DNA from: Nitrososphaerota archaeon
GTDB taxonomy: Archaea > Thermoproteota > Nitrososphaeria > Nitrososphaerales > Nitrosopumilaceae
Reading direction: 5' to 3'
Length of the DNA: 57,478 nucleotides
NCBI GenBank assembly: GCA_028867785.1
Contig: JAGWFS010000013.1
Location: 1 to 57,478, forward strand
The stretch's first letter is position 1. Every line of letters starts with the position of its first letter. The position numbers and the translations under genes are program-made. A model generated the notes under the pieces. The model worked only from the letters and a program-made list of their open reading frames with translations. It had not been told where the DNA came from and searched no databases. Positions 1 to 57,478 of the stretch are shown here, one piece after another.

Positions 1-1575
1 ATGGTTGAACTGCCAATGCGACATCCTGAACTGTTTGAAAAGCTCGGGGTCGAAGCTCCAAAGGGCGTACTTTTGTACGGCCCGCCAGGCACCGGAAAGA
101 CACTACTTGCAAAAGCCGTAGCAGGAGAAACCAACTCTCATTTTATCTCAATTAGCGGTCCTGAGATAATAGGCAAGTTTTATGGTGAAAGCGAGGAAAG
201 GCTGCGTGAATTATTCAGGCAGGCAGAGGAAAACTCACCAAGCATAGTCTTCATAGATGAGATTGATTCTATTGCACCAAAACGGGAAGAAGTGACAGGC
301 GAAGTGGAAAAGAGAATAGTATCACAACTACTGACGCTAATGGACGGAATGAAATCAAGAGGCAAGGTTGTAGTGATAGCAGCTACCAACAGGCCAGACT
401 CGATTGATCCCGCGCTGAGAAGACCGGGAAGATTTGACAGGGAAATCGAGATAGGAATACCTGACGAAGCGGGAAGAAAGGACATACTTGACATCCATAC
501 CCGCGGTATGCCGATTGATGAAAAAGTAAAGCTTGATCAGATTGCTAGAGTAACACACGGCTTTGTAGGGGCTGATCTTGAAATCCTTGCAAAAGAAGCT
601 GCAATGAGATCCTTGAGAAGGGTGTTGCCTGACATTGACCTAAAGGAAGAAAAAATTCCGGCAGAAGTCTTGCAAAAGTTAGTGATTACTGAAAATGACT
701 TTAGAGATGCGCTAAAAGAAGTTAGGCCGTCTGCATTGCGCGAAGTCCTAGTCCAAGTGCCAAACATTACTTGGGAGGACGTCGGTGGCCTGGAATCGTT
801 AAAGGACGAGCTCCACGAGGCAGTGGAGTGGCCACTAAAACACAAGGAGGCATTTGAGCACGCGGATGTCAAACCACCAAAGGGGATGCTGCTCTATGGC
901 CCGCCAGGAACTGGAAAGACACTGATTGCAAAGGCAGTCGCACATACCACGGAATCTAATTTCATCAGCATCAAGGGTCCGGAGCTGCTTTCCAAATGGG
1001 TCGGGGAATCGGAAAAGGGAGTACGTGAAGTCTTTAGAAAAGCACGTCAGGCCGCTCCTTGCATCATATTCCTTGATGAGGTGGATGCACTTGCACCAAG
1101 CAGAAGCTCCGGCAGCTCAGACTCGCATGTGACAGAAAGACTAGTCTCTCAACTTTTAACCGAGATTGACGGGCTTGAAGAGCTGCATAACGTATTGGTA
1201 ATTGGGGCAACCAACAGAGTTGACTTGATAGACAGTGCACTGCTCAGACCGGGAAGATTTGATAGAATAATTGAAGTGCCGTTACCTGATTCGAAGGGGC
1301 GCCGGAACATATTTGAGATACATACCAAAAAGAAACCGCTTACTAAAGGCATAGACCTTGCCAGGCTTGTAGAGATGACCGATGGGTTTAGTGGAGCAGA
1401 AATCGAGGGTGTGTGCAACAGGGCTGCAACAAGTGCAATAAGGAGATATGTAGACAACAGGGAAAAATCGGTCAAATCGATAAAGATAACACAGGGAGAC
1501 TTTGAAAATGCGATTAAAAAACTGCGTCCAGAAAAGGCCAAGCCGCAGCAAGCCGTCGCATCACAACTTATATGA
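1..1575 (+). CDS. cdc48: CDC48/VAT-type AAA+ ATPase, 5' partial
   Basis: Double-ring AAA+ unfoldase of the CDC48/p97/VAT family, which uses ATP to remodel or extract proteins in the cytoplasm, often feeding the proteasome. The frame is open at the left edge. Residue 1 sits just before the D1 ATPase, so about 190-200 residues of the usual N-terminal substrate domain lie outside the window and the first ATG is almost certainly an internal Met. D1 has Walker A GPPGTGKT at residues 27-34 and Walker B FIDEID at 84-89. D2 repeats these at 300-307 and 357-362 (FLDEVD). Both rings keep the R-PGRFDR arginine-finger region. The C terminus ends in ASQLI without a clear proteasome-docking HbYX tail. A proteasome beta gene lies 44 kb downstream, so the link is functional rather than operonic. 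The stop codon overlaps the start region of the next gene. Confidence 0.95.
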
Positions 1576-2656
1576 TTAAATCGAGAAAAAACACATAACG
1601 ACAAAAGAGGCAGTTCTTTATCAAAAACTACCCGGCGATAAGGTAAGATGTACAGCCTGTGCTCGGTACTGCGAGATTGGAAAAAACCAGATTGGTCTTT
1701 GCGGAATACGTTCGAACAACAATGGCAAACTTGACCTTTTGGCATACGGCAAGGTAATAACCGGACATGTGGATCCAATCGAGAAAAAACCCGTAACACA
1801 TTACAGACCCGGCAGCAGCATATTTTCCATTGCAACCACGGGTTGTAACTGGCTTTGTTCTTATTGCCAAAATCATGATATCAGTCAGAGAAGAAAGATT
1901 GAGGGTACCGACATGACTCCAGACGAGGTAGTAAGCCTGGCCATGAAGTCGGGCTCTCAGGGAATTGCTTACACGTACAACCAGCCATCCATATTCATCG
2001 AATTTGCAAGAGACTGTGGAGTAATTGCAAGGAGAAACGGCCTGTTCAATGTTTTTGTATCAAACGGCTACGATACTCCGGAAACTGTAAAGATGATGAG
2101 TGAGTTTCTTGACTGCATAACCGTAGATTTCAAGGGAAGCGCCGAACCTCAATTCACGCGAAAATATATTGGTGTTCCAGACCCCAAACCAATCTTTGAC
2201 ACGCTAAAAGAAATAAAAGACAAGACCAAGATTCACGTAGAAATAACAGACTTGATAGTACCGCAAGTAGGAGACAATTTGGAATATGCTACCAAGCTTT
2301 GCAGATTCATTGTGGACGAGTTTGGTCCTGACATACCAATTCATTTTCTAAGGTTTCATCCAGATTACAAAATGATGGAATTTGAATCAACCCCAGTCAA
2401 GACACTTGAGAAACATTACGAGGTGGCAAAAAAAGAGGGCCTGAACTATGCCTATCTGGGGAACGTACCAGGTCATCCTCTTGAACATACCTACTGTGCG
2501 GAATGCAAGAAAATTGTGGTAAAAAGATACGGCTTTGATATTCAAGAATGGAACCTTGATGGTAATAACAACTGTAAATTCTGTGGCAACAAAATACCAA
2601 TAACCGGAAAACTTGCAGAAAGTTACAAGCAAAACAGATTCCAGTTTGTCTTCTAG
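1572..2656 (+). CDS. amrS: AmmeMemoRadiSam-type radical SAM enzyme with apparent 5' frameshift
   Basis: Radical SAM protein of the AmrS/PflA-activase-like family. The radical SAM cysteines are in CNWLCSYC (C-x3-C-x2-C), preceded by a conserved Cys-rich N-terminal part ([12 protein letters not shown]). A C-terminal pair of CxxC motifs (CAEC, CKFC) suggests a further metal site. The frame covering this family-typical N terminus has no ATG, GTG or TTG between the stop at 1577 and the TTG at 1739, which is inside the conserved region. An ATG at 1572 overlaps the CDC48 stop, but its frame stops at 1596. Adding one A to the six-A run at 1586-1591 joins the two frames perfectly. This is either a real frameshift or a homopolymer sequencing error. 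The substrate is unknown. It converges on the next gene with a 4-bp overlap. Confidence 0.8.
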
Positions 2657-3294
2657 ATAGCTACGGCCCTGACGGGAGATCCTGTAGCTCCCTTTAGTTT
2701 GAGCGGCAGCACTATCAGTCTAAAACTAGTTCTCTTAATTTTATCAAGATTGCACAAATTTTCCAAAATCAGTATGCCGTCTTTCAATAACATGTGATGA
2801 ACTGAAAACTTTGAATCCCTGCCCAGATCGATGCTGGGCGAGTCTATTCCTACCAGGCTTGGTTTTTTCCCTAACAGATACCTTGCAGCATCTGTTGAAA
2901 GACCCGGGTTTTTTGTAAAATAGTCTTTTCTTGATGTATTGCTCGACCAGTCTGTTCCGAAAATTATGGCCGAGTTGGGGGGTATCTTGCCATTTCTTCT
3001 CTCAAAGCCGACAATATCATTTTTTGTAATCTGTCCATCGGGACCCTTTCTTATGTTGCAGAGAAACGCGTCGGTTATCAATCGGCCAAGCGGTATCTTG
3101 TCTATCTTCAGTCCTTTTTCTACAAAGTGATACGGCGCGTCAAGATGGGTTCCAGAATGCGAGCTTAGAAAAATCAACTCTAGATTGTATCCATCGAGTT
3201 TTTTCTCTGCCCATGAAATGAACTGCGGGCGGGGAGATCCCGGGAAGCTTGGAAGCTTGTTTGAAATTTCAAGCGTTAGATCGATTGGTTCCAC
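2653..3294 (-). CDS. cyclase-family metal-dependent hydrolase (kynurenine formamidase-like)
   Basis: 213-residue member of the cyclase/arylformamidase family, soluble metal-dependent hydrolases that act on amides or lactone-like bonds. The signature HSGTHLDAPYHF (H-x-GTH-x-DAP-x-H) supplies the divalent-metal ligands near residue 50. A second conserved region GIDSPSID lies near residue 150, as in family members. Nothing nearby points to tryptophan breakdown, so kynurenine formamidase activity should not be assumed. It is encoded opposite to the AmrS gene, sharing its last 4 bp, and is divergent from the Lrp-like gene with a short promoter gap. Confidence 0.8.
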   Translation of the reverse strand: MEPIDLTLEISNKLPSFPGSPRPQFISWAEKKLDGYNLELIFLSSHSGTHLDAPYHFVEKGLKIDKIPLGRLITDAFLCNIRKGPDGQITKNDIVGFERRNGKIPPNSAIIFGTDWSSNTSRKDYFTKNPGLSTDAARYLLGKKPSLVGIDSPSIDLGRDSKFSVHHMLLKDGILILENLCNLDKIKRTSFRLIVLPLKLKGATGSPVRAVAI

Positions 3295-3372
3295 CAGACT
3301 GGTTGGAATTGATCATAAATCAATCTTGACTTGCTGGGCAAAGGCTAAATATTGTGCAAATCGAATTATCTC

Positions 3373-3630
3373 ATGCCGACTACTTACATATTGATAAATT
3401 CTGATCTGGGTTCTGACATGGAAATAATAAAGCAGATCAAGGACATACTGAACAAGGAGACTGCCGTAAAATATGAAATCCAGGGAGTCTACGGCGTGTA
3501 TGATATCATAATCAAGATTACTGCAGATTCAATGGATCATTTGAGAGGCATTATTACTAATAAAATAAGGAAGATAGACAAGGTATACTCCACCCTGACC
3601 ATGATGGTAATAGAAGAGCAGGAAAAGTAG
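3373..3630 (+). CDS. Lrp/AsnC-type ligand-binding (RAM) domain protein
   Basis: 85-residue stand-alone ligand-binding domain of the Lrp/AsnC family (RAM domain). It has the beta-alpha-beta-beta-alpha-beta pattern with the family turn GVYGVYDIIIKI followed by a C-terminal strand. There is no helix-turn-helix, so it cannot bind DNA alone; such SARPs/RAM-only proteins are usually small-molecule sensors or partners of full-length regulators. I chose the ATG at 3373 (MPTTYIL) because the preceding in-frame ATG at 3352 would add residues absent from the fold. Its end abuts the stop of the convergent aminotransferase gene. Confidence 0.8.
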   Translation: MPTTYILINSDLGSDMEIIKQIKDILNKETAVKYEIQGVYGVYDIIIKITADSMDHLRGIITNKIRKIDKVYSTLTMMVIEEQEK

Positions 3631-4776
3631 CTAGTTCTTAAGCGCGTCAATTACCCGTAAAATCTCTGATTCTGTGTTAAAAAAATGCGGTGAGGCCCTG
3701 ACTATTTTCTTGGAAAATACCTCCCTTACGGCAAGTACAATGTTTGCCTTTTCAAGTCTTCTGACCACCACCTCGGAGTCTTGGTCTCTGATGGTAAAAG
3801 ATACTATGCTTGTTCTTTTCGTGTCCTCCTGAGGCCCAAGCAGGATAACACCTGGCATCCTTGACAATTCCTCACGCATCAAGTTTGCAAGCTTTATGTT
3901 CCTGTCTCTTATCTTTTCAATTCCTGTCTTGAGAAGATAGCTGACAGAGGCCTCAAGGCCTGCCACCCCCACCCAGTTGCGAAATCCCGCTTGAAATCTG
4001 GCAGGCATTTCTTTATGGATTATCTTGTTGTCATGAAAAATGGCAGATTCGCCACCTACCTGTAACGGTTCTATCATCTCACTTGATTCCTTTCTGCAGA
4101 AAAATATTCCCATGCCCATAGGGCCACATAGCCACTTGGATCCGTTAAAAGACATGAAATTGCATTTAATCTTGTTCACATCTACATCGTTGATGCATCC
4201 AACCGTTTGTGCCGCATCTATGAAGTAGGGTATGTTTTTTTGTGCAAGATGGTCTCCTATTTCCTCTACTGGAAGTATGGATCCAGTGTTAAACAAGGCG
4301 TGGCTGAGAACAACTAGCCGAGTATTATCATCAATTGTCTTTTTTAGTGAATCAAGCTCAAAATAGCCAGTATCGTCAATAGCCATTTCCCTCAATTCTA
4401 CTTTCTGGCCAGCCCTGACCCAAGCATAGTGATTTGCCGGGTGTTCGTGGTTTGAGCCGCGTGTTATGATGTTGGAATCTGGCTTGAACCTCATGCCGTT
4501 TGCTACAAAGTTTATTCCATCAGTTACGCTCTGTGTAAGAACTATTTCCTCTGGTCTGCATTTGATTAGCTGAGAAACCGACTTGCGCAGATTGTTAAGA
4601 CGCTCTCTGACATAACTGTCCGACATCTCTGAATCTGGACCATATTCATTATACTTGGAAAGAAAACTGCTCATTGCCTGTATGCTCGTATTTGGCATTC
4701 TGGACGTAGATGCATTATTCAGGTAGACCCTGTCTCTGTAAGGAAATTCTTGTGAAAAATCAAAATCTAAATTCAT
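3631..4776 (-). CDS. class V aminotransferase (cysteine desulfurase/selenocysteine lyase-like)
   Basis: 381-residue PLP enzyme of fold type I, class V, of the NifS/SufS/CsdA and isopenicillin-N-epimerase-like group. The PLP lysine is in FNGSKWLCGPMG, after the aspartate motif YFIDAAQTVG. The usual cysteine-desulfurase active-site loop with a Cys cannot be confidently located in the C-terminal third, so sulfur mobilisation is possible but unproven. The length fits the family. It is divergent from the RecA-like gene at 4803, with only 26 bp between starts, so the two promoters must overlap. Confidence 0.8.
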   Translation of the reverse strand: MNLDFDFSQEFPYRDRVYLNNASTSRMPNTSIQAMSSFLSKYNEYGPDSEMSDSYVRERLNNLRKSVSQLIKCRPEEIVLTQSVTDGINFVANGMRFKPDSNIITRGSNHEHPANHYAWVRAGQKVELREMAIDDTGYFELDSLKKTIDDNTRLVVLSHALFNTGSILPVEEIGDHLAQKNIPYFIDAAQTVGCINDVDVNKIKCNFMSFNGSKWLCGPMGMGIFFCRKESSEMIEPLQVGGESAIFHDNKIIHKEMPARFQAGFRNWVGVAGLEASVSYLLKTGIEKIRDRNIKLANLMREELSRMPGVILLGPQEDTKRTSIVSFTIRDQDSEVVVRRLEKANIVLAVREVFSKKIVRASPHFFNTESEILRVIDALKN

Positions 4777-4802
4777 TATTATATTACAATTTCATACCTA
4801 CT

Positions 4803-5420
4803 GTGTTGTTTAAAAATCATGATAATAAACCACAGAATTCAACTCTGAAATTAAAAGACATTCTTTCACAAAAGCAGATTAATTCTGTCCTGTATTCCGA
4901 CCCTTTCCTAAAAGCTGGCTTCATATCAAAACTTGTTAGTGAAACAAAAAATGACGTCTTGTATGTTGATCTTGATTTATTGTACAGCGGATACATCGCA
5001 TCAGGCGCTCTTACCGTGCAAGAAAATCTTATCTTGTACCAGCCTTCCGGGGATGACATTAATGACATATTAACAGAGATACTGGTCAAGGCGAGCATGT
5101 CTCAGGTATTGATTATCGTAGACTCGATCAACGGACTTTACAACGTACTAAATTACAAAAAGCAAGCTGGAAAGGCAGTGGCATCAATTGTTATGTTGCT
5201 TGCAAGTACTATCCGCAAAACCAATTCCTCTATTGTTATAGCTAGTATGGCACGATACAAGAGAGAAGAAGGCTGGGTTTTGTCACCCACTGGGAAGCGA
5301 TTTATTGAGACAAAAAATAGTAAAAAAATCCTGCTTGAACATGGAAAGGAAGGAATTATTGTAAATCTGCTTGGTGACTCGGGCAAAATTCTGCTTCCGG
5401 CCCATTCCATACCGCTCTAA
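4803..5420 (+). CDS. RecA/RadA-fold-like protein without Walker A motif
   Basis: About 205 residues. The order of elements recalls a RecA/KaiC-type core: a strand with acidic end (VLYVDLDLL), a Walker-B-like strand LIIVDSINGLYN, and a strand VIASMARYK in the position of a RadA/KaiC sensor strand. No G-x4-GK[ST] P-loop is present, because the N-terminal part is short. I place the start at GTG 4803 (or TTG 4806), as the longer frame upstream runs back into the divergent aminotransferase gene. A TATA-like TTATTATATT lies about 25 bp before it. It could be a RecA-paralogue accessory protein, like inactive RadB/RadC forms, but this is structural guesswork. It overlaps the parvulin gene end by 4 bp. 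Confidence 0.6.
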   Translation: MLFKNHDNKPQNSTLKLKDILSQKQINSVLYSDPFLKAGFISKLVSETKNDVLYVDLDLLYSGYIASGALTVQENLILYQPSGDDINDILTEILVKASMSQVLIIVDSINGLYNVLNYKKQAGKAVASIVMLLASTIRKTNSSIVIASMARYKREEGWVLSPTGKRFIETKNSKKILLEHGKEGIIVNLLGDSGKILLPAHSIPL

Positions 5421-5692
5421 TCCAATCTCTTAATTATGTGATATCCGAACTGTGTTTTTACAACATCGGAAATCTGTCCCTTTTCCAGCGCGAATGCAGC
5501 TTTTTCAAACTCTTTTACCATTACACCCCTGCCAAATAGGCCCAGATCTCCACCTCTCTTTTTTGAAACATCTATTGAATATTGTTGTGCAAGTTTTGAA
5601 AAACTTTCTCCACTTGATAGTTTTGTCTTGATCTCTTGGGCTACACTTTGCTTTTCTACTAATATGTGTGCACAGTGAATCTTGACTACCAT
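5417..5692 (-). CDS. parvulin-type peptidyl-prolyl cis-trans isomerase
   Basis: 91-residue stand-alone parvulin (PpiC/rotamase) domain. It begins with the canonical AHILVEK, contains GGDLGLFGRG and ends with FGYHIIKRLD, covering the whole catalytic fold with no signal peptide or membrane segment. Single-domain parvulins of this size are known in Thaumarchaeota (the Nitrosopumilus maritimus protein NmPin and its Cenarchaeum counterpart). It probably acts on cytoplasmic or membrane-associated client proteins. It is divergent from the ferredoxin gene and shares the repeat-rich spacer. Confidence 0.93.
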   Translation of the reverse strand: MVVKIHCAHILVEKQSVAQEIKTKLSSGESFSKLAQQYSIDVSKKRGGDLGLFGRGVMVKEFEKAAFALEKGQISDVVKTQFGYHIIKRLD

Positions 5693-5743
5693 GGTTATGG
5701 ATCAGAAACAAATTATAAAAAAACATTGATTTGTAGAGTCGTT

Positions 5744-5761
5744 ATTCTAATTTTGTAGAAT
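5744..5761. promoter_or_regulatory. inverted repeat between parvulin and ferredoxin genes
   Basis: ATTCTA-6 nt-TAGAAT is a perfect 6-bp inverted repeat in the divergent spacer. It sits 52 bp before the parvulin start and about 100 bp before the ferredoxin start. It could be an operator for either gene, and no binding protein is known. Confidence 0.35.
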
Positions 5762-5776
5762 GAGACATTTTGTTTT

Positions 5777-5810
5777 AACGCTGTTATAAAATTCTCAAAC
5801 GCCGTTATAA
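5777..5810 (+). promoter_or_regulatory. tandem 13-bp direct repeats upstream of ferredoxin TATA box
   Basis: AACGCTGTTATAA (5777-5789) and AACGCCGTTATAA (5798-5810) differ by one base and are spaced exactly 21 bp apart, two helical turns, placing them on the same face of the DNA. They end about 20 bp upstream of the putative TATA box, a typical place for an archaeal activator or for an enhancer-like upstream element. Confidence 0.5.
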
Positions 5811-5829
5811 CATCGATTTTTTCAGCAAG

Positions 5830-5837
5830 TTATATTA
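5830..5837 (+). promoter_or_regulatory. TATA box of ferredoxin gene
   Basis: TTATATTA is centred about 28 bp before the ATG at 5862, the usual archaeal TATA-to-start-site spacing. The transcript would therefore start at or within a few bases of the start codon (leaderless). Confidence 0.55.
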
Positions 5838-5861
5838 AGATCATTCAAAGTAATACCCAAC

Positions 5862-6161
5862 ATGCCAGTTGGAATTATTCCAGATATAGGCGAACAAATG
5901 TGCATAGGATGTGCACTCTGCGTAGAGATCTGTACATCACTAGGCCCAGACGTATTAAGAGTAAAACCAGTAGAGGGCTGGAAAAGAGGTAAAGCATTTG
6001 TATTTTATCCAGAAAGATGCATCTCAGACGGTGCATGCATCGGCGTTTGCCCAACAAAGGCAATCTTTTGGATGAGACCAATGGACTTTACTCCAGGACA
6101 ACCAGTACCACTGTACAGAAACTCTGTATTCGTCAAAGGTTGGACCGAACTAGTAGAATAG
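5862..6161 (+). CDS. ferredoxin with CxxDxxC second cluster motif
   Basis: 99-residue dicluster-type ferredoxin, a soluble low-potential electron carrier. The first binding motif is complete, CIGCALCVEIC (C-x2-C-x2-C-x3-C). The second is CISDGACIGVCP, where the second cysteine is replaced by Asp. In known ferredoxins such an Asp variant gives a 3Fe-4S cluster, or a 4Fe-4S cluster with an Asp ligand. The long loop between motifs (KPVEGWKRGK) and the extended C terminus are larger than in bacterial 8-Fe ferredoxins. It is a single gene with its own TATA box, upstream direct repeats and a U-rich terminator, consistent with high independent expression. Likely redox partners are not encoded nearby. 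Confidence 0.92.
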   Translation: MPVGIIPDIGEQMCIGCALCVEICTSLGPDVLRVKPVEGWKRGKAFVFYPERCISDGACIGVCPTKAIFWMRPMDFTPGQPVPLYRNSVFVKGWTELVE

Positions 6162-6173
6162 GTCTAACAATAA

Positions 6174-6194
6174 CTTCTTTTTATTCTTCTTTTT
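6174..6194 (+). terminator. pyrimidine/U-rich terminator after ferredoxin
   Basis: Two T5 runs inside a pyrimidine-rich stretch (CTTCTTTTTATTCTTCTTTTT) start 12 bp after the ferredoxin stop. Archaeal intrinsic termination uses such U-tracts without needing a hairpin, and FttA also acts at U-rich ends. Confidence 0.55.
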
Positions 6195-6241
6195 AGTTTC
6201 GTTTCGGTTTATACATATATGGAATACAATCACCCCTAGCA

Positions 6242-6736
6242 GTGAGTAAACCAGGAAATCTCTGGAGAAAGGTACACGGCAAGATCACAAAGAAACCTAC
6301 AAACTTTAGCTGGTTGATAAATAACAAACTTGCAGGCAGTGGAATGCCAACCACTCCATCAGAAATAGACTGGGTGCAAAAACAGGGGGTAAAATCAATT
6401 ATTACAATGACAGAGCATCCACTTCCGGAATCGTGGGTGAGAGGCATCAAATACCTGCATGTGCCGACAGAGGATTTTTCCGCACCTGATATGGCGCAGA
6501 TTGACCAGGCAGTAGAGTTCATTCACGAAAGACTTCAAAATGAAGAGCCTGTCATGGTTCATTGTGCTGCTGGAATAGGAAGAACGGGAACAATCCTTGC
6601 ATGTTATCTTGTAAAATACCATAAATCGTCTGCAAAGGATGCCATAGAAAAAGTGCGAAAAGAAAGACCGGGCTCGATTCAATCAGAATCCCAAGAAATA
6701 GCCATAGGCCTGTATTACAAGCATGTGAGCAAGTAG
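6242..6736 (+). CDS. dual-specificity/protein tyrosine phosphatase family protein
   Basis: 164-residue cysteine phosphatase. The P-loop HCAAGIGRTG (H107, nucleophile C108, R114) matches the PTP/DSP signature H-C-x5-R-[ST/TG], and Asp residues in PTEDFSAPD around position 78-83 can supply the general acid. There is no signal peptide or transmembrane segment, so it acts in the cytosol, probably on phosphoproteins or phosphoinositide-like substrates. I take the GTG at 6242 as start, since the frame is closed upstream. Its stop touches the stop of the small convergent gene at 6737. Confidence 0.88.
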   Translation: MSKPGNLWRKVHGKITKKPTNFSWLINNKLAGSGMPTTPSEIDWVQKQGVKSIITMTEHPLPESWVRGIKYLHVPTEDFSAPDMAQIDQAVEFIHERLQNEEPVMVHCAAGIGRTGTILACYLVKYHKSSAKDAIEKVRKERPGSIQSESQEIAIGLYYKHVSK

Positions 6737-6892
6737 CTACTCTGGTATTGATGTTGTTACCATCTTTCCATTTTCAAGTTTGATGAAGAGGAATCTGTTG
6801 TCTTTGAAGATCAATGTTATCTCGTTGTCTCTCTCAGACTTGTCCTCGACTTCAAGCAATTCCTGTCCTCTGACACCATCGAATTTTGCCAT
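6737..6892 (-). CDS. small conserved-type protein, 51 residues, unknown function
   Basis: A 51-residue reading frame, MAKFDGVRGQ to TTSIPE, with a charged first half (ELLEVEDKSERDNE) and two short beta-like strands (ITLIFK, RFLFIKL). No family is recognised. Support for a real gene: ATTTATAT on the plus strand (6913-6920) reads as a TATA box on the minus strand about 24 bp before the ATG, and the frame fills the gap between two genes exactly, stopping one base from the phosphatase stop. It could be an adaptor or a small RNA-binding protein, but nothing shows which. Confidence 0.6.
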   Translation of the reverse strand: MAKFDGVRGQELLEVEDKSERDNEITLIFKDNRFLFIKLENGKMVTTSIPE

Positions 6893-6921
6893 GATGTTAC
6901 TCTGGTATTTCCATTTATATC

Positions 6922-7464
6922 CTATTTGGTGATTTCAATCTCTATTTCTCTAGAGTTTGATTTGGTATCAACTTCTTCAGTATAGTCGTGTTTGAACCAG
7001 GATACGTAGACCTCTGCGCCAATCTTGTGCTTTCCTGCACCAAGATCAGATGCCTTGATCTCCATTTTTTCATCAAAATCAAGAAGGAGTTGTTGCGCTT
7101 CTGCCTGATTCATTGGAATGTGTGACTCGAAGTTCTTGGATATCTGTACCCAGACCTTCTTTTCTGCCATCTGGGTAAGCTTTGGATTTCGTGTCCAAAA
7201 AAGGGCGGCCTTTTTGTACGTGTCAAGAGGCGTTCCTATCTCGCGCTTTCTTAACCCGCCTGAATAGAGCTTTACACCGTATTTTAGCTTGAACACATTG
7301 TCGTGCTTGTTGTATGCCCGCTCCCAGTTTTTCTCATTGAACGCTTCACGAAGTCCTCCGGTTACAGAGAATTTCACATTTATTGTTATGTTATCACTCG
7401 TGCCGAATTTATCAGCAGACTTTACTAACAAAACCTCACCTATTGTACTCTTTTCGTTGGTCAA
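6922..7464 (-). CDS. hypothetical soluble protein, 180 residues
   Basis: I do not recognise a family. The protein is hydrophilic, with no signal peptide or membrane span. The N-terminal third reads as beta strands (STIGEVLLVKS, NITINVKFSV), the middle is basic and aromatic-rich (NEKNWERAYNKHD, KKAALFWTRNPK), and the C terminus is beta again and acidic. It is divergent from rpoL with 48 bp between start codons. The 51-residue gene follows it on the same strand after 29 bp but seems to have its own promoter. Confidence 0.7.
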   Translation of the reverse strand: MTNEKSTIGEVLLVKSADKFGTSDNITINVKFSVTGGLREAFNEKNWERAYNKHDNVFKLKYGVKLYSGGLRKREIGTPLDTYKKAALFWTRNPKLTQMAEKKVWVQISKNFESHIPMNQAEAQQLLLDFDEKMEIKASDLGAGKHKIGAEVYVSWFKHDYTEEVDTKSNSREIEIEITK

Positions 7465-7512
7465 CTCTTCATAATGATTTATATCCTCAATAAGTATTTT
7501 TTTGACTTACGC

Positions 7513-7794
7513 ATGGACGTTCAAGTCAAAAAGTCCTCTTCAAAAGAAGTTCTCTTGGATATCAGAAAATCTGATATAAGCACACTGTATATCGTCCAGC
7601 ACGAACTGCTAAAGGACCCAACAGTAGAGTTTGCAGGCGTGATTCTAAAACATCCGCTTACCAAGGAATATGCAATGCGTGTAAATACATCCAAGGGCAA
7701 TCCGATCAAGGAGATTGAAAAGGCTGCCAAGGCCGCAATAGGCTATTCTGACGAACTAAAAAAAGCAATCAATTCAAAAATCAAGGGTGTTTAA
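7513..7794 (+). CDS. rpoL: DNA-directed RNA polymerase subunit L (Rpb11-like)
   Basis: 93-residue archaeal RNA polymerase assembly subunit L, homologue of eukaryotic Rpb11 and of the dimerising part of bacterial alpha. It pairs with subunit D to nucleate the core enzyme. The diagnostic segment with the conserved FAGVILKHPLTKEYAMRV strand-turn is present, followed by the long C-terminal helix (EIEKAAKAAIGYSDELKKAI). I chose the ATG at 7513 because it starts the fold and the upstream in-frame residues (MIYILNK...) are not family-like. It ends directly before the TFS gene and is surely co-transcribed with it. Confidence 0.92.
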   Translation: MDVQVKKSSSKEVLLDIRKSDISTLYIVQHELLKDPTVEFAGVILKHPLTKEYAMRVNTSKGNPIKEIEKAAKAAIGYSDELKKAINSKIKGV

Positions 7795-8109
7795 ATGAAA
7801 TTTTGCCCCAAGTGTGAAGCTAGGCTTAAGCTATCCAACTCAGAGTCTGAATTTGTATGCCCCAAATGCGGTCATAGTGAGAAAGGCGCAAAAGCATCAA
7901 GACATGTGAAGGTGGAAGGAATCTCTACAATCAATGTTCTTGATGAAAACGAGAAAAAGGAATCACTGCCCGTCATAAAGATTGACTGTGCAAAATGTGG
8001 CAACAATGAAGCAGTTTGGTGGATGCTTCAGACTAGAAGTGCTGATGAGCCTACAACTCAGTTCTATCGTTGTATCAAATGCAGTTATACATGGCGAAAC
8101 TATGCGTAA
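7795..8109 (+). CDS. tfs: transcription factor S (TFS), RNA cleavage factor
   Basis: 104-residue archaeal TFS, which stimulates the RNA polymerase to cleave backtracked transcripts. The N-terminal RPB9-type ribbon uses C4, C7, C22 and C25. The C-terminal TFIIS-type ribbon has CAKCGNN and CIKC. The catalytic acidic loop RSADEP inserted in the C-ribbon is intact, so this is an active cleavage factor, not one of the inactive paralogues. It follows rpoL with no spacer, placing two RNA polymerase components in one operon, and PCNA follows after an 82-bp gap. Confidence 0.95.
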   Translation: MKFCPKCEARLKLSNSESEFVCPKCGHSEKGAKASRHVKVEGISTINVLDENEKKESLPVIKIDCAKCGNNEAVWWMLQTRSADEPTTQFYRCIKCSYTWRNYA

Positions 8110-8191
8110 AGGTTCTAAAATTTAGAGCTATCAGACCCATAACACATTTCCCATAACGTTTAACTTTGAGATGCTAGACATGTGAATAAGT

Positions 8192-8938
8192 TTGGTATTT
8201 TCTGCAAAGACTGGAGGTTCTGACGAATGGAAAGCCGTGATATCTGCCATCTCTACTCTGGTCGAAGAAGCAACCTTTGAGGCAACCGGTGAGGGGATTG
8301 CTTTTCGGGGCATGGATCCGTCTCATGTTGCGTTAATCGATATAGCATGGCCAAACTCTGCATTTGAAAAATACGTATGTGATGAGGATGTAAAGTTTGG
8401 TGTAAGGATAGATGAATTTGCCAAACTAATCAAAAGAGCAGATAAAAAAGACAACATTGAGATCAGTATTTCAGAAGAAAAATTATTGCTTGTTACAATT
8501 GGAAAAAACAAGAAATACAAAATGAGACTGATAGAAAGTTCCGCAACAGATACGCCGCTGCCAAAAATAACATACAACTCTAAAGTTGCTGTAACCTCTG
8601 CTGAATTTGATAAGATTCTAGGCGACATTCAGGTGGTCTCGGAATACCTTTCAATTACTGCAAGTTCTGCAAGGGCAGAGTTTTCTGGCAGAGGTGACTC
8701 TGGGGAAGCGGTGATCACACTCGAGAAAGGCATGCCTGAAATGCCGGAGATCGAGGTAAAAGAAGACAGTACCGCCACTTACAGCTTGGAATATCTCAAC
8801 AGTATTGTAAAGGCAGTCGGGGCTGCAGCCGGGACAGTAGCCTGCGAGTTTTCCAGCAAGATGCCATTACGGCTGGAATTCAAGGTTGCAAATGTGGGCA
8901 GAATTCATTTCTATCTGGCCCCAAGAGTAGAAAGTTAA
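8192..8938 (+). CDS. pcn: DNA polymerase sliding clamp (PCNA)
   Basis: 248-residue PCNA, the trimeric ring that tethers DNA polymerase, FEN1 and ligase to DNA. Both tandem clamp domains are present: the N-terminal one contains GIAFRGMDPSHVALID, and the C-terminal one ends with the conserved MPLRLEF, GRIHFYLAPR. The length matches other archaeal PCNAs. Translation appears to begin at TTG 8192, since no ATG is suitable and the sequence VFSAKTGGS starts the first strand. It lies downstream of tfs and upstream of aspartate kinase on the same strand. Confidence 0.95.
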   Translation: MVFSAKTGGSDEWKAVISAISTLVEEATFEATGEGIAFRGMDPSHVALIDIAWPNSAFEKYVCDEDVKFGVRIDEFAKLIKRADKKDNIEISISEEKLLLVTIGKNKKYKMRLIESSATDTPLPKITYNSKVAVTSAEFDKILGDIQVVSEYLSITASSARAEFSGRGDSGEAVITLEKGMPEMPEIEVKEDSTATYSLEYLNSIVKAVGAAAGTVACEFSSKMPLRLEFKVANVGRIHFYLAPRVES

Positions 8939-8974
8939 AAGCATTTAAGGATATTATATTCAGGTATTACTGGC

Positions 8975-10378
8975 TTGAAGCTGGTTCTAAAATTTGGAGG
9001 TACATCAATTGCCTCTGTATCAAACATTCGAAACGTGGCCAATCTGATAAAATCACTGTCAAAAGAACACAAGATAATACCTGTATTTTCAGCAATAAGC
9101 GGAGTTACAGATGATCTGATCAGAATAACAAATCACATTAAAGACAGAAACGGGGAAGCTGCAAATTCTCTTGCAAAAAAAATCATCAAGGTACACATGG
9201 ATACTTCCAACCAGTGTGCAAAAAATCCAAAAATTCGAAAAGAACTAGTAAGCAAGATGAGATCTGATCTTGACGAGCTTGAGGAGCTGCTGTATGGGAT
9301 GCTCCTCATTGGTGAAGTTACCCCGAGATCCTCTGATTACCTAATCTCCTTTGGAGAAAGATTGTCCGTCAATCTTGTCGCTTTTACGCTAAATGACATG
9401 GGTGTAAAGGCGGTGCCATTGACAGGAAAGGATGTCGGAATTGTGACTGACGCAGGCTTTGGCGAGGCAAAACCATTGATGGATACTACAAGACTGCACG
9501 TTTCCCACAAAATTGAAAGCCTTTCGCAGAAGAAGATAATGCCTGTAATAGGAGGGTTTGCAGGCGCGGACCAGCACGGCAACATAACCACGTTTGGTCG
9601 GGGGGGCTCTGACTATACCGCTACGATAATCGCATCTAGCATAAAGGCAGATGAAGTATGGCTAATGAGCGATGTAGATGGATTGATGACAACGGATCCA
9701 AAGATTGTAAAAAATGCCAAGCTCATCAAGGAAGTGTCATACATTGAGGCAATGGAAATGGCCCTCTTTGGTGCAAAGCAAATCCATCCAAGAGCGCTAG
9801 AACCGCTAATCACAAAAAAAATCCCACTGCGTATACGAAATACATTCAATATGAAAAATTCTGGAACAATTGTAACGGCTGATCCGCAGCCTGATACGCA
9901 AAAGACAGTCAAGTGTGTAAGCGCAATAAGGCATACTGGGCTAATCGATGTCAGGGGTGGAAGCATGGTCGGCGCTCCCGGAACTGCTGCTACAATATTC
10001 TCTATTCTTGCCAAATCCGGGGTCAATGTCATGATGATCTCACAGAGTCCCTCAGAATCAAGCATCTCAATTATCGTAAAAAAGAATGACATGGACAAGG
10101 CAGTGAATGCACTTGAAATGAATCTGCTTGGCAAAATAATCAAAAAGGTAGATGTCACCGTAGACGTATCCATTATTGCACTAATCGGATCTGGAATGAG
10201 AGGTATTGCAGGTGTCGCATCAAAGGTATTCACTGCAGTTGGAAGGAAAGGAGTGAATGTAATCATGATTGCACAGGGCTCCTCCGAACTCAACATTGCC
10301 TTTGTTGTAAAGGATTCAGACTGTAATGCGGCAGTGCAGGCGTTACATGATGAGTTTGAGCTTGCAAAGAGCAACTAG
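8975..10378 (+). CDS. lysC: aspartate kinase
   Basis: 467-residue aspartokinase catalysing ATP-dependent phosphorylation of aspartate, the first step toward lysine, threonine and methionine. The N-terminal kinase domain begins with KFGGTSIAS and contains TFGRGGSDYTATI. Two ACT domains follow from about residue 310 (MVGAPGTAATIFSILAKSGVNV and GMRGIAGVASKVFTAVGRKGVNV regions), which normally bind the feedback inhibitor. Start is TTG 8975. It follows PCNA after 36 bp. The other pathway genes are not in the window. Confidence 0.94.
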   Translation: MKLVLKFGGTSIASVSNIRNVANLIKSLSKEHKIIPVFSAISGVTDDLIRITNHIKDRNGEAANSLAKKIIKVHMDTSNQCAKNPKIRKELVSKMRSDLDELEELLYGMLLIGEVTPRSSDYLISFGERLSVNLVAFTLNDMGVKAVPLTGKDVGIVTDAGFGEAKPLMDTTRLHVSHKIESLSQKKIMPVIGGFAGADQHGNITTFGRGGSDYTATIIASSIKADEVWLMSDVDGLMTTDPKIVKNAKLIKEVSYIEAMEMALFGAKQIHPRALEPLITKKIPLRIRNTFNMKNSGTIVTADPQPDTQKTVKCVSAIRHTGLIDVRGGSMVGAPGTAATIFSILAKSGVNVMMISQSPSESSISIIVKKNDMDKAVNALEMNLLGKIIKKVDVTVDVSIIALIGSGMRGIAGVASKVFTAVGRKGVNVIMIAQGSSELNIAFVVKDSDCNAAVQALHDEFELAKSN

Positions 10379-10438
10379 ATAATTCCACTAAAAGCAGTTT
10401 ATGAAAAGGGATAAATTTACTCTAAAAATTTCTTACAT

Positions 10439-11233
10439 GTGATGACCGGTAAGTTATACATTGTAGGAGTCGGGCCAGGACACCATGATCACATGACTTT
10501 TCGAGCCAAGCAGGTAATTGAAGAAAGCAATACTATTGTGGGATATGAGACATACGTAAACTTGGTACAAGACCTCATAGAGGGAAAAGAAGTTCACAGA
10601 TATGCCATGACGCAGGAAGTAGAGCGCGCCCATCAATGCATCGAGCTTGCAAAAGCGGGCAAGATAGTCTCTCTTGTCTCAAGCGGAGATCCAGGCATCT
10701 ACGGCATGGCCGGCCTGATATATGAAATTCTTGCTGAGGAAGGCTGGGACAGAAAAGCAGGCCTGTATGTTGAGATCGTGCCCGGTGTTTCTTCGCTTAA
10801 CTCATGTGCTGCACTGGTCGGTTCTCCACTTATGACAGATTTTGCCGTTGTTAGCATGAGCGACCTGCTTGTTCCGTGGGAAATCATAACAAAAAGAGTT
10901 GAAGCTGCAGCGCAAGGAGATTTTGTGATTGTAATTTACAACCCGGCAAGCAAGAAAAGAATTCACCAGCTACAAGACACAAGAAAGCTGTTGCTAAAAT
11001 ACAGAACCCCAAATACCCCAGTAGCTATTGTCAAGGGGGCATACCGGGAATCACAAGAGGTTGTTCTCACTGATCTGGAAAACATGGAAAGCCATCAGGA
11101 CAAGCTGGGAATGATAACTACTGTGATAATAGGCAACTCTTCTACATACCAGTACAAAGACATGATGATCAATCCCCGCGGATACACATCAAAATACAAT
11201 ATAGTCGAGCCGCAGAAAAGCAGAAATAAATGA
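10439..11233 (+). CDS. cobJ: precorrin-3B/cobalt-factor III C17-methyltransferase
   Basis: 264-residue SAM-dependent tetrapyrrole methylase that methylates C17 and contracts the corrin ring. The family P-loop-like motif VGVGPG lies at the N terminus, SSGDPGIYGMA near residue 80 binds SAM, and the IVPGVSSLNSCAALVG region is typical of CobJ/CbiH. A GTG at 10439 precedes an ATG at 10442; either may start translation. It overlaps the next gene by 4 bp (ATGA). With BluB and the Ni/Co permease elsewhere in the window it fits de novo B12 synthesis, a known trait of Thaumarchaeota. Confidence 0.93.
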   Translation: MMTGKLYIVGVGPGHHDHMTFRAKQVIEESNTIVGYETYVNLVQDLIEGKEVHRYAMTQEVERAHQCIELAKAGKIVSLVSSGDPGIYGMAGLIYEILAEEGWDRKAGLYVEIVPGVSSLNSCAALVGSPLMTDFAVVSMSDLLVPWEIITKRVEAAAQGDFVIVIYNPASKKRIHQLQDTRKLLLKYRTPNTPVAIVKGAYRESQEVVLTDLENMESHQDKLGMITTVIIGNSSTYQYKDMMINPRGYTSKYNIVEPQKSRNK

Positions 11234-12210
11234 AATCAATCCGTGTAGGTCTCACCCTGCCTCAGGGATGGCTGGACGAATTTCCTACACGCAATCCCTA
11301 CCAACAGTTTCTCTTTTCCAAAAGTGTAGCGCTAAAAGCTGAAAAACTTGGCTATTACGCAGGATATGTATACGATCACTTTATTCCGTATTATGGAAAC
11401 AATACCAATGGGCCGTTTTTTGAGGCATATACTCTACTTTCTGCCATTGCGTCAGTTACATCAAGACTCAGAATTGGACAGGTAGTGACCTGCAATTCCT
11501 ACAGGCATCCGTCTCTTTTGGCCAAAATGACATCTACCCTGGATGCAATCAGCGCTGGCAGACTGGAGTTTGGGATTGGCGCAGGATGGTTCGAGCATGA
11601 ATATGTCTCATACGGCTACAAATTTGACAACGCAATGTCAAGGATAGAACAACTGGACGAATCACTCACTATTATCAAGAAAATGTGGAAAAACGAAAAA
11701 TCAAGTTTTAGAGGCAGACACTATTCAATCAAGAATGCAGTCTGCAGCCCAAAACCCGTGCAAAGCCCTCATCCTCCAGTAATGGTAGGCGGTGCGGGAA
11801 ACAGGTTGATGGAGGTTGTAGCAAGACATGCCACCAGGTACAATCATCCGTTTGGCACTCCGGAAACACTGGAAGAAAAGATCAATCTACTAAAGGCAAA
11901 ATGCAAACTGGCAAAACGCGAACATGGCGAAATTGAAAACTCTGTTCTTCTGCGAGTGCTTGTGGGAAAAGATGGCGATGATGTAAAACAAATCATCTCA
12001 ACCCTGAAGAAGAAAAACGAGTCAATATCAGACTTTGTTCTTCGTTCAAGGGACAGCATTGCCCTGGGCACTCCGGACGAGGTAGCCGAGTATCTAAAAC
12101 GCTACCAGAAAATTGGCATCAGTTACTTTATAGTCAATTTTGTCGGTCTGTCAAGATCGCTTGACATGCTTTCGACATTTTCAAGAAAAGTAATTACTGC
12201 GCTCAAGTAG
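11230..12210 (+). CDS. LLM-class (luciferase-like) flavin/F420-dependent oxidoreductase
   Basis: 326-residue TIM-barrel oxidoreductase of the bacterial-luciferase superfamily, using F420 or FMN. Family landmarks include RLRIGQVVTCNSYRHPSLLAKM, the GIGAGWFEHEY turn and PVMVGGAGNRLMEVVARHA for cofactor phosphate binding. The substrate is unknown. The start overlaps the cobJ stop by 4 bp, suggesting translational coupling, though the chemical link to corrinoid synthesis is not obvious. It converges with TyrRS, overlapping by 8 bp. Confidence 0.87.
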   Translation: MKSIRVGLTLPQGWLDEFPTRNPYQQFLFSKSVALKAEKLGYYAGYVYDHFIPYYGNNTNGPFFEAYTLLSAIASVTSRLRIGQVVTCNSYRHPSLLAKMTSTLDAISAGRLEFGIGAGWFEHEYVSYGYKFDNAMSRIEQLDESLTIIKKMWKNEKSSFRGRHYSIKNAVCSPKPVQSPHPPVMVGGAGNRLMEVVARHATRYNHPFGTPETLEEKINLLKAKCKLAKREHGEIENSVLLRVLVGKDGDDVKQIISTLKKKNESISDFVLRSRDSIALGTPDEVAEYLKRYQKIGISYFIVNFVGLSRSLDMLSTFSRKVITALK

Positions 12211-13258
12211 TTGCCTTGATCGACTCACTGAGTTCCTGTGGCAAAACTATCTTTTCTCGTATGGGCCTGATTATATCGGATACATATTTTCCTGCAGCGG
12301 TTTTCAGGTCTGAAGGGTGGAGCTTTTTCTCCACAAAGTCTTTTTCCAGCTGCTGGTATCCTGTATATGCTACATTGCCGCCAAATTTCTCCGGCCTTTC
12401 AACGACTATCTCATTGAATTGATGAAATACGACATACCTGAAAATCTCAAGAACCGGGTTTTTCTCCACAATCCCTTCGGGGCACCAAGCTTTTTTGAAT
12501 TTTGACCCGATCTCATCATCTGTATCATGAATGAATATTCCAGACGAAGACTTGGATTTGCTCATTTTGCTTGATATTATCTGTGAGTCGGAATCGGAGC
12601 TTACCTCGGGCTCGCTCAAACCTGCAAGTATGTGGTGGTGAACCGCTATCGGCACCTTCCATTTCATCTTGGGAAAAATTTCCCGCACCAGCATGTGTAT
12701 CTTTCTTTGATCCATTCCTGCATGTACTATGTCCAGATCCATGGAGTGAATGTCTACTGCCTGCATCGGGGGATAGAAGAGCTGACCCAGCTCGATTTTG
12801 TCCTTGTCCGCACTTCTTCCCATTATTGTAAGCGAGCGCATGGTTCTTTCAAGCGACATGTTTTTTGAAAACTTGACCAAATCCATCCAGTATTCCTTTC
12901 GTGACTCGTAGAGATCAGAGCCCTCGATAATTTCTACACCTGGACAGAATAGCTTGAAGGCGTCTGCATAATATCTCGATACCATCCTGATCCTGTCCCA
13001 GTCCCCGCCAAGTTTGTTATTGATGTAGGTGTGCCAGTCTGCCAAAAATACGGTGCACTTTACTCCCGCCTTGATAAAGTCATTTATCTTAAAACCAGTG
13101 AGTACGAGACTGCCAAGATGCAGAAATCCGGAAATTTCTAATCCTATGTAATGCTTGGGATGAGAATTTGTATTAAACAGATTTACCAGTTCTTCTTGCG
13201 TGACTACTTCCTCAGTAGGATCTCTTGTAACAAGATTGATTTTTTCTGTAATATCCAC
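12203..13258 (-). CDS. tyrS: tyrosyl-tRNA synthetase
   Basis: 351-residue class Ic aminoacyl-tRNA synthetase of the archaeal/eukaryotic TyrRS type, charging tRNA-Tyr. The HIGH-type motif is HLGS at residues 47-50. The KMSKS loop is KMSKSKSS near residue 230. Tyrosine-binding landmarks YIGLEISG and the Q/D pair in FYPPMQAVDIHSMDLDIVHAGMDQRK are present. The C-terminal domain is compact, with no EMAPII extension. It converges with the LLM gene. Confidence 0.93.
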   Translation of the reverse strand: MDITEKINLVTRDPTEEVVTQEELVNLFNTNSHPKHYIGLEISGFLHLGSLVLTGFKINDFIKAGVKCTVFLADWHTYINNKLGGDWDRIRMVSRYYADAFKLFCPGVEIIEGSDLYESRKEYWMDLVKFSKNMSLERTMRSLTIMGRSADKDKIELGQLFYPPMQAVDIHSMDLDIVHAGMDQRKIHMLVREIFPKMKWKVPIAVHHHILAGLSEPEVSSDSDSQIISSKMSKSKSSSGIFIHDTDDEIGSKFKKAWCPEGIVEKNPVLEIFRYVVFHQFNEIVVERPEKFGGNVAYTGYQQLEKDFVEKKLHPSDLKTAAGKYVSDIIRPIREKIVLPQELSESIKATT

Positions 13259-13292
13259 TGCAAGTCAAATCTTCCCTTGTGACCCTATAAAG

Positions 13293-13910
13293 TTACGCGT
13301 CAAGATCGTCTGTCTTCTTTCTTGGTCTTGTGCTAAGATATAATGCGTGCGAGCTTATGATGATGGCAGCAAGGAACATCTTCGTGGCAAAGTTCAGGTT
13401 CCATGGTCTTGTGGGATCGGGATAGGCAACAGTCAAAGAGTCTATGTCCGGCACCTTTCCATTTATGATTCCGGCTGTGATCTGTGCGTTGAGAACAATA
13501 AAGTTGTAAATCACTTCGTATAGGCATATTGCCGCCAGTCCTGCCAACATTAACTGCACCAGTGTAAGCTGCCACGATGGAACTGATATGGTCCTCTTCC
13601 ATCCAATTCTTGTGACGCAATACCAGCCAATTATTGAGGAAAAGAACAGCCACGAAGTCAGCTTGGCAAAGTGAGCCGTAGGAAACTCTGTTTTTTCTAA
13701 TATCTCACCCATTACATACGTCCCGTTTTTTTGCCATTCTTCTGTCATTTCGTAAATTCCATAGAAGGTTATGGACAGCATTATGAATCCACACGCATAG
13801 AAAATGTACAGAAATACTTTGTATCCTGACTGATCCTTGTGCAGGTGAACCTTCATTAAACTACGATTGCTGCCACCTGAAATATAAAAATTGGTTTTAA
13901 TCTCATTCAT
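13293..13910 (-). CDS. four-helix membrane protein, unknown function
   Basis: 205-residue integral membrane protein with four predicted spans at about residues 31-52, 85-102, 117-140 and 173-192. The N and C termini are charged, and a soluble loop (GIINGKVPDIDSLTVAYPDPTRPW) sits between spans 3 and 4. I do not recognise a family and see no catalytic or metal motif. It is encoded just downstream of nothing on its strand and is divergent from the DegT aminotransferase, with a 37-bp gap between starts. Confidence 0.7.
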   Translation of the reverse strand: MNEIKTNFYISGGSNRSLMKVHLHKDQSGYKVFLYIFYACGFIMLSITFYGIYEMTEEWQKNGTYVMGEILEKTEFPTAHFAKLTSWLFFSSIIGWYCVTRIGWKRTISVPSWQLTLVQLMLAGLAAICLYEVIYNFIVLNAQITAGIINGKVPDIDSLTVAYPDPTRPWNLNFATKMFLAAIIISSHALYLSTRPRKKTDDLDA

Positions 13911-13947
13911 GAGGTTTAATTATAGTGTAAAATTTGATAATGTATAA

Positions 13948-15036
13948 TTGAAAATTCCTATAAACACTCCAGTAATAGGAAGAGAAGAAATCAACGAAAT
14001 ACGATCTGTGTTACTAAACAAATCGTTAACGACTGCCGCAAATACAGGCGGCAAAAGGGTTCAGGAATTTGAAAAACTGCTTGCGGATTATACCGGATCA
14101 AGATATGCAGTAGCGGTAAATTCAGGAACGGCAGCATTACAGGCAGCTCTTTATGCCCTTGACATAAAACACGGCGACGAAGTACTGCTACCGTCATTTA
14201 CCTTTGTGGCAACTGCAAATGCAGTCGTATCCGTCGGGGCAAAGCCGGTATTTGTTGACATACTTGCAAGCAATTACACGATGGATCCGGACGATTTGAG
14301 AAAAAAGATTACAAAAAAATCAAAGGCGATCATGCCAGTACATCTATACGGGAATTTTGCATACATGGATGAAATTTCTGAAATTGCAAACAAGCATAAT
14401 GCGAGCATAATTGAGGATGCCGCACAGTCGCTGGGAACTACGTACAAAAACAAACAATCGGGAACATTCTCGCGCCTAGGCTGTTTTAGCATGTATGCGG
14501 CAAAGGTTGTGACAGCGGGAGAGGGCGGGGCAATTGTCACGAACGAAAAAGGACTCTACGAAAAACTCCGCAAGATAAGAAATCATGGAATGTTGCATGG
14601 GTATGACACTAGAATCTTAGGATTAAACCTTCGACTTCCTGAAATGTCGGCCGCCATGGCCAAAGTCCAAATGAAAAAACTCCCCGGACTTCTTAAGAAA
14701 AGAAAGAGAAACGCCGAGGTTCTAACGCGTCTCTTAGACGAATTGGATATCACACTGCCAACCGAAAGAGCAGGCGTCAAGGTAAACTGGTACCTCTATA
14801 CCATTTCCACAAAGAACCGCAACAAGTTGGCAAAACAACTACACGCAAAAGGAATAGGAGCTACGGCTTATTACCCAATTCCGGCTCACAAGACTCCATT
14901 TTATAACAACAAGACAAAGCTTCCAATGACTGACTGGGCAGCGTCTACTGTACTAAGCTTGCCTGTGCATCCGCTTGTTACGGAAAATGATCTTCACTAC
15001 ATTTCAAAAACCATGCATCAGCTAGTTGGAAAATGA
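13948..15036 (+). CDS. DegT/DnrJ/EryC1/StrS-family sugar aminotransferase
   Basis: 362-residue PLP-dependent aminotransferase that typically aminates keto-sugars on nucleotide carriers for surface glycans or antibiotics. The PLP lysine is K186 in SMYAAKVVTAGEGG, with IIEDAAQSLG as the aspartate motif. The N-terminal start is TTG at 13948 (KIPINTPVIG). Nitrososphaerota decorate their S-layer and lipids, so a glycan role is plausible. It overlaps the MtrA-like gene by 4 bp (ATGA), which suggests co-translation. Confidence 0.9.
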   Translation: MKIPINTPVIGREEINEIRSVLLNKSLTTAANTGGKRVQEFEKLLADYTGSRYAVAVNSGTAALQAALYALDIKHGDEVLLPSFTFVATANAVVSVGAKPVFVDILASNYTMDPDDLRKKITKKSKAIMPVHLYGNFAYMDEISEIANKHNASIIEDAAQSLGTTYKNKQSGTFSRLGCFSMYAAKVVTAGEGGAIVTNEKGLYEKLRKIRNHGMLHGYDTRILGLNLRLPEMSAAMAKVQMKKLPGLLKKRKRNAEVLTRLLDELDITLPTERAGVKVNWYLYTISTKNRNKLAKQLHAKGIGATAYYPIPAHKTPFYNNKTKLPMTDWAASTVLSLPVHPLVTENDLHYISKTMHQLVGK

Positions 15037-15512
15037 ATCTGGTAGAAGAGATAGCAGGCGAATTATGCAAAATTTTGCTTCCAATAGAGGATAGAGTCTA
15101 CTCTGGTAATTCAGAATCTAGTGTATCAGTATGCACCCTATCCAGCATGAAACTGCTTGATGAAATTGCCAATTCCTCACTCATGTCTAAAATCAATGTT
15201 GCCGGACGACTGCTTTCAGAAAATAAGGGAATCGATATGCTTGTCAGACGTGTAATATCAAATACAAAAATTCGCGTCATTGTACTGTGCGGCAAAGATG
15301 CGGCAGGACACAAACCGGGATATTCATTATTGTGTTTGCATAAAAATGGAATGGACGGAAACGGAAGAATAATCGGATCTCAAAGTCCAGATCCAGTTGT
15401 GTCACTAACAAACGGGGAGGTGAGCAGGTTTCAAAATCAAATCAGGATAATAGACAAAATAGGAGAAACTGGCATCTCAAATCTTGAAACAGCAATCATT
15501 AAAATTCAGTAA
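15033..15512 (+). CDS. stand-alone MtrA-like corrinoid-binding domain protein
   Basis: 159 residues similar to the soluble cobamide-binding part of MtrA, the subunit of methanogen tetrahydromethanopterin S-methyltransferase that carries the methyl group on a corrinoid. Landmarks kept are VSVCTLSS, IGIDML-like GIDMLVRRVISN, VIVLCGKDAAGHKPGYSLL and GRIIGSQSPDP. H93 in AAGHKPG aligns with the histidine that ligates cobalt in MtrA. The C-terminal membrane helix of methanogen MtrA is absent, and no MtrB-H genes are seen. The host makes cobalamin, so a corrinoid chaperone, sensor or methyl-transfer role is possible. It is translationally coupled to the DegT gene and overlaps the convergent dUTPase by 7 bp. 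Confidence 0.82.
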   Translation: MNLVEEIAGELCKILLPIEDRVYSGNSESSVSVCTLSSMKLLDEIANSSLMSKINVAGRLLSENKGIDMLVRRVISNTKIRVIVLCGKDAAGHKPGYSLLCLHKNGMDGNGRIIGSQSPDPVVSLTNGEVSRFQNQIRIIDKIGETGISNLETAIIKIQ

Positions 15513-15838
15513 CCGTCAATCTGTCTTTGTTTGTTGATCTGGTGTTTCTTTTGATATTCTTTTAGTATGTCCTCAGGAGTCATGCCAAGTTCAAGTGATG
15601 CCTGGACCACAAAATGCCAGATGTCAATAAGTTCTTCCCTTGCTGCAGCCTCGTCAAACCCCGCTGGCTTTTTCCACCACTTCCAGTTTGTTGTCCGCTG
15701 CAGTTCTACCGCTTCATGAATTATGGCGGTGCACAACGAAGAGATCTTCCCCTGCGTGTCCTTTGGATAGCGCTCAAGATTCATCATCCTTTCTAAATTC
15801 TTTTGTAGCGCAAAAATTGTATCAAGCTTGTCTTCCAT
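15506..15838 (-). CDS. dUTPase/MazG-like all-alpha nucleotide pyrophosphohydrolase
   Basis: 110-residue all-alpha NTP-PPase of the dimeric dUTPase/MazG superfamily, which hydrolyses dUTP or non-canonical nucleotides to the monophosphate. The acidic metal ligands are in IIHEAVELQRTTNWKWW (E-x3-E type) and EELIDIWHF (E-x2-D). The C terminus is rich in K/Q. It keeps uracil out of DNA or cleans the nucleotide pool. It converges with the MtrA-like gene. Confidence 0.85.
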   Translation of the reverse strand: MEDKLDTIFALQKNLERMMNLERYPKDTQGKISSLCTAIIHEAVELQRTTNWKWWKKPAGFDEAAAREELIDIWHFVVQASLELGMTPEDILKEYQKKHQINKQRQIDGY

Positions 15839-15872
15839 GGACTGTTTTTCCGTTTGATGTCTATAACCTTTA

Positions 15873-16766
15873 TCAGAAATGCATCATTTTCTTATAACGC
15901 CTAAATCTGTCCTGTATGCGGGACCTGTTCAACCTTACAAGCCCGTCTATTCCATATCTTTCTACTGCAAACGAACCCATGACGTTTCCATATGTGGTGG
16001 CCTCTCTAATTGACGAGATCTTTGTACTGTTTTTACTGGCCAGATATCCAATCATGCCCCCCGCAAAAGAATCTCCTGCTCCTGTCGGGTCTACGATGTT
16101 TTCAAGTGAAAAGGCAGGTGAGGGAAATACCATGTCATCATAAAATAACAGGGATCCGTGTTCCCCTTTTTTTATTATCACAAATTTTGTTCCCCATCCC
16201 ATAATCCTCTTTGCAGCCTTGATTAGATTGTGTGTCTTTGTCAATAGTCTGGCCTCTTCATCATTTATGACTACGGAATCTACCACTCCCATCATCTTTA
16301 TGACATCATTTCTTTTCGTTGAAATCCAGAAATCTATTGTGTCACACATGGAAAACCTGACCCTGTCAAATTCCTTGATTATTTTTGTATTCTGGGCGGG
16401 ATCATTGTTTGCTAGGTAGACAAATTCGGATCTTCTGTATTCCTCGGGAACTATCGGCTTGAAATCCTTTAACACATTTAGCTCAGTCTTGTTGGTTTTT
16501 CTCGAGCTCAGGGTTTGATCATAACTTCCGTCATATCGGAAGGTTTGCCCATTTGCATGTACTACGCCCTTGGTATTTACAAACCTGCCAAGCATGTTCT
16601 GGTATTTTTTTGGAAAATCTTGGCCAACTACTGCAATAAGCCCGGGTTTTTGAAAGAAGCTTGACGAGACTGCTGCATATGTGGCAGCGCCACCTAGGGC
16701 GTTTTTAATGACTCTGGAGGGAGTTCTAATGGTGTCTATGGCAACAGACCCAAAAACAGTCAGCAT
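15873..16766 (-). CDS. PfkB-family carbohydrate kinase
   Basis: 297-residue ribokinase-like sugar or nucleoside kinase. It begins with FGSVAIDTI, includes the family-1 signature region GGAATYAAV, and has the anion-hole/catalytic motif DPTGAGDSFAGGM near residue 230, the Asp being the catalytic base. The substrate cannot be told from the sequence. The end is followed by a YKKMMHF tail. It is on the same strand as the WHy-type gene, 12 bp downstream of it. Confidence 0.9.
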   Translation of the reverse strand: MLTVFGSVAIDTIRTPSRVIKNALGGAATYAAVSSSFFQKPGLIAVVGQDFPKKYQNMLGRFVNTKGVVHANGQTFRYDGSYDQTLSSRKTNKTELNVLKDFKPIVPEEYRRSEFVYLANNDPAQNTKIIKEFDRVRFSMCDTIDFWISTKRNDVIKMMGVVDSVVINDEEARLLTKTHNLIKAAKRIMGWGTKFVIIKKGEHGSLLFYDDMVFPSPAFSLENIVDPTGAGDSFAGGMIGYLASKNSTKISSIREATTYGNVMGSFAVERYGIDGLVRLNRSRIQDRFRRYKKMMHF

Positions 16767-16778
16767 ACTTTGCTGGTT

Positions 16779-17249
16779 CTAGGCACCGGCTATAAATTCT
16801 CTAGCTTCGTCTTGGGTCGGATAGTACGTAAACGGGATGCTTATGGTTGTAAAGAATATGTTGTACTGGCTTGTTCCCGTCAGCTTTAGACTTGGAACAT
16901 TGTTATCCTTGTTGTATTTATTCAGCACTGAATTGTCTGCAAGGAATGGAGTCTGAGAGACTGTTTTTCCCATGGCCGGAATTACTGATGACTGTAACAC
17001 TCCAGTACCAAGATCCTCTCCATTTGCTGATACCATAAAGCTAGTCCTTCCAACGTTTAGAATCAGCAGTGAGGGGTTTGTGAACTGAAGCTTTAGATTG
17101 TATAGCGTACCCTGGTCAGTTTTCTGCACCACTTTGCTCTGGACGATGGAGACGTGAATATCTGATACTGATAGGTATTGAACATAACCAAATATGCCGA
17201 CAGCTGCAACAATTACGCTTATGACTATGATCTTGGTTCTCTTTTCCAT
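16779..17249 (-). CDS. membrane-anchored LEA2/WHy-like protein
   Basis: 156 residues with one N-terminal transmembrane segment (residues about 7-25) and an extracytoplasmic beta domain resembling LEA14/WHy (water-stress) domains: a conserved middle LKLQFTNPSLLILNVGRTSFMV, then a strand-rich end LTGTSQYNIFFTTISIPF. WHy domains occur in archaeal surface proteins and may stabilise other proteins. A second protein of this architecture is at 38823-39320. It probably shares a transcript with the PfkB kinase. Confidence 0.6.
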   Translation of the reverse strand: MEKRTKIIVISVIVAAVGIFGYVQYLSVSDIHVSIVQSKVVQKTDQGTLYNLKLQFTNPSLLILNVGRTSFMVSANGEDLGTGVLQSSVIPAMGKTVSQTPFLADNSVLNKYNKDNNVPSLKLTGTSQYNIFFTTISIPFTYYPTQDEAREFIAGA

Positions 17250-17384
17250 GATACTGGATGATAAAATTCCTTTTTAGCACAGGGAAGAAAAAAATACAAA
17301 TAACTTGTGTAAATTTTTTGATCTGTTTTTAAAGCTACTTAGAGCTAACAGAATAAATCAAAACGGCAGGATTGAATGTTGCAA

Positions 17385-17858
17385 ATGGCCAAAATTAGAA
17401 TCAAACATGGACAAAATGAGGTAGAAATCGAGTCCAAGGACTTCTATATCGACAACCAGAGTGTAGGTGAGATAATAAACAGTCTTTCAGTGCACGTCAA
17501 GGATCACAGTTCAGGTACCCTGCAGTATGACTGCTCGTACGGTCAGCCTGCTCAAGGCACTGATGTGATGAACATGCTTGATGATGCAGAAATCCACGAG
17601 CCGGAGTTTGTCAAGCCTTCCTTCCTAGATAAGAAGCAGATAAGGAACAAGATTAGGACTCTGGAAGAAGATGCATTTTTTGACCAGCCACGAACCGTTT
17701 CTGAAGTAGTTGCCCAGCTACACGAGTATGGCTGGACAGCAGTCCCACTGGATGTCTCCAAAACCCTGACGGACATGGCCTTTAGCAACGAACTTCAAAA
17801 GGACTTGAGGGAGAAGCGCAGCTATTATTCCATCGCTAAGATGGTAGAACTCAACTGA
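17385..17858 (+). CDS. hypothetical conserved-type protein, 157 residues
   Basis: No family recognised. The N-terminal half is beta-rich (KIRIKHGQNEVEIES, a DFYIDNQSVGEII element) and looks like a small sensing or binding domain. The C-terminal half is helical with a winged-helix-like pattern (RTVSEVVAQLHEYGWTAVPLDVSKTLTDMAF), as in proteins where a DNA- or protein-binding helix bundle follows. I chose the ATG at 17385 (MAKIRIKHG) over 17376. TATA-like TTTTTAAAG lies about 50 bp upstream. It overlaps the convergent zinc-ribbon gene by 8 bp. Confidence 0.7.
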   Translation: MAKIRIKHGQNEVEIESKDFYIDNQSVGEIINSLSVHVKDHSSGTLQYDCSYGQPAQGTDVMNMLDDAEIHEPEFVKPSFLDKKQIRNKIRTLEEDAFFDQPRTVSEVVAQLHEYGWTAVPLDVSKTLTDMAFSNELQKDLREKRSYYSIAKMVELN

Positions 17859-18036
17859 CCTTATAGCCACATGTGGTACAGGAATCAAATACGTCCCCCT
17901 CCAGGTGATCAAAATGGGTGTTGCACCTTAGACACGTATGGTGCATGTCAAAATAACCGTCATTTTCAACCTCTCCAACACAGTTAGACTGTAATTCCGT
18001 GCTCCCGCATTTTATACAACGGCATCCGCATTGCAT
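17851..18036 (-). CDS. small zinc-ribbon protein
   Basis: 61-residue protein with three Cys pairs: CRCIKC at the N terminus (preceded by CGC), CLRC in the middle and CTTC near the C terminus, giving at least one treble-clef or zinc-ribbon site. A His-rich stretch (MHHTCLRCNTHFDH) may add ligands. Such proteins are usually RNA- or protein-binding. It lies between a convergent hypothetical gene and a downstream secreted-protein gene on its own strand. Confidence 0.75.
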   Translation of the reverse strand: MQCGCRCIKCGSTELQSNCVGEVENDGYFDMHHTCLRCNTHFDHLEGDVFDSCTTCGYKVS

Positions 18037-18065
18037 GAAATTTTCTGAGTTCTACTATTAATATT

Positions 18066-18995
18066 CTAGTTGAAATTCAGCCTACTTGCAAATCGTAGGG
18101 CAACAACTGCAGAAATTGCAATTGCTAGCGGGACAAACATCGGGAATTCTGGAATCGCAGTCGTACCTGTGATCTGCAATGTCCCGTTCTGGCCAGGCCT
18201 CATTCCTATCCAGACATATGTGCCATTATCATTAAACGAATTGGTAAGAGTAGCATTCGTATTTATCGTCGATTGATATGGCCCCCACAAAAGTGCCTTT
18301 GGCATTATTACTGTGACAAAGGAATTTGCCTTGTCAATATTGAATGCATACGCTTTAGATGACTGATCAAAAACAGGAGATCCTATGTTTGCAAGAGTCC
18401 TTATTCCGACATTGAATGTCTGGTTTTGCCATTGCACAGTCTGTATGGTCTCAGGTTCATTGATGATGTATGCCAGATGTGCCCCATTGCCAACCTGCCT
18501 GAGGCCCTTTTCTCCGAGATAAACCGGTCTGGCACTGTTCTTGTCATTTGATACTATCCAAACCATGTCTGCTCCTTTAGGGAAATGAAAATCTGTGAAT
18601 ACTGCATCGCTTGGTGCATAATAATCCCACTTCCATACCCCATTGTCATTAGACACTGCATTGGGTATGTCATACTTGATCAACGTTGAAACTCTTTGGG
18701 TAGGCAATAATAGGATGGACATTGGGCTTTGACCAATCGTAGAATACTGCACTGGATTTCCTGTTTGATCAGTAACTGTAAAATTCTCAAGATTTCCTGA
18801 AATCATTTCGACGTGAACTGGACCTGTAGCATTTCCCTGTACTTCATGAACCACATGAGCTGTTCCACTGTTGTCTATTGACACCGTGATGTCTTCCTGT
18901 GGAGGTGCCCCCATCGATAGCTGGCCAAATACTGCTGTAGTTGAGAAGGCTGTTACGGCTATTGCAAGGGCTAGGAAAATTTTCAACATGTGCAT
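18066..18995 (-). CDS. secreted PEFG-type surface protein
   Basis: 309 residues with an N-terminal signal peptide (LKIFLALAIAVTAFSTTAVFG), a beta-sandwich-like extracellular region with several N-glycosylation sequons (NAT, NFT, NQT, NGT), and a C-terminal sorting signal: IPEFP, a hydrophobic helix and a basic end (RFASRLNF). This is the PEFG-CTERM arrangement common in Thaumarchaeota, which marks proteins for anchoring at the cell surface. No enzyme motif is seen. It lies directly downstream of the cyclophilin gene (1 bp apart) on the same strand. Confidence 0.8.
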   Translation of the reverse strand: MHMLKIFLALAIAVTAFSTTAVFGQLSMGAPPQEDITVSIDNSGTAHVVHEVQGNATGPVHVEMISGNLENFTVTDQTGNPVQYSTIGQSPMSILLLPTQRVSTLIKYDIPNAVSNDNGVWKWDYYAPSDAVFTDFHFPKGADMVWIVSNDKNSARPVYLGEKGLRQVGNGAHLAYIINEPETIQTVQWQNQTFNVGIRTLANIGSPVFDQSSKAYAFNIDKANSFVTVIMPKALLWGPYQSTINTNATLTNSFNDNGTYVWIGMRPGQNGTLQITGTTAIPEFPMFVPLAIAISAVVALRFASRLNFN

Positions 18996-19484
18996 CTATT
19001 CCGAGACAGAAACATGTAAAATCTTGGCTTCTTGATTGGGACAGTCATTCTTACCTCTTGGAAGGTTAGCTATCTTGTCAGCAACATCCATTCCCTTCTT
19101 TACCTCTCCAAATACCGTATACTGCCTGTCAAGGAACGTACTGTCGGTAGTTACTATGAAAAACTGCGAACCTGCACTGTCTGGGTCTGTTGCCCTTGCC
19201 ATCGAAACGATGCCTCTCAGGTGAGATCTTGGGTTGAACTCTGCCTTTATTGTGTAGCCTGGTCCTCCCATGCCCCACTTGTTTTTGTCTGGGTTTTTGG
19301 TATTGGGATCGCCTCCCTGAATCATAAACCCGGGTATCACCCTATGAAAGAGAGTCCCGTCGTAAAAACTGGTTTTTGCAAGTTTTGTAAAATTTCGTAC
19401 TGTTTCAGGAGCAATATTTGGCAATAATTCAAAGACAATGCTTCCAAAATTGGTCTCTATGGTTGCCTGTGCCACCTTTGACAA
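18996..19484 (-). CDS. cyclophilin-type peptidyl-prolyl isomerase
   Basis: 162-residue cyclophilin with the active-site arginine in FHRVIPGFMIQGGDP and GSQFFIV. It has no signal peptide, so it works in the cytosol. The start is TTG at 19484 (SKVAQATIETNFG), fitting the family N terminus. This window also encodes a parvulin and an FKBP, so all three PPIase families are represented. Its stop is next to the start of the secreted PEFG gene. Confidence 0.94.
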   Translation of the reverse strand: MSKVAQATIETNFGSIVFELLPNIAPETVRNFTKLAKTSFYDGTLFHRVIPGFMIQGGDPNTKNPDKNKWGMGGPGYTIKAEFNPRSHLRGIVSMARATDPDSAGSQFFIVTTDSTFLDRQYTVFGEVKKGMDVADKIANLPRGKNDCPNQEAKILHVSVSE

Positions 19485-19685
19485 CCCTCCATTTTATCAT
19501 AATAACCTTTCTACGCAATTTTACTTTTTCAGTAAGACTGTCCTTTTGATTATTCTTTGTAACCAGTCAAGTAAGATAAAAGCATTTTAGCTTGAATAAA
19601 ATTAATTGGAAAGAACTCTGGAAAACTTTGAAAATTATGATACAAACACACAATCCCGCGACCTTGTCAAAACATAAAAACCGAA

Positions 19686-19701
19686 TTTGCAATTGTGCAA
19701 A
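19686..19701. promoter_or_regulatory. inverted repeat upstream of small HTH gene
   Basis: TTTGCA-ATTG-TGCAAA, a perfect 6-bp dyad about 25 bp upstream of the putative TATA box of the gene at 19756. This is a reasonable operator position. The remaining 19485-19755 spacer is AT-rich and shows nothing else that I can support. Confidence 0.4.
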
Positions 19702-19723
19702 CTTATCCCAAAACATAGTAACA

Positions 19724-19730
19724 GTCTTAT
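19724..19730 (+). promoter_or_regulatory. TATA box of small HTH gene
   Basis: A TATA-like element (TTATATA within CTTATATAGAAG) lies about 29 bp before the GTG at 19756, predicting a leaderless transcript. Confidence 0.5.
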
Positions 19731-19755
19731 ATAGAAGATCTGAAAAATAAAAAAC

Positions 19756-19995
19756 GTGAATCGTACTACCCAGAGCACAAATATCAAACAAGCAATCAAC
19801 AGCCTGCTTGACAAAGGTCTCACAGATAAACAAGATATCTACACAAAAGTTGTAGAAGATCTTGGAGTTCCAAGACCAACAGTAAGGCGGGTTGCAAGAG
19901 ATCTTAGAAACGAACTTTTACAGAAAATTAAGATTTTGCAGTCTGAGGTCCCAGAATTAGAGGGTAATTCGAAGACAACAGAAAGCAGCGACTAG
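19756..19995 (+). CDS. small winged-helix/HTH-like protein
   Basis: 79 residues starting at GTG. The centre (DKQDIYTKVVEDLGVPRPTVRRVARDLRNELLQKI) has the pattern of a helix-turn-helix with a basic recognition helix, as in small archaeal regulators. The C terminus is acidic and disordered. It may be autoregulated through the upstream dyad at 19686-19701. The membrane/coiled-coil gene follows on the same strand. Confidence 0.65.
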   Translation: MNRTTQSTNIKQAINSLLDKGLTDKQDIYTKVVEDLGVPRPTVRRVARDLRNELLQKIKILQSEVPELEGNSKTTESSD

Positions 19996-20078
19996 CAAAA
20001 TTCCTCTATTTTTATAAAACATTTTCTGACTTGGAAATATCCATTACCATTATATTCCACTATTTCAAGTATAAATTT

Positions 20079-20540
20079 ATGGCACGAGAATACGACATTC
20101 CTACCATTGTAACTTCCTGTCTTGCAATAGCGATGACAATTTCGTATTTCATTGTGCCTGCTGAAGGAAAGCAAATTTTCCTAGTTTTCATGGTCATCTC
20201 ATGGTTCATAGTAGCCATATGCTGGCTAGCTCTGAAGAGCACCCAATACATGCACAGGCTGGGAGGTCACGATCACGATGAAAAAAAAAAGCTAGCAACT
20301 AATTATGGCCAAAGGCAGCATACAGTACAGCTGAGTTCTAGCGAATTAAACCGCGCCAAGGCAGAGCTTAGTGCAGATCTGGAAACACTACAAAGCTCCT
20401 TGAAAAACAAAGATACGGAGATTGAAAACCTCAAGGCTGAAATTACAAGCCTTCAAACTCTTGTTGAGATAGAAAAACTGAGAGCAGAGTTGGCAAATCT
20501 CAAGGCACTTGCAGCAAAAGAAAGCGCCAAGAAGAAATAG
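20079..20540 (+). CDS. membrane protein with cytoplasmic coiled coil
   Basis: 153 residues with two transmembrane helices (about 8-25 and 31-51), a short His/Asp loop (GGHDHDEKKK), and a long coiled coil from about residue 85 (ELNRAKAELSADLETLQ onward) with a Lys-rich end. The ATG at 20079 is preferred over 20031 because MAREYDIP leads straight into the first span. The layout suggests a membrane-tethered scaffold. A similar TM-plus-coil shape is common but not specific to one function. Confidence 0.72.
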   Translation: MAREYDIPTIVTSCLAIAMTISYFIVPAEGKQIFLVFMVISWFIVAICWLALKSTQYMHRLGGHDHDEKKKLATNYGQRQHTVQLSSSELNRAKAELSADLETLQSSLKNKDTEIENLKAEITSLQTLVEIEKLRAELANLKALAAKESAKKK

Positions 20541-20547
20541 CTTTTTC

Positions 20548-20685
20548 CTATTTGCAGTGGGGGCAGCTGTGTTTTCCGTGATTTTCCTTGCAGGAAGGGC
20601 AACTAATTGCCCCTCCGTAGTGGCAATCACACCTGCAACCGTCATTTAGCTTCCCCTCTGATATCAAACAGCTAATGAGAATCAT
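20548..20685 (-). CDS. mini Cys-rich zinc-binding protein, 45 residues
   Basis: A 45-residue frame with a dense ligand set: GCRCDCHYGG, CPSCKENHGKHSCPHC. Eight Cys and three His can bind two zinc ions. An in-frame TTG at residue 7 gives a 39-residue alternative that starts ISEGKLNDG. The frame lies convergent to the coiled-coil gene (8 bp past its stop) and divergent from the secreted gene at 20724. Short Cys-rich proteins like this are easily missed; the regular CPxC spacing argues against chance. Confidence 0.6.
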   Translation of the reverse strand: MILISCLISEGKLNDGCRCDCHYGGAISCPSCKENHGKHSCPHCK

Positions 20686-20723
20686 ACGCCATCTTAATAT
20701 CTAACGATGTAAAATTATCGAAC

Positions 20724-21137
20724 GTGAGATATCCCGTATTGTCAGTACTTGCGGTGGCAGTACTCTTAGTTCCAAGTCTTGCATTGCCTGCTTCGCAGGC
20801 AATGGTGCCACAAAATTTAGTACCTGAAAGCGATGTTGTAATGCAAAAATCTGTAATCAGCATGAACATTCCGCCTAGTCCAAAACTGCCATTTGGCTGC
20901 GTCTGGGGAACAGTACAAAATGCCGCACCGGGATATCCAGTTGATATCGAAATTTACAAAAACGGCAAGCCAGTCTATTTTGCACAAGCCAATGTAACCT
21001 CGGATGGCTCGTATCAAAAATACTTTAGAGTTGCAAACACCATTGGTGGACACACAACCAATATTTTTGAGGGAGATTATACCGTTGAAATTTTCAAATA
21101 TGTTGCAAACTCTGCATCTGGTACAACTACGACCTAG
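20724..21137 (+). CDS. secreted protein, unknown function
   Basis: 137 residues from GTG 20724 with a clear signal peptide (YPVLSVLAVAVLLVPSLALPASQA). The mature part has one Cys and an Ig/CNA-B-like core: GTVQNAAPGYPVDIEIYKNG, a NVTSDGSYQKYF turn and a final strand FEGDYTVEIFKYV, which resembles a single extracellular adhesin-type beta domain. There is no C-terminal anchor, so it is probably soluble or bound to another surface protein. Confidence 0.72.
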   Translation: MRYPVLSVLAVAVLLVPSLALPASQAMVPQNLVPESDVVMQKSVISMNIPPSPKLPFGCVWGTVQNAAPGYPVDIEIYKNGKPVYFAQANVTSDGSYQKYFRVANTIGGHTTNIFEGDYTVEIFKYVANSASGTTTT

Positions 21138-21138
21138 A

Positions 21139-21330
21139 ATAAGATTAAAGGCGGGCTCGGAGGTCTTTGCCCGAAAACACGGAATGCGCACACACCGAAA
21201 ATTTTACCGTAGCAAGCTACGAAGGGAGCTCAAAGACCCCGACAGCCTGGAAAGCAAATGCAGTTGCCCGGTAGGGTACAACTGCAAGCATGGAGCCGCC
21301 CTTGCCTTGCATCTCTTGAAAAGGGACTAG
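21139..21330 (+). pseudogene. SWIM zinc-finger protein, short or truncated
   Basis: This frame encodes a SWIM-type metal motif, CSCPVGYNCKH (C-x-C-x5-C-x-H), followed by a helix AALALHLLKRD. SWIM domains bind DNA or proteins. The only in-frame ATG is at 21184, giving 48 residues. Upstream the frame has IRLKAGSEVFARKHG, which looks like the usual N-terminal part of the domain but lacks a start codon, as if it began after 21137 by an unusual codon or was cut. The next 300 bp contain only short out-of-frame pieces, so I treat it as a remnant. Confidence 0.4.
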
Positions 21331-21631
21331 CATACTCTACGGGCGAGATCACTGCACGTCCACTTGTCTTGTTTTACCAAAGTCAAGGGTTGTGGATCAG
21401 ATTTCACCCTTGTTTTGACGCATCAGTCTTTCAGACGGAATAGTACAGAAGGCTTTGCCAATACCGCGTTATACAGACTAGGAAAGAAGGGCAGGGTGGA
21501 AAAGATAGAGGCGGAAAGTGTCTCTCATACTGGCCAAGGCAGGCTATAAAGGCAAGTGGTCAAGCTTTGGATAAAACCAACTCGCAAGTTTTAAAATCAA
21601 TAAATACAGCATTATCAACCAATAGATCAAG
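21331..21631. other. intergenic stretch after SWIM remnant
   Basis: About 300 bp with no supported gene. A 29-codon fragment ending NTALYRLGKKGRVEKIEAESV looks protein-like but has no start. A TATA-like GTTTTAAAATC at 21587-21597 probably serves hicB. Confidence 0.3.
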
Positions 21632-21868
21632 ATGGAGTTAACTGCGATAATTAAGAAAGGTGAAAAACAGTATGTGGCCCTCTCCCCTGAGATAGATGTT
21701 GCAAGTCAAGGGTATACGATAGAAGAGGCGTTAAAGAATTTGAAAGAGGCAGTAGATCTTTACATAGAAGAGATTGGACTGCCAGAAGGAATCGGCAAAG
21801 AACAGATGATAATCACAAGCCTTGAGATAGACAATCATGACCAAGCTGCCAGTACTGTCAGGCAATGA
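21632..21868 (+). CDS. hicB: HicB-family antitoxin
   Basis: 78-residue HicB-type antitoxin. The partial RNase-H-like fold is recognised by its N-terminal strands (ELTAIIKKGEKQYVALSPEIDVASQGYTIEEAL) and helix NLKEAVDLYIEEIG, the classic UPF0150 pattern. It neutralises HicA, encoded just downstream with a 32-bp overlap, and the complex usually represses its own promoter through a DNA-binding C terminus, which is short here. Confidence 0.88.
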   Translation: MELTAIIKKGEKQYVALSPEIDVASQGYTIEEALKNLKEAVDLYIEEIGLPEGIGKEQMIITSLEIDNHDQAASTVRQ

Positions 21869-22064
21869 TCTGGTAAAGATCCTCTCAAAGGCAGGTTTTC
21901 AGTTTGCAAGACAAAAAGGAAGTCACATAATTCTTGTCAAATTTACTGAAAGTAAAAAGAGAGCAGTCGTGGTACCAAATCACAAAGAGATCGACAGAGG
22001 AACATTGTCTGAGATCATCAGACAAGCAGGACTTGGAAAAGATGAATTTCTAAAACTAGTCTGA
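21837..22064 (+). CDS. hicA: HicA-family mRNA interferase toxin
   Basis: 75-residue dsRBD-like toxin. The catalytic histidine is in GSHIILVKF, preceded by the helix NDLVKILSKAGFQF, and VVVPNHKEIDRGTLSEIIRQAGL forms the conserved C-terminal half. It is an RNA-cleaving toxin that halts translation when free of HicB. Toxin-after-antitoxin order and overlap indicate translational coupling. The pair sits 210 bp from a tRNA gene, a common place for accessory genes. Confidence 0.88.
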   Translation: MTKLPVLSGNDLVKILSKAGFQFARQKGSHIILVKFTESKKRAVVVPNHKEIDRGTLSEIIRQAGLGKDEFLKLV

Positions 22065-22273
22065 CATTTCATTAAGAACTCGCCTCAAAACCCTAAAAAC
22101 GCCCCGAAACTGGCAATTTTGGTCCCAAATTAAGCGGGAAAACCACAACCTCAATCTGATGGAAAGAGAATAAGTGATTCTGCATTTGTACAATGTGATA
22201 AAGACTTTTGGTAGTTGCAGTCCCAGTATAGATGCAACCAAAATCAACCGGGACTCTATCCGTTAGTGTAAAA

Positions 22274-22366
22274 CGGGCTCGGAGGGCTTCGATCCCTCGA
22301 CCTGTAACTTAGGAGGCTACCGCGCTATCCATGTTTCGCGTCATTAAGACTCTGCGCCACGAGCCC
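22274..22366 (-). tRNA. tRNA-Arg(CCU) with insert in the D-loop (probable intron)
   Basis: Read on the minus strand: acceptor GGGCTCG/CGAGCCC plus discriminator G, D-stem GCGC/GCGC, anticodon stem GTAGC/GTTAC with loop CTCCTAA (anticodon CCU, Arg), five-base variable loop and T-stem GAGGG/CCCTC. The D-loop (22326-22353) is 28 nt instead of 7-11. Removing about 19 nt leaves AG-AT-GG-ATA, a normal D-loop with GG18-19, so a non-canonical D-loop intron is the simplest reading. The T-loop ATCGAAG departs from TTCRANY at two positions. CCA is not encoded. The gene is divergent from hicBA and upstream of bluB's end. Confidence 0.8.
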
Positions 22367-22397
22367 AGAAAAAATCAAGCTTGGTAACAATTTAAGC

Positions 22398-23102
22398 CTA
22401 ATCCAAGTTCGAAATTATCATTTCCTGAATCTCTTGCCAGTTAGAATCACTCTCATTGTCCCATCTCTCATAGTATACGACGTCCTTCAGCGGAAGTCTG
22501 CCAAGCCAGCCTGCGGACTCTAAATCCGGCTTTTCCGCAAAGCTTGTGACGTGTCCTAGGCACAGATATGCAACAGGAACCACATGCTCAGGTATATCAA
22601 GAATTTTTTTGAGTTTATCGTTTGAAAGTATGCTGACCCAGCCCACTCCTATGCCTTCTGCCCTTGCCGCAAGCCAGAGGTTTTGTATGGCGCAGCAGAC
22701 ACTGTACAGCCCAGTCTCAGGTATGCTGGACCTTCCTATCACAAAAGGCCCGAACTTTGAGGGATCATAAGTCACGCAAAGATTCAGTGCAGAATCCAAG
22801 ATCCCCTCGAGCCTCAGCGAAAGATACTTGGATCTCTTGGGATCCTCGATTAGATTTGATGAACGTAATCTCTCCTTGTCAAAAGAATCTTTTACCTCAC
22901 TTCTTGTTTTTTTGTCTTTGATTAGAATAAAGTTCCATGGCTGTGAAAAGCCCACCGAAGGTGCATGGTGAGCTGCATTGAGTATCTTGGACAGTATTCT
23001 ATCGCCTATTGGCTCAGAGGTAAAGTGAGATCTTACATCCCGTCTTGAAAAGACTGCTTTGTAAAAGCCATCTTTTTCCTCTGGCGAAAAATCATCATTC
23101 AT
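22398..23102 (-). CDS. bluB: 5,6-dimethylbenzimidazole synthase (BluB)
   Basis: 234-residue nitroreductase-fold protein of the BluB family, which breaks down reduced FMN with O2 to make the lower ligand of vitamin B12. It has the family N terminus YKAVFSRRDVRSHF, the phosphate/flavin region AAHHAPSVGFSQPWNF, and the C-terminal WLGRLPLKDVVYYERW that separates BluB from ordinary nitroreductases. An oxygen-using ammonia oxidiser fits this aerobic route. It links with cobJ (10439) and the Ni/Co permease (41061). Confidence 0.9.
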   Translation of the reverse strand: MNDDFSPEEKDGFYKAVFSRRDVRSHFTSEPIGDRILSKILNAAHHAPSVGFSQPWNFILIKDKKTRSEVKDSFDKERLRSSNLIEDPKRSKYLSLRLEGILDSALNLCVTYDPSKFGPFVIGRSSIPETGLYSVCCAIQNLWLAARAEGIGVGWVSILSNDKLKKILDIPEHVVPVAYLCLGHVTSFAEKPDLESAGWLGRLPLKDVVYYERWDNESDSNWQEIQEMIISNLD

Positions 23103-23275
23103 ACGATATTCATGTGAAACATTGCATATTATTCTTATTTTCTTAAACGTTAAGGTTCCATTTTATCCCAATATCGCGCCATATCCAGACAGAAATTTGA
23201 TTCATCAACTCTCGGGATTGCCGGCAACACACAGAACTAACGTTAATAACGCGCGCAACAAGGCCGTATTTTATC

Positions 23276-23350
23276 GGGCCGGTAGTCTAGTCTGGTTAGG
23301 ATACCTCCCTGACACGGAGGTGGTCGAGAGTTCAAATCTCTCCCGGCCCA
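23276..23350 (+). tRNA. tRNA-Val(GAC)
   Basis: 75 nt with acceptor GGGCCGG/CCGGCCC and discriminator A, anticodon stem CCTCC/GGAGG and loop CTGACAC (anticodon GAC, Val), and T-arm GAGAG-TTCAAAT-CTCTC. CCA is not encoded. AACGTTAATAACG about 26-36 bp upstream may hold the TATA element. Its last 13 bases are the left half of a direct repeat found again at 36288, so it is the target site of an integrated element. Confidence 0.95.
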
Positions 23351-23363
23351 TCCACTCTGTCTT
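23338..23363 (+). repeat. attL-like repeat at the 3' end of tRNA-Val
   Basis: CTCTCCCGG-C-CCATC-C-ACTCTGTCTT matches 36288-36313 at 24 of 26 positions. It begins in the T-stem, runs through the 3' end of the tRNA and 13 bp beyond. An integrase gene starts 126 bp to the right. This is the classic arrangement of tyrosine-integrase insertion into a tRNA gene that rebuilds the tRNA 3' end. Confidence 0.75.
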
Positions 23364-23488
23364 TTCGGAAAGAGCTGCGATTTGAACAGCCAGTCTTTGC
23401 GGACTGCTTTCTGCCCGAACTCAGTAGTTTGATGGACAAATTTTTGTAACCCTTTTTTGTTTGCATTCTGGTCTTGGTCTGCCGCTGC

Positions 23489-24883
23489 TTATCCAATCTT
23501 TGACTTGATTGCAGATGCCAATATGTTGAGCATCGCCTGCAACATTTCCGGACTGGCGTTTGCGATGGCATTTGCAAAGTCGTCATTTTGTTTCTGTGGC
23601 GGAGGTCTTGCTGACAATTCCAGGTCAAGTAATTCCTGACTTCGCTTGAAAGATTCCTGCATTTCCTTTACAAGTTCTTCTGCCAGGACTCCCTTGTTCG
23701 TTGTGTACTTGGCCTCAATCGATCCCTTGTGTCCCATGAAATAGACACGAAAGTCGTGTGCAATCTTTCCTCTTGCTTCTGCAAGCAGTAGCTGTGTGTC
23801 AAAGTATGCACGAAGTACATAGGGCCTCCACATGAACCGTGGCCTGAATGTTTCTCTGACCATGCTTGAGATGCGGACGGTAATGAGGAACTTGTTTCCC
23901 TCCTTTCCCTGTCTTCCATACTTGTAATCCCTGTTCGGACCAATCACAGCAGAGTCGGGTGTTAGCACCTCGCCCCTTGCCAGCCTGTCGTTGAGATATA
24001 CAAGCAACCTTTCCGATCCCCCATCTGTCAGAAAAGTAAAGTACTGGTGTCTTGCCTTTGAAAGAGTTCTTCGCACAGTTATCTTTGCAGGTCGTTGTCG
24101 TAATCTTGCAACTCCGTTGACGATCTCCAAGTCAGGAATGTCCTTTATCATCAGGCCGTCTGTTCCATTATGGTTTCCAAGAACCTCTGGCCTCAGTCCT
24201 GCCTTTGTCATCAACGATATCACGGCAGCTTCGCGAAGACCAGCCCTGGTCAGTACCTCGTACATCTCTGTACCGTTTGGTACTCGTTCGTTTTCCAGTG
24301 TTGGAGTGCTTTCCGAGTCTGTTATCTTCAGCCTTCGAACTATCTGTATGTCAAAGTGCCTCAGCCATGACTTGACAGATGTCATCGTTGCCTCGATGTA
24401 CTGCGGTGCATAGTTTTCCTGCTCCATCCACGTTATGTGGTCTTGCAGCAGATCGGTTATAGTCCTCAGATCCTTCATGCCAAGCTCGGCAAGCTCCATG
24501 GGTGTCATGTTATGATGCTCACAGAAGCTACCAAGCCTGCGCGCTCTGCGTTCAGCCGTTATAGGACTTCCCCTTGCGACGTTGTCGTACCATCTCTTTA
24601 TGTCAGAATTTGCAAGAAGTTTTCGTACTTTGTTTTCTCGTTTCTTTTTGGCAGTTGTTGTAGTTGTGTTGTTTGTTGTGTTTCCCATATCAGACTGCCC
24701 GCTTGCTTTGTGCAAGCAGTCCTCATCAGAAGAGGTATCGGAAGCATCAGTATTTGGCTTTTCGTCAGTTAAACAGGTATTGGGAGAGGCAGAGTATTCC
24801 TCTGGAGGATCTATCTCAGAACCATCATCTTCAATATCAGATGGCTTCGAAAATGATTCCTTAGATTCCTTTGAGAGTTCCAT
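23489..24883 (-). CDS. int: tyrosine recombinase/integrase
   Basis: 464-residue integrase of the archaeal tyrosine-recombinase type. Catalytic candidates are R231 in AGLRPEV, R358 in WRPYVLRAYFDT, H385 in FMGHKG and nucleophile Y393 in AKYTTNK. In box II the usual HxxR histidine is replaced (YVLR), as seen in several archaeal integrases. The N-terminal 80 residues are acidic Ser/Thr-rich and likely disordered. A core-binding SAM-like domain spans about 90-180, and a Q/K-rich tail follows the active site. A TATA-like element (minus-strand CCATAAATAC) is about 25-30 bp before its ATG. Its 3' end faces the attL repeat in tRNA-Val, so it is the likely integration enzyme of the 13-kb element and is not split by it. 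Confidence 0.92.
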   Translation of the reverse strand: MELSKESKESFSKPSDIEDDGSEIDPPEEYSASPNTCLTDEKPNTDASDTSSDEDCLHKASGQSDMGNTTNNTTTTTAKKKRENKVRKLLANSDIKRWYDNVARGSPITAERRARRLGSFCEHHNMTPMELAELGMKDLRTITDLLQDHITWMEQENYAPQYIEATMTSVKSWLRHFDIQIVRRLKITDSESTPTLENERVPNGTEMYEVLTRAGLREAAVISLMTKAGLRPEVLGNHNGTDGLMIKDIPDLEIVNGVARLRQRPAKITVRRTLSKARHQYFTFLTDGGSERLLVYLNDRLARGEVLTPDSAVIGPNRDYKYGRQGKEGNKFLITVRISSMVRETFRPRFMWRPYVLRAYFDTQLLLAEARGKIAHDFRVYFMGHKGSIEAKYTTNKGVLAEELVKEMQESFKRSQELLDLELSARPPPQKQNDDFANAIANASPEMLQAMLNILASAIKSKIG

Positions 24884-24964
24884 TTCGGTTTTAGCACCAA
24901 GAAACCAGTATTTATGGAAGCGTTTACTTCTTTTTCAAAAATTGGATCCTACGAGGCCTGAACC

Positions 24965-24989
24965 CACTGAAGGTCTAGTCTGTTGAGAG
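24965..24989 (-). repeat. copy 1 of a 24-bp repeat, minus orientation
   Basis: The minus strand reads CTCTCAACAGACTAGACCTTCAGTG. Copy 2 on the plus strand at 26736 is the same except for one missing base. It lies between the 3' end of the gene at 25087 and the integrase promoter. Similarity continues weakly for about 20 bp beyond it. Confidence 0.6.
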
Positions 24990-25086
24990 ATCTGACGAGG
25001 AATGGGACAATTCTTTTGAAACTGATAAATTTTGCCTAAACCTTTTTCCATTTTGATGGATTTGTTTTCGAGATTCCTTTGAACTT

Positions 25087-25476
25087 CTATCCTACTAGGC
25101 TAGTTATCTTGTTTAATACCTCGGTTTCCACATGTCTTGTCCAAAGCATCTCCGGAACATCTACAGCTAGAAACAACATAGACAGGAGTAATGCTTCAGC
25201 AGCTGCCATTGCAATATTTTGAATCCATTTGCCAATCCCAATATGTATTGAAAAATCATTTGCATTTCCAGTTATCATTATTGTAAAGGCCCTGTCGGCA
25301 GTAATGATATCCCTGAGAATACCCGCTTTTTTTGCTTGGATGATTGTACCAACAGGAGAGCTTGACGCCATCTGAGTCTTGTAGCCATCTCCTTCCAACA
25401 TTGTGACTATCTGTTGGGCTAGCTGGTTCAAGTCCTTGTTCTTGTTTTGGAATCTTACTATTTTTTCTGAAACCAT
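25087..25476 (-). CDS. hypothetical protein, 129 residues
   Basis: Family not recognised. The N-terminal half (FQNKNKDLNQLAQQIVTMLEGDGYKTQMASSSPVGTIIQAKK) looks like a helix plus strands that hold a ligand or another protein. A 20-residue hydrophobic helix in the second half (AMAAAEALLLSMLFLAVDVP) may be a membrane segment. The protein ends in a charged helix. Orientation is the same as the integrase. It lies inside the att-bounded element. Confidence 0.6.
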   Translation of the reverse strand: MVSEKIVRFQNKNKDLNQLAQQIVTMLEGDGYKTQMASSSPVGTIIQAKKAGILRDIITADRAFTIMITGNANDFSIHIGIGKWIQNIAMAAAEALLLSMLFLAVDVPEMLWTRHVETEVLNKITSLVG

Positions 25477-25651
25477 GCAGGTAGGAAAATATGATGTTAT
25501 TCTAATAATTAAACTGTCTTTTGATTCTCAACACGGTTACATAATATTGCAAATCACCACAAATCCTAGATACAAATTTTTCATTTCCAAATATGGAATT
25601 GAGTTCTATGTTGATCATCTTTAAATTCTTTTAATTCTATATCCGGTACTA

Positions 25652-26683
25652 ATGACAAACAAAATACTGCCATCGTTGATGATAGGAACAGTACTAGCAC
25701 TGACCGTGGTTTCTCCAAACTTTGTGTTTGCAGCACCTACAGGTTCGTGGAGCACGGCAGCCCCTATTCCCAGTGCAAGAGAGGGATATGGTGCAGCACA
25801 GGTAGGTTCAATCAACTACTATGTAGCAGGAGACGGACCTTCTGGGGATTCTAATACGATCCAGAGGTATAACGCATCAAGCAATACGTGGCTCTCCGAT
25901 GGAGCACCGATGCCAGGACCGGTAAGGGCAGAGCTTGCAGCAGTGTCCCAAGGAGGACACGTATATGCTGTTGGCGGCCGACCGGCAGGAGTAGTGATGG
26001 GCGGAATTCAAAGATACGATCCGGCATCTGACACTTGGACTCCATTCTCAGGTCCAGGTGCGCTCAACCCAATGCCAACACCCGTTGTAACAGAGCATAC
26101 TGTTGTGGTACAAGGTGAGAAGATCTACGTCATTGGCGGAAGAGATGCCTTACATCCAGCACCTCAAACAGGCGGTGATGTAAACCTCCTGCAGATCTAC
26201 GACATTCCATCCAATAGCTGGAGCATGGGCGTAAATCTCCCATTCACGCTCTCGGATGCATATGCCGTGGTGCACGGTGACAAGATCTACGTCTTTGGAG
26301 GATTCAGTACCGATCCCTCTGCCCCGGCAGGTCAAGCAGGTCCGTTTGGATTTGGAAAGATCTTGAACTCGACGCTTATCTATGACATTGCCAAGAACAA
26401 GTGGAGTACCGGAGCTAGCATGCCAACCCACACTGCAGATGAGACTGCAGGAACGTGCGGAGACAAGATACATGTCGTAGGAGGAGGTCCGGTCTTTAGT
26501 CTGACTGGAAACCATTACGTATACAATCCAGCCGCGGATAGCTGGAGCACAAGTACTGCCATGCCAGGAATAACTGGTGAGACACAGACTATCTCCACCG
26601 GCGGACAATTGTTCATCGTTGGCGGCGGAATATTTGGAAGCGGAACCTTCAATCCTGTACAAAACATCTGGACTTGTGGTTAA
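25652..26683 (+). CDS. secreted Kelch-repeat beta-propeller protein
   Basis: 343 residues with a signal peptide (ILPSLMIGTVLALTVVSPNFVFA). The mature protein has at least six Kelch repeats, each with a G-G doublet (YAVGGRP, YVIGGRD, YVFGGFS, HVVGGGP, FIVGGGI) and a W about 20 residues later (SNTWLSDG, SDTWTPF, SNSWSMG, KNKWSTG, ADSWSTS). This forms a six- or seven-bladed propeller that usually binds proteins or sugars. No anchor or sequons are needed for this to be extracellular. It ends in a U-rich terminator followed by a 24-bp repeat. Confidence 0.88.
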   Translation: MTNKILPSLMIGTVLALTVVSPNFVFAAPTGSWSTAAPIPSAREGYGAAQVGSINYYVAGDGPSGDSNTIQRYNASSNTWLSDGAPMPGPVRAELAAVSQGGHVYAVGGRPAGVVMGGIQRYDPASDTWTPFSGPGALNPMPTPVVTEHTVVVQGEKIYVIGGRDALHPAPQTGGDVNLLQIYDIPSNSWSMGVNLPFTLSDAYAVVHGDKIYVFGGFSTDPSAPAGQAGPFGFGKILNSTLIYDIAKNKWSTGASMPTHTADETAGTCGDKIHVVGGGPVFSLTGNHYVYNPAADSWSTSTAMPGITGETQTISTGGQLFIVGGGIFGSGTFNPVQNIWTCG

Positions 26684-26691
26684 ACCCACAA

Positions 26692-26716
26692 CCCTTTCTT
26701 CTTTTTCTTTTTTCTT
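26692..26716 (+). terminator. pyrimidine-rich terminator after the Kelch gene
   Basis: CCCTTTCTTCTTTTTCTTTTTT and following bases begin 9 bp after the Kelch stop: long T-runs as in archaeal U-tract terminators. Confidence 0.55.
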
Positions 26717-26735
26717 AAATCTTGTAAGACTTGGA

Positions 26736-26759
26736 CTCTCACAGACTAGACCTTCAGTG
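26736..26759 (+). repeat. copy 2 of the 24-bp repeat
   Basis: CTCTCACAGACTAGACCTTCAGTG, the inverted counterpart of 24965-24989. With neighbouring bases it can fold: GGA-UCUCA-CAG at 26733-26744 pairs with CUG-UGAGA-UCC around 26770-26780, and TCAG/CUGA closes an inner loop. Both copies sit 3' of a gene in the same sense, so a shared 3'-end RNA structure is one option. Confidence 0.6.
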
Positions 26760-26826
26760 TATTCTGACCTGTTGAGATCCGAACTCTTCACAAGTTTAGG
26801 TGATAAACTAATCAGAAATAACCTAG

Positions 26827-27726
26827 CTACTGTGCAAAGAGCATGTTCTGTCCTAGCAACAGTAACACTTTACGAATTAGGTGTCTTGCAGCAAGATAGT
26901 CTTCCAAGCTGTGCTCCATTAGAATGGAAAAGATGTTCTGCATCTTCTCAAATACTGTTGGTTCTAGCACATCTGCAAATCTTGTCATTATTTTTTCAAG
27001 CTCGGACACCAACTTGTCATGCATTGCCAAACAACTCTCAAGATCTCCCCTTCCTTCTTCTGTTTTGTTCAGCTTCTCAGCCTCTGAAAGCTTGTCCAGG
27101 CTGTGTTGCAACAAAACCAAGACCATCTCAGTCATGTCTCTTGCAAAGCCTCTTCTGTTTATTCTAAACTCACCGTCCATTTCTACCGCCTTTCGAAAAT
27201 CGTTTTCATTTCGTGTATCTGAGTAAAAGACATACTCTGCCAGCGAGAGACAAATTGGTATTGGGATGCTCAAGATAGTATCATGCATTGGCAGATACAC
27301 AAGAGACGGCGGTGCAAAACGCGACAGAAAATACTGTGAACGATCAATCATAGGAATGGTATCAAAAAGAGGAATGGAAATCAGTACATCATTTGGTTCT
27401 TGCAAAAGCACCCTCCAGACAGGATTTCCTTCTTTGTCATAGAGCTGCAACACCGTCTCCATTGTATTCAAGCTTGAATCCGTAGGAATGTGTAATACGA
27501 TTGATTCTGGCAAAAAACCTCTCTCTTCTACAGCTACATAGCTCCTCTTGGTGACAAAGAAAACCTTGTCATTGTACAAACAAAAGAATCCACAACCCGC
27601 ACTAACCCTGGAACCTTTCTCCTCGTCTACTACATCAAACCTTGCTATTCGTCTATAGATTTCCTTGAACGGAAACTCTAGCATATAACAAAATATCTTC
27701 ACAGACGAATATCTTGTTTTCTGCAT
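26827..27726 (-). CDS. degenerate trypsin-like peptidase-fold protein
   Basis: About 299 residues from the ATG at 27726; another in-frame ATG is at 27684. The N-terminal half follows the layout of trypsin-like peptidase proteins: RIARFDV, GCGFFCLYNDKVFFVTKRSYV, a PESIVLHIPTD strand, YDKEGNPVWRVL and NDVLISIPLFD. In active members VTNRHVV carries the catalytic His; here it is TKRSYV, so the triad is broken. The C-terminal half is helical and charged with no clear match. A TATA-like TTTAAAAAAG at 27769-27778 is shared with the divergent secreted operon. I infer a pseudoprotease or binding protein. Confidence 0.5.
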   Translation of the reverse strand: MQKTRYSSVKIFCYMLEFPFKEIYRRIARFDVVDEEKGSRVSAGCGFFCLYNDKVFFVTKRSYVAVEERGFLPESIVLHIPTDSSLNTMETVLQLYDKEGNPVWRVLLQEPNDVLISIPLFDTIPMIDRSQYFLSRFAPPSLVYLPMHDTILSIPIPICLSLAEYVFYSDTRNENDFRKAVEMDGEFRINRRGFARDMTEMVLVLLQHSLDKLSEAEKLNKTEEGRGDLESCLAMHDKLVSELEKIMTRFADVLEPTVFEKMQNIFSILMEHSLEDYLAARHLIRKVLLLLGQNMLFAQ

Positions 27727-27768
27727 GATTGCAATAAAGTGCAGAAAAACCAGAAGAATGCTGCGCCA

Positions 27769-27779
27769 CTTTTTTAAAT
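27769..27779 (+). promoter_or_regulatory. TATA box of the secreted-protein operon
   Basis: TTTTTTAAATG-type AT run centred about 30 bp before the ATG at 27805. It also reads as TTTAAAAAAG on the other strand, so one element may serve both divergent genes. Confidence 0.45.
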
Positions 27780-27804
27780 GATGATTGTACCGCATGTATC
27801 AAAC

Positions 27805-30102
27805 ATGAGAATGCGATACGCTTTATTGATAATCGGCTTTTGTGCATTTGGGTTTGTTCTGCATGCAAGTGTACATGCGCAATCTGAATCTCAGTGCATG
27901 ACCAAAGCAGAGCTTGAAAAATCAGTTCTGACACCTACTATCGGGCCGTCTCTGTATCCTAAGGGTTACGTCATGCAATGTGCTACAAAAGTTGGCTCTG
28001 TAACATATGAAAACTATGTGCCAAACGGTACTTTGGCATCAAGTCAACAACAAGAAATTCCATCTGAGATAAAATTTCCGCTCAGAGTCCTCCCATATTC
28101 AGGAAGTTCAATAGATGTTGCGGCAAGAGCTGGTCAGTCTATTCAAATTCCAGTCAAGATAGAAGTTGACCCGCATTACAGTTTGATTGACGCACAATTC
28201 TCAGTGGAGAATATTCCATCACATGTTCAATCTTGGATAGATCCAAGTGATTCTGATTTTCTTAAACATTTACCTGCTAACCAGAGTGAGTCAAATGGAA
28301 CAATTTACATCTATGTTGATTCCGCTGCAAAAGCAGGTTCTTATGACCTTTTAATCGATGCCAGTGGCTCCATAAAGAACGTATCTGGCAATGAAACAGA
28401 CTTTGGTCAAACACCAATTGGAATCATGCATCTTTTCATATCAGAAAATGCGACCACGTGGATTGATGTTGGATTGCCAGATATTCATCGTGCCAACATG
28501 TGTTTCCCGGAGGGTTCTGGACATTCATGTGCAGGGTTTGTAGCATATGAGGTGTACCCACTAACCGTATACGGGAAAAACCAGCAGGTCACCATGACCG
28601 TTCCGGATCTTCCTGCTGGTAAGTTCCTAAGATTCATTCCAAACCAGACTGTTGCAATCCCATCAGGTACTAAAATAAAGATGATAACTTCTGGAATAGT
28701 AACACCCGGCGCCCCAAACGCACTGTTTACTCCAGTCATTACCATAGTTGCTAGAAATGAGGATGGAACAAACGCATCAAGCTACATACCTGTTGCAAAG
28801 ACTGAAAATATGAGTATAATCAACTCGCCGCAGAAAATAGATCTTCTTGGAAGATTTGGGGGCAATGGACACTCTGGTACGGGAATATTTGGCGTATTGT
28901 ACAGTCCGCAAGACTATACCGGCAATCCAATTCCTGTGAAACTGTCTGTACTTGGATTGCAAAACGGCACCAAGATAGTTTCACTTCCTACTTGGTTGTC
29001 AGTCTCTATACCCGATTCATCATTTGATCTCACTCCTTTGATTCCTTACTTTTTCACAATAAACTTTACAGCAGTTAACGGCAGCTTGGGCACCTATCCT
29101 GTCGCAATTGGAGAAAATGTAGGCGGTTACAATTTTGTTGGAGACATACAGATAACAGTCTACAATCCACCCTTCCTTGGAGGCGCAATTCCTAGTGTGG
29201 AAAATCTCCATTCTGCATCAAACATGCAATCTCCACTAACACAATTCAAGTCTGGCATACCAGCAAGCAAAGTTGTATGCAAACAAGGGTTTCAATTGAT
29301 TATCAAAGCAGAAGACGATTCTCCTGCATGTGTAAAACCTGACACTGCTCAGATATTGGTTGAGAAGGGATGGGCAAAAAGCACCACCGGCGTGTCTGGC
29401 CTTGCAAGGCCTCCGGTAGGATTGCACAATTTGACATCATCAACAAAACCGATTATCCTAGGTATCCCCTTCTATGTCAAGGCAGTAGTTACAAACTACC
29501 TGACAGAGCCGATAACATACTACGGCGGATGCGTCTCATCGCTTTCTGTTTCTTTTGACAATATCAAGACAACTGCTGATAATGTCCACTGTCTTGCGAT
29601 ATCAAAGTATACACTAGGGCCAAATCAAAGCGTACCAATTCAGAGCGACAAAATAGAGACCATATACAACGCCACGGGGCCAAATACCACTACAAACGTC
29701 CAGATCAAGTTCATCTACGAAGTGGATGGAAAACAAGCCTCCATGTTTACAGGCATGCAGATACCAATCCAGAATGCGATCATGATTGACTGTTCTGGTG
29801 AAAGAGTAGATCTTCACATGAAACAAATTGACAAGACCGTAAATGTAACAAAAGCAGTTGCTCTTGCATACAGATCCCCCGAGTTTCTTTCCAAGATAAA
29901 GCAGTATGGAAATGTCTCGTACAGCGGATTCTATAATGATTGGTTTTCCTCCGAGTCATGTCACACATACTGGAATGGCACTGAGGTAATGTTTGCAACA
30001 AAAGATAACAGTACCAGTACAAGAAACATTCAGGTAACTGAGGACATTAACCAGACTAAGGTTCTCAAGGTAAGGGATTTTGTGGTGACTCCAACCAAAT
30101 GA
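27805..30102 (+). CDS. large secreted protein with thaumarchaeal QFKSGI-type module
   Basis: About 765 residues starting at ATG 27805 with signal peptide MRMRYALLIIGFCAFGFVLHASVHA. The region around residues 90-400 is a chain of beta domains with many sequons (NQS, NGT, NVS, NET). It is paralogous to the protein at 30833, sharing IDVG-P, a Cys pair, and FIPN/FIPD. Around residues 480-525 lies a module typical of Thaumarchaeota surface proteins (QFKSGIPASKVVCKQGF, ACVKPDTAQILVEKGW). No C-terminal transmembrane helix or PEFG tail is visible. It overlaps the next gene by 4 bp (ATGA) and begins a four-gene run, the core of the accessory element. No catalytic motif is seen. Confidence 0.8.
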   Translation: MRMRYALLIIGFCAFGFVLHASVHAQSESQCMTKAELEKSVLTPTIGPSLYPKGYVMQCATKVGSVTYENYVPNGTLASSQQQEIPSEIKFPLRVLPYSGSSIDVAARAGQSIQIPVKIEVDPHYSLIDAQFSVENIPSHVQSWIDPSDSDFLKHLPANQSESNGTIYIYVDSAAKAGSYDLLIDASGSIKNVSGNETDFGQTPIGIMHLFISENATTWIDVGLPDIHRANMCFPEGSGHSCAGFVAYEVYPLTVYGKNQQVTMTVPDLPAGKFLRFIPNQTVAIPSGTKIKMITSGIVTPGAPNALFTPVITIVARNEDGTNASSYIPVAKTENMSIINSPQKIDLLGRFGGNGHSGTGIFGVLYSPQDYTGNPIPVKLSVLGLQNGTKIVSLPTWLSVSIPDSSFDLTPLIPYFFTINFTAVNGSLGTYPVAIGENVGGYNFVGDIQITVYNPPFLGGAIPSVENLHSASNMQSPLTQFKSGIPASKVVCKQGFQLIIKAEDDSPACVKPDTAQILVEKGWAKSTTGVSGLARPPVGLHNLTSSTKPIILGIPFYVKAVVTNYLTEPITYYGGCVSSLSVSFDNIKTTADNVHCLAISKYTLGPNQSVPIQSDKIETIYNATGPNTTTNVQIKFIYEVDGKQASMFTGMQIPIQNAIMIDCSGERVDLHMKQIDKTVNVTKAVALAYRSPEFLSKIKQYGNVSYSGFYNDWFSSESCHTYWNGTEVMFATKDNSTSTRNIQVTEDINQTKVLKVRDFVVTPTK

Positions 30103-30824
30103 AAACCCTGTATCTTTCAATAATTGCAATTTTGCTTCTAGTCACAGGCACCAGTAATGTATTTGGGCAAAACCAGAACACAGAACAAACCGTACACATA
30201 ATCATTCCAAGCGGGTCGGCCACTCCAAGATGTAGCCCTCTGTGTTTTGTCCCTGAAGATGTCACTGTAACAAGAGGAACAGTTGTAGACTGGGTCAATA
30301 AGGACCTGGTTCCTCATGACATTGCAAGCGGACAAGCAAGTGACAATCAAACGGGAACAATATTTGACAGCGGTCTAATACAGCCAGGCCGAGACTTTCA
30401 ATACAAGTTTGACAGGACTGGAACTTACAATTATTTTGATCTCGTACACCCCTGGGCCACCGGAATAATCAGGGTAAGCGATAGCATCCATTCCAACATT
30501 GTACCACGTGTAATAACTGCAAGAACTGACAGGGACTCCTACTATGGCTGGGATGCAATAACCATTACGGGAGCCACAAATGGATACATCCCGGACTCTG
30601 ATGTCTTGATTACGATAAAAGATCCTCACAAGAACACAATCATGAAAGATGACGTACCATTGCAGCAAGACAGCAATTCCTATCTTGCCAAGATAATTGC
30701 AGGCATGAACTTTACTGAATCTGGAACATATGAGATTGATGCAAGATACGGCACGGCACAGTTCCAAACATTTTTTGATTTTAACACGGCATCTCCAGAA
30801 AAAATACTCCAAATCAAGGCATAG
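30099..30824 (+). CDS. secreted cupredoxin-fold protein lacking Cys and Met copper ligands
   Basis: 241 residues with a signal peptide (LYLSIIAILLLVTGTSNVFG). Residues about 30-130 form a plastocyanin-like fold: VTVTRGTVVDWVNKD, then VPHDIAS with the first His ligand, then GTYNYFDLVHPWATGIIRV. In copper-binding relatives the last element reads about YFC-x-HPWM, so here Cys is replaced by Asp and Met by Ala while both His remain. The C-terminal half has a second beta domain (YYGWDAITITGATNGYIPDSDVLITIKDPH), as in Ig-like fusions. A type-1 blue copper site is unlikely; a different metal site or a structural role fits better. It overlaps the previous gene by 4 bp and is 8 bp from the next. Confidence 0.8.
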   Translation: MKTLYLSIIAILLLVTGTSNVFGQNQNTEQTVHIIIPSGSATPRCSPLCFVPEDVTVTRGTVVDWVNKDLVPHDIASGQASDNQTGTIFDSGLIQPGRDFQYKFDRTGTYNYFDLVHPWATGIIRVSDSIHSNIVPRVITARTDRDSYYGWDAITITGATNGYIPDSDVLITIKDPHKNTIMKDDVPLQQDSNSYLAKIIAGMNFTESGTYEIDARYGTAQFQTFFDFNTASPEKILQIKA

Positions 30825-30832
30825 GAAACAGT

Positions 30833-32074
30833 TTGGAACCAGAACTCGTTCAGGGACAGTCGACGCAACTGACTATAATCTTCAACCTGAACAAAAGCTA
30901 CACCATGCAATACATCGGACTCTCACTTGCAGGTATGCCACAAGGTGTGCAGGCATGGATTAACCCGCAACAGCTTTACTCCTACATCAACAAAAATTAT
31001 ACCCAGTACGCGCAAATTCCAATCTATGTAAATTCGGGAACCGCGTCGGGCAACTATACTATCAATGTAATAGCAAACGGAAACATGGTAAATGAGACCT
31101 CAAACAAGGAAATTTCTTTCAATTACCAGAGAATTGGATCAATCAACCTTGTCATCAAGCCTGCCACAAGTCCAATCTCAGTTGATATCGGGCAACCAGA
31201 ATACACCAGTACGCAGTTTTGCACTGATACTGAAACATCAGGACACATGTGTGAAAGTTTTGTCGGGCATGAAGAGTTTCCAATAACCGTTCATTCAGAC
31301 AGGCCTACCATGGTCAGACTTGATGCCCAGGTCCCAAGCGGAGGATACCTCAAGTTCATACCTGATAGCTTTGACGTAACAAGTAACGGTTCCAGCTCAC
31401 GCATGATAATTGCTGGCATAATGGAGCCCTTTATGATAAATCCACTTGATACGCATCCTATGACAATCAAGGCAATCTCGGCAGACAGCAATATCGCTAT
31501 TGCTTATCTGCCCGTAATACAATCTGATAACGTCACCGTCCTCACATCGCCAGCTCCAATAAGCCCTGTAAACAGCCAACTTTTGACCAGCGGATCTCAG
31601 ACGGCGATAATTCCTTTTGGTGTGGTATATGAACCGCAAGCAGACGCAGACAGTACCCTTCCGGTAAAACTTCAAGCCCTTGGAATAGTCAATGGGTCTG
31701 ACATTGTCCCTTTTACATCATCGTTTAGCGTAAAAATTCCGCAGGACTCTTTTGTGCTAAACGCGTCAGAGCCTTATTATTTTATGGTAGAACCCATATC
31801 TCATTCCTTGCCATCCGGCAGTATCACATTTGCAGTAGGCCAAGAAGTGGGCGGACAACATTTTGTACAAAATGTCACCCTGGACATATCAAATGTCCGT
31901 TATGGCGAGTCTTCAATACAGGTCTCATCTTCACAATACGACCTTCAAAGTACAGGACCAAACTCTCAAAACACCGGATCAAATCCGCTGGTAGCAACAA
32001 TAGGAATCGGTGGAATCGTAGGGGTGGGGGCTGGCGCAATCTCATTTTTTGTTCTTAGGAGAAAACCGGATTGA
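30833..32074 (+). CDS. surface protein with C-terminal membrane anchor and no signal peptide
   Basis: 413 residues from TTG 30833. Nearly the whole length is paralogous to the first half of the 27805 protein: LSLAGMPQGVQAWINP matches its VENIPSHVQSWIDP, and VDIGQP, FVGHEEFPITV and YLKFIPD also match. The C terminus has a 19-residue hydrophobic helix then basic residues (GAISFFVLRRKPD), a membrane anchor with the outside upstream. Yet there is no N-terminal signal sequence. The gene starts 8 bp after a stop, so it may need a frameshift or readthrough from the cupredoxin gene, or it is a truncated copy. The next gene starts 2 bases after its stop. Confidence 0.7.
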   Translation: MEPELVQGQSTQLTIIFNLNKSYTMQYIGLSLAGMPQGVQAWINPQQLYSYINKNYTQYAQIPIYVNSGTASGNYTINVIANGNMVNETSNKEISFNYQRIGSINLVIKPATSPISVDIGQPEYTSTQFCTDTETSGHMCESFVGHEEFPITVHSDRPTMVRLDAQVPSGGYLKFIPDSFDVTSNGSSSRMIIAGIMEPFMINPLDTHPMTIKAISADSNIAIAYLPVIQSDNVTVLTSPAPISPVNSQLLTSGSQTAIIPFGVVYEPQADADSTLPVKLQALGIVNGSDIVPFTSSFSVKIPQDSFVLNASEPYYFMVEPISHSLPSGSITFAVGQEVGGQHFVQNVTLDISNVRYGESSIQVSSSQYDLQSTGPNSQNTGSNPLVATIGIGGIVGVGAGAISFFVLRRKPD

Positions 32075-32075
32075 G

Positions 32076-34673
32076 ATGAAAACTTTACATCTTTCAATAA
32101 TTACAGGTTCCGGAATTGCAGCTTTGGTGACGCTTGCTGTCATTTTATTGATGACTCATTCTGCCAGCGCAGACGGATCCCTTGCAATCATCATGAACAA
32201 GCATGAATATGGCACAGAGGAACCAATCCAGTTTTTTGTACAGACTGGGAACCAGCCTGAAGAAAACGCCTTTCCAACAGCCTTTATCGTTAATGGCCAG
32301 AACCAGACGGTCTGGTATGATGATGACCTGCCGCCAAACGGCTCAAAGGAGGGCATGAACGAGTATTATGTCAGCGAAAACAGCTGGAATGTTCCGATGA
32401 TAAACCAGACAGGCAGATACTCTCTGTTTGTAACATATGAAGGGCAAAAGGCATACGAGGCCTTGACCGTTACAGAACTGGTCAACGAGGACGGCATGAT
32501 ACACTTCTATGGCCCTTACCAAGGGTTGGATAACAATAACGGAACAGCCCAGATTGCAAACCAGACTTATTATCTCATGACCGTATCCGGCGCTCCCTCT
32601 GATCAGACCAGACCAAATGATACAACGATAGCATTTCACGGCGTATCCTTTACGTTTCCGGGCTGTGGAAAATGCCTTGCAGTTCCAATGCCTTTCAATC
32701 CATTACAACCCGTAATAGTCAAGTTCTCAGACAACACCACAGAGACACTTGCAGTAAGAGACAACATGTGGTCTACCATCGGCATGCAGGCATATACTCA
32801 CGAGTATTTTCCAAACGGTACAAGAGGTACTACATGGAAGCAAATACAGCACAGGGACCAGATTGTTACCACGCTAACCAGTCATACCGGACCGCAGGCT
32901 GGTATTACGGTAACACATGACTCGGTAAAGCTTCTGGTAAGCGAGAACCCACAAAATGTGGAACTTGGAGCTGCTGGAGGTCCGTCAAATAACTGGTCTG
33001 CAATTGGAATGCCATTTCAACTGTATAGTCCTCTAAAACAATTCAAATCTGGAATTGAGTCAAAGGATGTCAAGTGTAATTCAGGTTATGTTCTTGTCGT
33101 AAAAGCAGAGGATGGCTCACCGGCATGTGTAAAGCCAGAAACAGCTCAAAAATTGATTGAAAGGGGATGGGCTAGAGAAATAGTCACTGTAGACCCAATG
33201 GCAAACTTGGCAAACGATACGGGAACAATTACGATGGACAATCAGACATATTATTTTGAGACGCCAAGATATTCACAAGACGCATACGCTAATTCCCCAC
33301 AAATCTCGTTTCATGGCGTAACCTTTACTCTATTTCCAACAGGATTTAGAGGAGGACTTCCTGTTATTCATTGTGGACTGCAAGGATCTGGATTAGGACA
33401 ATATTATTGGGCTGATTCCAAGTTTTCAGATAACACTCATGAATTGTTGCATCTGTTTGCATACTCTCCATCAGTATGCAACTTGCCAATACCATCCATG
33501 CTTGGCACTCATACAAACCCTCAGGCAGGCTTGGCATTCTATGATGGGAAGATGAAACTTCTAGTCAGCACAGATGTAGACAAGTCAAGCCAGCAGACTG
33601 GCAGCACAGGGACAACAGGGACGATCGAGCTAAGAAACACGACATATGATTTTCTTGTCTTGAATTCAACCATGAAAGGGTATCACAACCCGTCGCTGCA
33701 GACAGTGTTTGACGGTGTAGAGTTCACTCTCCTTCCTGGACCTTGGTCTGGGGGACCTCCGGGTGGTTGCAGTGGCACTCCATTTAGTGCAGAGGCAAAG
33801 GCAAGCGACGGACTCTACATACCTCTTCGTATCTTGATACCAGACGAACCGTGCAAGATGAACTCTACAACTAGAGATCTTGGATGGCACCACGGACTCG
33901 GAGCAGGACTGGCTGTTTACAATGGCAAGGTAATGATACTTGTAAGCAAGGACGAAAAAGATTCCGGAATTACTCAAATAAGCCTCAAAGCGTACGGGTT
34001 TGTCTGCTGCGGGATGTACGGAGACCTGCTCAAAGGAAACCTCAGCTCCACTGCAGGTCCCATACCAGACGCAAACGTGACAATATCAGTAAATGGCATA
34101 TTGATGGGCTATGCAAAAACACTTCCTGACGGTTGCTTCCAGTTCAACCAGTGGAATGAATCCAAGTTATCAAACCAGACAAGCGCATACCTTGCACGTG
34201 AAAAAGCCTCTGGCAGTTTCTCGCCATTTCCTCTCACATTTACTGCCTTGTATCCCGGTGACCTTGAAACATATTTCCCAGCAAGTGCCATTGCAACATC
34301 ATCCGAGTCCCTTATCGCAGTCCCGTTTCCGCCGCCACAGTTAGAATCTACGGTAACACCCTCGCAAGTAAATGTGACCCAAGGATCATCGGCCAGCATT
34401 CAGATCTCTGTAAGGCCCATGATAGAGTCGTGGAATGTGACTCACATGAATCTGTATCTGGACCAGTTGCCGTGCGGAATCTCCTATGAAATCTCACAAG
34501 CTTCTGATAACGATACCTCGTCTGTCACACACCCTGCTGTCTTTAATGTGACTCTAAAGGCCGCACCGTATTCGCCAGAAGGTACTTACTTTGTTGGCAT
34601 GGAACAAAATGGAACAAATTCTATGGTATCAAGAGATGCTGCCGGAACATTTAGTCTAAACGTCTTGAAATGA
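32076..34673 (+). CDS. large secreted protein with three tandem modules
   Basis: About 865 residues from ATG 32076 with signal peptide (LHLSIITGSGIAALVTLAVILLMTHSASA). Three copies of a module of about 110-135 residues occur near residues 155-290, 382-500 and 514-625. Each opens like GTI-x-N-x-TY-x-F, has F-x-GV-x-FT in the middle and closes GLA-x-Y-x-GK-LLVS. Between copies 1 and 2 lies the QFKSGI...GW module also found in the first protein of the operon. Two Ig-like domains end the protein (CFQFNQW with a DGCF turn; SVRPMIESWNV). Sequons are abundant and no anchor is seen. It looks like a multi-domain binding or structural surface protein. Confidence 0.78.
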   Translation: MKTLHLSIITGSGIAALVTLAVILLMTHSASADGSLAIIMNKHEYGTEEPIQFFVQTGNQPEENAFPTAFIVNGQNQTVWYDDDLPPNGSKEGMNEYYVSENSWNVPMINQTGRYSLFVTYEGQKAYEALTVTELVNEDGMIHFYGPYQGLDNNNGTAQIANQTYYLMTVSGAPSDQTRPNDTTIAFHGVSFTFPGCGKCLAVPMPFNPLQPVIVKFSDNTTETLAVRDNMWSTIGMQAYTHEYFPNGTRGTTWKQIQHRDQIVTTLTSHTGPQAGITVTHDSVKLLVSENPQNVELGAAGGPSNNWSAIGMPFQLYSPLKQFKSGIESKDVKCNSGYVLVVKAEDGSPACVKPETAQKLIERGWAREIVTVDPMANLANDTGTITMDNQTYYFETPRYSQDAYANSPQISFHGVTFTLFPTGFRGGLPVIHCGLQGSGLGQYYWADSKFSDNTHELLHLFAYSPSVCNLPIPSMLGTHTNPQAGLAFYDGKMKLLVSTDVDKSSQQTGSTGTTGTIELRNTTYDFLVLNSTMKGYHNPSLQTVFDGVEFTLLPGPWSGGPPGGCSGTPFSAEAKASDGLYIPLRILIPDEPCKMNSTTRDLGWHHGLGAGLAVYNGKVMILVSKDEKDSGITQISLKAYGFVCCGMYGDLLKGNLSSTAGPIPDANVTISVNGILMGYAKTLPDGCFQFNQWNESKLSNQTSAYLAREKASGSFSPFPLTFTALYPGDLETYFPASAIATSSESLIAVPFPPPQLESTVTPSQVNVTQGSSASIQISVRPMIESWNVTHMNLYLDQLPCGISYEISQASDNDTSSVTHPAVFNVTLKAAPYSPEGTYFVGMEQNGTNSMVSRDAAGTFSLNVLK

Positions 34674-34681
34674 GTAGTAAG

Positions 34682-34950
34682 ATGAAAACACTACACCTTG
34701 CAATACTTGCAGTTACTGGTTTGTTTCTAGTTTTTACAGTTACATTTCATGTTGCCAACGCATTTTGTGGAGTATTGAATCCTGACTGGCCAAAATACCA
34801 TGTTATGCAATTCCAGGTTTACATGTAACCAAGGAACAGATGAAAAATGATTGGGAGATATACTATCAATACAAAGGTGCACAGTGGATGGAAATGAAGA
34901 AAATTGAAAAGACAGTCTTTTGCAGAACCATGGTCATATGCGAAATGTAA
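34682..34950 (+). pseudogene. small secreted protein gene with frameshift
   Basis: ATG 34682 opens a third copy of the start region shared with 30099 and 32076 (MKTLHLAILAVTGLFLVFTV, signal peptide). It continues to CGVLNPDWPKYHV and stops at 34826. The next frame carries CYAIPGLHVTKEQMKNDWEI to the TAA at 34948. Adding one A within the AAAA run at 34792-34795 joins them into one protein of about 90 residues. Either it is a recent frameshift or a sequence error. The mature part has paired Cys and a KNDWEIYYQYKG core that I do not recognise. Confidence 0.5.
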
Positions 34951-35052
34951 AAAATTTGCCACCAGAATTCTCAAGCTCTTTTATTGTATACTGTCTAATT
35001 CACTGCCAATAGAAAAAGTCAATTTAATAAGATGGGTTCAAGTAAGATTATA

Positions 35053-35058
35053 GGAGAG
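35053..35058 (+). promoter_or_regulatory. ribosome binding site that sets the antitoxin start
   Basis: GGAGAG lies 6 bases before the ATG at 35065. A TATA-like AATTTAATAA at 35021-35030 puts the transcript start near 35050, downstream of the earlier in-frame ATG at 35032. Together these favour 35065. Confidence 0.55.
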
Positions 35059-35064
35059 AAAATA

Positions 35065-35277
35065 ATGACTAAAAAAACAACTGCTGTACAGCTACCGAAA
35101 GACCTAGTCGAAGACCTCATTGAGGCCTCACTGAGATTTCAAGAAGTAGTTGAGACTCTTGAGGTTCAGTTGGACAAGAAGACTGTTGAGAGACTCAAAC
35201 GTGGTGAGAAAGAATATCGGCAAGGAAGGTACAATACAGCTGCAAATCGTGACGAGATTGAGAAGGTACTTAGTTGA
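35065..35277 (+). CDS. antitoxin partner of RelE-type toxin
   Basis: 70 residues (MTKKTTAVQLPKDLVEDL...). The N-terminal strand and helix TAVQLPKDLVEDLIEASLRF resemble a ribbon-helix-helix or similar DNA-binding start, followed by a charged helix with a KGEK/RGEKEYRQGRY patch that could wrap the toxin. The family cannot be named with certainty. Position just before a RelE-like gene with a 4-bp overlap (TTGA) makes the antitoxin role likely. I use 35065, not the earlier 35032, because of the ribosome binding site and TATA spacing. Confidence 0.72.
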   Translation: MTKKTTAVQLPKDLVEDLIEASLRFQEVVETLEVQLDKKTVERLKRGEKEYRQGRYNTAANRDEIEKVLS

Positions 35278-35525
35278 AATACAGTGTTGTATTTCTAAAC
35301 GTATTTCTCAAGCAGTTTAAAAAGATCCCTTCAGATATGCAAGAACGCATAAAACAGAGAATTCTACAACTAGTTGAGAATCCGTATCTGGGGCTTGGGT
35401 TAAGAGGAAATCTTGAGGGCTTTTGGAAGGATAGATTGGGAGAGTACCGAATCATCTACAAGATTGAAAAAGATACAATAGTCTTTTATGACATCGATCT
35501 GCGTAAGAGGATTTACGATAGGTAA
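35274..35525 (+). CDS. RelE/ParE-family toxin
   Basis: 83-residue toxin of the RelE/YafQ fold: VFLNVFLKQFKKIP, a helix bundle MQERIKQRILQLVENP, then GNLEGFWKDRLGEYRIIYKIEKDTIVFYDI with the R-x-GEYRI strand that carries catalytic residues. A TTG start overlaps the antitoxin stop. RelE toxins cleave mRNA in the ribosomal A site; ParE members target gyrase, and the LGEYRIIY core fits RelE better. It lies near the right end of the integrated element and may help keep it in the cell. Confidence 0.88.
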   Translation: MKYSVVFLNVFLKQFKKIPSDMQERIKQRILQLVENPYLGLGLRGNLEGFWKDRLGEYRIIYKIEKDTIVFYDIDLRKRIYDR

Positions 35526-35599
35526 AACAAATTCTTGATGCGTTGAATTACTGAAAGTACAAAGTTCTTTTTCCAAATTTATTTTCATAAAACGGCAGA

Positions 35600-35616
35600 A
35601 GCCTACGGGGTAGGCT
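35600..35616 (+). terminator. hairpin after the toxin gene
   Basis: AGCCTAC-GGG-GTAGGCT is a 7-bp perfect stem with a 3-nt loop, 75 bp after the toxin stop and about 20 bp before a T6 run at 35635. It may be a terminator or a small RNA structure. Confidence 0.4.
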
Positions 35617-35866
35617 ACAAACCCCTACCCAGTATTTTTTCTCGTGTTAAATTATGCTAGAAATACCAACCGTATGGACCGTGTATCATCTTGGCCTACT
35701 TTGGTTCCGCTTTATACAAAAAAGGGTGATCAAAATACAGTCTTTTTACCCAAGTTGTATGGCTTCATTTCGTTACGTATCCTATATGAGATGACGCGAC
35801 AGCTTTAGATTTATAAAATTCGAACCATCCAAAAAATTAACGACCTTCAGTATGTTTTGGGTTTCG

Positions 35867-36144
35867 GTTCACAAAAAGTTCTAAAGTTCAGGCATGAACT
35901 TTGAGGGTTCTACAGGCACGAACCTTGTGAACTTCAAAGGTTCATACCAAGGTTCATGGGGTTCATGCAAGGTTCATGATTTTTCGTGCGTGAACTTTGG
36001 GTTCGAAAAACCTTTACGAATTTGAAATTAAATTCTGCCAAAGTTTAAACCAAATTTTAAATTTGTGCCTGAAAAGTTCTGGAATTTTTACACAGTTCTA
36101 AAGTGCAATTACGCACAAACTTGTTTGTATTTCTAGGCATGAAC
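35867..36144. repeat. GTTCA/TGAAC repeat cluster, iteron-like
   Basis: Exact GTTCA occurs at 35867, 35886, 35940, 35952, 35961 and 35972. Exact TGAAC, its inverse, occurs at 35895, 35928, 35991 and 36140. Nine of the ten fall inside 129 bp. The fuller motif is CAAGGTTCATG/CATGAACCTTG; GGCATGAACTTTG occurs twice exactly, at 35891 and 36137. Spacings of the four tandem copies are 12, 9 and 11 bp. Repeats of both orientations near one end suggest a protein-binding array, such as an origin or operator. Confidence 0.75.
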
Positions 36145-36287
36145 TTTGCTGAAATCTCTGTTTATTCTATTTTACAAAAAAAATTTGTGGGTAGGGACTA
36201 TGTAACCGTCCCAATAGGTCACTGCCCTGCTTGAACTCTCTGTCTGTGTTAGTTGCAGCCATGCCTGCAAAGTCTGTCTTTGTCCGC

Positions 36288-36313
36288 CTCTCCCGGTCCA
36301 TCTACTCTGTCTT
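36288..36313 (+). repeat. attR-like repeat, right end of the element
   Basis: CTCTCCCGG-T-CCATC-T-ACTCTGTCTT matches 23338-23363 at 24 of 26 positions, both differences being C to T. No further tRNA-like sequence precedes it. It marks the distal end of the 13-kb insertion. Confidence 0.7.
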
Positions 36314-36368
36314 CATGGGCAGGGTGATAAGCAATATTTAATACTCCCAAGCAGGGGGCCCAGATCAC

Positions 36369-37196
36369 ATGAAAATTTACCTCACTCTGTTTGCACTTGT
36401 TGCAGCAACTTTATTGTTTTCAGTTCATAGTGCAAACGCAGTTACATATGACTTGAAAGATCACGCGTCATGTCAGGCTATTTCCGGTACATGGGACAAT
36501 CCCACCTCGGCGTGTACTGTATCCAGTCTCTGGATAGATTCTGGCGATCTACTGACAGTAGACAATTCATTTTTATCCACCATTTTGTTGAAAGTTACAG
36601 ATTCCTTAAACAACCGCGGCACCATAGACATATCCGGCAGCATCACGATTGCAAACTCTGGCATTCTTAACAACAACGGCTCTATTACCAATTACTGCAC
36701 TGGACAATGCGTTGGCGGTACAATCCAGAACGAGGGCACCATAACCAATAACAATGGAGGCACCATTATCACTAACGGTACCATCAACAATCTCGGCTCC
36801 ATAAACAATTTTGGTACAATCAAAAATACTGGCACCATTACCAACGGCGGCAAACTCATAAACAATTTCAAGGGCATGATAACCAACTCTGGTACAATTC
36901 ATAATGACGAACAGAGTGCAATCATAAACAGCGGCGGCAACATCACCAATTATGCTACTGTAATCGGCGATGTAGCTGGTACAATCACTAATTCTGGCAC
37001 AATTAAAAACATGTGTGGCGGGACATTTACCAGTGATGGGGATTTCTTAGGGACTCCAGTTGAAAATGTTTCATGTAATACGTCCAAATCATCGGCCGTG
37101 GGTGAATTTCCATTTGCAACACCAGCGCTTGTTATCGGCTTTCTTTCAATTTTGTTATTTTATAAAGCAAAAACCAGTGTCCTGTCTCATAGTTAG
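36369..37196 (+). CDS. secreted repeat-rich PEFG-like surface protein
   Basis: 275 residues. Signal peptide IYLTLFALVAATLLFSVHSANA, then about 15 short repeats of the form N-x-GTI-x-N (GTIDISG, GTITNNNGG, GTINNLGS, GTIKNTG, GTIHNDE), typical of a parallel beta-helix. A Cys/Cys pair lies outside the helix. The C terminus VGEFPFATPALVIGFLSILLFYKAK is a PEF-CTERM/PEFG-like sorting signal. The repeat unit is about 5-12 residues. It sits 56 bp past attR, so it is just outside the element. Such helices form adhesins or scaffold layers. Confidence 0.78.
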   Translation: MKIYLTLFALVAATLLFSVHSANAVTYDLKDHASCQAISGTWDNPTSACTVSSLWIDSGDLLTVDNSFLSTILLKVTDSLNNRGTIDISGSITIANSGILNNNGSITNYCTGQCVGGTIQNEGTITNNNGGTIITNGTINNLGSINNFGTIKNTGTITNGGKLINNFKGMITNSGTIHNDEQSAIINSGGNITNYATVIGDVAGTITNSGTIKNMCGGTFTSDGDFLGTPVENVSCNTSKSSAVGEFPFATPALVIGFLSILLFYKAKTSVLSHS

Positions 37197-37627
37197 CCTG
37201 AAAAATAGAATGCTTTTTGTGCTTTGACGTCAGACGAGCCGTATTGCACTGATATGGAATAAGTTCCGTCAAGCTTCCAGCTGGCTGGCGTAGTCATGAT
37301 CGTAGTCTGAAATATGCCGTCTGTGGATACAGAAATTCGTTCAGCTTGCAAAAGCAAATTGTTTGGATCAAGGATCAAGATTGTTACTTGGGTACCAGCG
37401 ATTGAAGGTTTGACTTTGCCTGAGATCACAATTGCGTCGCCCATGCTGTAGGAGGATTTGTCTGTGGTAACAGTAATGGACGAAGTTGTTTGATTGGCTG
37501 GCGGCATGCTGTCAAATGTAGAGTTGTTGACTTGAATGGGCTCGTGCTCGTCTTCTTCTAGATAGAAGATTGTTGTTATTACTGCCACAATCACCACACT
37601 GATGGCAATTGGAATTTTCCTATTCAT
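37193..37627 (-). CDS. membrane-anchored secreted protein
   Basis: 144 residues with an N-terminal transmembrane anchor (IAISVVIVAVITTIFYL), then an extracellular beta domain of Ig/MG2-type: TVTTDKSSYSMGDAIVISGKVKP, TQVTILILDPN, and TYSISVQYGSSDVKAQKAFYF. The first motif recurs in many Thaumarchaeota surface proteins. It overlaps the next gene upstream on its strand by 4 bp, so the two form an operon. Confidence 0.7.
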   Translation of the reverse strand: MNRKIPIAISVVIVAVITTIFYLEEDEHEPIQVNNSTFDSMPPANQTTSSITVTTDKSSYSMGDAIVISGKVKPSIAGTQVTILILDPNNLLLQAERISVSTDGIFQTTIMTTPASWKLDGTYSISVQYGSSDVKAQKAFYFSG

Positions 37628-38127
37628 GACTTACGACCATTGTATACTACAATCATGGCAATTACTGAAATTGTTAGTATGATGGAAACCACGGCTCCAA
37701 ACTCTGGAACCATGTGTGTGCCTTTGATCTCGATTGTACTATCTCCAGGATTAAAGGGAATAGTCAGGGTTCTGTTTTCCGTATTTTCAAGCTCAGTATA
37801 ATGAACTCCATGACTGTTTTTGAAGACCACAAAATGAGATTCAGCATTACCCTGATAGGCGTCAATAAACACTCGCGGCAAGATTATCGTCATGCTGCCA
37901 TTAGTAGACGATTGTATCTGAGCAACTATTGTTTTGGCATCGGTATCAACTTGAATCGAGGTGATTTTCCCACCTGTAGTGCTGTATGGGATTGTAAAAT
38001 CTGTCCCATTTACTTTCATCGTGTCTTCAGGAGGTATGAGATTGAATGTTTCTCCAAACGCTTTGATTTGATTTTGTCCTAGGACAACAGCTGTCATCAA
38101 TGCCAAAACTAGGACTAGAACCTTCAT
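37624..38127 (-). CDS. secreted PEFG-CTERM protein
   Basis: 167 residues with a signal peptide (VLVLALMTAVVLGQNQIKA), a beta-rich extracellular part with sequons (NGT, NGS, NRT), and a classic PEFG-CTERM end: VPEFGAVVSIILTISVIAMIVVYNGRKS. Anchored at the surface after sorting. It forms a two-gene operon with 37193. Confidence 0.8.
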   Translation of the reverse strand: MKVLVLVLALMTAVVLGQNQIKAFGETFNLIPPEDTMKVNGTDFTIPYSTTGGKITSIQVDTDAKTIVAQIQSSTNGSMTIILPRVFIDAYQGNAESHFVVFKNSHGVHYTELENTENRTLTIPFNPGDSTIEIKGTHMVPEFGAVVSIILTISVIAMIVVYNGRKS

Positions 38128-38247
38128 GTTATTCGTGTGGCAAATTTGCTCTTATAAAAACTGTAATGCAACTGGAATCATTTCTCATACAGATAAAAAA
38201 TCTGGAAAGACTAACTCTTGTAATCCTAAAGTGAATTACGTGATTGC

Positions 38248-38298
38248 GGATTCTCACAGGTCCTTTGAGATTGTCTGGGACAGGAACTTGTAGAATCC
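38248..38298 (+). ncRNA. 51-nt hairpin, candidate structured RNA
   Basis: In the 300-bp spacer 38128-38427 the segment folds as GGATTCT-c-ACAGGT-CCT, 17-nt loop, AGG-a-ACTTGT-AGAATCC. That gives 16 base pairs with two single-base bulges. There is no T-run after it, so it is not a terminator. The rest of the spacer shows nothing that I can support apart from a TATA-like stretch for the downstream gene. Confidence 0.35.
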
Positions 38299-38427
38299 AT
38301 GATAAGCTTGCTACAGTGGATGAAAAAATGGTCCAAATCAAGATAAAACAAAAAATGTCAAACCTGGTAGTAATATGCCATGGCTTGAGACATCATTCTT
38401 TTTATTTTGATATGTATAATGCATTAC

Positions 38428-38826
38428 ATGACAAAATTCACACCAAAAGAGATGAAATTTCTAAAAGAAAATGAAGGTTGCAGGGTTGCAACGAGCTCAG
38501 GCAATGTCCCCCATATAGCTCCTGTAACATACTACTTTGAGGACGGCTGCTTTTATTTTGCAACCGATTATGACACAAAAAAGTATTCAAATTTGAAAAA
38601 GAACAAGAAAATTGCAATATCTGTTGATATTTACAATCCCGGAAAACACAAGGGGGTTGTAGTACAAGGCTCTGCAACCTTCATTGAAAGGGGAAACGAG
38701 TTCAAACGGCTATACGACATATTCTACAAAAACTATGCATGGGTAAGGGCAATGCCGTGGAAGGAAGGCGAAGCTCCATTTGTAAAGATTATTCCTAAAA
38801 AGAAAGCAAGCTGGGGTATTGGCTAG
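38428..38826 (+). CDS. pyridoxamine 5'-phosphate oxidase-family flavin protein
   Basis: 132 residues of the PPOX/FMN-binding split-barrel superfamily. The N-terminal RVATSSGNVPHIAPVTYYFEDGCFYFAT and the helix TKKYSNLKKNKKIAISVDIYN are standard for this fold. The C-terminal FVKIIPKKKASWGIG continues the barrel. Members reduce flavins, F420 derivatives or degrade heme; the substrate is not clear here. I chose the ATG at 38428 among three close in-frame starts. Confidence 0.83.
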   Translation: MTKFTPKEMKFLKENEGCRVATSSGNVPHIAPVTYYFEDGCFYFATDYDTKKYSNLKKNKKIAISVDIYNPGKHKGVVVQGSATFIERGNEFKRLYDIFYKNYAWVRAMPWKEGEAPFVKIIPKKKASWGIG

Positions 38827-39320
38827 CCGAGGGTCGCGTCAAAGTCCTTGGTGACTAGGGTAAGAGTTGACTCTATTGTAACCTGGCCTTTTGCCTCATA
38901 CTTGATTGGATCTCCTTTCAGTATAGAGTTGTAGATGTTGGATATGTTGGGCGAATCTACAAGATTAAACTTGTCTGTCACTGTCATGTTGCTAGCTGGA
39001 AACAGGGCCGGTCTTCCGGCCATAGGTATGTCTTCTACGCTGTAGTGTCCTTGACCAATATCCTGTCCGTTTGCATATAGTTCGTAATTAATTGTTGAAA
39101 TGGTAGATGTAACAGTTGTCGGATTGTTAAGAATATAGTCGATTTCAATATCTGCACGATTGTTGATCTTGTCTACATCTAAAACTTTTACAGTTTGAAG
39201 ATCGATAGTTACTTGCTGTAGTTGCGGTTGATATGAATTTGCATATAGATAGAAGAAAAGCATAAGACCGCCCAAACCAACAAAAGCTGCAATCAGTACC
39301 GCCTTTCCTTTGTTAACCAA
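38823..39320 (-). CDS. membrane-anchored LEA2/WHy-like protein
   Basis: 165 residues: N-terminal transmembrane segment (VLIAAFVGLGGLMLFFYLYA), then a WHy/LEA14-like beta domain with IEIDYILNNPTTVTSTISTINYELYANG and YEAKGQVTIES. Architecture as in the protein at 16779, so two paralogue-like members occur. The orientation puts the domain outside. Its end overlaps the convergent flavin protein by 4 bp. Confidence 0.6.
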   Translation of the reverse strand: MVNKGKAVLIAAFVGLGGLMLFFYLYANSYQPQLQQVTIDLQTVKVLDVDKINNRADIEIDYILNNPTTVTSTISTINYELYANGQDIGQGHYSVEDIPMAGRPALFPASNMTVTDKFNLVDSPNISNIYNSILKGDPIKYEAKGQVTIESTLTLVTKDFDATLG

Positions 39321-39420
39321 TCTAAGAGCTAACGGGTTTTATTGATTTAAAAAACCTTCTTAGATAAACTTCTGTCTAATCATCAGAATAGATATTATGA
39401 GTTGACGGTGGTATAGGGAC

Positions 39421-39915
39421 ATGCCAATCTCTGATGCGTTGATGATGTGGGCGCATCTGGTTGCCGCCTCAATATGGGTCGGGGGATCAATATTCATAGG
39501 AATAGTCCTTGCCCCCCTTCTCAAAACAATGTCAGATTCTGTAGAGGGACGGCTGTCAATAATGATTCGCGTGGGCAGAAAATTCAACACGATTGCTATT
39601 CCCTCACTGATAATACTCATTGTTACCGGAATATACAACTCTAGCAACCTGCTGAGCAGGCCTTCGCTTATACTTTCAACAACCTACGGGCAGATTCTTG
39701 TGGTCAAAGTCATTCTTGTAATAATTTTGCTGATAACATTTGCAATACATGTCAGGTTAATTCGGACTGAAATAGAAAATCGAATCGAGTCAAAACAAAT
39801 CTCAGAAGAACTTGTGCAGAAAATTCGCTCAAAAATCATTGCACTAGGAAGGATAACAGTCATTGTATCAATAGCAATACTCCTGATGGCTGCATTATTG
39901 CATTCCGGAGTCTGA
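39421..39915 (+). CDS. CopD-like four-helix membrane protein
   Basis: 164 residues with four transmembrane helices. The start MMWAHLVAASIWVGGSIF carries the conserved His and W-x-GG of the CopD (copper resistance D/YebZ) domain. The domain is related to copper transport or heme-bearing membrane proteins. The loop with the second helix (IPSLIILIVTGIYN) and helix 3 (ILVVKVILVIILLITFAIHVRLI) are typical. Its end overlaps rtcA by 21 bp, convergent. Confidence 0.78.
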   Translation: MPISDALMMWAHLVAASIWVGGSIFIGIVLAPLLKTMSDSVEGRLSIMIRVGRKFNTIAIPSLIILIVTGIYNSSNLLSRPSLILSTTYGQILVVKVILVIILLITFAIHVRLIRTEIENRIESKQISEELVQKIRSKIIALGRITVIVSIAILLMAALLHSGV

Positions 39916-40926
39916 GCTTCCAGCTATTCTTACTTCAAAACCGTTGTCGAGCTTGCCTATGCCGTATTTACAATCAGTCATCTTTGATGCAACAAAAAGA
40001 CCTGTCTCCAAATGTTTTGTAATCTGGTTTACTCGAAAGACAGAGGTTTCAGGAATCAACGAGAGCGGAACAGCTAGCATGTCTGAAAGAGAAAGATCCA
40101 CCCCCAGATTTGATTCCAAAAATTTTCCTGCCACTAATCTTCCCATCCCTGACATGTTTTTTTGATAAATAATGTCAGAGCCGGTCACAGATGCATCATC
40201 ATGTGAAAATATCAGAATCGAACAGCCACTGTTCAATGCAGTTTCTTCCCTGATTGTATGTTCTGTTTTGAAACCGTATTCCTCAAGAGCTTTTATTGCA
40301 TTGCTGACCTCTTGTTCTACCACATCCCTTGGCATATTGCAATAAGAACCGAATATCTTTGCAGATCTTGTTGTGCGCGCAAGAAATGAGACGGGTCTGA
40401 TATTCCTGCATGGCAGAATCTCAGCTTCTGCCAACCCTCCGCCTTTTGGATAATATCCGCGCTTTTTGATGTCAAGTGCAAAGTCGATTCCAATGGTGGA
40501 GAATGCCTTACCCAATACAATTTTTGTATAATCTGCAGTAGGACTCCACGGTACGTCAGTACCACCTGTAATGGAGATTTTCAATTTCTTTCTTAAAAGT
40601 GCAACCGATGGAATCAAAACCTGCAAAATCAGGGGAATGCTTCCAGCAGTACCTACGTCTTCTTCAAGTTCCATGTCCATTCCCTCAGATGGGGTAAACT
40701 TTAGACTGGTTGAATTTACATGCAGGCCCTCTACTCTGGCCTGACAGATTTTTGCCAGGATTTTTATTCCCAGCATGTGCTGCGGTCTAAGACCTGGAAC
40801 CTTGCGATTCTTGCGAATGTTTTCTATCTCAATTGGTTTTCCGGTTACTGCGGAAAGCGTAACTGCACTTCGAATTACCTGGCCGCCGCCCTCGCCAAAA
40901 GCGCCGTCTATCCTTACTGGTTCCAT
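39895..40926 (-). CDS. rtcA: RNA 3'-terminal phosphate cyclase
   Basis: 343 residues from the ATG at 40926 (MEPVRIDG), which matches the family start better than a longer form beginning 21 bp upstream. RtcA uses ATP to convert RNA 3'-phosphates to 2',3'-cyclic ends, in RNA repair or processing. Conserved parts: GAFGEGGGQVIRSAVTLSA at the N terminus, NRKVPGLRPQHMLG, and TGGTDVPWSPTADY. A candidate for the adenylated histidine lies in the C-terminal part, but I could not fix its position. Confidence 0.92.
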   Translation of the reverse strand: MEPVRIDGAFGEGGGQVIRSAVTLSAVTGKPIEIENIRKNRKVPGLRPQHMLGIKILAKICQARVEGLHVNSTSLKFTPSEGMDMELEEDVGTAGSIPLILQVLIPSVALLRKKLKISITGGTDVPWSPTADYTKIVLGKAFSTIGIDFALDIKKRGYYPKGGGLAEAEILPCRNIRPVSFLARTTRSAKIFGSYCNMPRDVVEQEVSNAIKALEEYGFKTEHTIREETALNSGCSILIFSHDDASVTGSDIIYQKNMSGMGRLVAGKFLESNLGVDLSLSDMLAVPLSLIPETSVFRVNQITKHLETGLFVASKMTDCKYGIGKLDNGFEVRIAGSSDSGMQ

Positions 40927-41060
40927 GCAGAGTTTGTTGCAGCCCATGAATTTAATTAATGATGCCTTGACGCCAAATCATTTCTTGCTTTGCTGTTGCA
41001 ACAAAGACCTTTGCTGAAAAATCATCGATTTTAAATATCTGATCTTGGAGGTAACCTGAG

Positions 41061-41903
41061 ATGACAGCTACGGATCCGTGGATTTTTGTTTTGGCATCCG
41101 TACCCACCCTGATAATACTTGGAATGAGACACGCCTGGGAGGTTGATCATATAACAGCAATAGATAATCTTGTAAGACTGCATAACGCCAGTAAAAGATC
41201 AAGGCTGGTAGGTACCGGGTTTAGCTCTGGACACATGATATCTGTTCTAGGCGAAATGATTCTCATAATATGCGTCATAGGCAGTCTTACTAATGCTAAT
41301 TCATTCCAGTTCTGGGGGGGAATCATAGGTGCTGTCGGTATAGGTACAATTGGAGCCACTAACATATATTCAATGAAAAAATGGGGCAAAACCGGCGCAG
41401 CTATTCTTGCAACCAAGATTCTCGGTAGGACTGGAATGCTCGGACCGTTTGGTTCTTCACTGATAACCGGTATTGTCTTCGGTCTGGGATTTGATACTGC
41501 AACACAAATCTCTGCAATAACAATCTCTGCAGTAGCTTCTGCAACACTGGGCATTCAGATAGCATTGGTATTTGCCGGGTGCTTTGCTCTGGGAATGCTT
41601 CCTATGGACACACTTGATAGCTTTGTTCTCAGGTCAGTGTTTTCGAAAATTTTCACCACAAAAGGCTTCAGGTACCTGTCATACATGCTAAGCGCACTGG
41701 CGTTATCAATAGCTGCGCTCTTCTCTTATGAAACCATAGCCAACGTGGATATACTGCCAGCATGGACAGGTCCTTCCCTGGCTGGGGCAATAATTGCTAC
41801 TGCATTTGCATATGGCTATCTGACAAGAAAGAAGAGAGCTTTATCACATGAGCATAATACGAATACATCTAATCTTGAAGAAGAAAAGAAACAAGAAGAT
41901 TAG
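41061..41903 (+). CDS. nickel/cobalt transporter (NiCoT/HoxN type)
   Basis: 280-residue permease with eight predicted spans. Signature RHAWEVDHITAIDN (H-x4-DH) at about residue 23-36 forms the metal site in helix II, and GLGFDTATQISAI is the second conserved motif. The C terminus is charged and ends in a His- and Glu-rich tail (HEHNTNTSNLEEEKK). It takes up Ni or Co; with cobJ and bluB in the same window, cobalt for B12 is a good guess, while nickel for urease is an alternative. Single gene. Confidence 0.88.
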   Translation: MTATDPWIFVLASVPTLIILGMRHAWEVDHITAIDNLVRLHNASKRSRLVGTGFSSGHMISVLGEMILIICVIGSLTNANSFQFWGGIIGAVGIGTIGATNIYSMKKWGKTGAAILATKILGRTGMLGPFGSSLITGIVFGLGFDTATQISAITISAVASATLGIQIALVFAGCFALGMLPMDTLDSFVLRSVFSKIFTTKGFRYLSYMLSALALSIAALFSYETIANVDILPAWTGPSLAGAIIATAFAYGYLTRKKRALSHEHNTNTSNLEEEKKQED

Positions 41904-42006
41904 CTAACTGATGAAGCAGAATAAATTTGAGGTCTCCTCACAGAATGTACAATTTCAAATTTTTTTCATAGCATGGTTTTTTAAATAAGCAAGAGAGATC
42001 TCGGCA

Positions 42007-42504
42007 ATGAACGGTCTCCTGATTGGTAGGTTCCAGCCATTTCACATTGGACACCTCTCGGCAGTCAGATTTGCCCTGTCCCAGGTGGAAAAACTCTGGA
42101 TAGGAATTGGCAGCTCAAACAGGAACAACGAAAAAAGAAACCCGTTTAGCGCAGACGAAAGAAAGGAAATGATTCTCTCCTCGCTTGATTCTAGTGTCAC
42201 AGGCAGAATTGAGATCTATTATGTGCCTGATACCGGAGACCACGATAAATGGACATATCACGTTGACTCGATCGTACCAAAGTATGATGTAGTATTTTCA
42301 AATGACGACTTTACCATCTCCCTCTACCAAAAAAGAGGAATAAAGGTGATTCCTGCCCCCCTGTTACAAAGGGAAGCAATCTCTGGCACAAACATACGTG
42401 AAATGATTGCCTCAGACAAAGACTGGTCAGGCCTTGTTCCCCCGGGAACCAAGAATGTCCTGCTGAAAATAGACGCAAAGGAAAGGCTGTCTAAAATTCT
42501 GTAA
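42007..42504 (+). CDS. nadM: nicotinamide-nucleotide adenylyltransferase
   Basis: 165-residue archaeal NMNAT that makes NAD+ from NMN and ATP. It has the nucleotidyltransferase GRFQPFHIGHL motif at the N terminus and ISGTNIREMI near the C terminus, the two ATP-binding elements of this fold. The middle VPDTGDHDKWTYHVDSIVP also fits. The length is typical. The next gene follows closely on the same strand. Confidence 0.94.
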   Translation: MNGLLIGRFQPFHIGHLSAVRFALSQVEKLWIGIGSSNRNNEKRNPFSADERKEMILSSLDSSVTGRIEIYYVPDTGDHDKWTYHVDSIVPKYDVVFSNDDFTISLYQKRGIKVIPAPLLQREAISGTNIREMIASDKDWSGLVPPGTKNVLLKIDAKERLSKIL

Positions 42505-42546
42505 TTATAAATAATGGTATTTGATTTTAGGGAATGGAGAATTTAT

Positions 42547-43689
42547 TTGGAATATCTAGTAATGTTGCCCGGACCAACAAACGTGCCGGAAAGAGTAACA
42601 CGTGCAATGTTTACTCATATGATAAATCACAGGAGTAAAGATTTTGTAAAACTATATGCAGACGTTGTTGAAAAAACCCAGAAAGTTTTTGATACAACAG
42701 GCGATGTCGTAGCACTAAGCGCTTCAGGCACAGGTGCGGTCGAGGCCTCTGTTGTAAACATGATAAAAAAAGGCGACAAGGTAATCATTCCTGTCAATGG
42801 AGAATTTAGCAGCAGACTTGCAACCATGCTGGAATGGGCAGGCGCAAGCGTTATCAAACTGCAGACGCCATTTGGGCAAAATGCAAGCTTTGACCAAGTA
42901 AAAGAGGCATTTGACAATAACAAGGATGTAAAGGCATTCTATGTGGTGTGGAACGAGACCTCGACAGGTACAATGGTAAAATATCTGGACAAGGTTTCAA
43001 GCCTGACTGCAAGAAACGACTCGTTCTTTGTGGTAGACGGAGTATCGATAGTTGGCGGTGAAGAGCTACACATGGACAAGTGGGGAATAGACGTGTGCGT
43101 TACGGGCGCACAAAAGGCCCTTGCCGCTCCACCTGGAATCTCACCTGTTGCAGTAAGCCCCAAGGCAAAAAAACACATGATTGCAAACGAGCCTCCGACA
43201 TTTTACTTTAACATGAAAAGATACTTCAAGTATTTTGACGAAAACAAGGAAACTCCATTTACTCCTGCAATACCCCTGCTTTATGCATACAAGGAGGCAC
43301 TTGACATGATACTGGAAGAGGGAATGGACAAGCGAGTTCACAGACACAGGGTCTGCTCTGATGCATTTTACAGCGGCCTTAGCTCACTCGGCCTCTCGCC
43401 GTTTGCAAAAGAGGATGCACGATCAACAGTTGTCATTGCACTAAACTATCTGCAAGGACTGGACGACAAAACTTTCAGGGGAACACTGTCAGAAAAGTTC
43501 CGAGTCTTGGTTGCAGGAGGATTTGGAGAACTGAAAGGAAAGGTATTCCGAGTCGGCTGCATGGGAGAGGTCAACAAGTATCATGTGATGAGAACCATCT
43601 CTGCAATTCATTCAACTCTTGACATGATGGGATACAAGACAAATCCCGAAGCACTCAAAGTAGCTGAAGAAAAATTAAAAGCACTCTGA
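42547..43689 (+). CDS. alanine-glyoxylate/serine-pyruvate aminotransferase-like
   Basis: About 380-residue class V aminotransferase. It starts with the family signature MLPGPTNVPERVTRAM, and the PLP lysine is in VTGAQKALAAPPG after VDGVSIVGG. It transfers amino groups from Ala or Ser to glyoxylate or hydroxypyruvate. The start is uncertain: TTG at 42547 has a GGAGA ribosome-binding site 6 bp upstream, while ATG at 42562 (MLPGP) is the fold start and a still longer frame begins at 42514. I chose 42547. nadM is just upstream. Confidence 0.88.
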   Translation: MEYLVMLPGPTNVPERVTRAMFTHMINHRSKDFVKLYADVVEKTQKVFDTTGDVVALSASGTGAVEASVVNMIKKGDKVIIPVNGEFSSRLATMLEWAGASVIKLQTPFGQNASFDQVKEAFDNNKDVKAFYVVWNETSTGTMVKYLDKVSSLTARNDSFFVVDGVSIVGGEELHMDKWGIDVCVTGAQKALAAPPGISPVAVSPKAKKHMIANEPPTFYFNMKRYFKYFDENKETPFTPAIPLLYAYKEALDMILEEGMDKRVHRHRVCSDAFYSGLSSLGLSPFAKEDARSTVVIALNYLQGLDDKTFRGTLSEKFRVLVAGGFGELKGKVFRVGCMGEVNKYHVMRTISAIHSTLDMMGYKTNPEALKVAEEKLKAL

Positions 43690-43727
43690 TTTTCGTGTTA
43701 ACTTAATATAAGGAACAAAAAGGATCG

Positions 43728-44480
43728 ATGACGTTGGCTTTCCAAAAAGGTACCTTAATTCTGGTAGATTATACTGCCAAAGTAAAAGACACAAGCCAGG
43801 TTTTTGAAACTACCAGAGAAGCTGACGCAAAATCAGGCTCCATCTTTGATGCAAATGTAAAGTATCAACCAAGACTTGTCTCAGTAGGAGAGTCTTGGGT
43901 GCTCAAGGGGCTAGACGATGCGCTGCTTGCAGCAAATTCAGGTGACAAGCTGACAGTAGAGGTACCGCCAGAGAAGGGATTTGGCACAAGAGATCCAACC
44001 AAGGTACGAATGATACCGTTAAGAAAATTAGGCGATGACGCGGACAAAGTTTCTGTCGGAGATACAATCGAACTTGATGACAGGACTGGAATTATCAGAT
44101 TCATAGGCTCAGGTAGAGTCCAAGTTGATTTCAATCACAGATTTGCAGGTAAAACCATACTCTATGACGTCAATATACTAAAGTCACTTGACACTGATCA
44201 GGACAAGATAATGGGATTGCTCAAAAGGAGATTCCCGCTTGATGAATCCAAACTGAAATTTGAGATCAAGGGAACACAGCTTGACATCAACATACCAGAC
44301 GAGGCCATGATGATGGAAGGCCTTCAAGTAGTAAAGAGAGCAATAGCAAATGAAGTATTCAAGTTTGCAACAAAATTTGAAAAGATAAACTTTGTAGAAT
44401 CCTACACCAAGGCAAAGCCGCAGGAAAAGCCAGCAGAGCAAAAAACTGAGGCAAAACCAGCAGAACCCAAGGCAGCCTAG
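43728..44480 (+). CDS. FKBP-type peptidyl-prolyl isomerase with C-terminal extension
   Basis: 250 residues. The N-terminal part is an FKBP/SlyD-like fold (GTLILVDYTAKVKDTSQVFETT, VLKGLDDALLAANSGDKLTVEVPPEKGFG), with an inserted flap domain of the archaeal type. The C-terminal half (DTDQDKIMGLLKRRFPLDESKLKFEIKGTQLDINIPDEAMMMEGLQ) is an extra domain, followed by a low-complexity Lys/Glu/Ala/Pro tail. It chaperones proline isomerisation of client proteins. It overlaps the convergent G1PDH gene by 4 bp. Confidence 0.9.
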   Translation: MTLAFQKGTLILVDYTAKVKDTSQVFETTREADAKSGSIFDANVKYQPRLVSVGESWVLKGLDDALLAANSGDKLTVEVPPEKGFGTRDPTKVRMIPLRKLGDDADKVSVGDTIELDDRTGIIRFIGSGRVQVDFNHRFAGKTILYDVNILKSLDTDQDKIMGLLKRRFPLDESKLKFEIKGTQLDINIPDEAMMMEGLQVVKRAIANEVFKFATKFEKINFVESYTKAKPQEKPAEQKTEAKPAEPKAA

Positions 44481-45517
44481 AGAACACCTGTACTTTTTGC
44501 AAGAGATATAGCTTTTTCCTCAGTCATTTTCATCTCGCTCAGTATAGTGTATCTTTCCGGTCTCAATGACTGGGCAATGGAAAGCGCCTTTGCCAATATC
44601 TGAGATGATAGCCCAATCTCCCTTGCCGTAGTGGGGGCTCCAACATTTTTCAACATCTGGATTATCTTCTTCCAGTCCTGGCCCTGAAGCTTGGCAATGA
44701 GTATTGCCCCGATGCCGCATTTTTCTCCATGTAGTCCAACTCCTGGCTGCAAATAGTCCACTGCATGCGAAAACAAGTGCTCCGCACCAGAGCATGGCCT
44801 GCTAGAGCCTGCAATGCAAGAGGCAACGCCAGAGCTTATCAGGGCTTCCACAATCATTCTGACATCTGGTTTTTTCTTAAAGTTCTTCGAGTTATCAATT
44901 ACTATCTTGGCGCTCATCGAGGCAAGATTTGCAGCATAGGTGCCAAAGTATTCGCCAACCTTGTCCCTTGCAAGCTCCCAGTCGCGAACTGCCGTTACCT
45001 TGGCCATCAGATCCCCGCAGCCGCTTGCAATAAGCCTGTGCGGCGCCTTTTTTAGTATCTCGATATCTACAAAGACCCCAAGCGGTGCAGTAGCAACAAG
45101 TGAATATGGCCTGTCACCGCGCAGGGAAACAAACGGGCTTGCAATTCCATCATGTGACGCAGACGTTGGAATGCTGACAAACGGCTTTTTTAATTTAAAG
45201 GCAATCATCTTTGCAATATCAACAGACCTGCCTCCACCAATTCCCACGATAAGATCGCTTTTGTCCTTTTTTATCTCAGTCAGGGTCTTTTGCGTAGACC
45301 TGACATCGTTGGTTGTGCAAAGATGCCAGATATTTTTTATTTTTGATTTTGCAAGAGATTTGGATACCCTGTCATACGTTATCTTTCTTACATGGTCTCC
45401 TGAAACAAGAGATACCTTGCCCGGATCGGCAATGTCTAGCAGAAATTTTCCTATACCGCCTATGTTTTTCTCGCCTACAACTATCTGCCTTGGCAGCTCC
45501 ATGACATGGGATGGCAT
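44477..45517 (-). CDS. egsA: sn-glycerol-1-phosphate dehydrogenase
   Basis: 346-residue enzyme that reduces dihydroxyacetone phosphate to sn-glycerol-1-phosphate, the backbone of archaeal ether lipids. NAD(P)-binding GIGGGRSVDIAKM, the catalytic loop PTSASHDGIASPF and metal ligands in SGCGDLMAK and HLFSHAVDYL plus LHGEKCGIG are all present. It marks the host as archaeal. The translation start could also be at MELPRQ (residue 6). Confidence 0.94.
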   Translation of the reverse strand: MPSHVMELPRQIVVGEKNIGGIGKFLLDIADPGKVSLVSGDHVRKITYDRVSKSLAKSKIKNIWHLCTTNDVRSTQKTLTEIKKDKSDLIVGIGGGRSVDIAKMIAFKLKKPFVSIPTSASHDGIASPFVSLRGDRPYSLVATAPLGVFVDIEILKKAPHRLIASGCGDLMAKVTAVRDWELARDKVGEYFGTYAANLASMSAKIVIDNSKNFKKKPDVRMIVEALISSGVASCIAGSSRPCSGAEHLFSHAVDYLQPGVGLHGEKCGIGAILIAKLQGQDWKKIIQMLKNVGAPTTAREIGLSSQILAKALSIAQSLRPERYTILSEMKMTEEKAISLAKSTGVL

Positions 45518-45621
45518 GGATTTTTCTTCAAACCTCGTTATTTATCAATATCAGTCCCGATCCAAAGTTATTTAAACAGGTGAAATCCTATGCAAACCAT
45601 CTCTAGTTAGGAGAATGCTAT

Positions 45622-46254
45622 TTGTCAGACTATGTTGAACAACACACATTTCATGGAACAACTACGGTAGGAATAGCCTGCACAGACGGAGTAGTGCTGT
45701 GCGCGGATATGAGAGCAAGCGCAGGCTATTTCATAGCAAACAACAATACGATGAAGATCCAAAAAATAGACAATCATGCAGGCATGACCATAGCCGGTGG
45801 AGTGGCAGACGCTCAAAATGTCACTGACATGCTAAGATACCACTCTAACATTCACAGAATAGAGAAGGGAGAGTATCTTCCAATCAAGTCAATTGCAAGA
45901 CTTGCATCGCTAATATTCTTCCAGAATAGATACTATCCGTTCATAGCTGATATTCTTGTAGGAGGATATGACAAACAGGGTCCGGCACTGTACAATATTG
46001 ACATGTTTGGCTCCCTTGACAAGAAAAATTATGTCACAACAGGAAGCGGATCTCCGGTTGCATACGGCTTGCTTGAAAGCGAATATCGCGACGGGCTTGC
46101 AGTAGAAGACGGCAAGATAATTGCATTGCGAGCTGTCAAGGCTGCTATAACAAGAAACATCGGAACAGGTGACGGAATAAATGTTGCAATAATTGACAAG
46201 CAGGGATATCGACTCTTAACAAAAGAACAGAAGAAAGCCATCATTACACTTTAG
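45622..46254 (+). CDS. psmB: proteasome beta subunit
   Basis: 210-residue catalytic subunit of the 20S proteasome. A short propeptide MSDYVEQHTFHG is followed by the catalytic Thr13 in HG-TTTVGIA, with Asp and Lys in CADMRASAG and NNTMKIQKI completing the site. TTG is the likely start. CDC48 at the left edge is a probable unfoldase partner. The fttA gene follows 7 bp later on the same strand, as one operon. Confidence 0.95.
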   Translation: MSDYVEQHTFHGTTTVGIACTDGVVLCADMRASAGYFIANNNTMKIQKIDNHAGMTIAGGVADAQNVTDMLRYHSNIHRIEKGEYLPIKSIARLASLIFFQNRYYPFIADILVGGYDKQGPALYNIDMFGSLDKKNYVTTGSGSPVAYGLLESEYRDGLAVEDGKIIALRAVKAAITRNIGTGDGINVAIIDKQGYRLLTKEQKKAIITL

Positions 46255-46261
46255 TGATTTA

Positions 46262-48193
46262 ATGCAAAGAAAACAGCAGCAAAGAGAAATGTCGCCATTA
46301 CCCAATATCATGGGCACCATACTACAAAGTATTCCAAAGGACGCCGAGGTAACCAAAATAGAATACGAGGGCCCAAGGATTGCAATCTATACAAGAAACC
46401 CTCGCTACCTTATGGAACACAACGATGTCATCTCCAACATGGTCAATGTGATAAAAAAGAGAATTGTTGTAAGGACAGAGAAATCAATCAGAAAAACTGA
46501 GGAAGAGGCAAGGGAGATTCTTGTCCAGATGCTTCCAAAGGACGCCGACTTGCGCGGCACCTTCTTTGACACTGCAACAGGCGAGCTTACAGTAGAAGTA
46601 AGGCACCCTTGGCTTTTGAACAACAACGAACCTTTCAACATGACAGACCTTGTCTCAAAGACAGGCTGGCGTGTCAGAATAAGAAAGGCGACAACAATCC
46701 AGTCCCAGACAATACAGACGATAAACTATAACCTCAAGATATCATCCACTGAAAGAAGCAAACACCTGCAGCAGGTGGGAGAGCAGATATTTCGGCCAAA
46801 ACTTTCAGAGGATGCCGAAGTCTCGCTTATCACGCTTGGAGGGTTCAGCCAGGTAGGCAGGTCCTGCATGCTGCTGACAACCCATGAGAGTAAGGTCCTA
46901 ATTGACTGTGGCGTAAACCCAGGTGCCCGGAGCCCGCTGGAAGCATTACCGAGACTTGACTGGGCAAACATTACACTTGACGAGCTTGATGCCGTAGTAA
47001 TCAGCCATGCACACCTTGACCACACGGGATTCCTGCCCGTTCTTTTCAAATATGGCTACAAGGGCCCAGTATATTGTACCGAGCCCACTCTGCCCATGAT
47101 GAACCTGATTCAGCTTGACGCAATCAAGGTGGCTGCTGCACAGGGCAAGATCCCGCTATACTCTGAAAGGGATGTCAAGCAGGTAATGAAGCAGACAATC
47201 TCACTTGCATATGGCACTGTCACGGACATATCGCCTGACATCAAGCTGGTCTTTTCAAACGCAGGACACATCCTGGGCTCTGCATCATGCCACTTTCACA
47301 TAGGTAACGGCAACCACAATTTTGTCTACACCGGAGACCTAAAGTATGGCAAATCCATGCTCTTTGAAAGCGCATCATGGAACTTCCCAAGGGTTGAGAC
47401 TCTCCTAATTGAGAGCACATATGGCGCAAAAGAGGACATACAGGCAACAAGGGAAGAAGTAGAGTCTGCATTTATCAAGTCGGTAAACGAGACGCTGAGA
47501 AACGGCGGCAAGGTGCTCATCCCAATTCCGGCAGTCGGCCGTGCGCAGGAACTCATGATGGTAATTGATCAGTACATGAAGGCAGGACATCTGATGGAGG
47601 CTCCAGTGTTTACAGAGGGAATGATCGCAGAGGCAACTGCAATCCATGAAGCCTATCCGGAATACTTGGCGCGGGACCTGCGGGAAAAGATCCTAAGCAC
47701 AGAAGAAAATCCGTTTGACTCTGAATATTTTACAAATATAGAGCATGCCGATGCAAGAGAAGAGCCACTTCGCGAAGGCCCCTGCATCATACTTGCAACT
47801 TCCGGCATGCTGGAAGGCGGCCCGGTGCTTGAATATTTCAAAAACATAGCGCCAGTGCAGAAAAACAAGATCCTGTTTGTATCGTATCAGGTAAACGGAA
47901 CCCTTGGAAGAAGAGTGCTTGATGGTTCAAGGCAGGTCTCAGTTGTGGGAAAGGACGGCAAGATCGAGGTAATCAACATAAATTGTTCAACTGAAAAACT
48001 TGACGGGTTTAGCGGACACAGCGACTATAACCAGCTAATGTCATACGTGCACAAGCTCAGGCCGAAGCTTCGAAGAGTGATTGTAAATCACGGGGAAAGA
48101 AGAAAGTGCGAAAACCTTGCAAGCTCTATTCACAGGATGTTCAGAATTGCAACAACCTGCCCACAAGTGCAAGAAGGCATAAGATTACTTTAG
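46262..48193 (+). CDS. fttA: aCPSF1/FttA, archaeal transcription-termination ribonuclease
   Basis: 643-residue beta-CASP metallo-beta-lactamase ribonuclease of the archaeal CPSF type. In archaea this endo- and 5'-3' exonuclease ends transcription (FttA). Two KH domains fill about residues 1-170 (IPKDAEVTKIEYEGPRIAIYTRNP, LRGTFFDTATGELTVEVRHP). The MBL core has HAHLDHTG near 250, the beta-CASP insert follows, and the end VNHGERRKCENLASSIH has the last histidines. It is transcribed with psmB. Its 3' end overlaps the convergent sepF by 9 bp. Confidence 0.95.
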   Translation: MQRKQQQREMSPLPNIMGTILQSIPKDAEVTKIEYEGPRIAIYTRNPRYLMEHNDVISNMVNVIKKRIVVRTEKSIRKTEEEAREILVQMLPKDADLRGTFFDTATGELTVEVRHPWLLNNNEPFNMTDLVSKTGWRVRIRKATTIQSQTIQTINYNLKISSTERSKHLQQVGEQIFRPKLSEDAEVSLITLGGFSQVGRSCMLLTTHESKVLIDCGVNPGARSPLEALPRLDWANITLDELDAVVISHAHLDHTGFLPVLFKYGYKGPVYCTEPTLPMMNLIQLDAIKVAAAQGKIPLYSERDVKQVMKQTISLAYGTVTDISPDIKLVFSNAGHILGSASCHFHIGNGNHNFVYTGDLKYGKSMLFESASWNFPRVETLLIESTYGAKEDIQATREEVESAFIKSVNETLRNGGKVLIPIPAVGRAQELMMVIDQYMKAGHLMEAPVFTEGMIAEATAIHEAYPEYLARDLREKILSTEENPFDSEYFTNIEHADAREEPLREGPCIILATSGMLEGGPVLEYFKNIAPVQKNKILFVSYQVNGTLGRRVLDGSRQVSVVGKDGKIEVININCSTEKLDGFSGHSDYNQLMSYVHKLRPKLRRVIVNHGERRKCENLASSIHRMFRIATTCPQVQEGIRLL

Positions 48194-48463
48194 GTCGTAT
48201 TCCGCCCTCCAGATCTTTACACCTGGAGGAGTTACGATGATTCTCTCCTCTCCCAGTCTTGCAATGTCTGCATCATTTGTCTTTGCAATGCTGTAAATTT
48301 CTTCCACTGCCTTTCTCAGCTCGTCTACGTTTTTTTGTGCAAGAGGGGTAACACGCAGAACTAGGATCATCCCCTTTTTGATATCCTCTTTTACGGCATG
48401 GATGTCGCTATGGTCCCTGAGCGTGATAGCTTTGAGATACGTCGGGGCCTTTTGTGTCTGCAT
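48185..48463 (-). CDS. sepF: archaeal SepF-like cell-division protein
   Basis: 92-residue SepF/DUF552 protein. The pattern YLKAITLRDHSDIHAVKEDIKKGMILVLRVTPL and the C-terminal ARLGEERIIVTPPGVKIWRAE are diagnostic. In archaea SepF anchors FtsZ to the membrane. The N-terminal amphipathic membrane-targeting helix is very short here (MQTQKAP), so the protein may be a cytosolic core form. Thaumarchaeota also encode Cdv proteins, so the exact role is not certain. Confidence 0.85.
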   Translation of the reverse strand: MQTQKAPTYLKAITLRDHSDIHAVKEDIKKGMILVLRVTPLAQKNVDELRKAVEEIYSIAKTNDADIARLGEERIIVTPPGVKIWRAEYDLK

Positions 48464-48533
48464 GATTGGTATGCATATACCTCCCTCAAAAAGCCTTTGT
48501 AGTCAATTGCAGTTCACAGACTAGCTTGTTTGG

Positions 48534-49538
48534 CTAAATTCTGTATTTGAGATACTCTGACTCGTCAATGTTTGCTGCAGAAATTTCTGACCCTGCATCA
48601 TTTTTTTGCGTGATCATGATGCCCGGCATATCTTTTGGCGCATCAGAATATCGAAACGTAATGTCTGAGGATATCTTCAAGATTGGCTCTGAATCGTCTC
48701 CCCGCAAAAGAGAGACAGGACCGACGTGATCTTTTGTTTCAAGCAATACATCGCCAGGGAGGGCAAGTGCCTTTAGCATCTCGTTCTCATCCTTGTTTCT
48801 TCCGACAACCAGCTTTGTCTTTGCATCAAATCTGAAATGTCTTCCAATCTTTAGCAGATCAATATCGTTTGTTGTAGGAGTCTCTGTATGCTTGAAGAGA
48901 TCCTTGGCTCTGACTGCAAATCGTGGATCTGTAAGCAGACAGCCGCCTCCGGCATTTGGAGGATCTACAAAACCAAACTGTTCTGCCATTTTCAGCTGTT
49001 CCTTCCTTGATCGTCCGCGAATCATCCCGAGGTTTTCCCGCTTGATGATTCCGTTTTCTTCTGGTTCTGTTTTTGGAAGCAGTGCACCAGAAAGCGGCCT
49101 GACAATCTTTCCCTCAAGACCGGATTCTTTTTCGATAGTGCGAAGCGCAGGTCCGTGTTGCGACATTGGTCTCTGTCCCAACACCTCGCCTGAAATGATA
49201 AACTCTGCACCAATGTCTTCCATGACTTTTTTCCCCGCCTTGAACATCATTGAACGGCAATCGATGCATGGATTCATGCCGGAACCAAATCCATATTTTG
49301 GATTTTTCAGCATCTTGATGTACTCATCTCCAAGATATACAGTCTTTAGATCAACATCCAGCATGTCTGCAGTCTCGCGTATCTCAAAACCGCATCCTCT
49401 ACCACAGTCAAAATCACAAAACGGAGTCTTGATTGCAACAGCAGTAACATCAAATCCCTGGTTTTGCATCATCTTCACTGCAAGTCTGCTATCTAGTCCT
49501 CCTGACAATAGAGCTACAACTTTCTTTTTTTCTTCCAC
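48534..49538 (-). CDS. PP-loop ATPase, ThiI/MnmA-like tRNA thiolation-family enzyme
   Basis: 334 residues. The N-terminal PP-loop is SGGLDSRLAV at residues 12-21. Cys motifs DFDCGRGCGF, NPCIDCRS and GGGCLL could bind a cluster or carry sulfur. The C-terminal half has GRHFRFDAKTKLVVGRNKDENEML, as in NFACT-R-type nucleic-acid domains. These suggest a tRNA uridine sulfurtransferase of the adenine-nucleotide-alpha-hydrolase superfamily, though the exact tRNA site is not known. Confidence 0.82.
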   Translation of the reverse strand: MEEKKKVVALLSGGLDSRLAVKMMQNQGFDVTAVAIKTPFCDFDCGRGCGFEIRETADMLDVDLKTVYLGDEYIKMLKNPKYGFGSGMNPCIDCRSMMFKAGKKVMEDIGAEFIISGEVLGQRPMSQHGPALRTIEKESGLEGKIVRPLSGALLPKTEPEENGIIKRENLGMIRGRSRKEQLKMAEQFGFVDPPNAGGGCLLTDPRFAVRAKDLFKHTETPTTNDIDLLKIGRHFRFDAKTKLVVGRNKDENEMLKALALPGDVLLETKDHVGPVSLLRGDDSEPILKISSDITFRYSDAPKDMPGIMITQKNDAGSEISAANIDESEYLKYRI

Positions 49539-49585
49539 AAGAGAAAAATTCTATTTCCATTATCTAAACCTTCCAGCAGAAATAA

Positions 49586-50674
49586 ATGGAGACAAGGCCA
49601 AGTTTGAGACTGATGCAGAGCCGCAGAAAAAATCTCTTGAAATTTTGTAATAAACTAGAATGTGATACACTTGTTGCCTTTGAGCCTGAAAACCTGTTTT
49701 ACATGACAGGCTTTTGGGGTGAGGCAATAGGAATACTTGACAAGAGTGGTGCTACCATAATTGCACCAGAGCTAGAGGTGGGCCGGGCCAAGGAAGAATC
49801 GGTAAACTGCAAGGTAATCAAGTCAGAGCGCGGCAAGGGCTCTATATCTACACTAGTTGGAGCAATCAAGGGAAGAAAAATCTGCACAGACACGAACAAC
49901 TATGATATGGTGCAGTCGCTCAAAAAGAGCCTGCCTAGGGTAAGGTCAACTACAGAGCCTTTCTACCAAGCACGGCAGGTAAAGGACCGTGATGAGATTG
50001 CCATACTGAAAAAATGCTCGTCTATCTTGGACGAGATGTATGAGCTGTGCGTGGACGAGATAAAGGCAGGCATGTCTGAGATGGAACTGCAGACCATTCT
50101 AATGTCTTATGCAATGGAAAGGGGCGCCTTTGCCACGGGGTACAAGTCAACACTCCAGCCTCTCATAATAGCAGGGGGACCAAACAGTGCTCTTCCCCAC
50201 GCGCAGGTAACAGGGCGCAGATTTGAAAACGGCGACATGATTGTGGTAGACCTTACGCTGCGCCACAAGGGGTATGTCTCTGATGCGACAAGGACATTTG
50301 GTCTTGGTGCTATATCGCCTGAGGCAAAAAAAGTCTATGGTATCGTAAAAGAATCGCAGGAGGCAGGACTTAGGGCAGTAAGGCCTGGCGTTTCCTGCAA
50401 GTCAGTTGATGATGCATGCAGAAAAATAATTGCAAAAAGGGGATACGGGAAATATTTCATCCATTCTACAGGTCATGGCATAGGCCTTGAGGTGCACGAG
50501 CTTCCAAACCTTGGCCCGTCAAGCCAAGCAATGCTATCAAAAAACATGGCAATAACAGTGGAGCCTGGAATATATCTTCCAAAGAAATTTGGAGTGCGAA
50601 TTGAAGACTCGGTAATTGTTGGAAGAAAACCTGATGCGATGCACAAGTTTACAAAAGAACTGGTTGTAATCTAA
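49586..50674 (+). CDS. pepQ: M24-family Xaa-Pro peptidase
   Basis: 362-residue metallopeptidase of the aminopeptidase P/prolidase type. An N-terminal creatinase-like domain (LVAFEPENLFYMTGFWGEAIGIL) is followed by the pita-bread fold. The dimetal ligands are D in MIVVDLTLR and YVSDATRTF, H in HSTGHGIGLEVHELP, and E in VEPGIYLP and RIEDSVIV. It cuts peptides next to proline. It diverges from the PP-loop gene by 47 bp. Confidence 0.92.
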   Translation: METRPSLRLMQSRRKNLLKFCNKLECDTLVAFEPENLFYMTGFWGEAIGILDKSGATIIAPELEVGRAKEESVNCKVIKSERGKGSISTLVGAIKGRKICTDTNNYDMVQSLKKSLPRVRSTTEPFYQARQVKDRDEIAILKKCSSILDEMYELCVDEIKAGMSEMELQTILMSYAMERGAFATGYKSTLQPLIIAGGPNSALPHAQVTGRRFENGDMIVVDLTLRHKGYVSDATRTFGLGAISPEAKKVYGIVKESQEAGLRAVRPGVSCKSVDDACRKIIAKRGYGKYFIHSTGHGIGLEVHELPNLGPSSQAMLSKNMAITVEPGIYLPKKFGVRIEDSVIVGRKPDAMHKFTKELVVI

Positions 50675-50828
50675 AACATATCTTGATTGCCTAAATCAAA
50701 CACATGCCTATCTATTATCTTGGGCTTGGCAATCAGGAAAGCCGGCATGTAATCTTAACCAGCTGGCTTGCATCTGTAATATCGCGGCCAGACCAATTCC
50801 TTTGGTTATTAATGTTTGTGACAAGCGT

Positions 50829-50854
50829 AAAATCCGGATTATTATGCCTGGATT
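50829..50854 (+). other. hairpin upstream of the gene at 50914
   Basis: AAATCCGG-ATTATTATG-CC(T)GGATTT pairs 8 bp with one bulge. It sits just before a TATA-like TTTATAAATA at 50858. The rest of the 239-bp spacer 50675-50913 shows nothing else. Confidence 0.3.
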
Positions 50855-50913
50855 TTGTTTTATAAATAAGAAATAAAGATTTGTATAGTAATTGGATTAC
50901 TGTGTTATAGATT

Positions 50914-51303
50914 TTGGCAAAAGCACTAGTTGAACAGGTACTGCACGACATTAACAAAATCTTTGACTCTTATGATAAACTACATGAATATGAAAGAACA
51001 GGATGTACCACCGAGCAGATAAAAAAAGAACTGGTCATGCTAAAAGAATCTACAGAAAAATTATCCCCTCTCATGACGAGATTGTTTAAGGAAAACCCGT
51101 CACAAATAAAAGGAATATCAACACTATCAAGCATATTCAAAATTACCTATCTGCCTACACTCAAGATACACCTGCTATACATATCCCAAATCAAAGAATC
51201 CAAGACCGATCTGCTCAAGATACAATCAAGGCTTGCGATAACCTATCTTAACGTAGATGGATGCATAGACAGCCTGAGAATAATCCATGCCTATCTGAAA
51301 TAA
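50914..51303 (+). CDS. hypothetical helical protein, 129 residues
   Basis: TTG start. An all-helical protein (KALVEQVLHDINKIFDSYDKLHEYE, KESTEKLSPLMTRLFKENPS) with no signal peptide or membrane segment. A central stretch (LSSIFKITYLPTLKIHLLYISQ) is amphipathic. I do not recognise a family; the pattern fits a four-helix bundle with a protein partner. A U-rich hairpin 55 bp after the stop ends the unit. Confidence 0.65.
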   Translation: MAKALVEQVLHDINKIFDSYDKLHEYERTGCTTEQIKKELVMLKESTEKLSPLMTRLFKENPSQIKGISTLSSIFKITYLPTLKIHLLYISQIKESKTDLLKIQSRLAITYLNVDGCIDSLRIIHAYLK

Positions 51304-51357
51304 TTCTGTTGCAGGCATCAGTATTCTTGTGGTACACCTGACTAAATGGAAAATAAA

Positions 51358-51380
51358 AATTCTATCCAGAATTATTTTTT
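51358..51380 (+). terminator. hairpin with U-tract after the helical protein gene
   Basis: AATTCT-ATCC-AGAATT is a perfect 6-bp stem followed by ATTTTTT. Confidence 0.55.
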
Positions 51381-51482
51381 CACTTTGACCACTGTCCCTC
51401 AAATCTAATATTCAAAACATAATATTACAATAACAATAGGAAGAGGCGGACTTAGGTTGTACATAGTTATTGCCGCTTCTTC

Positions 51483-51800
51483 CTATTTCTTTACTATTGC
51501 AAAGAAGAACAATACCAGTATGGCCAGAGTAATGGATGAAAAGAGGGCAAATCTGGCATCATCGGGCATGATATCTGTCACCACTGCATCCAAAAAATTG
51601 ATGATGTGCTGGATTGCAAATAATGCAAATATGACTGCTGCCAGCAAAACTTTTCTGAGATTCGTATTTTGATAAGCCGTTATGGACAGTACCAACAAAA
51701 CCAGCGAAATTATGATGATGGCAATCTGAGAAATACTGAATATCTCAGAGGCACCGGGACCAAAAATAAACGGCGGTAAAGTCAACATGTCCTTAACCAA
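51483..51800 (-). CDS. three-helix membrane protein
   Basis: 105 residues with three transmembrane helices (about 22-42, 50-72 and 84-103). The loop between helix 2 and 3 is acidic (DAVVTDIMPDDAR). No family is recognised. It is encoded directly downstream of the double winged-helix regulator on the same strand (41 bp). It may form a functional pair with it, as membrane partner of a regulator. Confidence 0.7.
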   Translation of the reverse strand: MVKDMLTLPPFIFGPGASEIFSISQIAIIIISLVLLVLSITAYQNTNLRKVLLAAVIFALFAIQHIINFLDAVVTDIMPDDARFALFSSITLAILVLFFFAIVKK

Positions 51801-51841
51801 GATTTCACTTATATACTATGTTTAGCAAAATTGAGGGCGTT

Positions 51842-52369
51842 TCAAGTCTCTGGGCGAGATAAGGAGAGGAACATCTCTGCCAACCTATCACTCCAGGTAT
51901 TCCAGAGATTTGTACGATAGTTCTTTAAAATGACGATTATGTGTCTGGGTTCTACAACAAGTTGATATCTTCTATATTTTCCTTCTCTTGACTCGGAGAT
52001 GATGCCAAGTTCAACAAGCCGTTTGACATGCCAATTAACAGACGCCGCGGTTATTCCCAGGTGATTCACGATATCCGTCTGAGTAGGGCTCTTTCGTTCC
52101 ACTATAAACATGAGAAGCTGTCTTGCAGTTTGCTGATTTAAAATTCTCAATATGCATCTCTCATTTTCCTTGAAAAGGCCTGAAACATAGTAGCATCTGT
52201 GCAGATTGAATTTGTCAGAAATAATCTTACCTGCCTTCTCAAGATGATTCAGATGATACTGGACCGTTCCCATGGAAAGTCCTAGATCTTTTTTTAATTG
52301 ACGTAGATGACATCCTGGATTTGACACTATGTATTCTAAAATTCTATCAGTATTTCCTTGAAGTTTCAC
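51842..52369 (-). CDS. double winged-helix transcription regulator
   Basis: 175 residues with two winged-helix domains. The first (ILEYIVSNPGCHLRQLKKDLGLSMGTVQYHLNHLEKAGKI) and second (RQLLMFIVERKSPTQTDIVNHLGITAASVNWHVKRLVELGII) both end in a basic wing. This tandem layout is known in many archaeal regulators and some are membrane-linked. It is divergent from the S-layer gene across a 276-bp spacer with TTAGAT repeats. A role in S-layer control is a guess from that position. Confidence 0.85.
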   Translation of the reverse strand: MKLQGNTDRILEYIVSNPGCHLRQLKKDLGLSMGTVQYHLNHLEKAGKIISDKFNLHRCYYVSGLFKENERCILRILNQQTARQLLMFIVERKSPTQTDIVNHLGITAASVNWHVKRLVELGIISESREGKYRRYQLVVEPRHIIVILKNYRTNLWNTWSDRLAEMFLSLSRPET

Positions 52370-52523
52370 TCAAATTCACCTTTAGAGCATTTGGATAAAT
52401 TAGATGCGTAACATTGTTCCTTATTACCATTAATATAATATTATGTAATAACTCTGATGTAAGTATGATTGCAAAGCAAATGAGGAAATATTTTCATTAT
52501 ATTACATATTTATTTTAGTACAC

Positions 52524-52597
52524 TAATCTAAATGAAGAAACAAAATTGTTATGAATAATACAAGCCATGAAGCATTAGATTTTTTTCACTTAGATTA
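52524..52597. promoter_or_regulatory. TTAGAT repeats and inverted repeat before the S-layer gene
   Basis: TAATCTAA at 52524-52531 and TTAGATTA at 52590-52597 are exact inverse copies. Further TTAGAT copies are at 52400 and 52575, so both ends of the 276-bp spacer (52370-52645) carry the motif. The spacer is otherwise AT-rich without a gene. Confidence 0.45.
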
Positions 52598-52615
52598 ATG
52601 CATCACATTTCTTAT

Positions 52616-52626
52616 TAATTAAAAAG
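52616..52626 (+). promoter_or_regulatory. TATA box of the S-layer gene
   Basis: TAATTAAAAAG is centred 26 bp before the ATG at 52646, in the usual archaeal position for a leaderless start. Confidence 0.5.
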
Positions 52627-52645
52627 CGTCGGAAACTGCAATAAC

Positions 52646-55600
52646 ATGAGCAACAACATATTACGTAAAGTAACTAGTCTATCACTATTAACGATCCTAC
52701 TTGCCAGCAGTGCCGTACTTGCATTGCCAAACGCAATGCCAGCAGCACATGCGCAGGTAGCTTCGCATCCGAACTTGTTTGTCTCTGCAGAAAACTCCCA
52801 GTACAACAATTACTTTGCCGGTCCGCAGGTAGTCCAGGTTATCGTGGCTGATCCAAACATAAACAGATTGGACCAGACGTATGGTGAACCAGTGGTAACC
52901 GTCAACGGTAAGAGACTGAGGATGGCACAGGGTACAGACGGTAACTGGTATGGTTATTTCGCTGATAGAAATCAAGCTGAAATTGCAGGCAATACCGCAC
53001 CAGTATCAGGCCAAGGCTTAAACTTTGGTGCATTCTGTCTTACTGGTACAATTGACGGTATTGACTTTGGTTCACAATCCAAAGGATTTACTGTTGCAAA
53101 CCAATTTACAGGTTCAGTCGGCCTAGCGTCAAGTTCACATAGTAAACTTACCATCGGTCCACTGCCTGCATCAGCAACTTGTACAACTGCCGCTGGCAAT
53201 AGCCTTCTCAATGATGTTGTAAGAGAGAACAAAACTCTTAACACACAGGGAGGGAAGGGCCAAGGCAGCTTAGTTGGTACTGCTCCAAATCTAGAAAAAG
53301 CATGGCCAGTAATCCAGCTATTTGACTTCTCAGCAATTCCAACACCAGTAACAGTTGATTATCAAGCAGCAGGCGGCGACCAGATCGTCAACCTGACCTT
53401 TGATAGAATTCCAAGCAACCTGATCAGCGTTACAACGGATAGGACAGCTTATCCGGAGAACACTGCAGTGTTCTTGACCATGAACGATCCACAGCTAAAC
53501 ATTGACCCAACAGAGGAAGACTCTTGGACATGGGGTGCAAGTGCCACAAATAATACACTGTATTATGAGGCATTTGACAGAAACGGTCAGCCAAAAGCAG
53601 ACGGTACTACAGCAATGCAGAACCTGATTGGCAACCTGACATCGATGATGTTCAACCACAACGGCAAGTTTACATTCAGTCCATCCGCACAGGGTGTACG
53701 GGTTGTAGACTTCCAGTCCAACGGTAAACAGATCCTCAACGGTACTGGTTCTCCAGAAACCGCCAACACCATCAGGGGTAATCCAGCAGAGCAAAAGACA
53801 GAGTCAATCTCTGCAGGCTCTGAGCCGATCACCTTCATCGAACAGGGTGGTGTGAACACCGGAGTCTTTGGTAACTGGGACGGTGGCAAGAAACCAAACA
53901 TCGTCACACTCTCTCCTGCAGAAGAGCAGACACTAGGTACCTCAATCAGAGGCCAGTCTGCTACCTTCAAGTATAATGACATTGCAGGCAGCATCGTAGG
54001 AGGGTTCGCATTTGGTACGGTCACAATGACTGCAACAAATGGAACCTGGGCGTCAGGTCAGAGAATTCCTGTTACACTTACCGACATGGATCAAAACCTA
54101 AACTCCAAGATTACTGAACACATAAATGATTATGATGGTAACAGATTGAGAATTCCAACAATGAAGATTGGAACCCCATTCTCGCTCAACAGTGGATGTC
54201 CAACATGTCTGACAGGCGCAATTGATCCTGCAGCACTGTATGGACACGTCCAACTGACTGGAACGAAGAATAGTAACGGTACAATCTCACGTGGAAGTTT
54301 CAGCTTTGGCACAGCAAGCAATGCAACAGACCCGGACAACGGAATAGATGAGCAGTATAGCAACAGAGTAGTGCCCCAGTTTGTCAACGGCACCAGTCCT
54401 ACCAATAATGATGTAGCGTTAAACAACGGTGCTGTAGTAGCAGACACGGGAGCAACCTTCTCGACCTTGCTTAACACTATACATGATGCCAGAAGCACAA
54501 GTACAGCCTCAACAAGGTTCCACGGCTTTAACTTCCTCAACTTTGACTTGAGGTCGTTTACAAGCCTCAACGGCGCTACCGGTGCCGATCCAACAGGAGT
54601 GCAAATATTCCTAGTGTACGACACCAATCCGCCATTCAAATCACCTACAACGAGTCTGCCATCTTTCATTAATCCAAACACCGGTGTTATAGATTCAAAT
54701 GCCAAGTTCATTTCATTGGTAAACGATACCAATCTTGAGGACTTTGTCAACCTCAACGGTACACAGCCGTTGAACGGCGCTCTAGTTAACAGCGTCACAC
54801 AGCATGACAATCATGGCAGCTTCTATACGCCAGGCATAGTGGATAACGGAACGGCAGTAATGTCTAGGATCTTTGCCGCTGCAACAGCAGCACCAACTGC
54901 TGACATTGGCTTCATGTACCAGTTCACAACCGCTGCAGGAGAGACTGTTCTTGCCAAGACTGTACCAACAGGCCCGGCAACAACAGCAAACCTGCCAATG
55001 GTAACTGACTTCTTCTCAATAGGTATCGTAGGTGACGGAACTGACAACAGTCAGAGAATCAACAACGCAGTTTACAGGTGGGAGCTTGAAGAGACCGGTG
55101 ACAACACCGGAGTATTCACTGGCACAAACCAGTTTGTAATGCTCAACCAAGTAAACCTGCTTGATCCGGCAACTTACTCTACATTGAGACCAATCAACCA
55201 CGATGTGTTCTTTGCAGCAATCCAAGATATGCTCCAGTCTGAGGCAAGAGCACCGCAGATAACCTATCTAGATCTAGGTGCTGATGGTGTCAACACACAG
55301 ATATCCGCACAACAGGATATCCCGACCCACTCTGGAACCGTATCATTTGATCAAAAGACATACAAGGTAGGAGACACTGTGACAATTACAGTTAACGATC
55401 AAGACCTCAATACCAACAACGATCTGGTAGTCATCTACTCTTCGGTCGCACCACCAAACTCTGGTGGTCTAGTCACCGCTGGTACGATTGACACTGCAAC
55501 CGACACGGTCGGCAAGGCAGGACTTGGCTTCTACTCTGACGGTAGATCAATCGGCAGACTGTTAGATGTCCAGTTCGGCCAGCAGGATATCAGGTGGTCC

Positions 55601-57478
55601 AATGAACAAATTCCAGGAGTATCAAACACTATAGCCTGCTTTAACAATACAAGCAACCAGGCTGTCTTCTCGAACACTGGAACACCGGGCGGCTTTGCCA
55701 CCAGTCTTTCAGCCTCAGGATTCTCACTAGTTGAGACTGCTGCAGGCTCGGGAATCTTCACAGGCACCTTCGAGGTTCCAGACCATGTCTGCCAGGGCAC
55801 TTCAACCCCGGCAGTCACAAACGGTCTGAACATCAAGGTCAACTATGTTGACTTCCGTGACGAGTCTGGCAGGCTGATCGAGATATCAGACAACGCTGGT
55901 ATTAGAGGAAACACCGGCTCCGTTAAGCTAGACAAAGCAGTCTACCCGGTACCATTTGGTACAGTAGGCCAAACTGATGGCGTTGCCAGCTTTAATCCAG
56001 CTGCCGCAACAACAGCATCTAGCATTAACGGCGTATTCCCACTTCACAGGGACTTGAGCGGTAGTGGAATCGAACCAACTAAGGGCGGTACAGTATTTGC
56101 ACTGCCAGCAGGTAACGTAATCGTACATGCTAGAGTCAACGACCCAGACTATACTACCGCTGCAAGCGGTACCAACTTTATCAACGTTGGTGTATGGTAT
56201 TCAAACTCGACTGTCAACAACGGTCCAGTTGCATTCCAGATCTCAAGACAAGGTCAATCAGTACTCTTGGCAACAGCTGGCGGTCCAAGCAGACACAATG
56301 GTCACATTCTTGACTTGGGAGGGGCAGCTTTGCCACCTGTCAATTCTACATTGTGGGCTGCAGTTCCAGACTTGGGTCCAATGGCTGAAATCTCACCGGG
56401 CGCTGGAATCTTCCAAGCAGACCTGCCAATCGAGCTGACCGACGGTCCACAAGGTTCCGACTGTCCATCAGTCAACAACTGGGACTCGCAAATCAGCACT
56501 GGCACTCCGGGATTCAAGCCAGACATAACCACAAGGTTCGACCAGATCGCTAGCGGTCAAAACGTCAACACAGCAGGCGCCAAGGTAACTGGTGCATCAC
56601 TTACATCTGGTAACAATGGCTACTGTGTAAGACAGGGAGATGTACTCACTGTAACATACTATGATACAAGTGACGCATCAGGTCAACCACAAACTGTCAC
56701 AGACTCTGCAACATTTGACTTACGAAACGGTGTACTACAATCAGACAAGTCTGTCTACATCATAGGCTCAGACATGATCCTAACACTTGTAGAGCCAGAC
56801 TTTAACCTAGACTCACAAACTGCTGAGACTTTACCACTTGACCTAGTCGAGTGGGATTCGCACGCATATAAGGGCACAATGGGTCCGCTTACAGATACCA
56901 ACGGACATCCAGGTGTCTTTGAAGCGTTTGATGCCAAGCCATCAACATTTGTAGAGACTGGCAAGGACACAGGCATCTTCCAGGCAGTAATCAAGATTCC
57001 AAAAGAACTTGACAAGACTCTGCTTGAGAGAGGCGAACAGATCAACCTAGAATATACTGACTGGGGTCCAGCAGGTTCCAAGACAGTAGGTGCAAACAGC
57101 CAAGACATTGAGCTGACAATTTACACCTCCAACTTTGGAGCAACAGTTGAACTCGACCAGAAGGTATACACCTGGACTGATCGTGTCTACATGACTGTCG
57201 TAGCACCGGATCACAACTTTGATCCAAACCTGATTGATACCATCGGACAGACCGACGAGGACCAGGTAGTAGTCTCCACAAGAGGCCACCAGATCTTCTA
57301 CAAGCTGTCTGAGACAGGTGTTGACACAGGTATCTTCACTGGATATGTCATCTTAACAGGAGACCCAACCCTCAAGGGCACCGGCGGTGTAGATGGAGAA
57401 GGCACAGAGCCAACCGGTATAATCGGCGACGGACAGCCAAACTCATGCACAAGCGTAAACAGTGCATGTGGCCCGACC
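52646..57478 (+). CDS. S-layer protein, 3' partial
   Basis: At least 1611 residues in one open frame to the right edge, with no stop. Signal peptide (LRKVTSLSLLTILLASSAVLALPNAMPAAHA), then NGKRLRMAQGTDGNWYGYFADRNQAE, closely resembling the start of the N. maritimus S-layer protein (Nmar_1547). Then come many repeated Ig-like beta domains with recurring D-TGIFTG/D-TGVFTG turns and sequons (NGT, NLT, NAT). The known length in relatives is about 1700 residues, so only about 100 residues and the anchor should be missing. It forms the outer lattice that faces ammonium. It is divergent from the double winged-helix regulator. Confidence 0.9.
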   Translation, partial: MSNNILRKVTSLSLLTILLASSAVLALPNAMPAAHAQVASHPNLFVSAENSQYNNYFAGPQVVQVIVADPNINRLDQTYGEPVVTVNGKRLRMAQGTDGNWYGYFADRNQAEIAGNTAPVSGQGLNFGAFCLTGTIDGIDFGSQSKGFTVANQFTGSVGLASSSHSKLTIGPLPASATCTTAAGNSLLNDVVRENKTLNTQGGKGQGSLVGTAPNLEKAWPVIQLFDFSAIPTPVTVDYQAAGGDQIVNLTFDRIPSNLISVTTDRTAYPENTAVFLTMNDPQLNIDPTEEDSWTWGASATNNTLYYEAFDRNGQPKADGTTAMQNLIGNLTSMMFNHNGKFTFSPSAQGVRVVDFQSNGKQILNGTGSPETANTIRGNPAEQKTESISAGSEPITFIEQGGVNTGVFGNWDGGKKPNIVTLSPAEEQTLGTSIRGQSATFKYNDIAGSIVGGFAFGTVTMTATNGTWASGQRIPVTLTDMDQNLNSKITEHINDYDGNRLRIPTMKIGTPFSLNSGCPTCLTGAIDPAALYGHVQLTGTKNSNGTISRGSFSFGTASNATDPDNGIDEQYSNRVVPQFVNGTSPTNNDVALNNGAVVADTGATFSTLLNTIHDARSTSTASTRFHGFNFLNFDLRSFTSLNGATGADPTGVQIFLVYDTNPPFKSPTTSLPSFINPNTGVIDSNAKFISLVNDTNLEDFVNLNGTQPLNGALVNSVTQHDNHGSFYTPGIVDNGTAVMSRIFAAATAAPTADIGFMYQFTTAAGETVLAKTVPTGPATTANLPMVTDFFSIGIVGDGTDNSQRINNAVYRWELEETGDNTGVFTGTNQFVMLNQVNLLDPATYSTLRPINHDVFFAAIQDMLQSEARAPQITYLDLGADGVNTQISAQQDIPTHSGTVSFDQKTYKVGDTVTITVNDQDLNTNNDLVVIYSSVAPPNSGGLVTAGTIDTATDTVGKAGLGFYSDGRSIGRLLDVQFGQQDIRWSNEQIPGVSNTIACFNNTSNQAVFSNTGTPGGFATSLSASGFSLVETAAGSGIFTGTFEVPDHVCQGTSTPAVTNGLNIKVNYVDFRDESGRLIEISDNAGIRGNTGSVKLDKAVYPVPFGTVGQTDGVASFNPAAATTASSINGVFPLHRDLSGSGIEPTKGGTVFALPAGNVIVHARVNDPDYTTAASGTNFINVGVWYSNSTVNNGPVAFQISRQGQSVLLATAGGPSRHNGHILDLGGAALPPVNSTLWAAVPDLGPMAEISPGAGIFQADLPIELTDGPQGSDCPSVNNWDSQISTGTPGFKPDITTRFDQIASGQNVNTAGAKVTGASLTSGNNGYCVRQGDVLTVTYYDTSDASGQPQTVTDSATFDLRNGVLQSDKSVYIIGSDMILTLVEPDFNLDSQTAETLPLDLVEWDSHAYKGTMGPLTDTNGHPGVFEAFDAKPSTFVETGKDTGIFQAVIKIPKELDKTLLERGEQINLEYTDWGPAGSKTVGANSQDIELTIYTSNFGATVELDQKVYTWTDRVYMTVVAPDHNFDPNLIDTIGQTDEDQVVVSTRGHQIFYKLSETGVDTGIFTGYVILTGDPTLKGTGGVDGEGTEPTGIIGDGQPNSCTSVNSACGPT

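Follow-up and report, generated by a model that had tools for sequence, protein, structure and literature searches.

A tRNA-Val integrative element carrying an operon of predicted mosaic WING-49 surface proteins in an ammonia-oxidising archaeal lineage

Results

The DNA analysed here, called the window below, is a stretch of 57,478 nucleotides that belongs to a single fragmented archaeal assembly (327 contigs). Four protein-coding genes and the remnant of a fifth follow each other on its forward strand:

27805..30102, + strand: P0001, with a signal peptide, a tandem Ig-like N module, a WING-49 domain at amino acids 477-525 and a separate C module
30099..30824, + strand: P0002, with a signal peptide, a cupredoxin-fold domain that lacks the Cys and Met copper ligands, and an Ig-like domain
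30833..32074, + strand: P0003, a 5'-truncated paralogue of the P0001 N module with a TTG start, no signal peptide and a C-terminal transmembrane anchor
32076..34673, + strand: P0004, with a signal peptide, three homologous modules, a WING-49 domain between the first and the second, and a further C-terminal region
34682..34950, + strand: frameshifted remnant of a fifth member, matched by BLASTX in two frames

The junctions from P0001 through P0002 and P0003 to P0004 measure -4 (ATGA), +8 and +1 bp, and the remnant begins 8 bp past the P0004 stop, which bears out the tandem arrangement with tiny overlaps and gaps described in the first-pass annotation of this DNA. The start regions that it reported to be held in common are likewise present, in the form of a 30-nt block at 30099, 32076 and 34682 that is 80-83% identical. 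P0001, P0002 and P0004 are intact, with 241-865 codons and signal peptides.

The long P0001 had been called a glycoprotein, which agrees with its signal peptide and with its 21 N-X-S/T sequons compared with 6.8±2.3 in shuffles of the same composition; P0004 has 23 compared with 8.5±2.7, and the excess over shuffles in these two proteins is two- to threefold. The structure model of P0001 consists of tandem Ig-like sandwiches (pLDDT of about 85 over residues 85-455), for which Foldseek returned only generic Ig-like sandwiches with low TM-scores. Sequence searches found no relatives among solved structures, and a scan of named genomes with P0001 gave no match. The three modules proposed for P0004 are recognizable as repeats at about residues 159-300, 384-508 and 519-640, and adjacent pairs score z values of 13.7 and 17.0 over shuffles; its structure model has a mean pLDDT of 36, and the fold was left unused. 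P0003 had been described as a truncated, anchored paralogue of P0001: it has a C-terminal transmembrane helix and no signal peptide, and its residues 7-357 align at 32% identity with residues 109-457, the N half, of P0001. Two homologues of P0003 (L039 and L040) begin about 52 residues earlier and have a signal peptide. The small frameshifted member was recovered as well, given that BLASTX of 34676-34960 yields parts 101-139 and 141-177 of one homologue in different frames.

For P0002, the cupredoxin fold proposed earlier stands (PF00127, 2.6e-6) but the copper site does not. Asp occupies the place of the ligand Cys and Ala that of the Met (YFDLVHPWATG), the aligned array relatives also lack the Cys, and the His-Cys-His-Met ligand set of type 1 (blue) copper proteins is not found. 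With the Cys and Met ligands replaced, we do not interpret P0002 as an electron carrier, and we reject the reading as a copper protein.

P0001 and P0004 have in common a module of the form QFKSGI...CVKPDTAQ...GWA, which is the NCBIfam domain WING-49 (NF058652; 78.5 bits and 2.9e-22 in P0001, 86.6 bits and 8.6e-25 in P0004, with a cut-off of 22):

29233..29379, + strand: WING-49 domain of P0001, at the apparent joint of a chimera
33030..33173, + strand: WING-49 domain of P0004

The common QFKSGI module noted at first pass is thus real. A secreted or surface operon built from common modules is supported, but the module itself is a known domain and not an undescribed one. The NF058652 entry names a domain of 49 residues and is silent on function, arrays and mobility; in the accessible literature, we found no prior description of WING-49, of Nitrosotalea surface repertoires or of a TFB regulon. 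There are 45 copies of WING-49 in the source genome, most of them on contigs C272, C33 and C111, where genes for secreted proteins form tandem arrays, and the domain is present in 151 of 300 sampled genomes of the class, nearly all from one family, and in 0 of 14 controls.

WING-49 proteins tend to be related to each other on one side of the domain only. This holds for 131 of the 142 pairs that are related on at least one side (41 on the N-terminal and 90 on the C-terminal side), and 11 pairs are related on both. P0001 is 51-78% identical to a paralogue at 61.2-63.4 kb of C272 from residue 35 to the end of WING-49, except at residues 450-476, where identity falls to 37%, and 3-23% identical beyond the domain; to a second paralogue, at 34.4-36.1 kb of C272, it is 5-26% identical before WING-49 and 44-71% from WING-49 onwards. 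By these identities P0001 reads as a clean chimera of two chromosomal paralogues, and because each of them matches on one side only, WING-49 lies exactly at the joint. Unrelated N- and C-terminal modules would thus be swapped at this domain. At about 70% identity the joint of the chimera is old, and WING-49 could therefore be a conserved functional linker instead of a recombination site.

Directly upstream of P0001 lies a promoter box:

27753..27802, + strand: conserved 50-bp promoter box with an upstream block, TATA TTTTTTAAA and a downstream GTnCnGTAC-like element; the P0001 start lies 2 bp on

Comparison of gene starts gave the sequence of the box as GAAGAAATCTACGCCAnTTTTTTAAACCATGnnTGTCCAGTACnTAT; the box stops about 2 bp short of the start codon. 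Searched with at most 3 mismatches, the first pattern of the box has 8 matches in the source genome, and the reversed pattern has 0 in 151 genomes. A sequence model finds 26 strong boxes in the source genome. Downstream of 22 of them, at a distance of at most 5 kb, lies a WING-49 gene on the same strand, and the zone concerned amounts to 3.2% of the genome. As WING-49 loci formed part of the training set of the model, the 22 of 26 is not fully independent, and the 33 boxes outside the training provide the independent test. In 30 of these 33, a start codon follows at 48-54 nt from the start of the box, and 25 have a hydrophobic N-terminus. The ordinary TTTTTAAA promoters of the genus have an identical TATA core at a similar distance, and the upstream block occurs in 2 of 21 promoters of the ordinary type, both of which are boxes of elements (in genomes G012 and G032). 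Ordinary TATA promoters without the upstream block rule out that the box is a generic promoter.

Boxes are also present in the elements of G012, G032 and G003, and a closed genome of the genus (G002, 1.81 Mb) has 17; in our sample, the box is limited to this genus and one more. The same box precedes a 46-aa zinc-ribbon-like protein and, at the heads of arrays, proteins with CDC48_N and CDC48_2 domains, a coiled-coil-like end and no AAA domain. The operon and the chromosomal WING-49 arrays hence have an upstream promoter sequence in common, and its distribution together with the contrast to ordinary promoters means that elements and chromosomal arrays have one promoter type.

Around the operon we find the parts of an integrative element:

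23276..23350, + strand: tRNA-Val(GAC), the integration target (ARAGORN; empty-site comparison)
23338..23363, + strand: left att-like repeat (tRNA-Val 3' end + 13 bp), 24/26 identical to 36288-36313
23489..24883, - strand: putative pNOB8-type tyrosine integrase of 464 aa, with an R..YxxR..Y signature and homologues beside tRNA genes
25652..26683, + strand: secreted kelch-repeat protein on the element (PF13964, 7.8e-28)
35032..35525, + strand: toxin-antitoxin pair of the element, with a RelE/ParE toxin (PF05016, 3.5e-9; phrog_1213, 2e-16) and an Arc-like antitoxin candidate
36288..36313, + strand: right att-like repeat, the end of the element of about 12.95 kb

The att-like repeats, the tRNA-Val, the integrase and the empty sites in relatives confirm the earlier suggestion that the operon is carried by such an element. 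The integrase has no match in Pfam, NCBIfam or PDB sequences, and its identity therefore rests on signature, position and homologues beside tRNA genes: R231, Y355-x-x-R358, H385 and Y393 are invariant in 9 homologues, in line with the R..YxxR..Y consensus of pNOB8-type integrases (PMC8371274), and the homologues sit at tRNA-Val, tRNA-Arg and tRNA-Ala. A search with the integrase also matches named Nitrosotalea contigs at lower identity, and the source organism is probably a Nitrosotalea. In 13 sister genomes the site is empty, and tRNA-Val is separated by 36-40 bp from the right-flank gene, which lies at 38.4 kb in the window. The site is occupied in G000, G012, G032 and G003, that is, in the source genome and three others, where the gap from tRNA to flank is 10.6-15.1 kb; the integrases are 75-87% identical, the secreted genes differ, and each of the four sites has at least one WING-49 gene, with different sets of neighbours. 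Distant integrases (L178, L206 and L207) sit at other tRNAs and have no WING-49 cargo, and the link thus concerns this integrase clade and genus, not the whole integrase family.

The gap in the window exceeds the element by about 2.1 kb. Further genes lie in 36314-38400, and relatives of two of them are present near the tRNA-Val site in G009; this part is presumably an older layer at the site. Small relics without an intact integrase are found at the same tRNA in G009 and G014. As suggestive observations only, a related integrase on another contig of G030 is flanked by a three-box WING-49 array, and G003 has a P0003 homologue 12 kb from an integrase at tRNA-Arg.

Scans of the main ORFs of the element with Pfam and PHROGs found no virion, casposon or conjugation genes, and the PHROGs matches were limited to cupredoxin, RelE and weak ones. 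An origin as a virus was rejected given that the integrase has no relatives in viral contigs, and a defence system given that there is no PADLOC match.

Discussion

We consider it probable that the locus is a host-regulated cargo operon of a tRNA-Val element, encoding mosaic WING-49 surface proteins from a genus-wide repertoire. Sequence comparison shows the element and its empty site, the sister elements with other WING-49 genes, the exchange of modules at WING-49 and the promoter box common to chromosomal arrays and element cargo. A secreted or surface operon that is built from common modules and carried by an integrative element is supported. A pNOB8-type integrase would have placed a cryptic integrative element of about 12.95 kb into the 3' end of tRNA-Val, with an operon predicted to encode secreted, N-glycosylated surface proteins of Ig-like or beta-sandwich type. 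All four genes would be spanned by one leaderless mRNA, a single transcript from the box at 27753-27802. The natural candidates for a dedicated host factor that reads the box are an alternative TFB, at the block beside the TATA, or a regulator at GTnCnGTAC; such a factor would coordinate the expression of an arriving cassette with that of the resident arrays. A function at the cell surface is suggested by signal peptides, sequons and anchors; the proteins may be located between the membrane and the S-layer or on the S-layer, and they may diversify under pressure from viruses, competitors or partners. The element could also supply the resident arrays with new modules by recombination through WING-49. 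The loss of the signal peptide from P0003 and the frameshift in the fifth member may mean that part of the cargo is in decay.

A more far-reaching version, which we put forward tentatively and would not yet expect to hold in full, is a plug-in mode of surface diversification. Here, a genus-specific alternative promoter, marked by an upstream YACRCCA-type block in the BRE position and a GTnCnGTAC site, would define a regulon of mosaic WING-49 surface proteins and AAA-less Cdc48-N proteins, to which tRNA-targeting elements would deliver ready-promoted cassettes, with modules that recombine at WING-49 with the resident arrays.

Few organisms on Earth are as abundant as the ammonia-oxidising archaea, yet to our knowledge hardly anything is known about the variation of their surfaces and their encounters with viruses and neighbours. 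What recurs across the genus, by sequence comparison, is a repertoire of mosaic secreted proteins under a common promoter type. The operon is one element-borne permutation of it, and this suggests a mobile, swappable repertoire of cell-surface proteins. If true, a named repertoire, joint domain, promoter box and mobile carrier make surface variation directly testable, which is probably feasible in cultured Nitrosotalea. New in the present work are the WING-49 joint, the promoter box common to elements and arrays, and the recurrent use of tRNA-Val by elements that carry WING-49. Already known are the WING-49 domain and the cryptic integrated elements with their plastocyanin-like and S-layer-like cargo (PMC6563490).

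Four other readings were weighed against the host-regulated cargo operon. The operon could be an inter-microbial conflict or self/nonself system, similar to VARTIG or polymorphic toxins, in which variable modules are displayed or delivered; we regard this as unlikely. The Ig-like mosaics, swapped modules and unique downstream genes are as in VARTIG (PMC8416519), but the operon contains no toxin domain, immunity gene or PADLOC match, and exchange takes place on both sides of WING-49 and not at the C-terminus alone. It also seems improbable that the operon is decaying cargo, made up of recombined genes for surface proteins that the element swept up and that are mostly non-functional. The truncated 5' end of P0003, the frameshift in the fifth member and the integrase-less relics at the same tRNA in G009 and G014 would fit such decay; against it stand P0001, P0002 and P0004, which are intact with signal peptides, the enrichment of sequons in P0001 and P0004, and the promoter box, itself intact, 2 bp ahead of the first start codon.

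The first-pass annotation had favoured one extracellular assembly, and had named the separate occurrence of the genes in other genomes as the observation that would speak against it. A dedicated, conserved complex with the five products as subunits and an operon that moves as a unit would agree with the tight spacing, the single upstream promoter box and the common domains, but we now hold it to be very unlikely. Relatives of P0002 occur in 37 of 37 genomes of the genus, of P0004 in 28 (many matching in WING-49 only) and of P0003 in 12, in contexts that vary; the gene order is absent from all loci examined. In addition, P0003 has no signal peptide and the gene of the fifth member is broken. 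Because relatives of each gene occur apart and in varied order across the genus, and the five genes were not found together elsewhere, the set has no conserved co-occurrence and is rejected as a defined system. Finally, it is highly improbable that the operon serves electron transfer or copper trafficking in ammonia oxidation as a set of auxiliary metabolic genes. A cupredoxin-fold gene is present, and thaumarchaeal elements are known to carry plastocyanin (PetE) and multicopper oxidases (PMC6563490), but P0002 lacks the Cys and Met ligands, its aligned array relatives lack the Cys, and the operon contains no other redox protein.

Comparison with known systems

The host-regulated cargo operon finds its closest setting in the thaumarchaeal cryptic integrated elements (Krupovic et al. 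2019, PMC6563490). These are 10-20 kb long, have an integrase gene beside a tRNA 3' end and no recognised virus or conjugation genes, and their cargo may include plastocyanin-like and S-layer-like Ig proteins. Judged by its sequence, our element belongs with them: it has an integrase at a tRNA and end repeats, is absent from the site in relatives, and is devoid of virion, casposon and conjugation genes. The survey names single cargo genes, whereas a WING-49 repertoire, an exchange joint and a promoter box common to elements and arrays are not described in its accessible text.

Tandem genes for mosaic surface proteins occur as well in the PKD/Ig arrays of Methanosarcinales, which differ in the PKD domain and for which no element or common promoter is reported in PMC8416519. 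The VARTIG modules of Thermococcales (Makarova et al. 2021, PMC8416519) are likewise archaeal and consist of a large secreted Ig protein, a homologue of arCOG07710 with a hypervariable C-terminal Ig domain, followed by unique smaller genes, some containing Ig domains, that are shuffled by recombination. The likeness is one of design only, with no sequence relation shown, and we do not claim membership, given that lineage and architecture differ. Neither an integrase near VARTIG nor a close counterpart outside Thermococcales is reported (PMC8416519), whereas the joint described here is a conserved WING-49 domain, central in the protein, with modules exchanged on both sides, and the operon is carried by an integrase-bearing element.

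Some secreted or membrane-protein genes carry only the upstream half of the promoter box, that is, the conserved block and TATA without the GTnCnGTAC-like part. These cases (loci L143 and L163, with other weak matches from the promoter-box search) hint that the box comprises two separable control elements. The promoter box also precedes genes at the heads of chromosomal arrays encoding mosaic secreted proteins with the WING-49 domain (NF058652); their products combine CDC48_N, CDC48_2 and a coiled-coil-like end, and the AAA ATPase domain is absent from all those listed here. A 46-aa zinc-ribbon-like protein, whose gene has the same box and adjoins arrays in two genomes, is a candidate regulator.

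Box-preceded genes at or beside arrays
L029:17010-17975, CDC48_N/CDC48_2 protein, no AAA
L032:18088-19053, CDC48_N/CDC48_2 protein, no AAA
L044:18843-19751, CDC48_N/CDC48_2 protein, no AAA
L035:5577-6356, CDC48_N/CDC48_2 protein, no AAA
L109:1543-1680, zinc-ribbon-like 46-aa protein
L046 near 10280, zinc-ribbon-like 46-aa protein

Within the element, the reading frame changes from P0002 to P0003 in a stretch that includes an A6 run (window 30795-30833). Because the P0003 frame is open upstream through the 3' end of P0002, the two are possibly one longer gene, frameshifted or split.

The sister element in G032 holds extra putative genes, identified by eye from the sequence.

Extra genes within L085:7162-11589
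Putative Vsr-type endonuclease
Putative C5 methyltransferase
Putative large ATPase/regulator pair

At L202 (G030:C144), a related integrase (12812-14143) adjoins a WING-49 array that has three copies of the promoter box; this may be another type of element.

Further genes follow the right att repeat, ahead of the conserved flank.

Genes within window 36314-38400
Haemagglutinin-repeat protein, weak PEFG-CTERM end
Ig-like membrane protein

Since two genes of this interval have relatives close to the same site in G009, the integration site seems layered. The element's right end itself bears a RelE/ParE toxin-antitoxin pair (window 35032-35525), a usual maintenance device.
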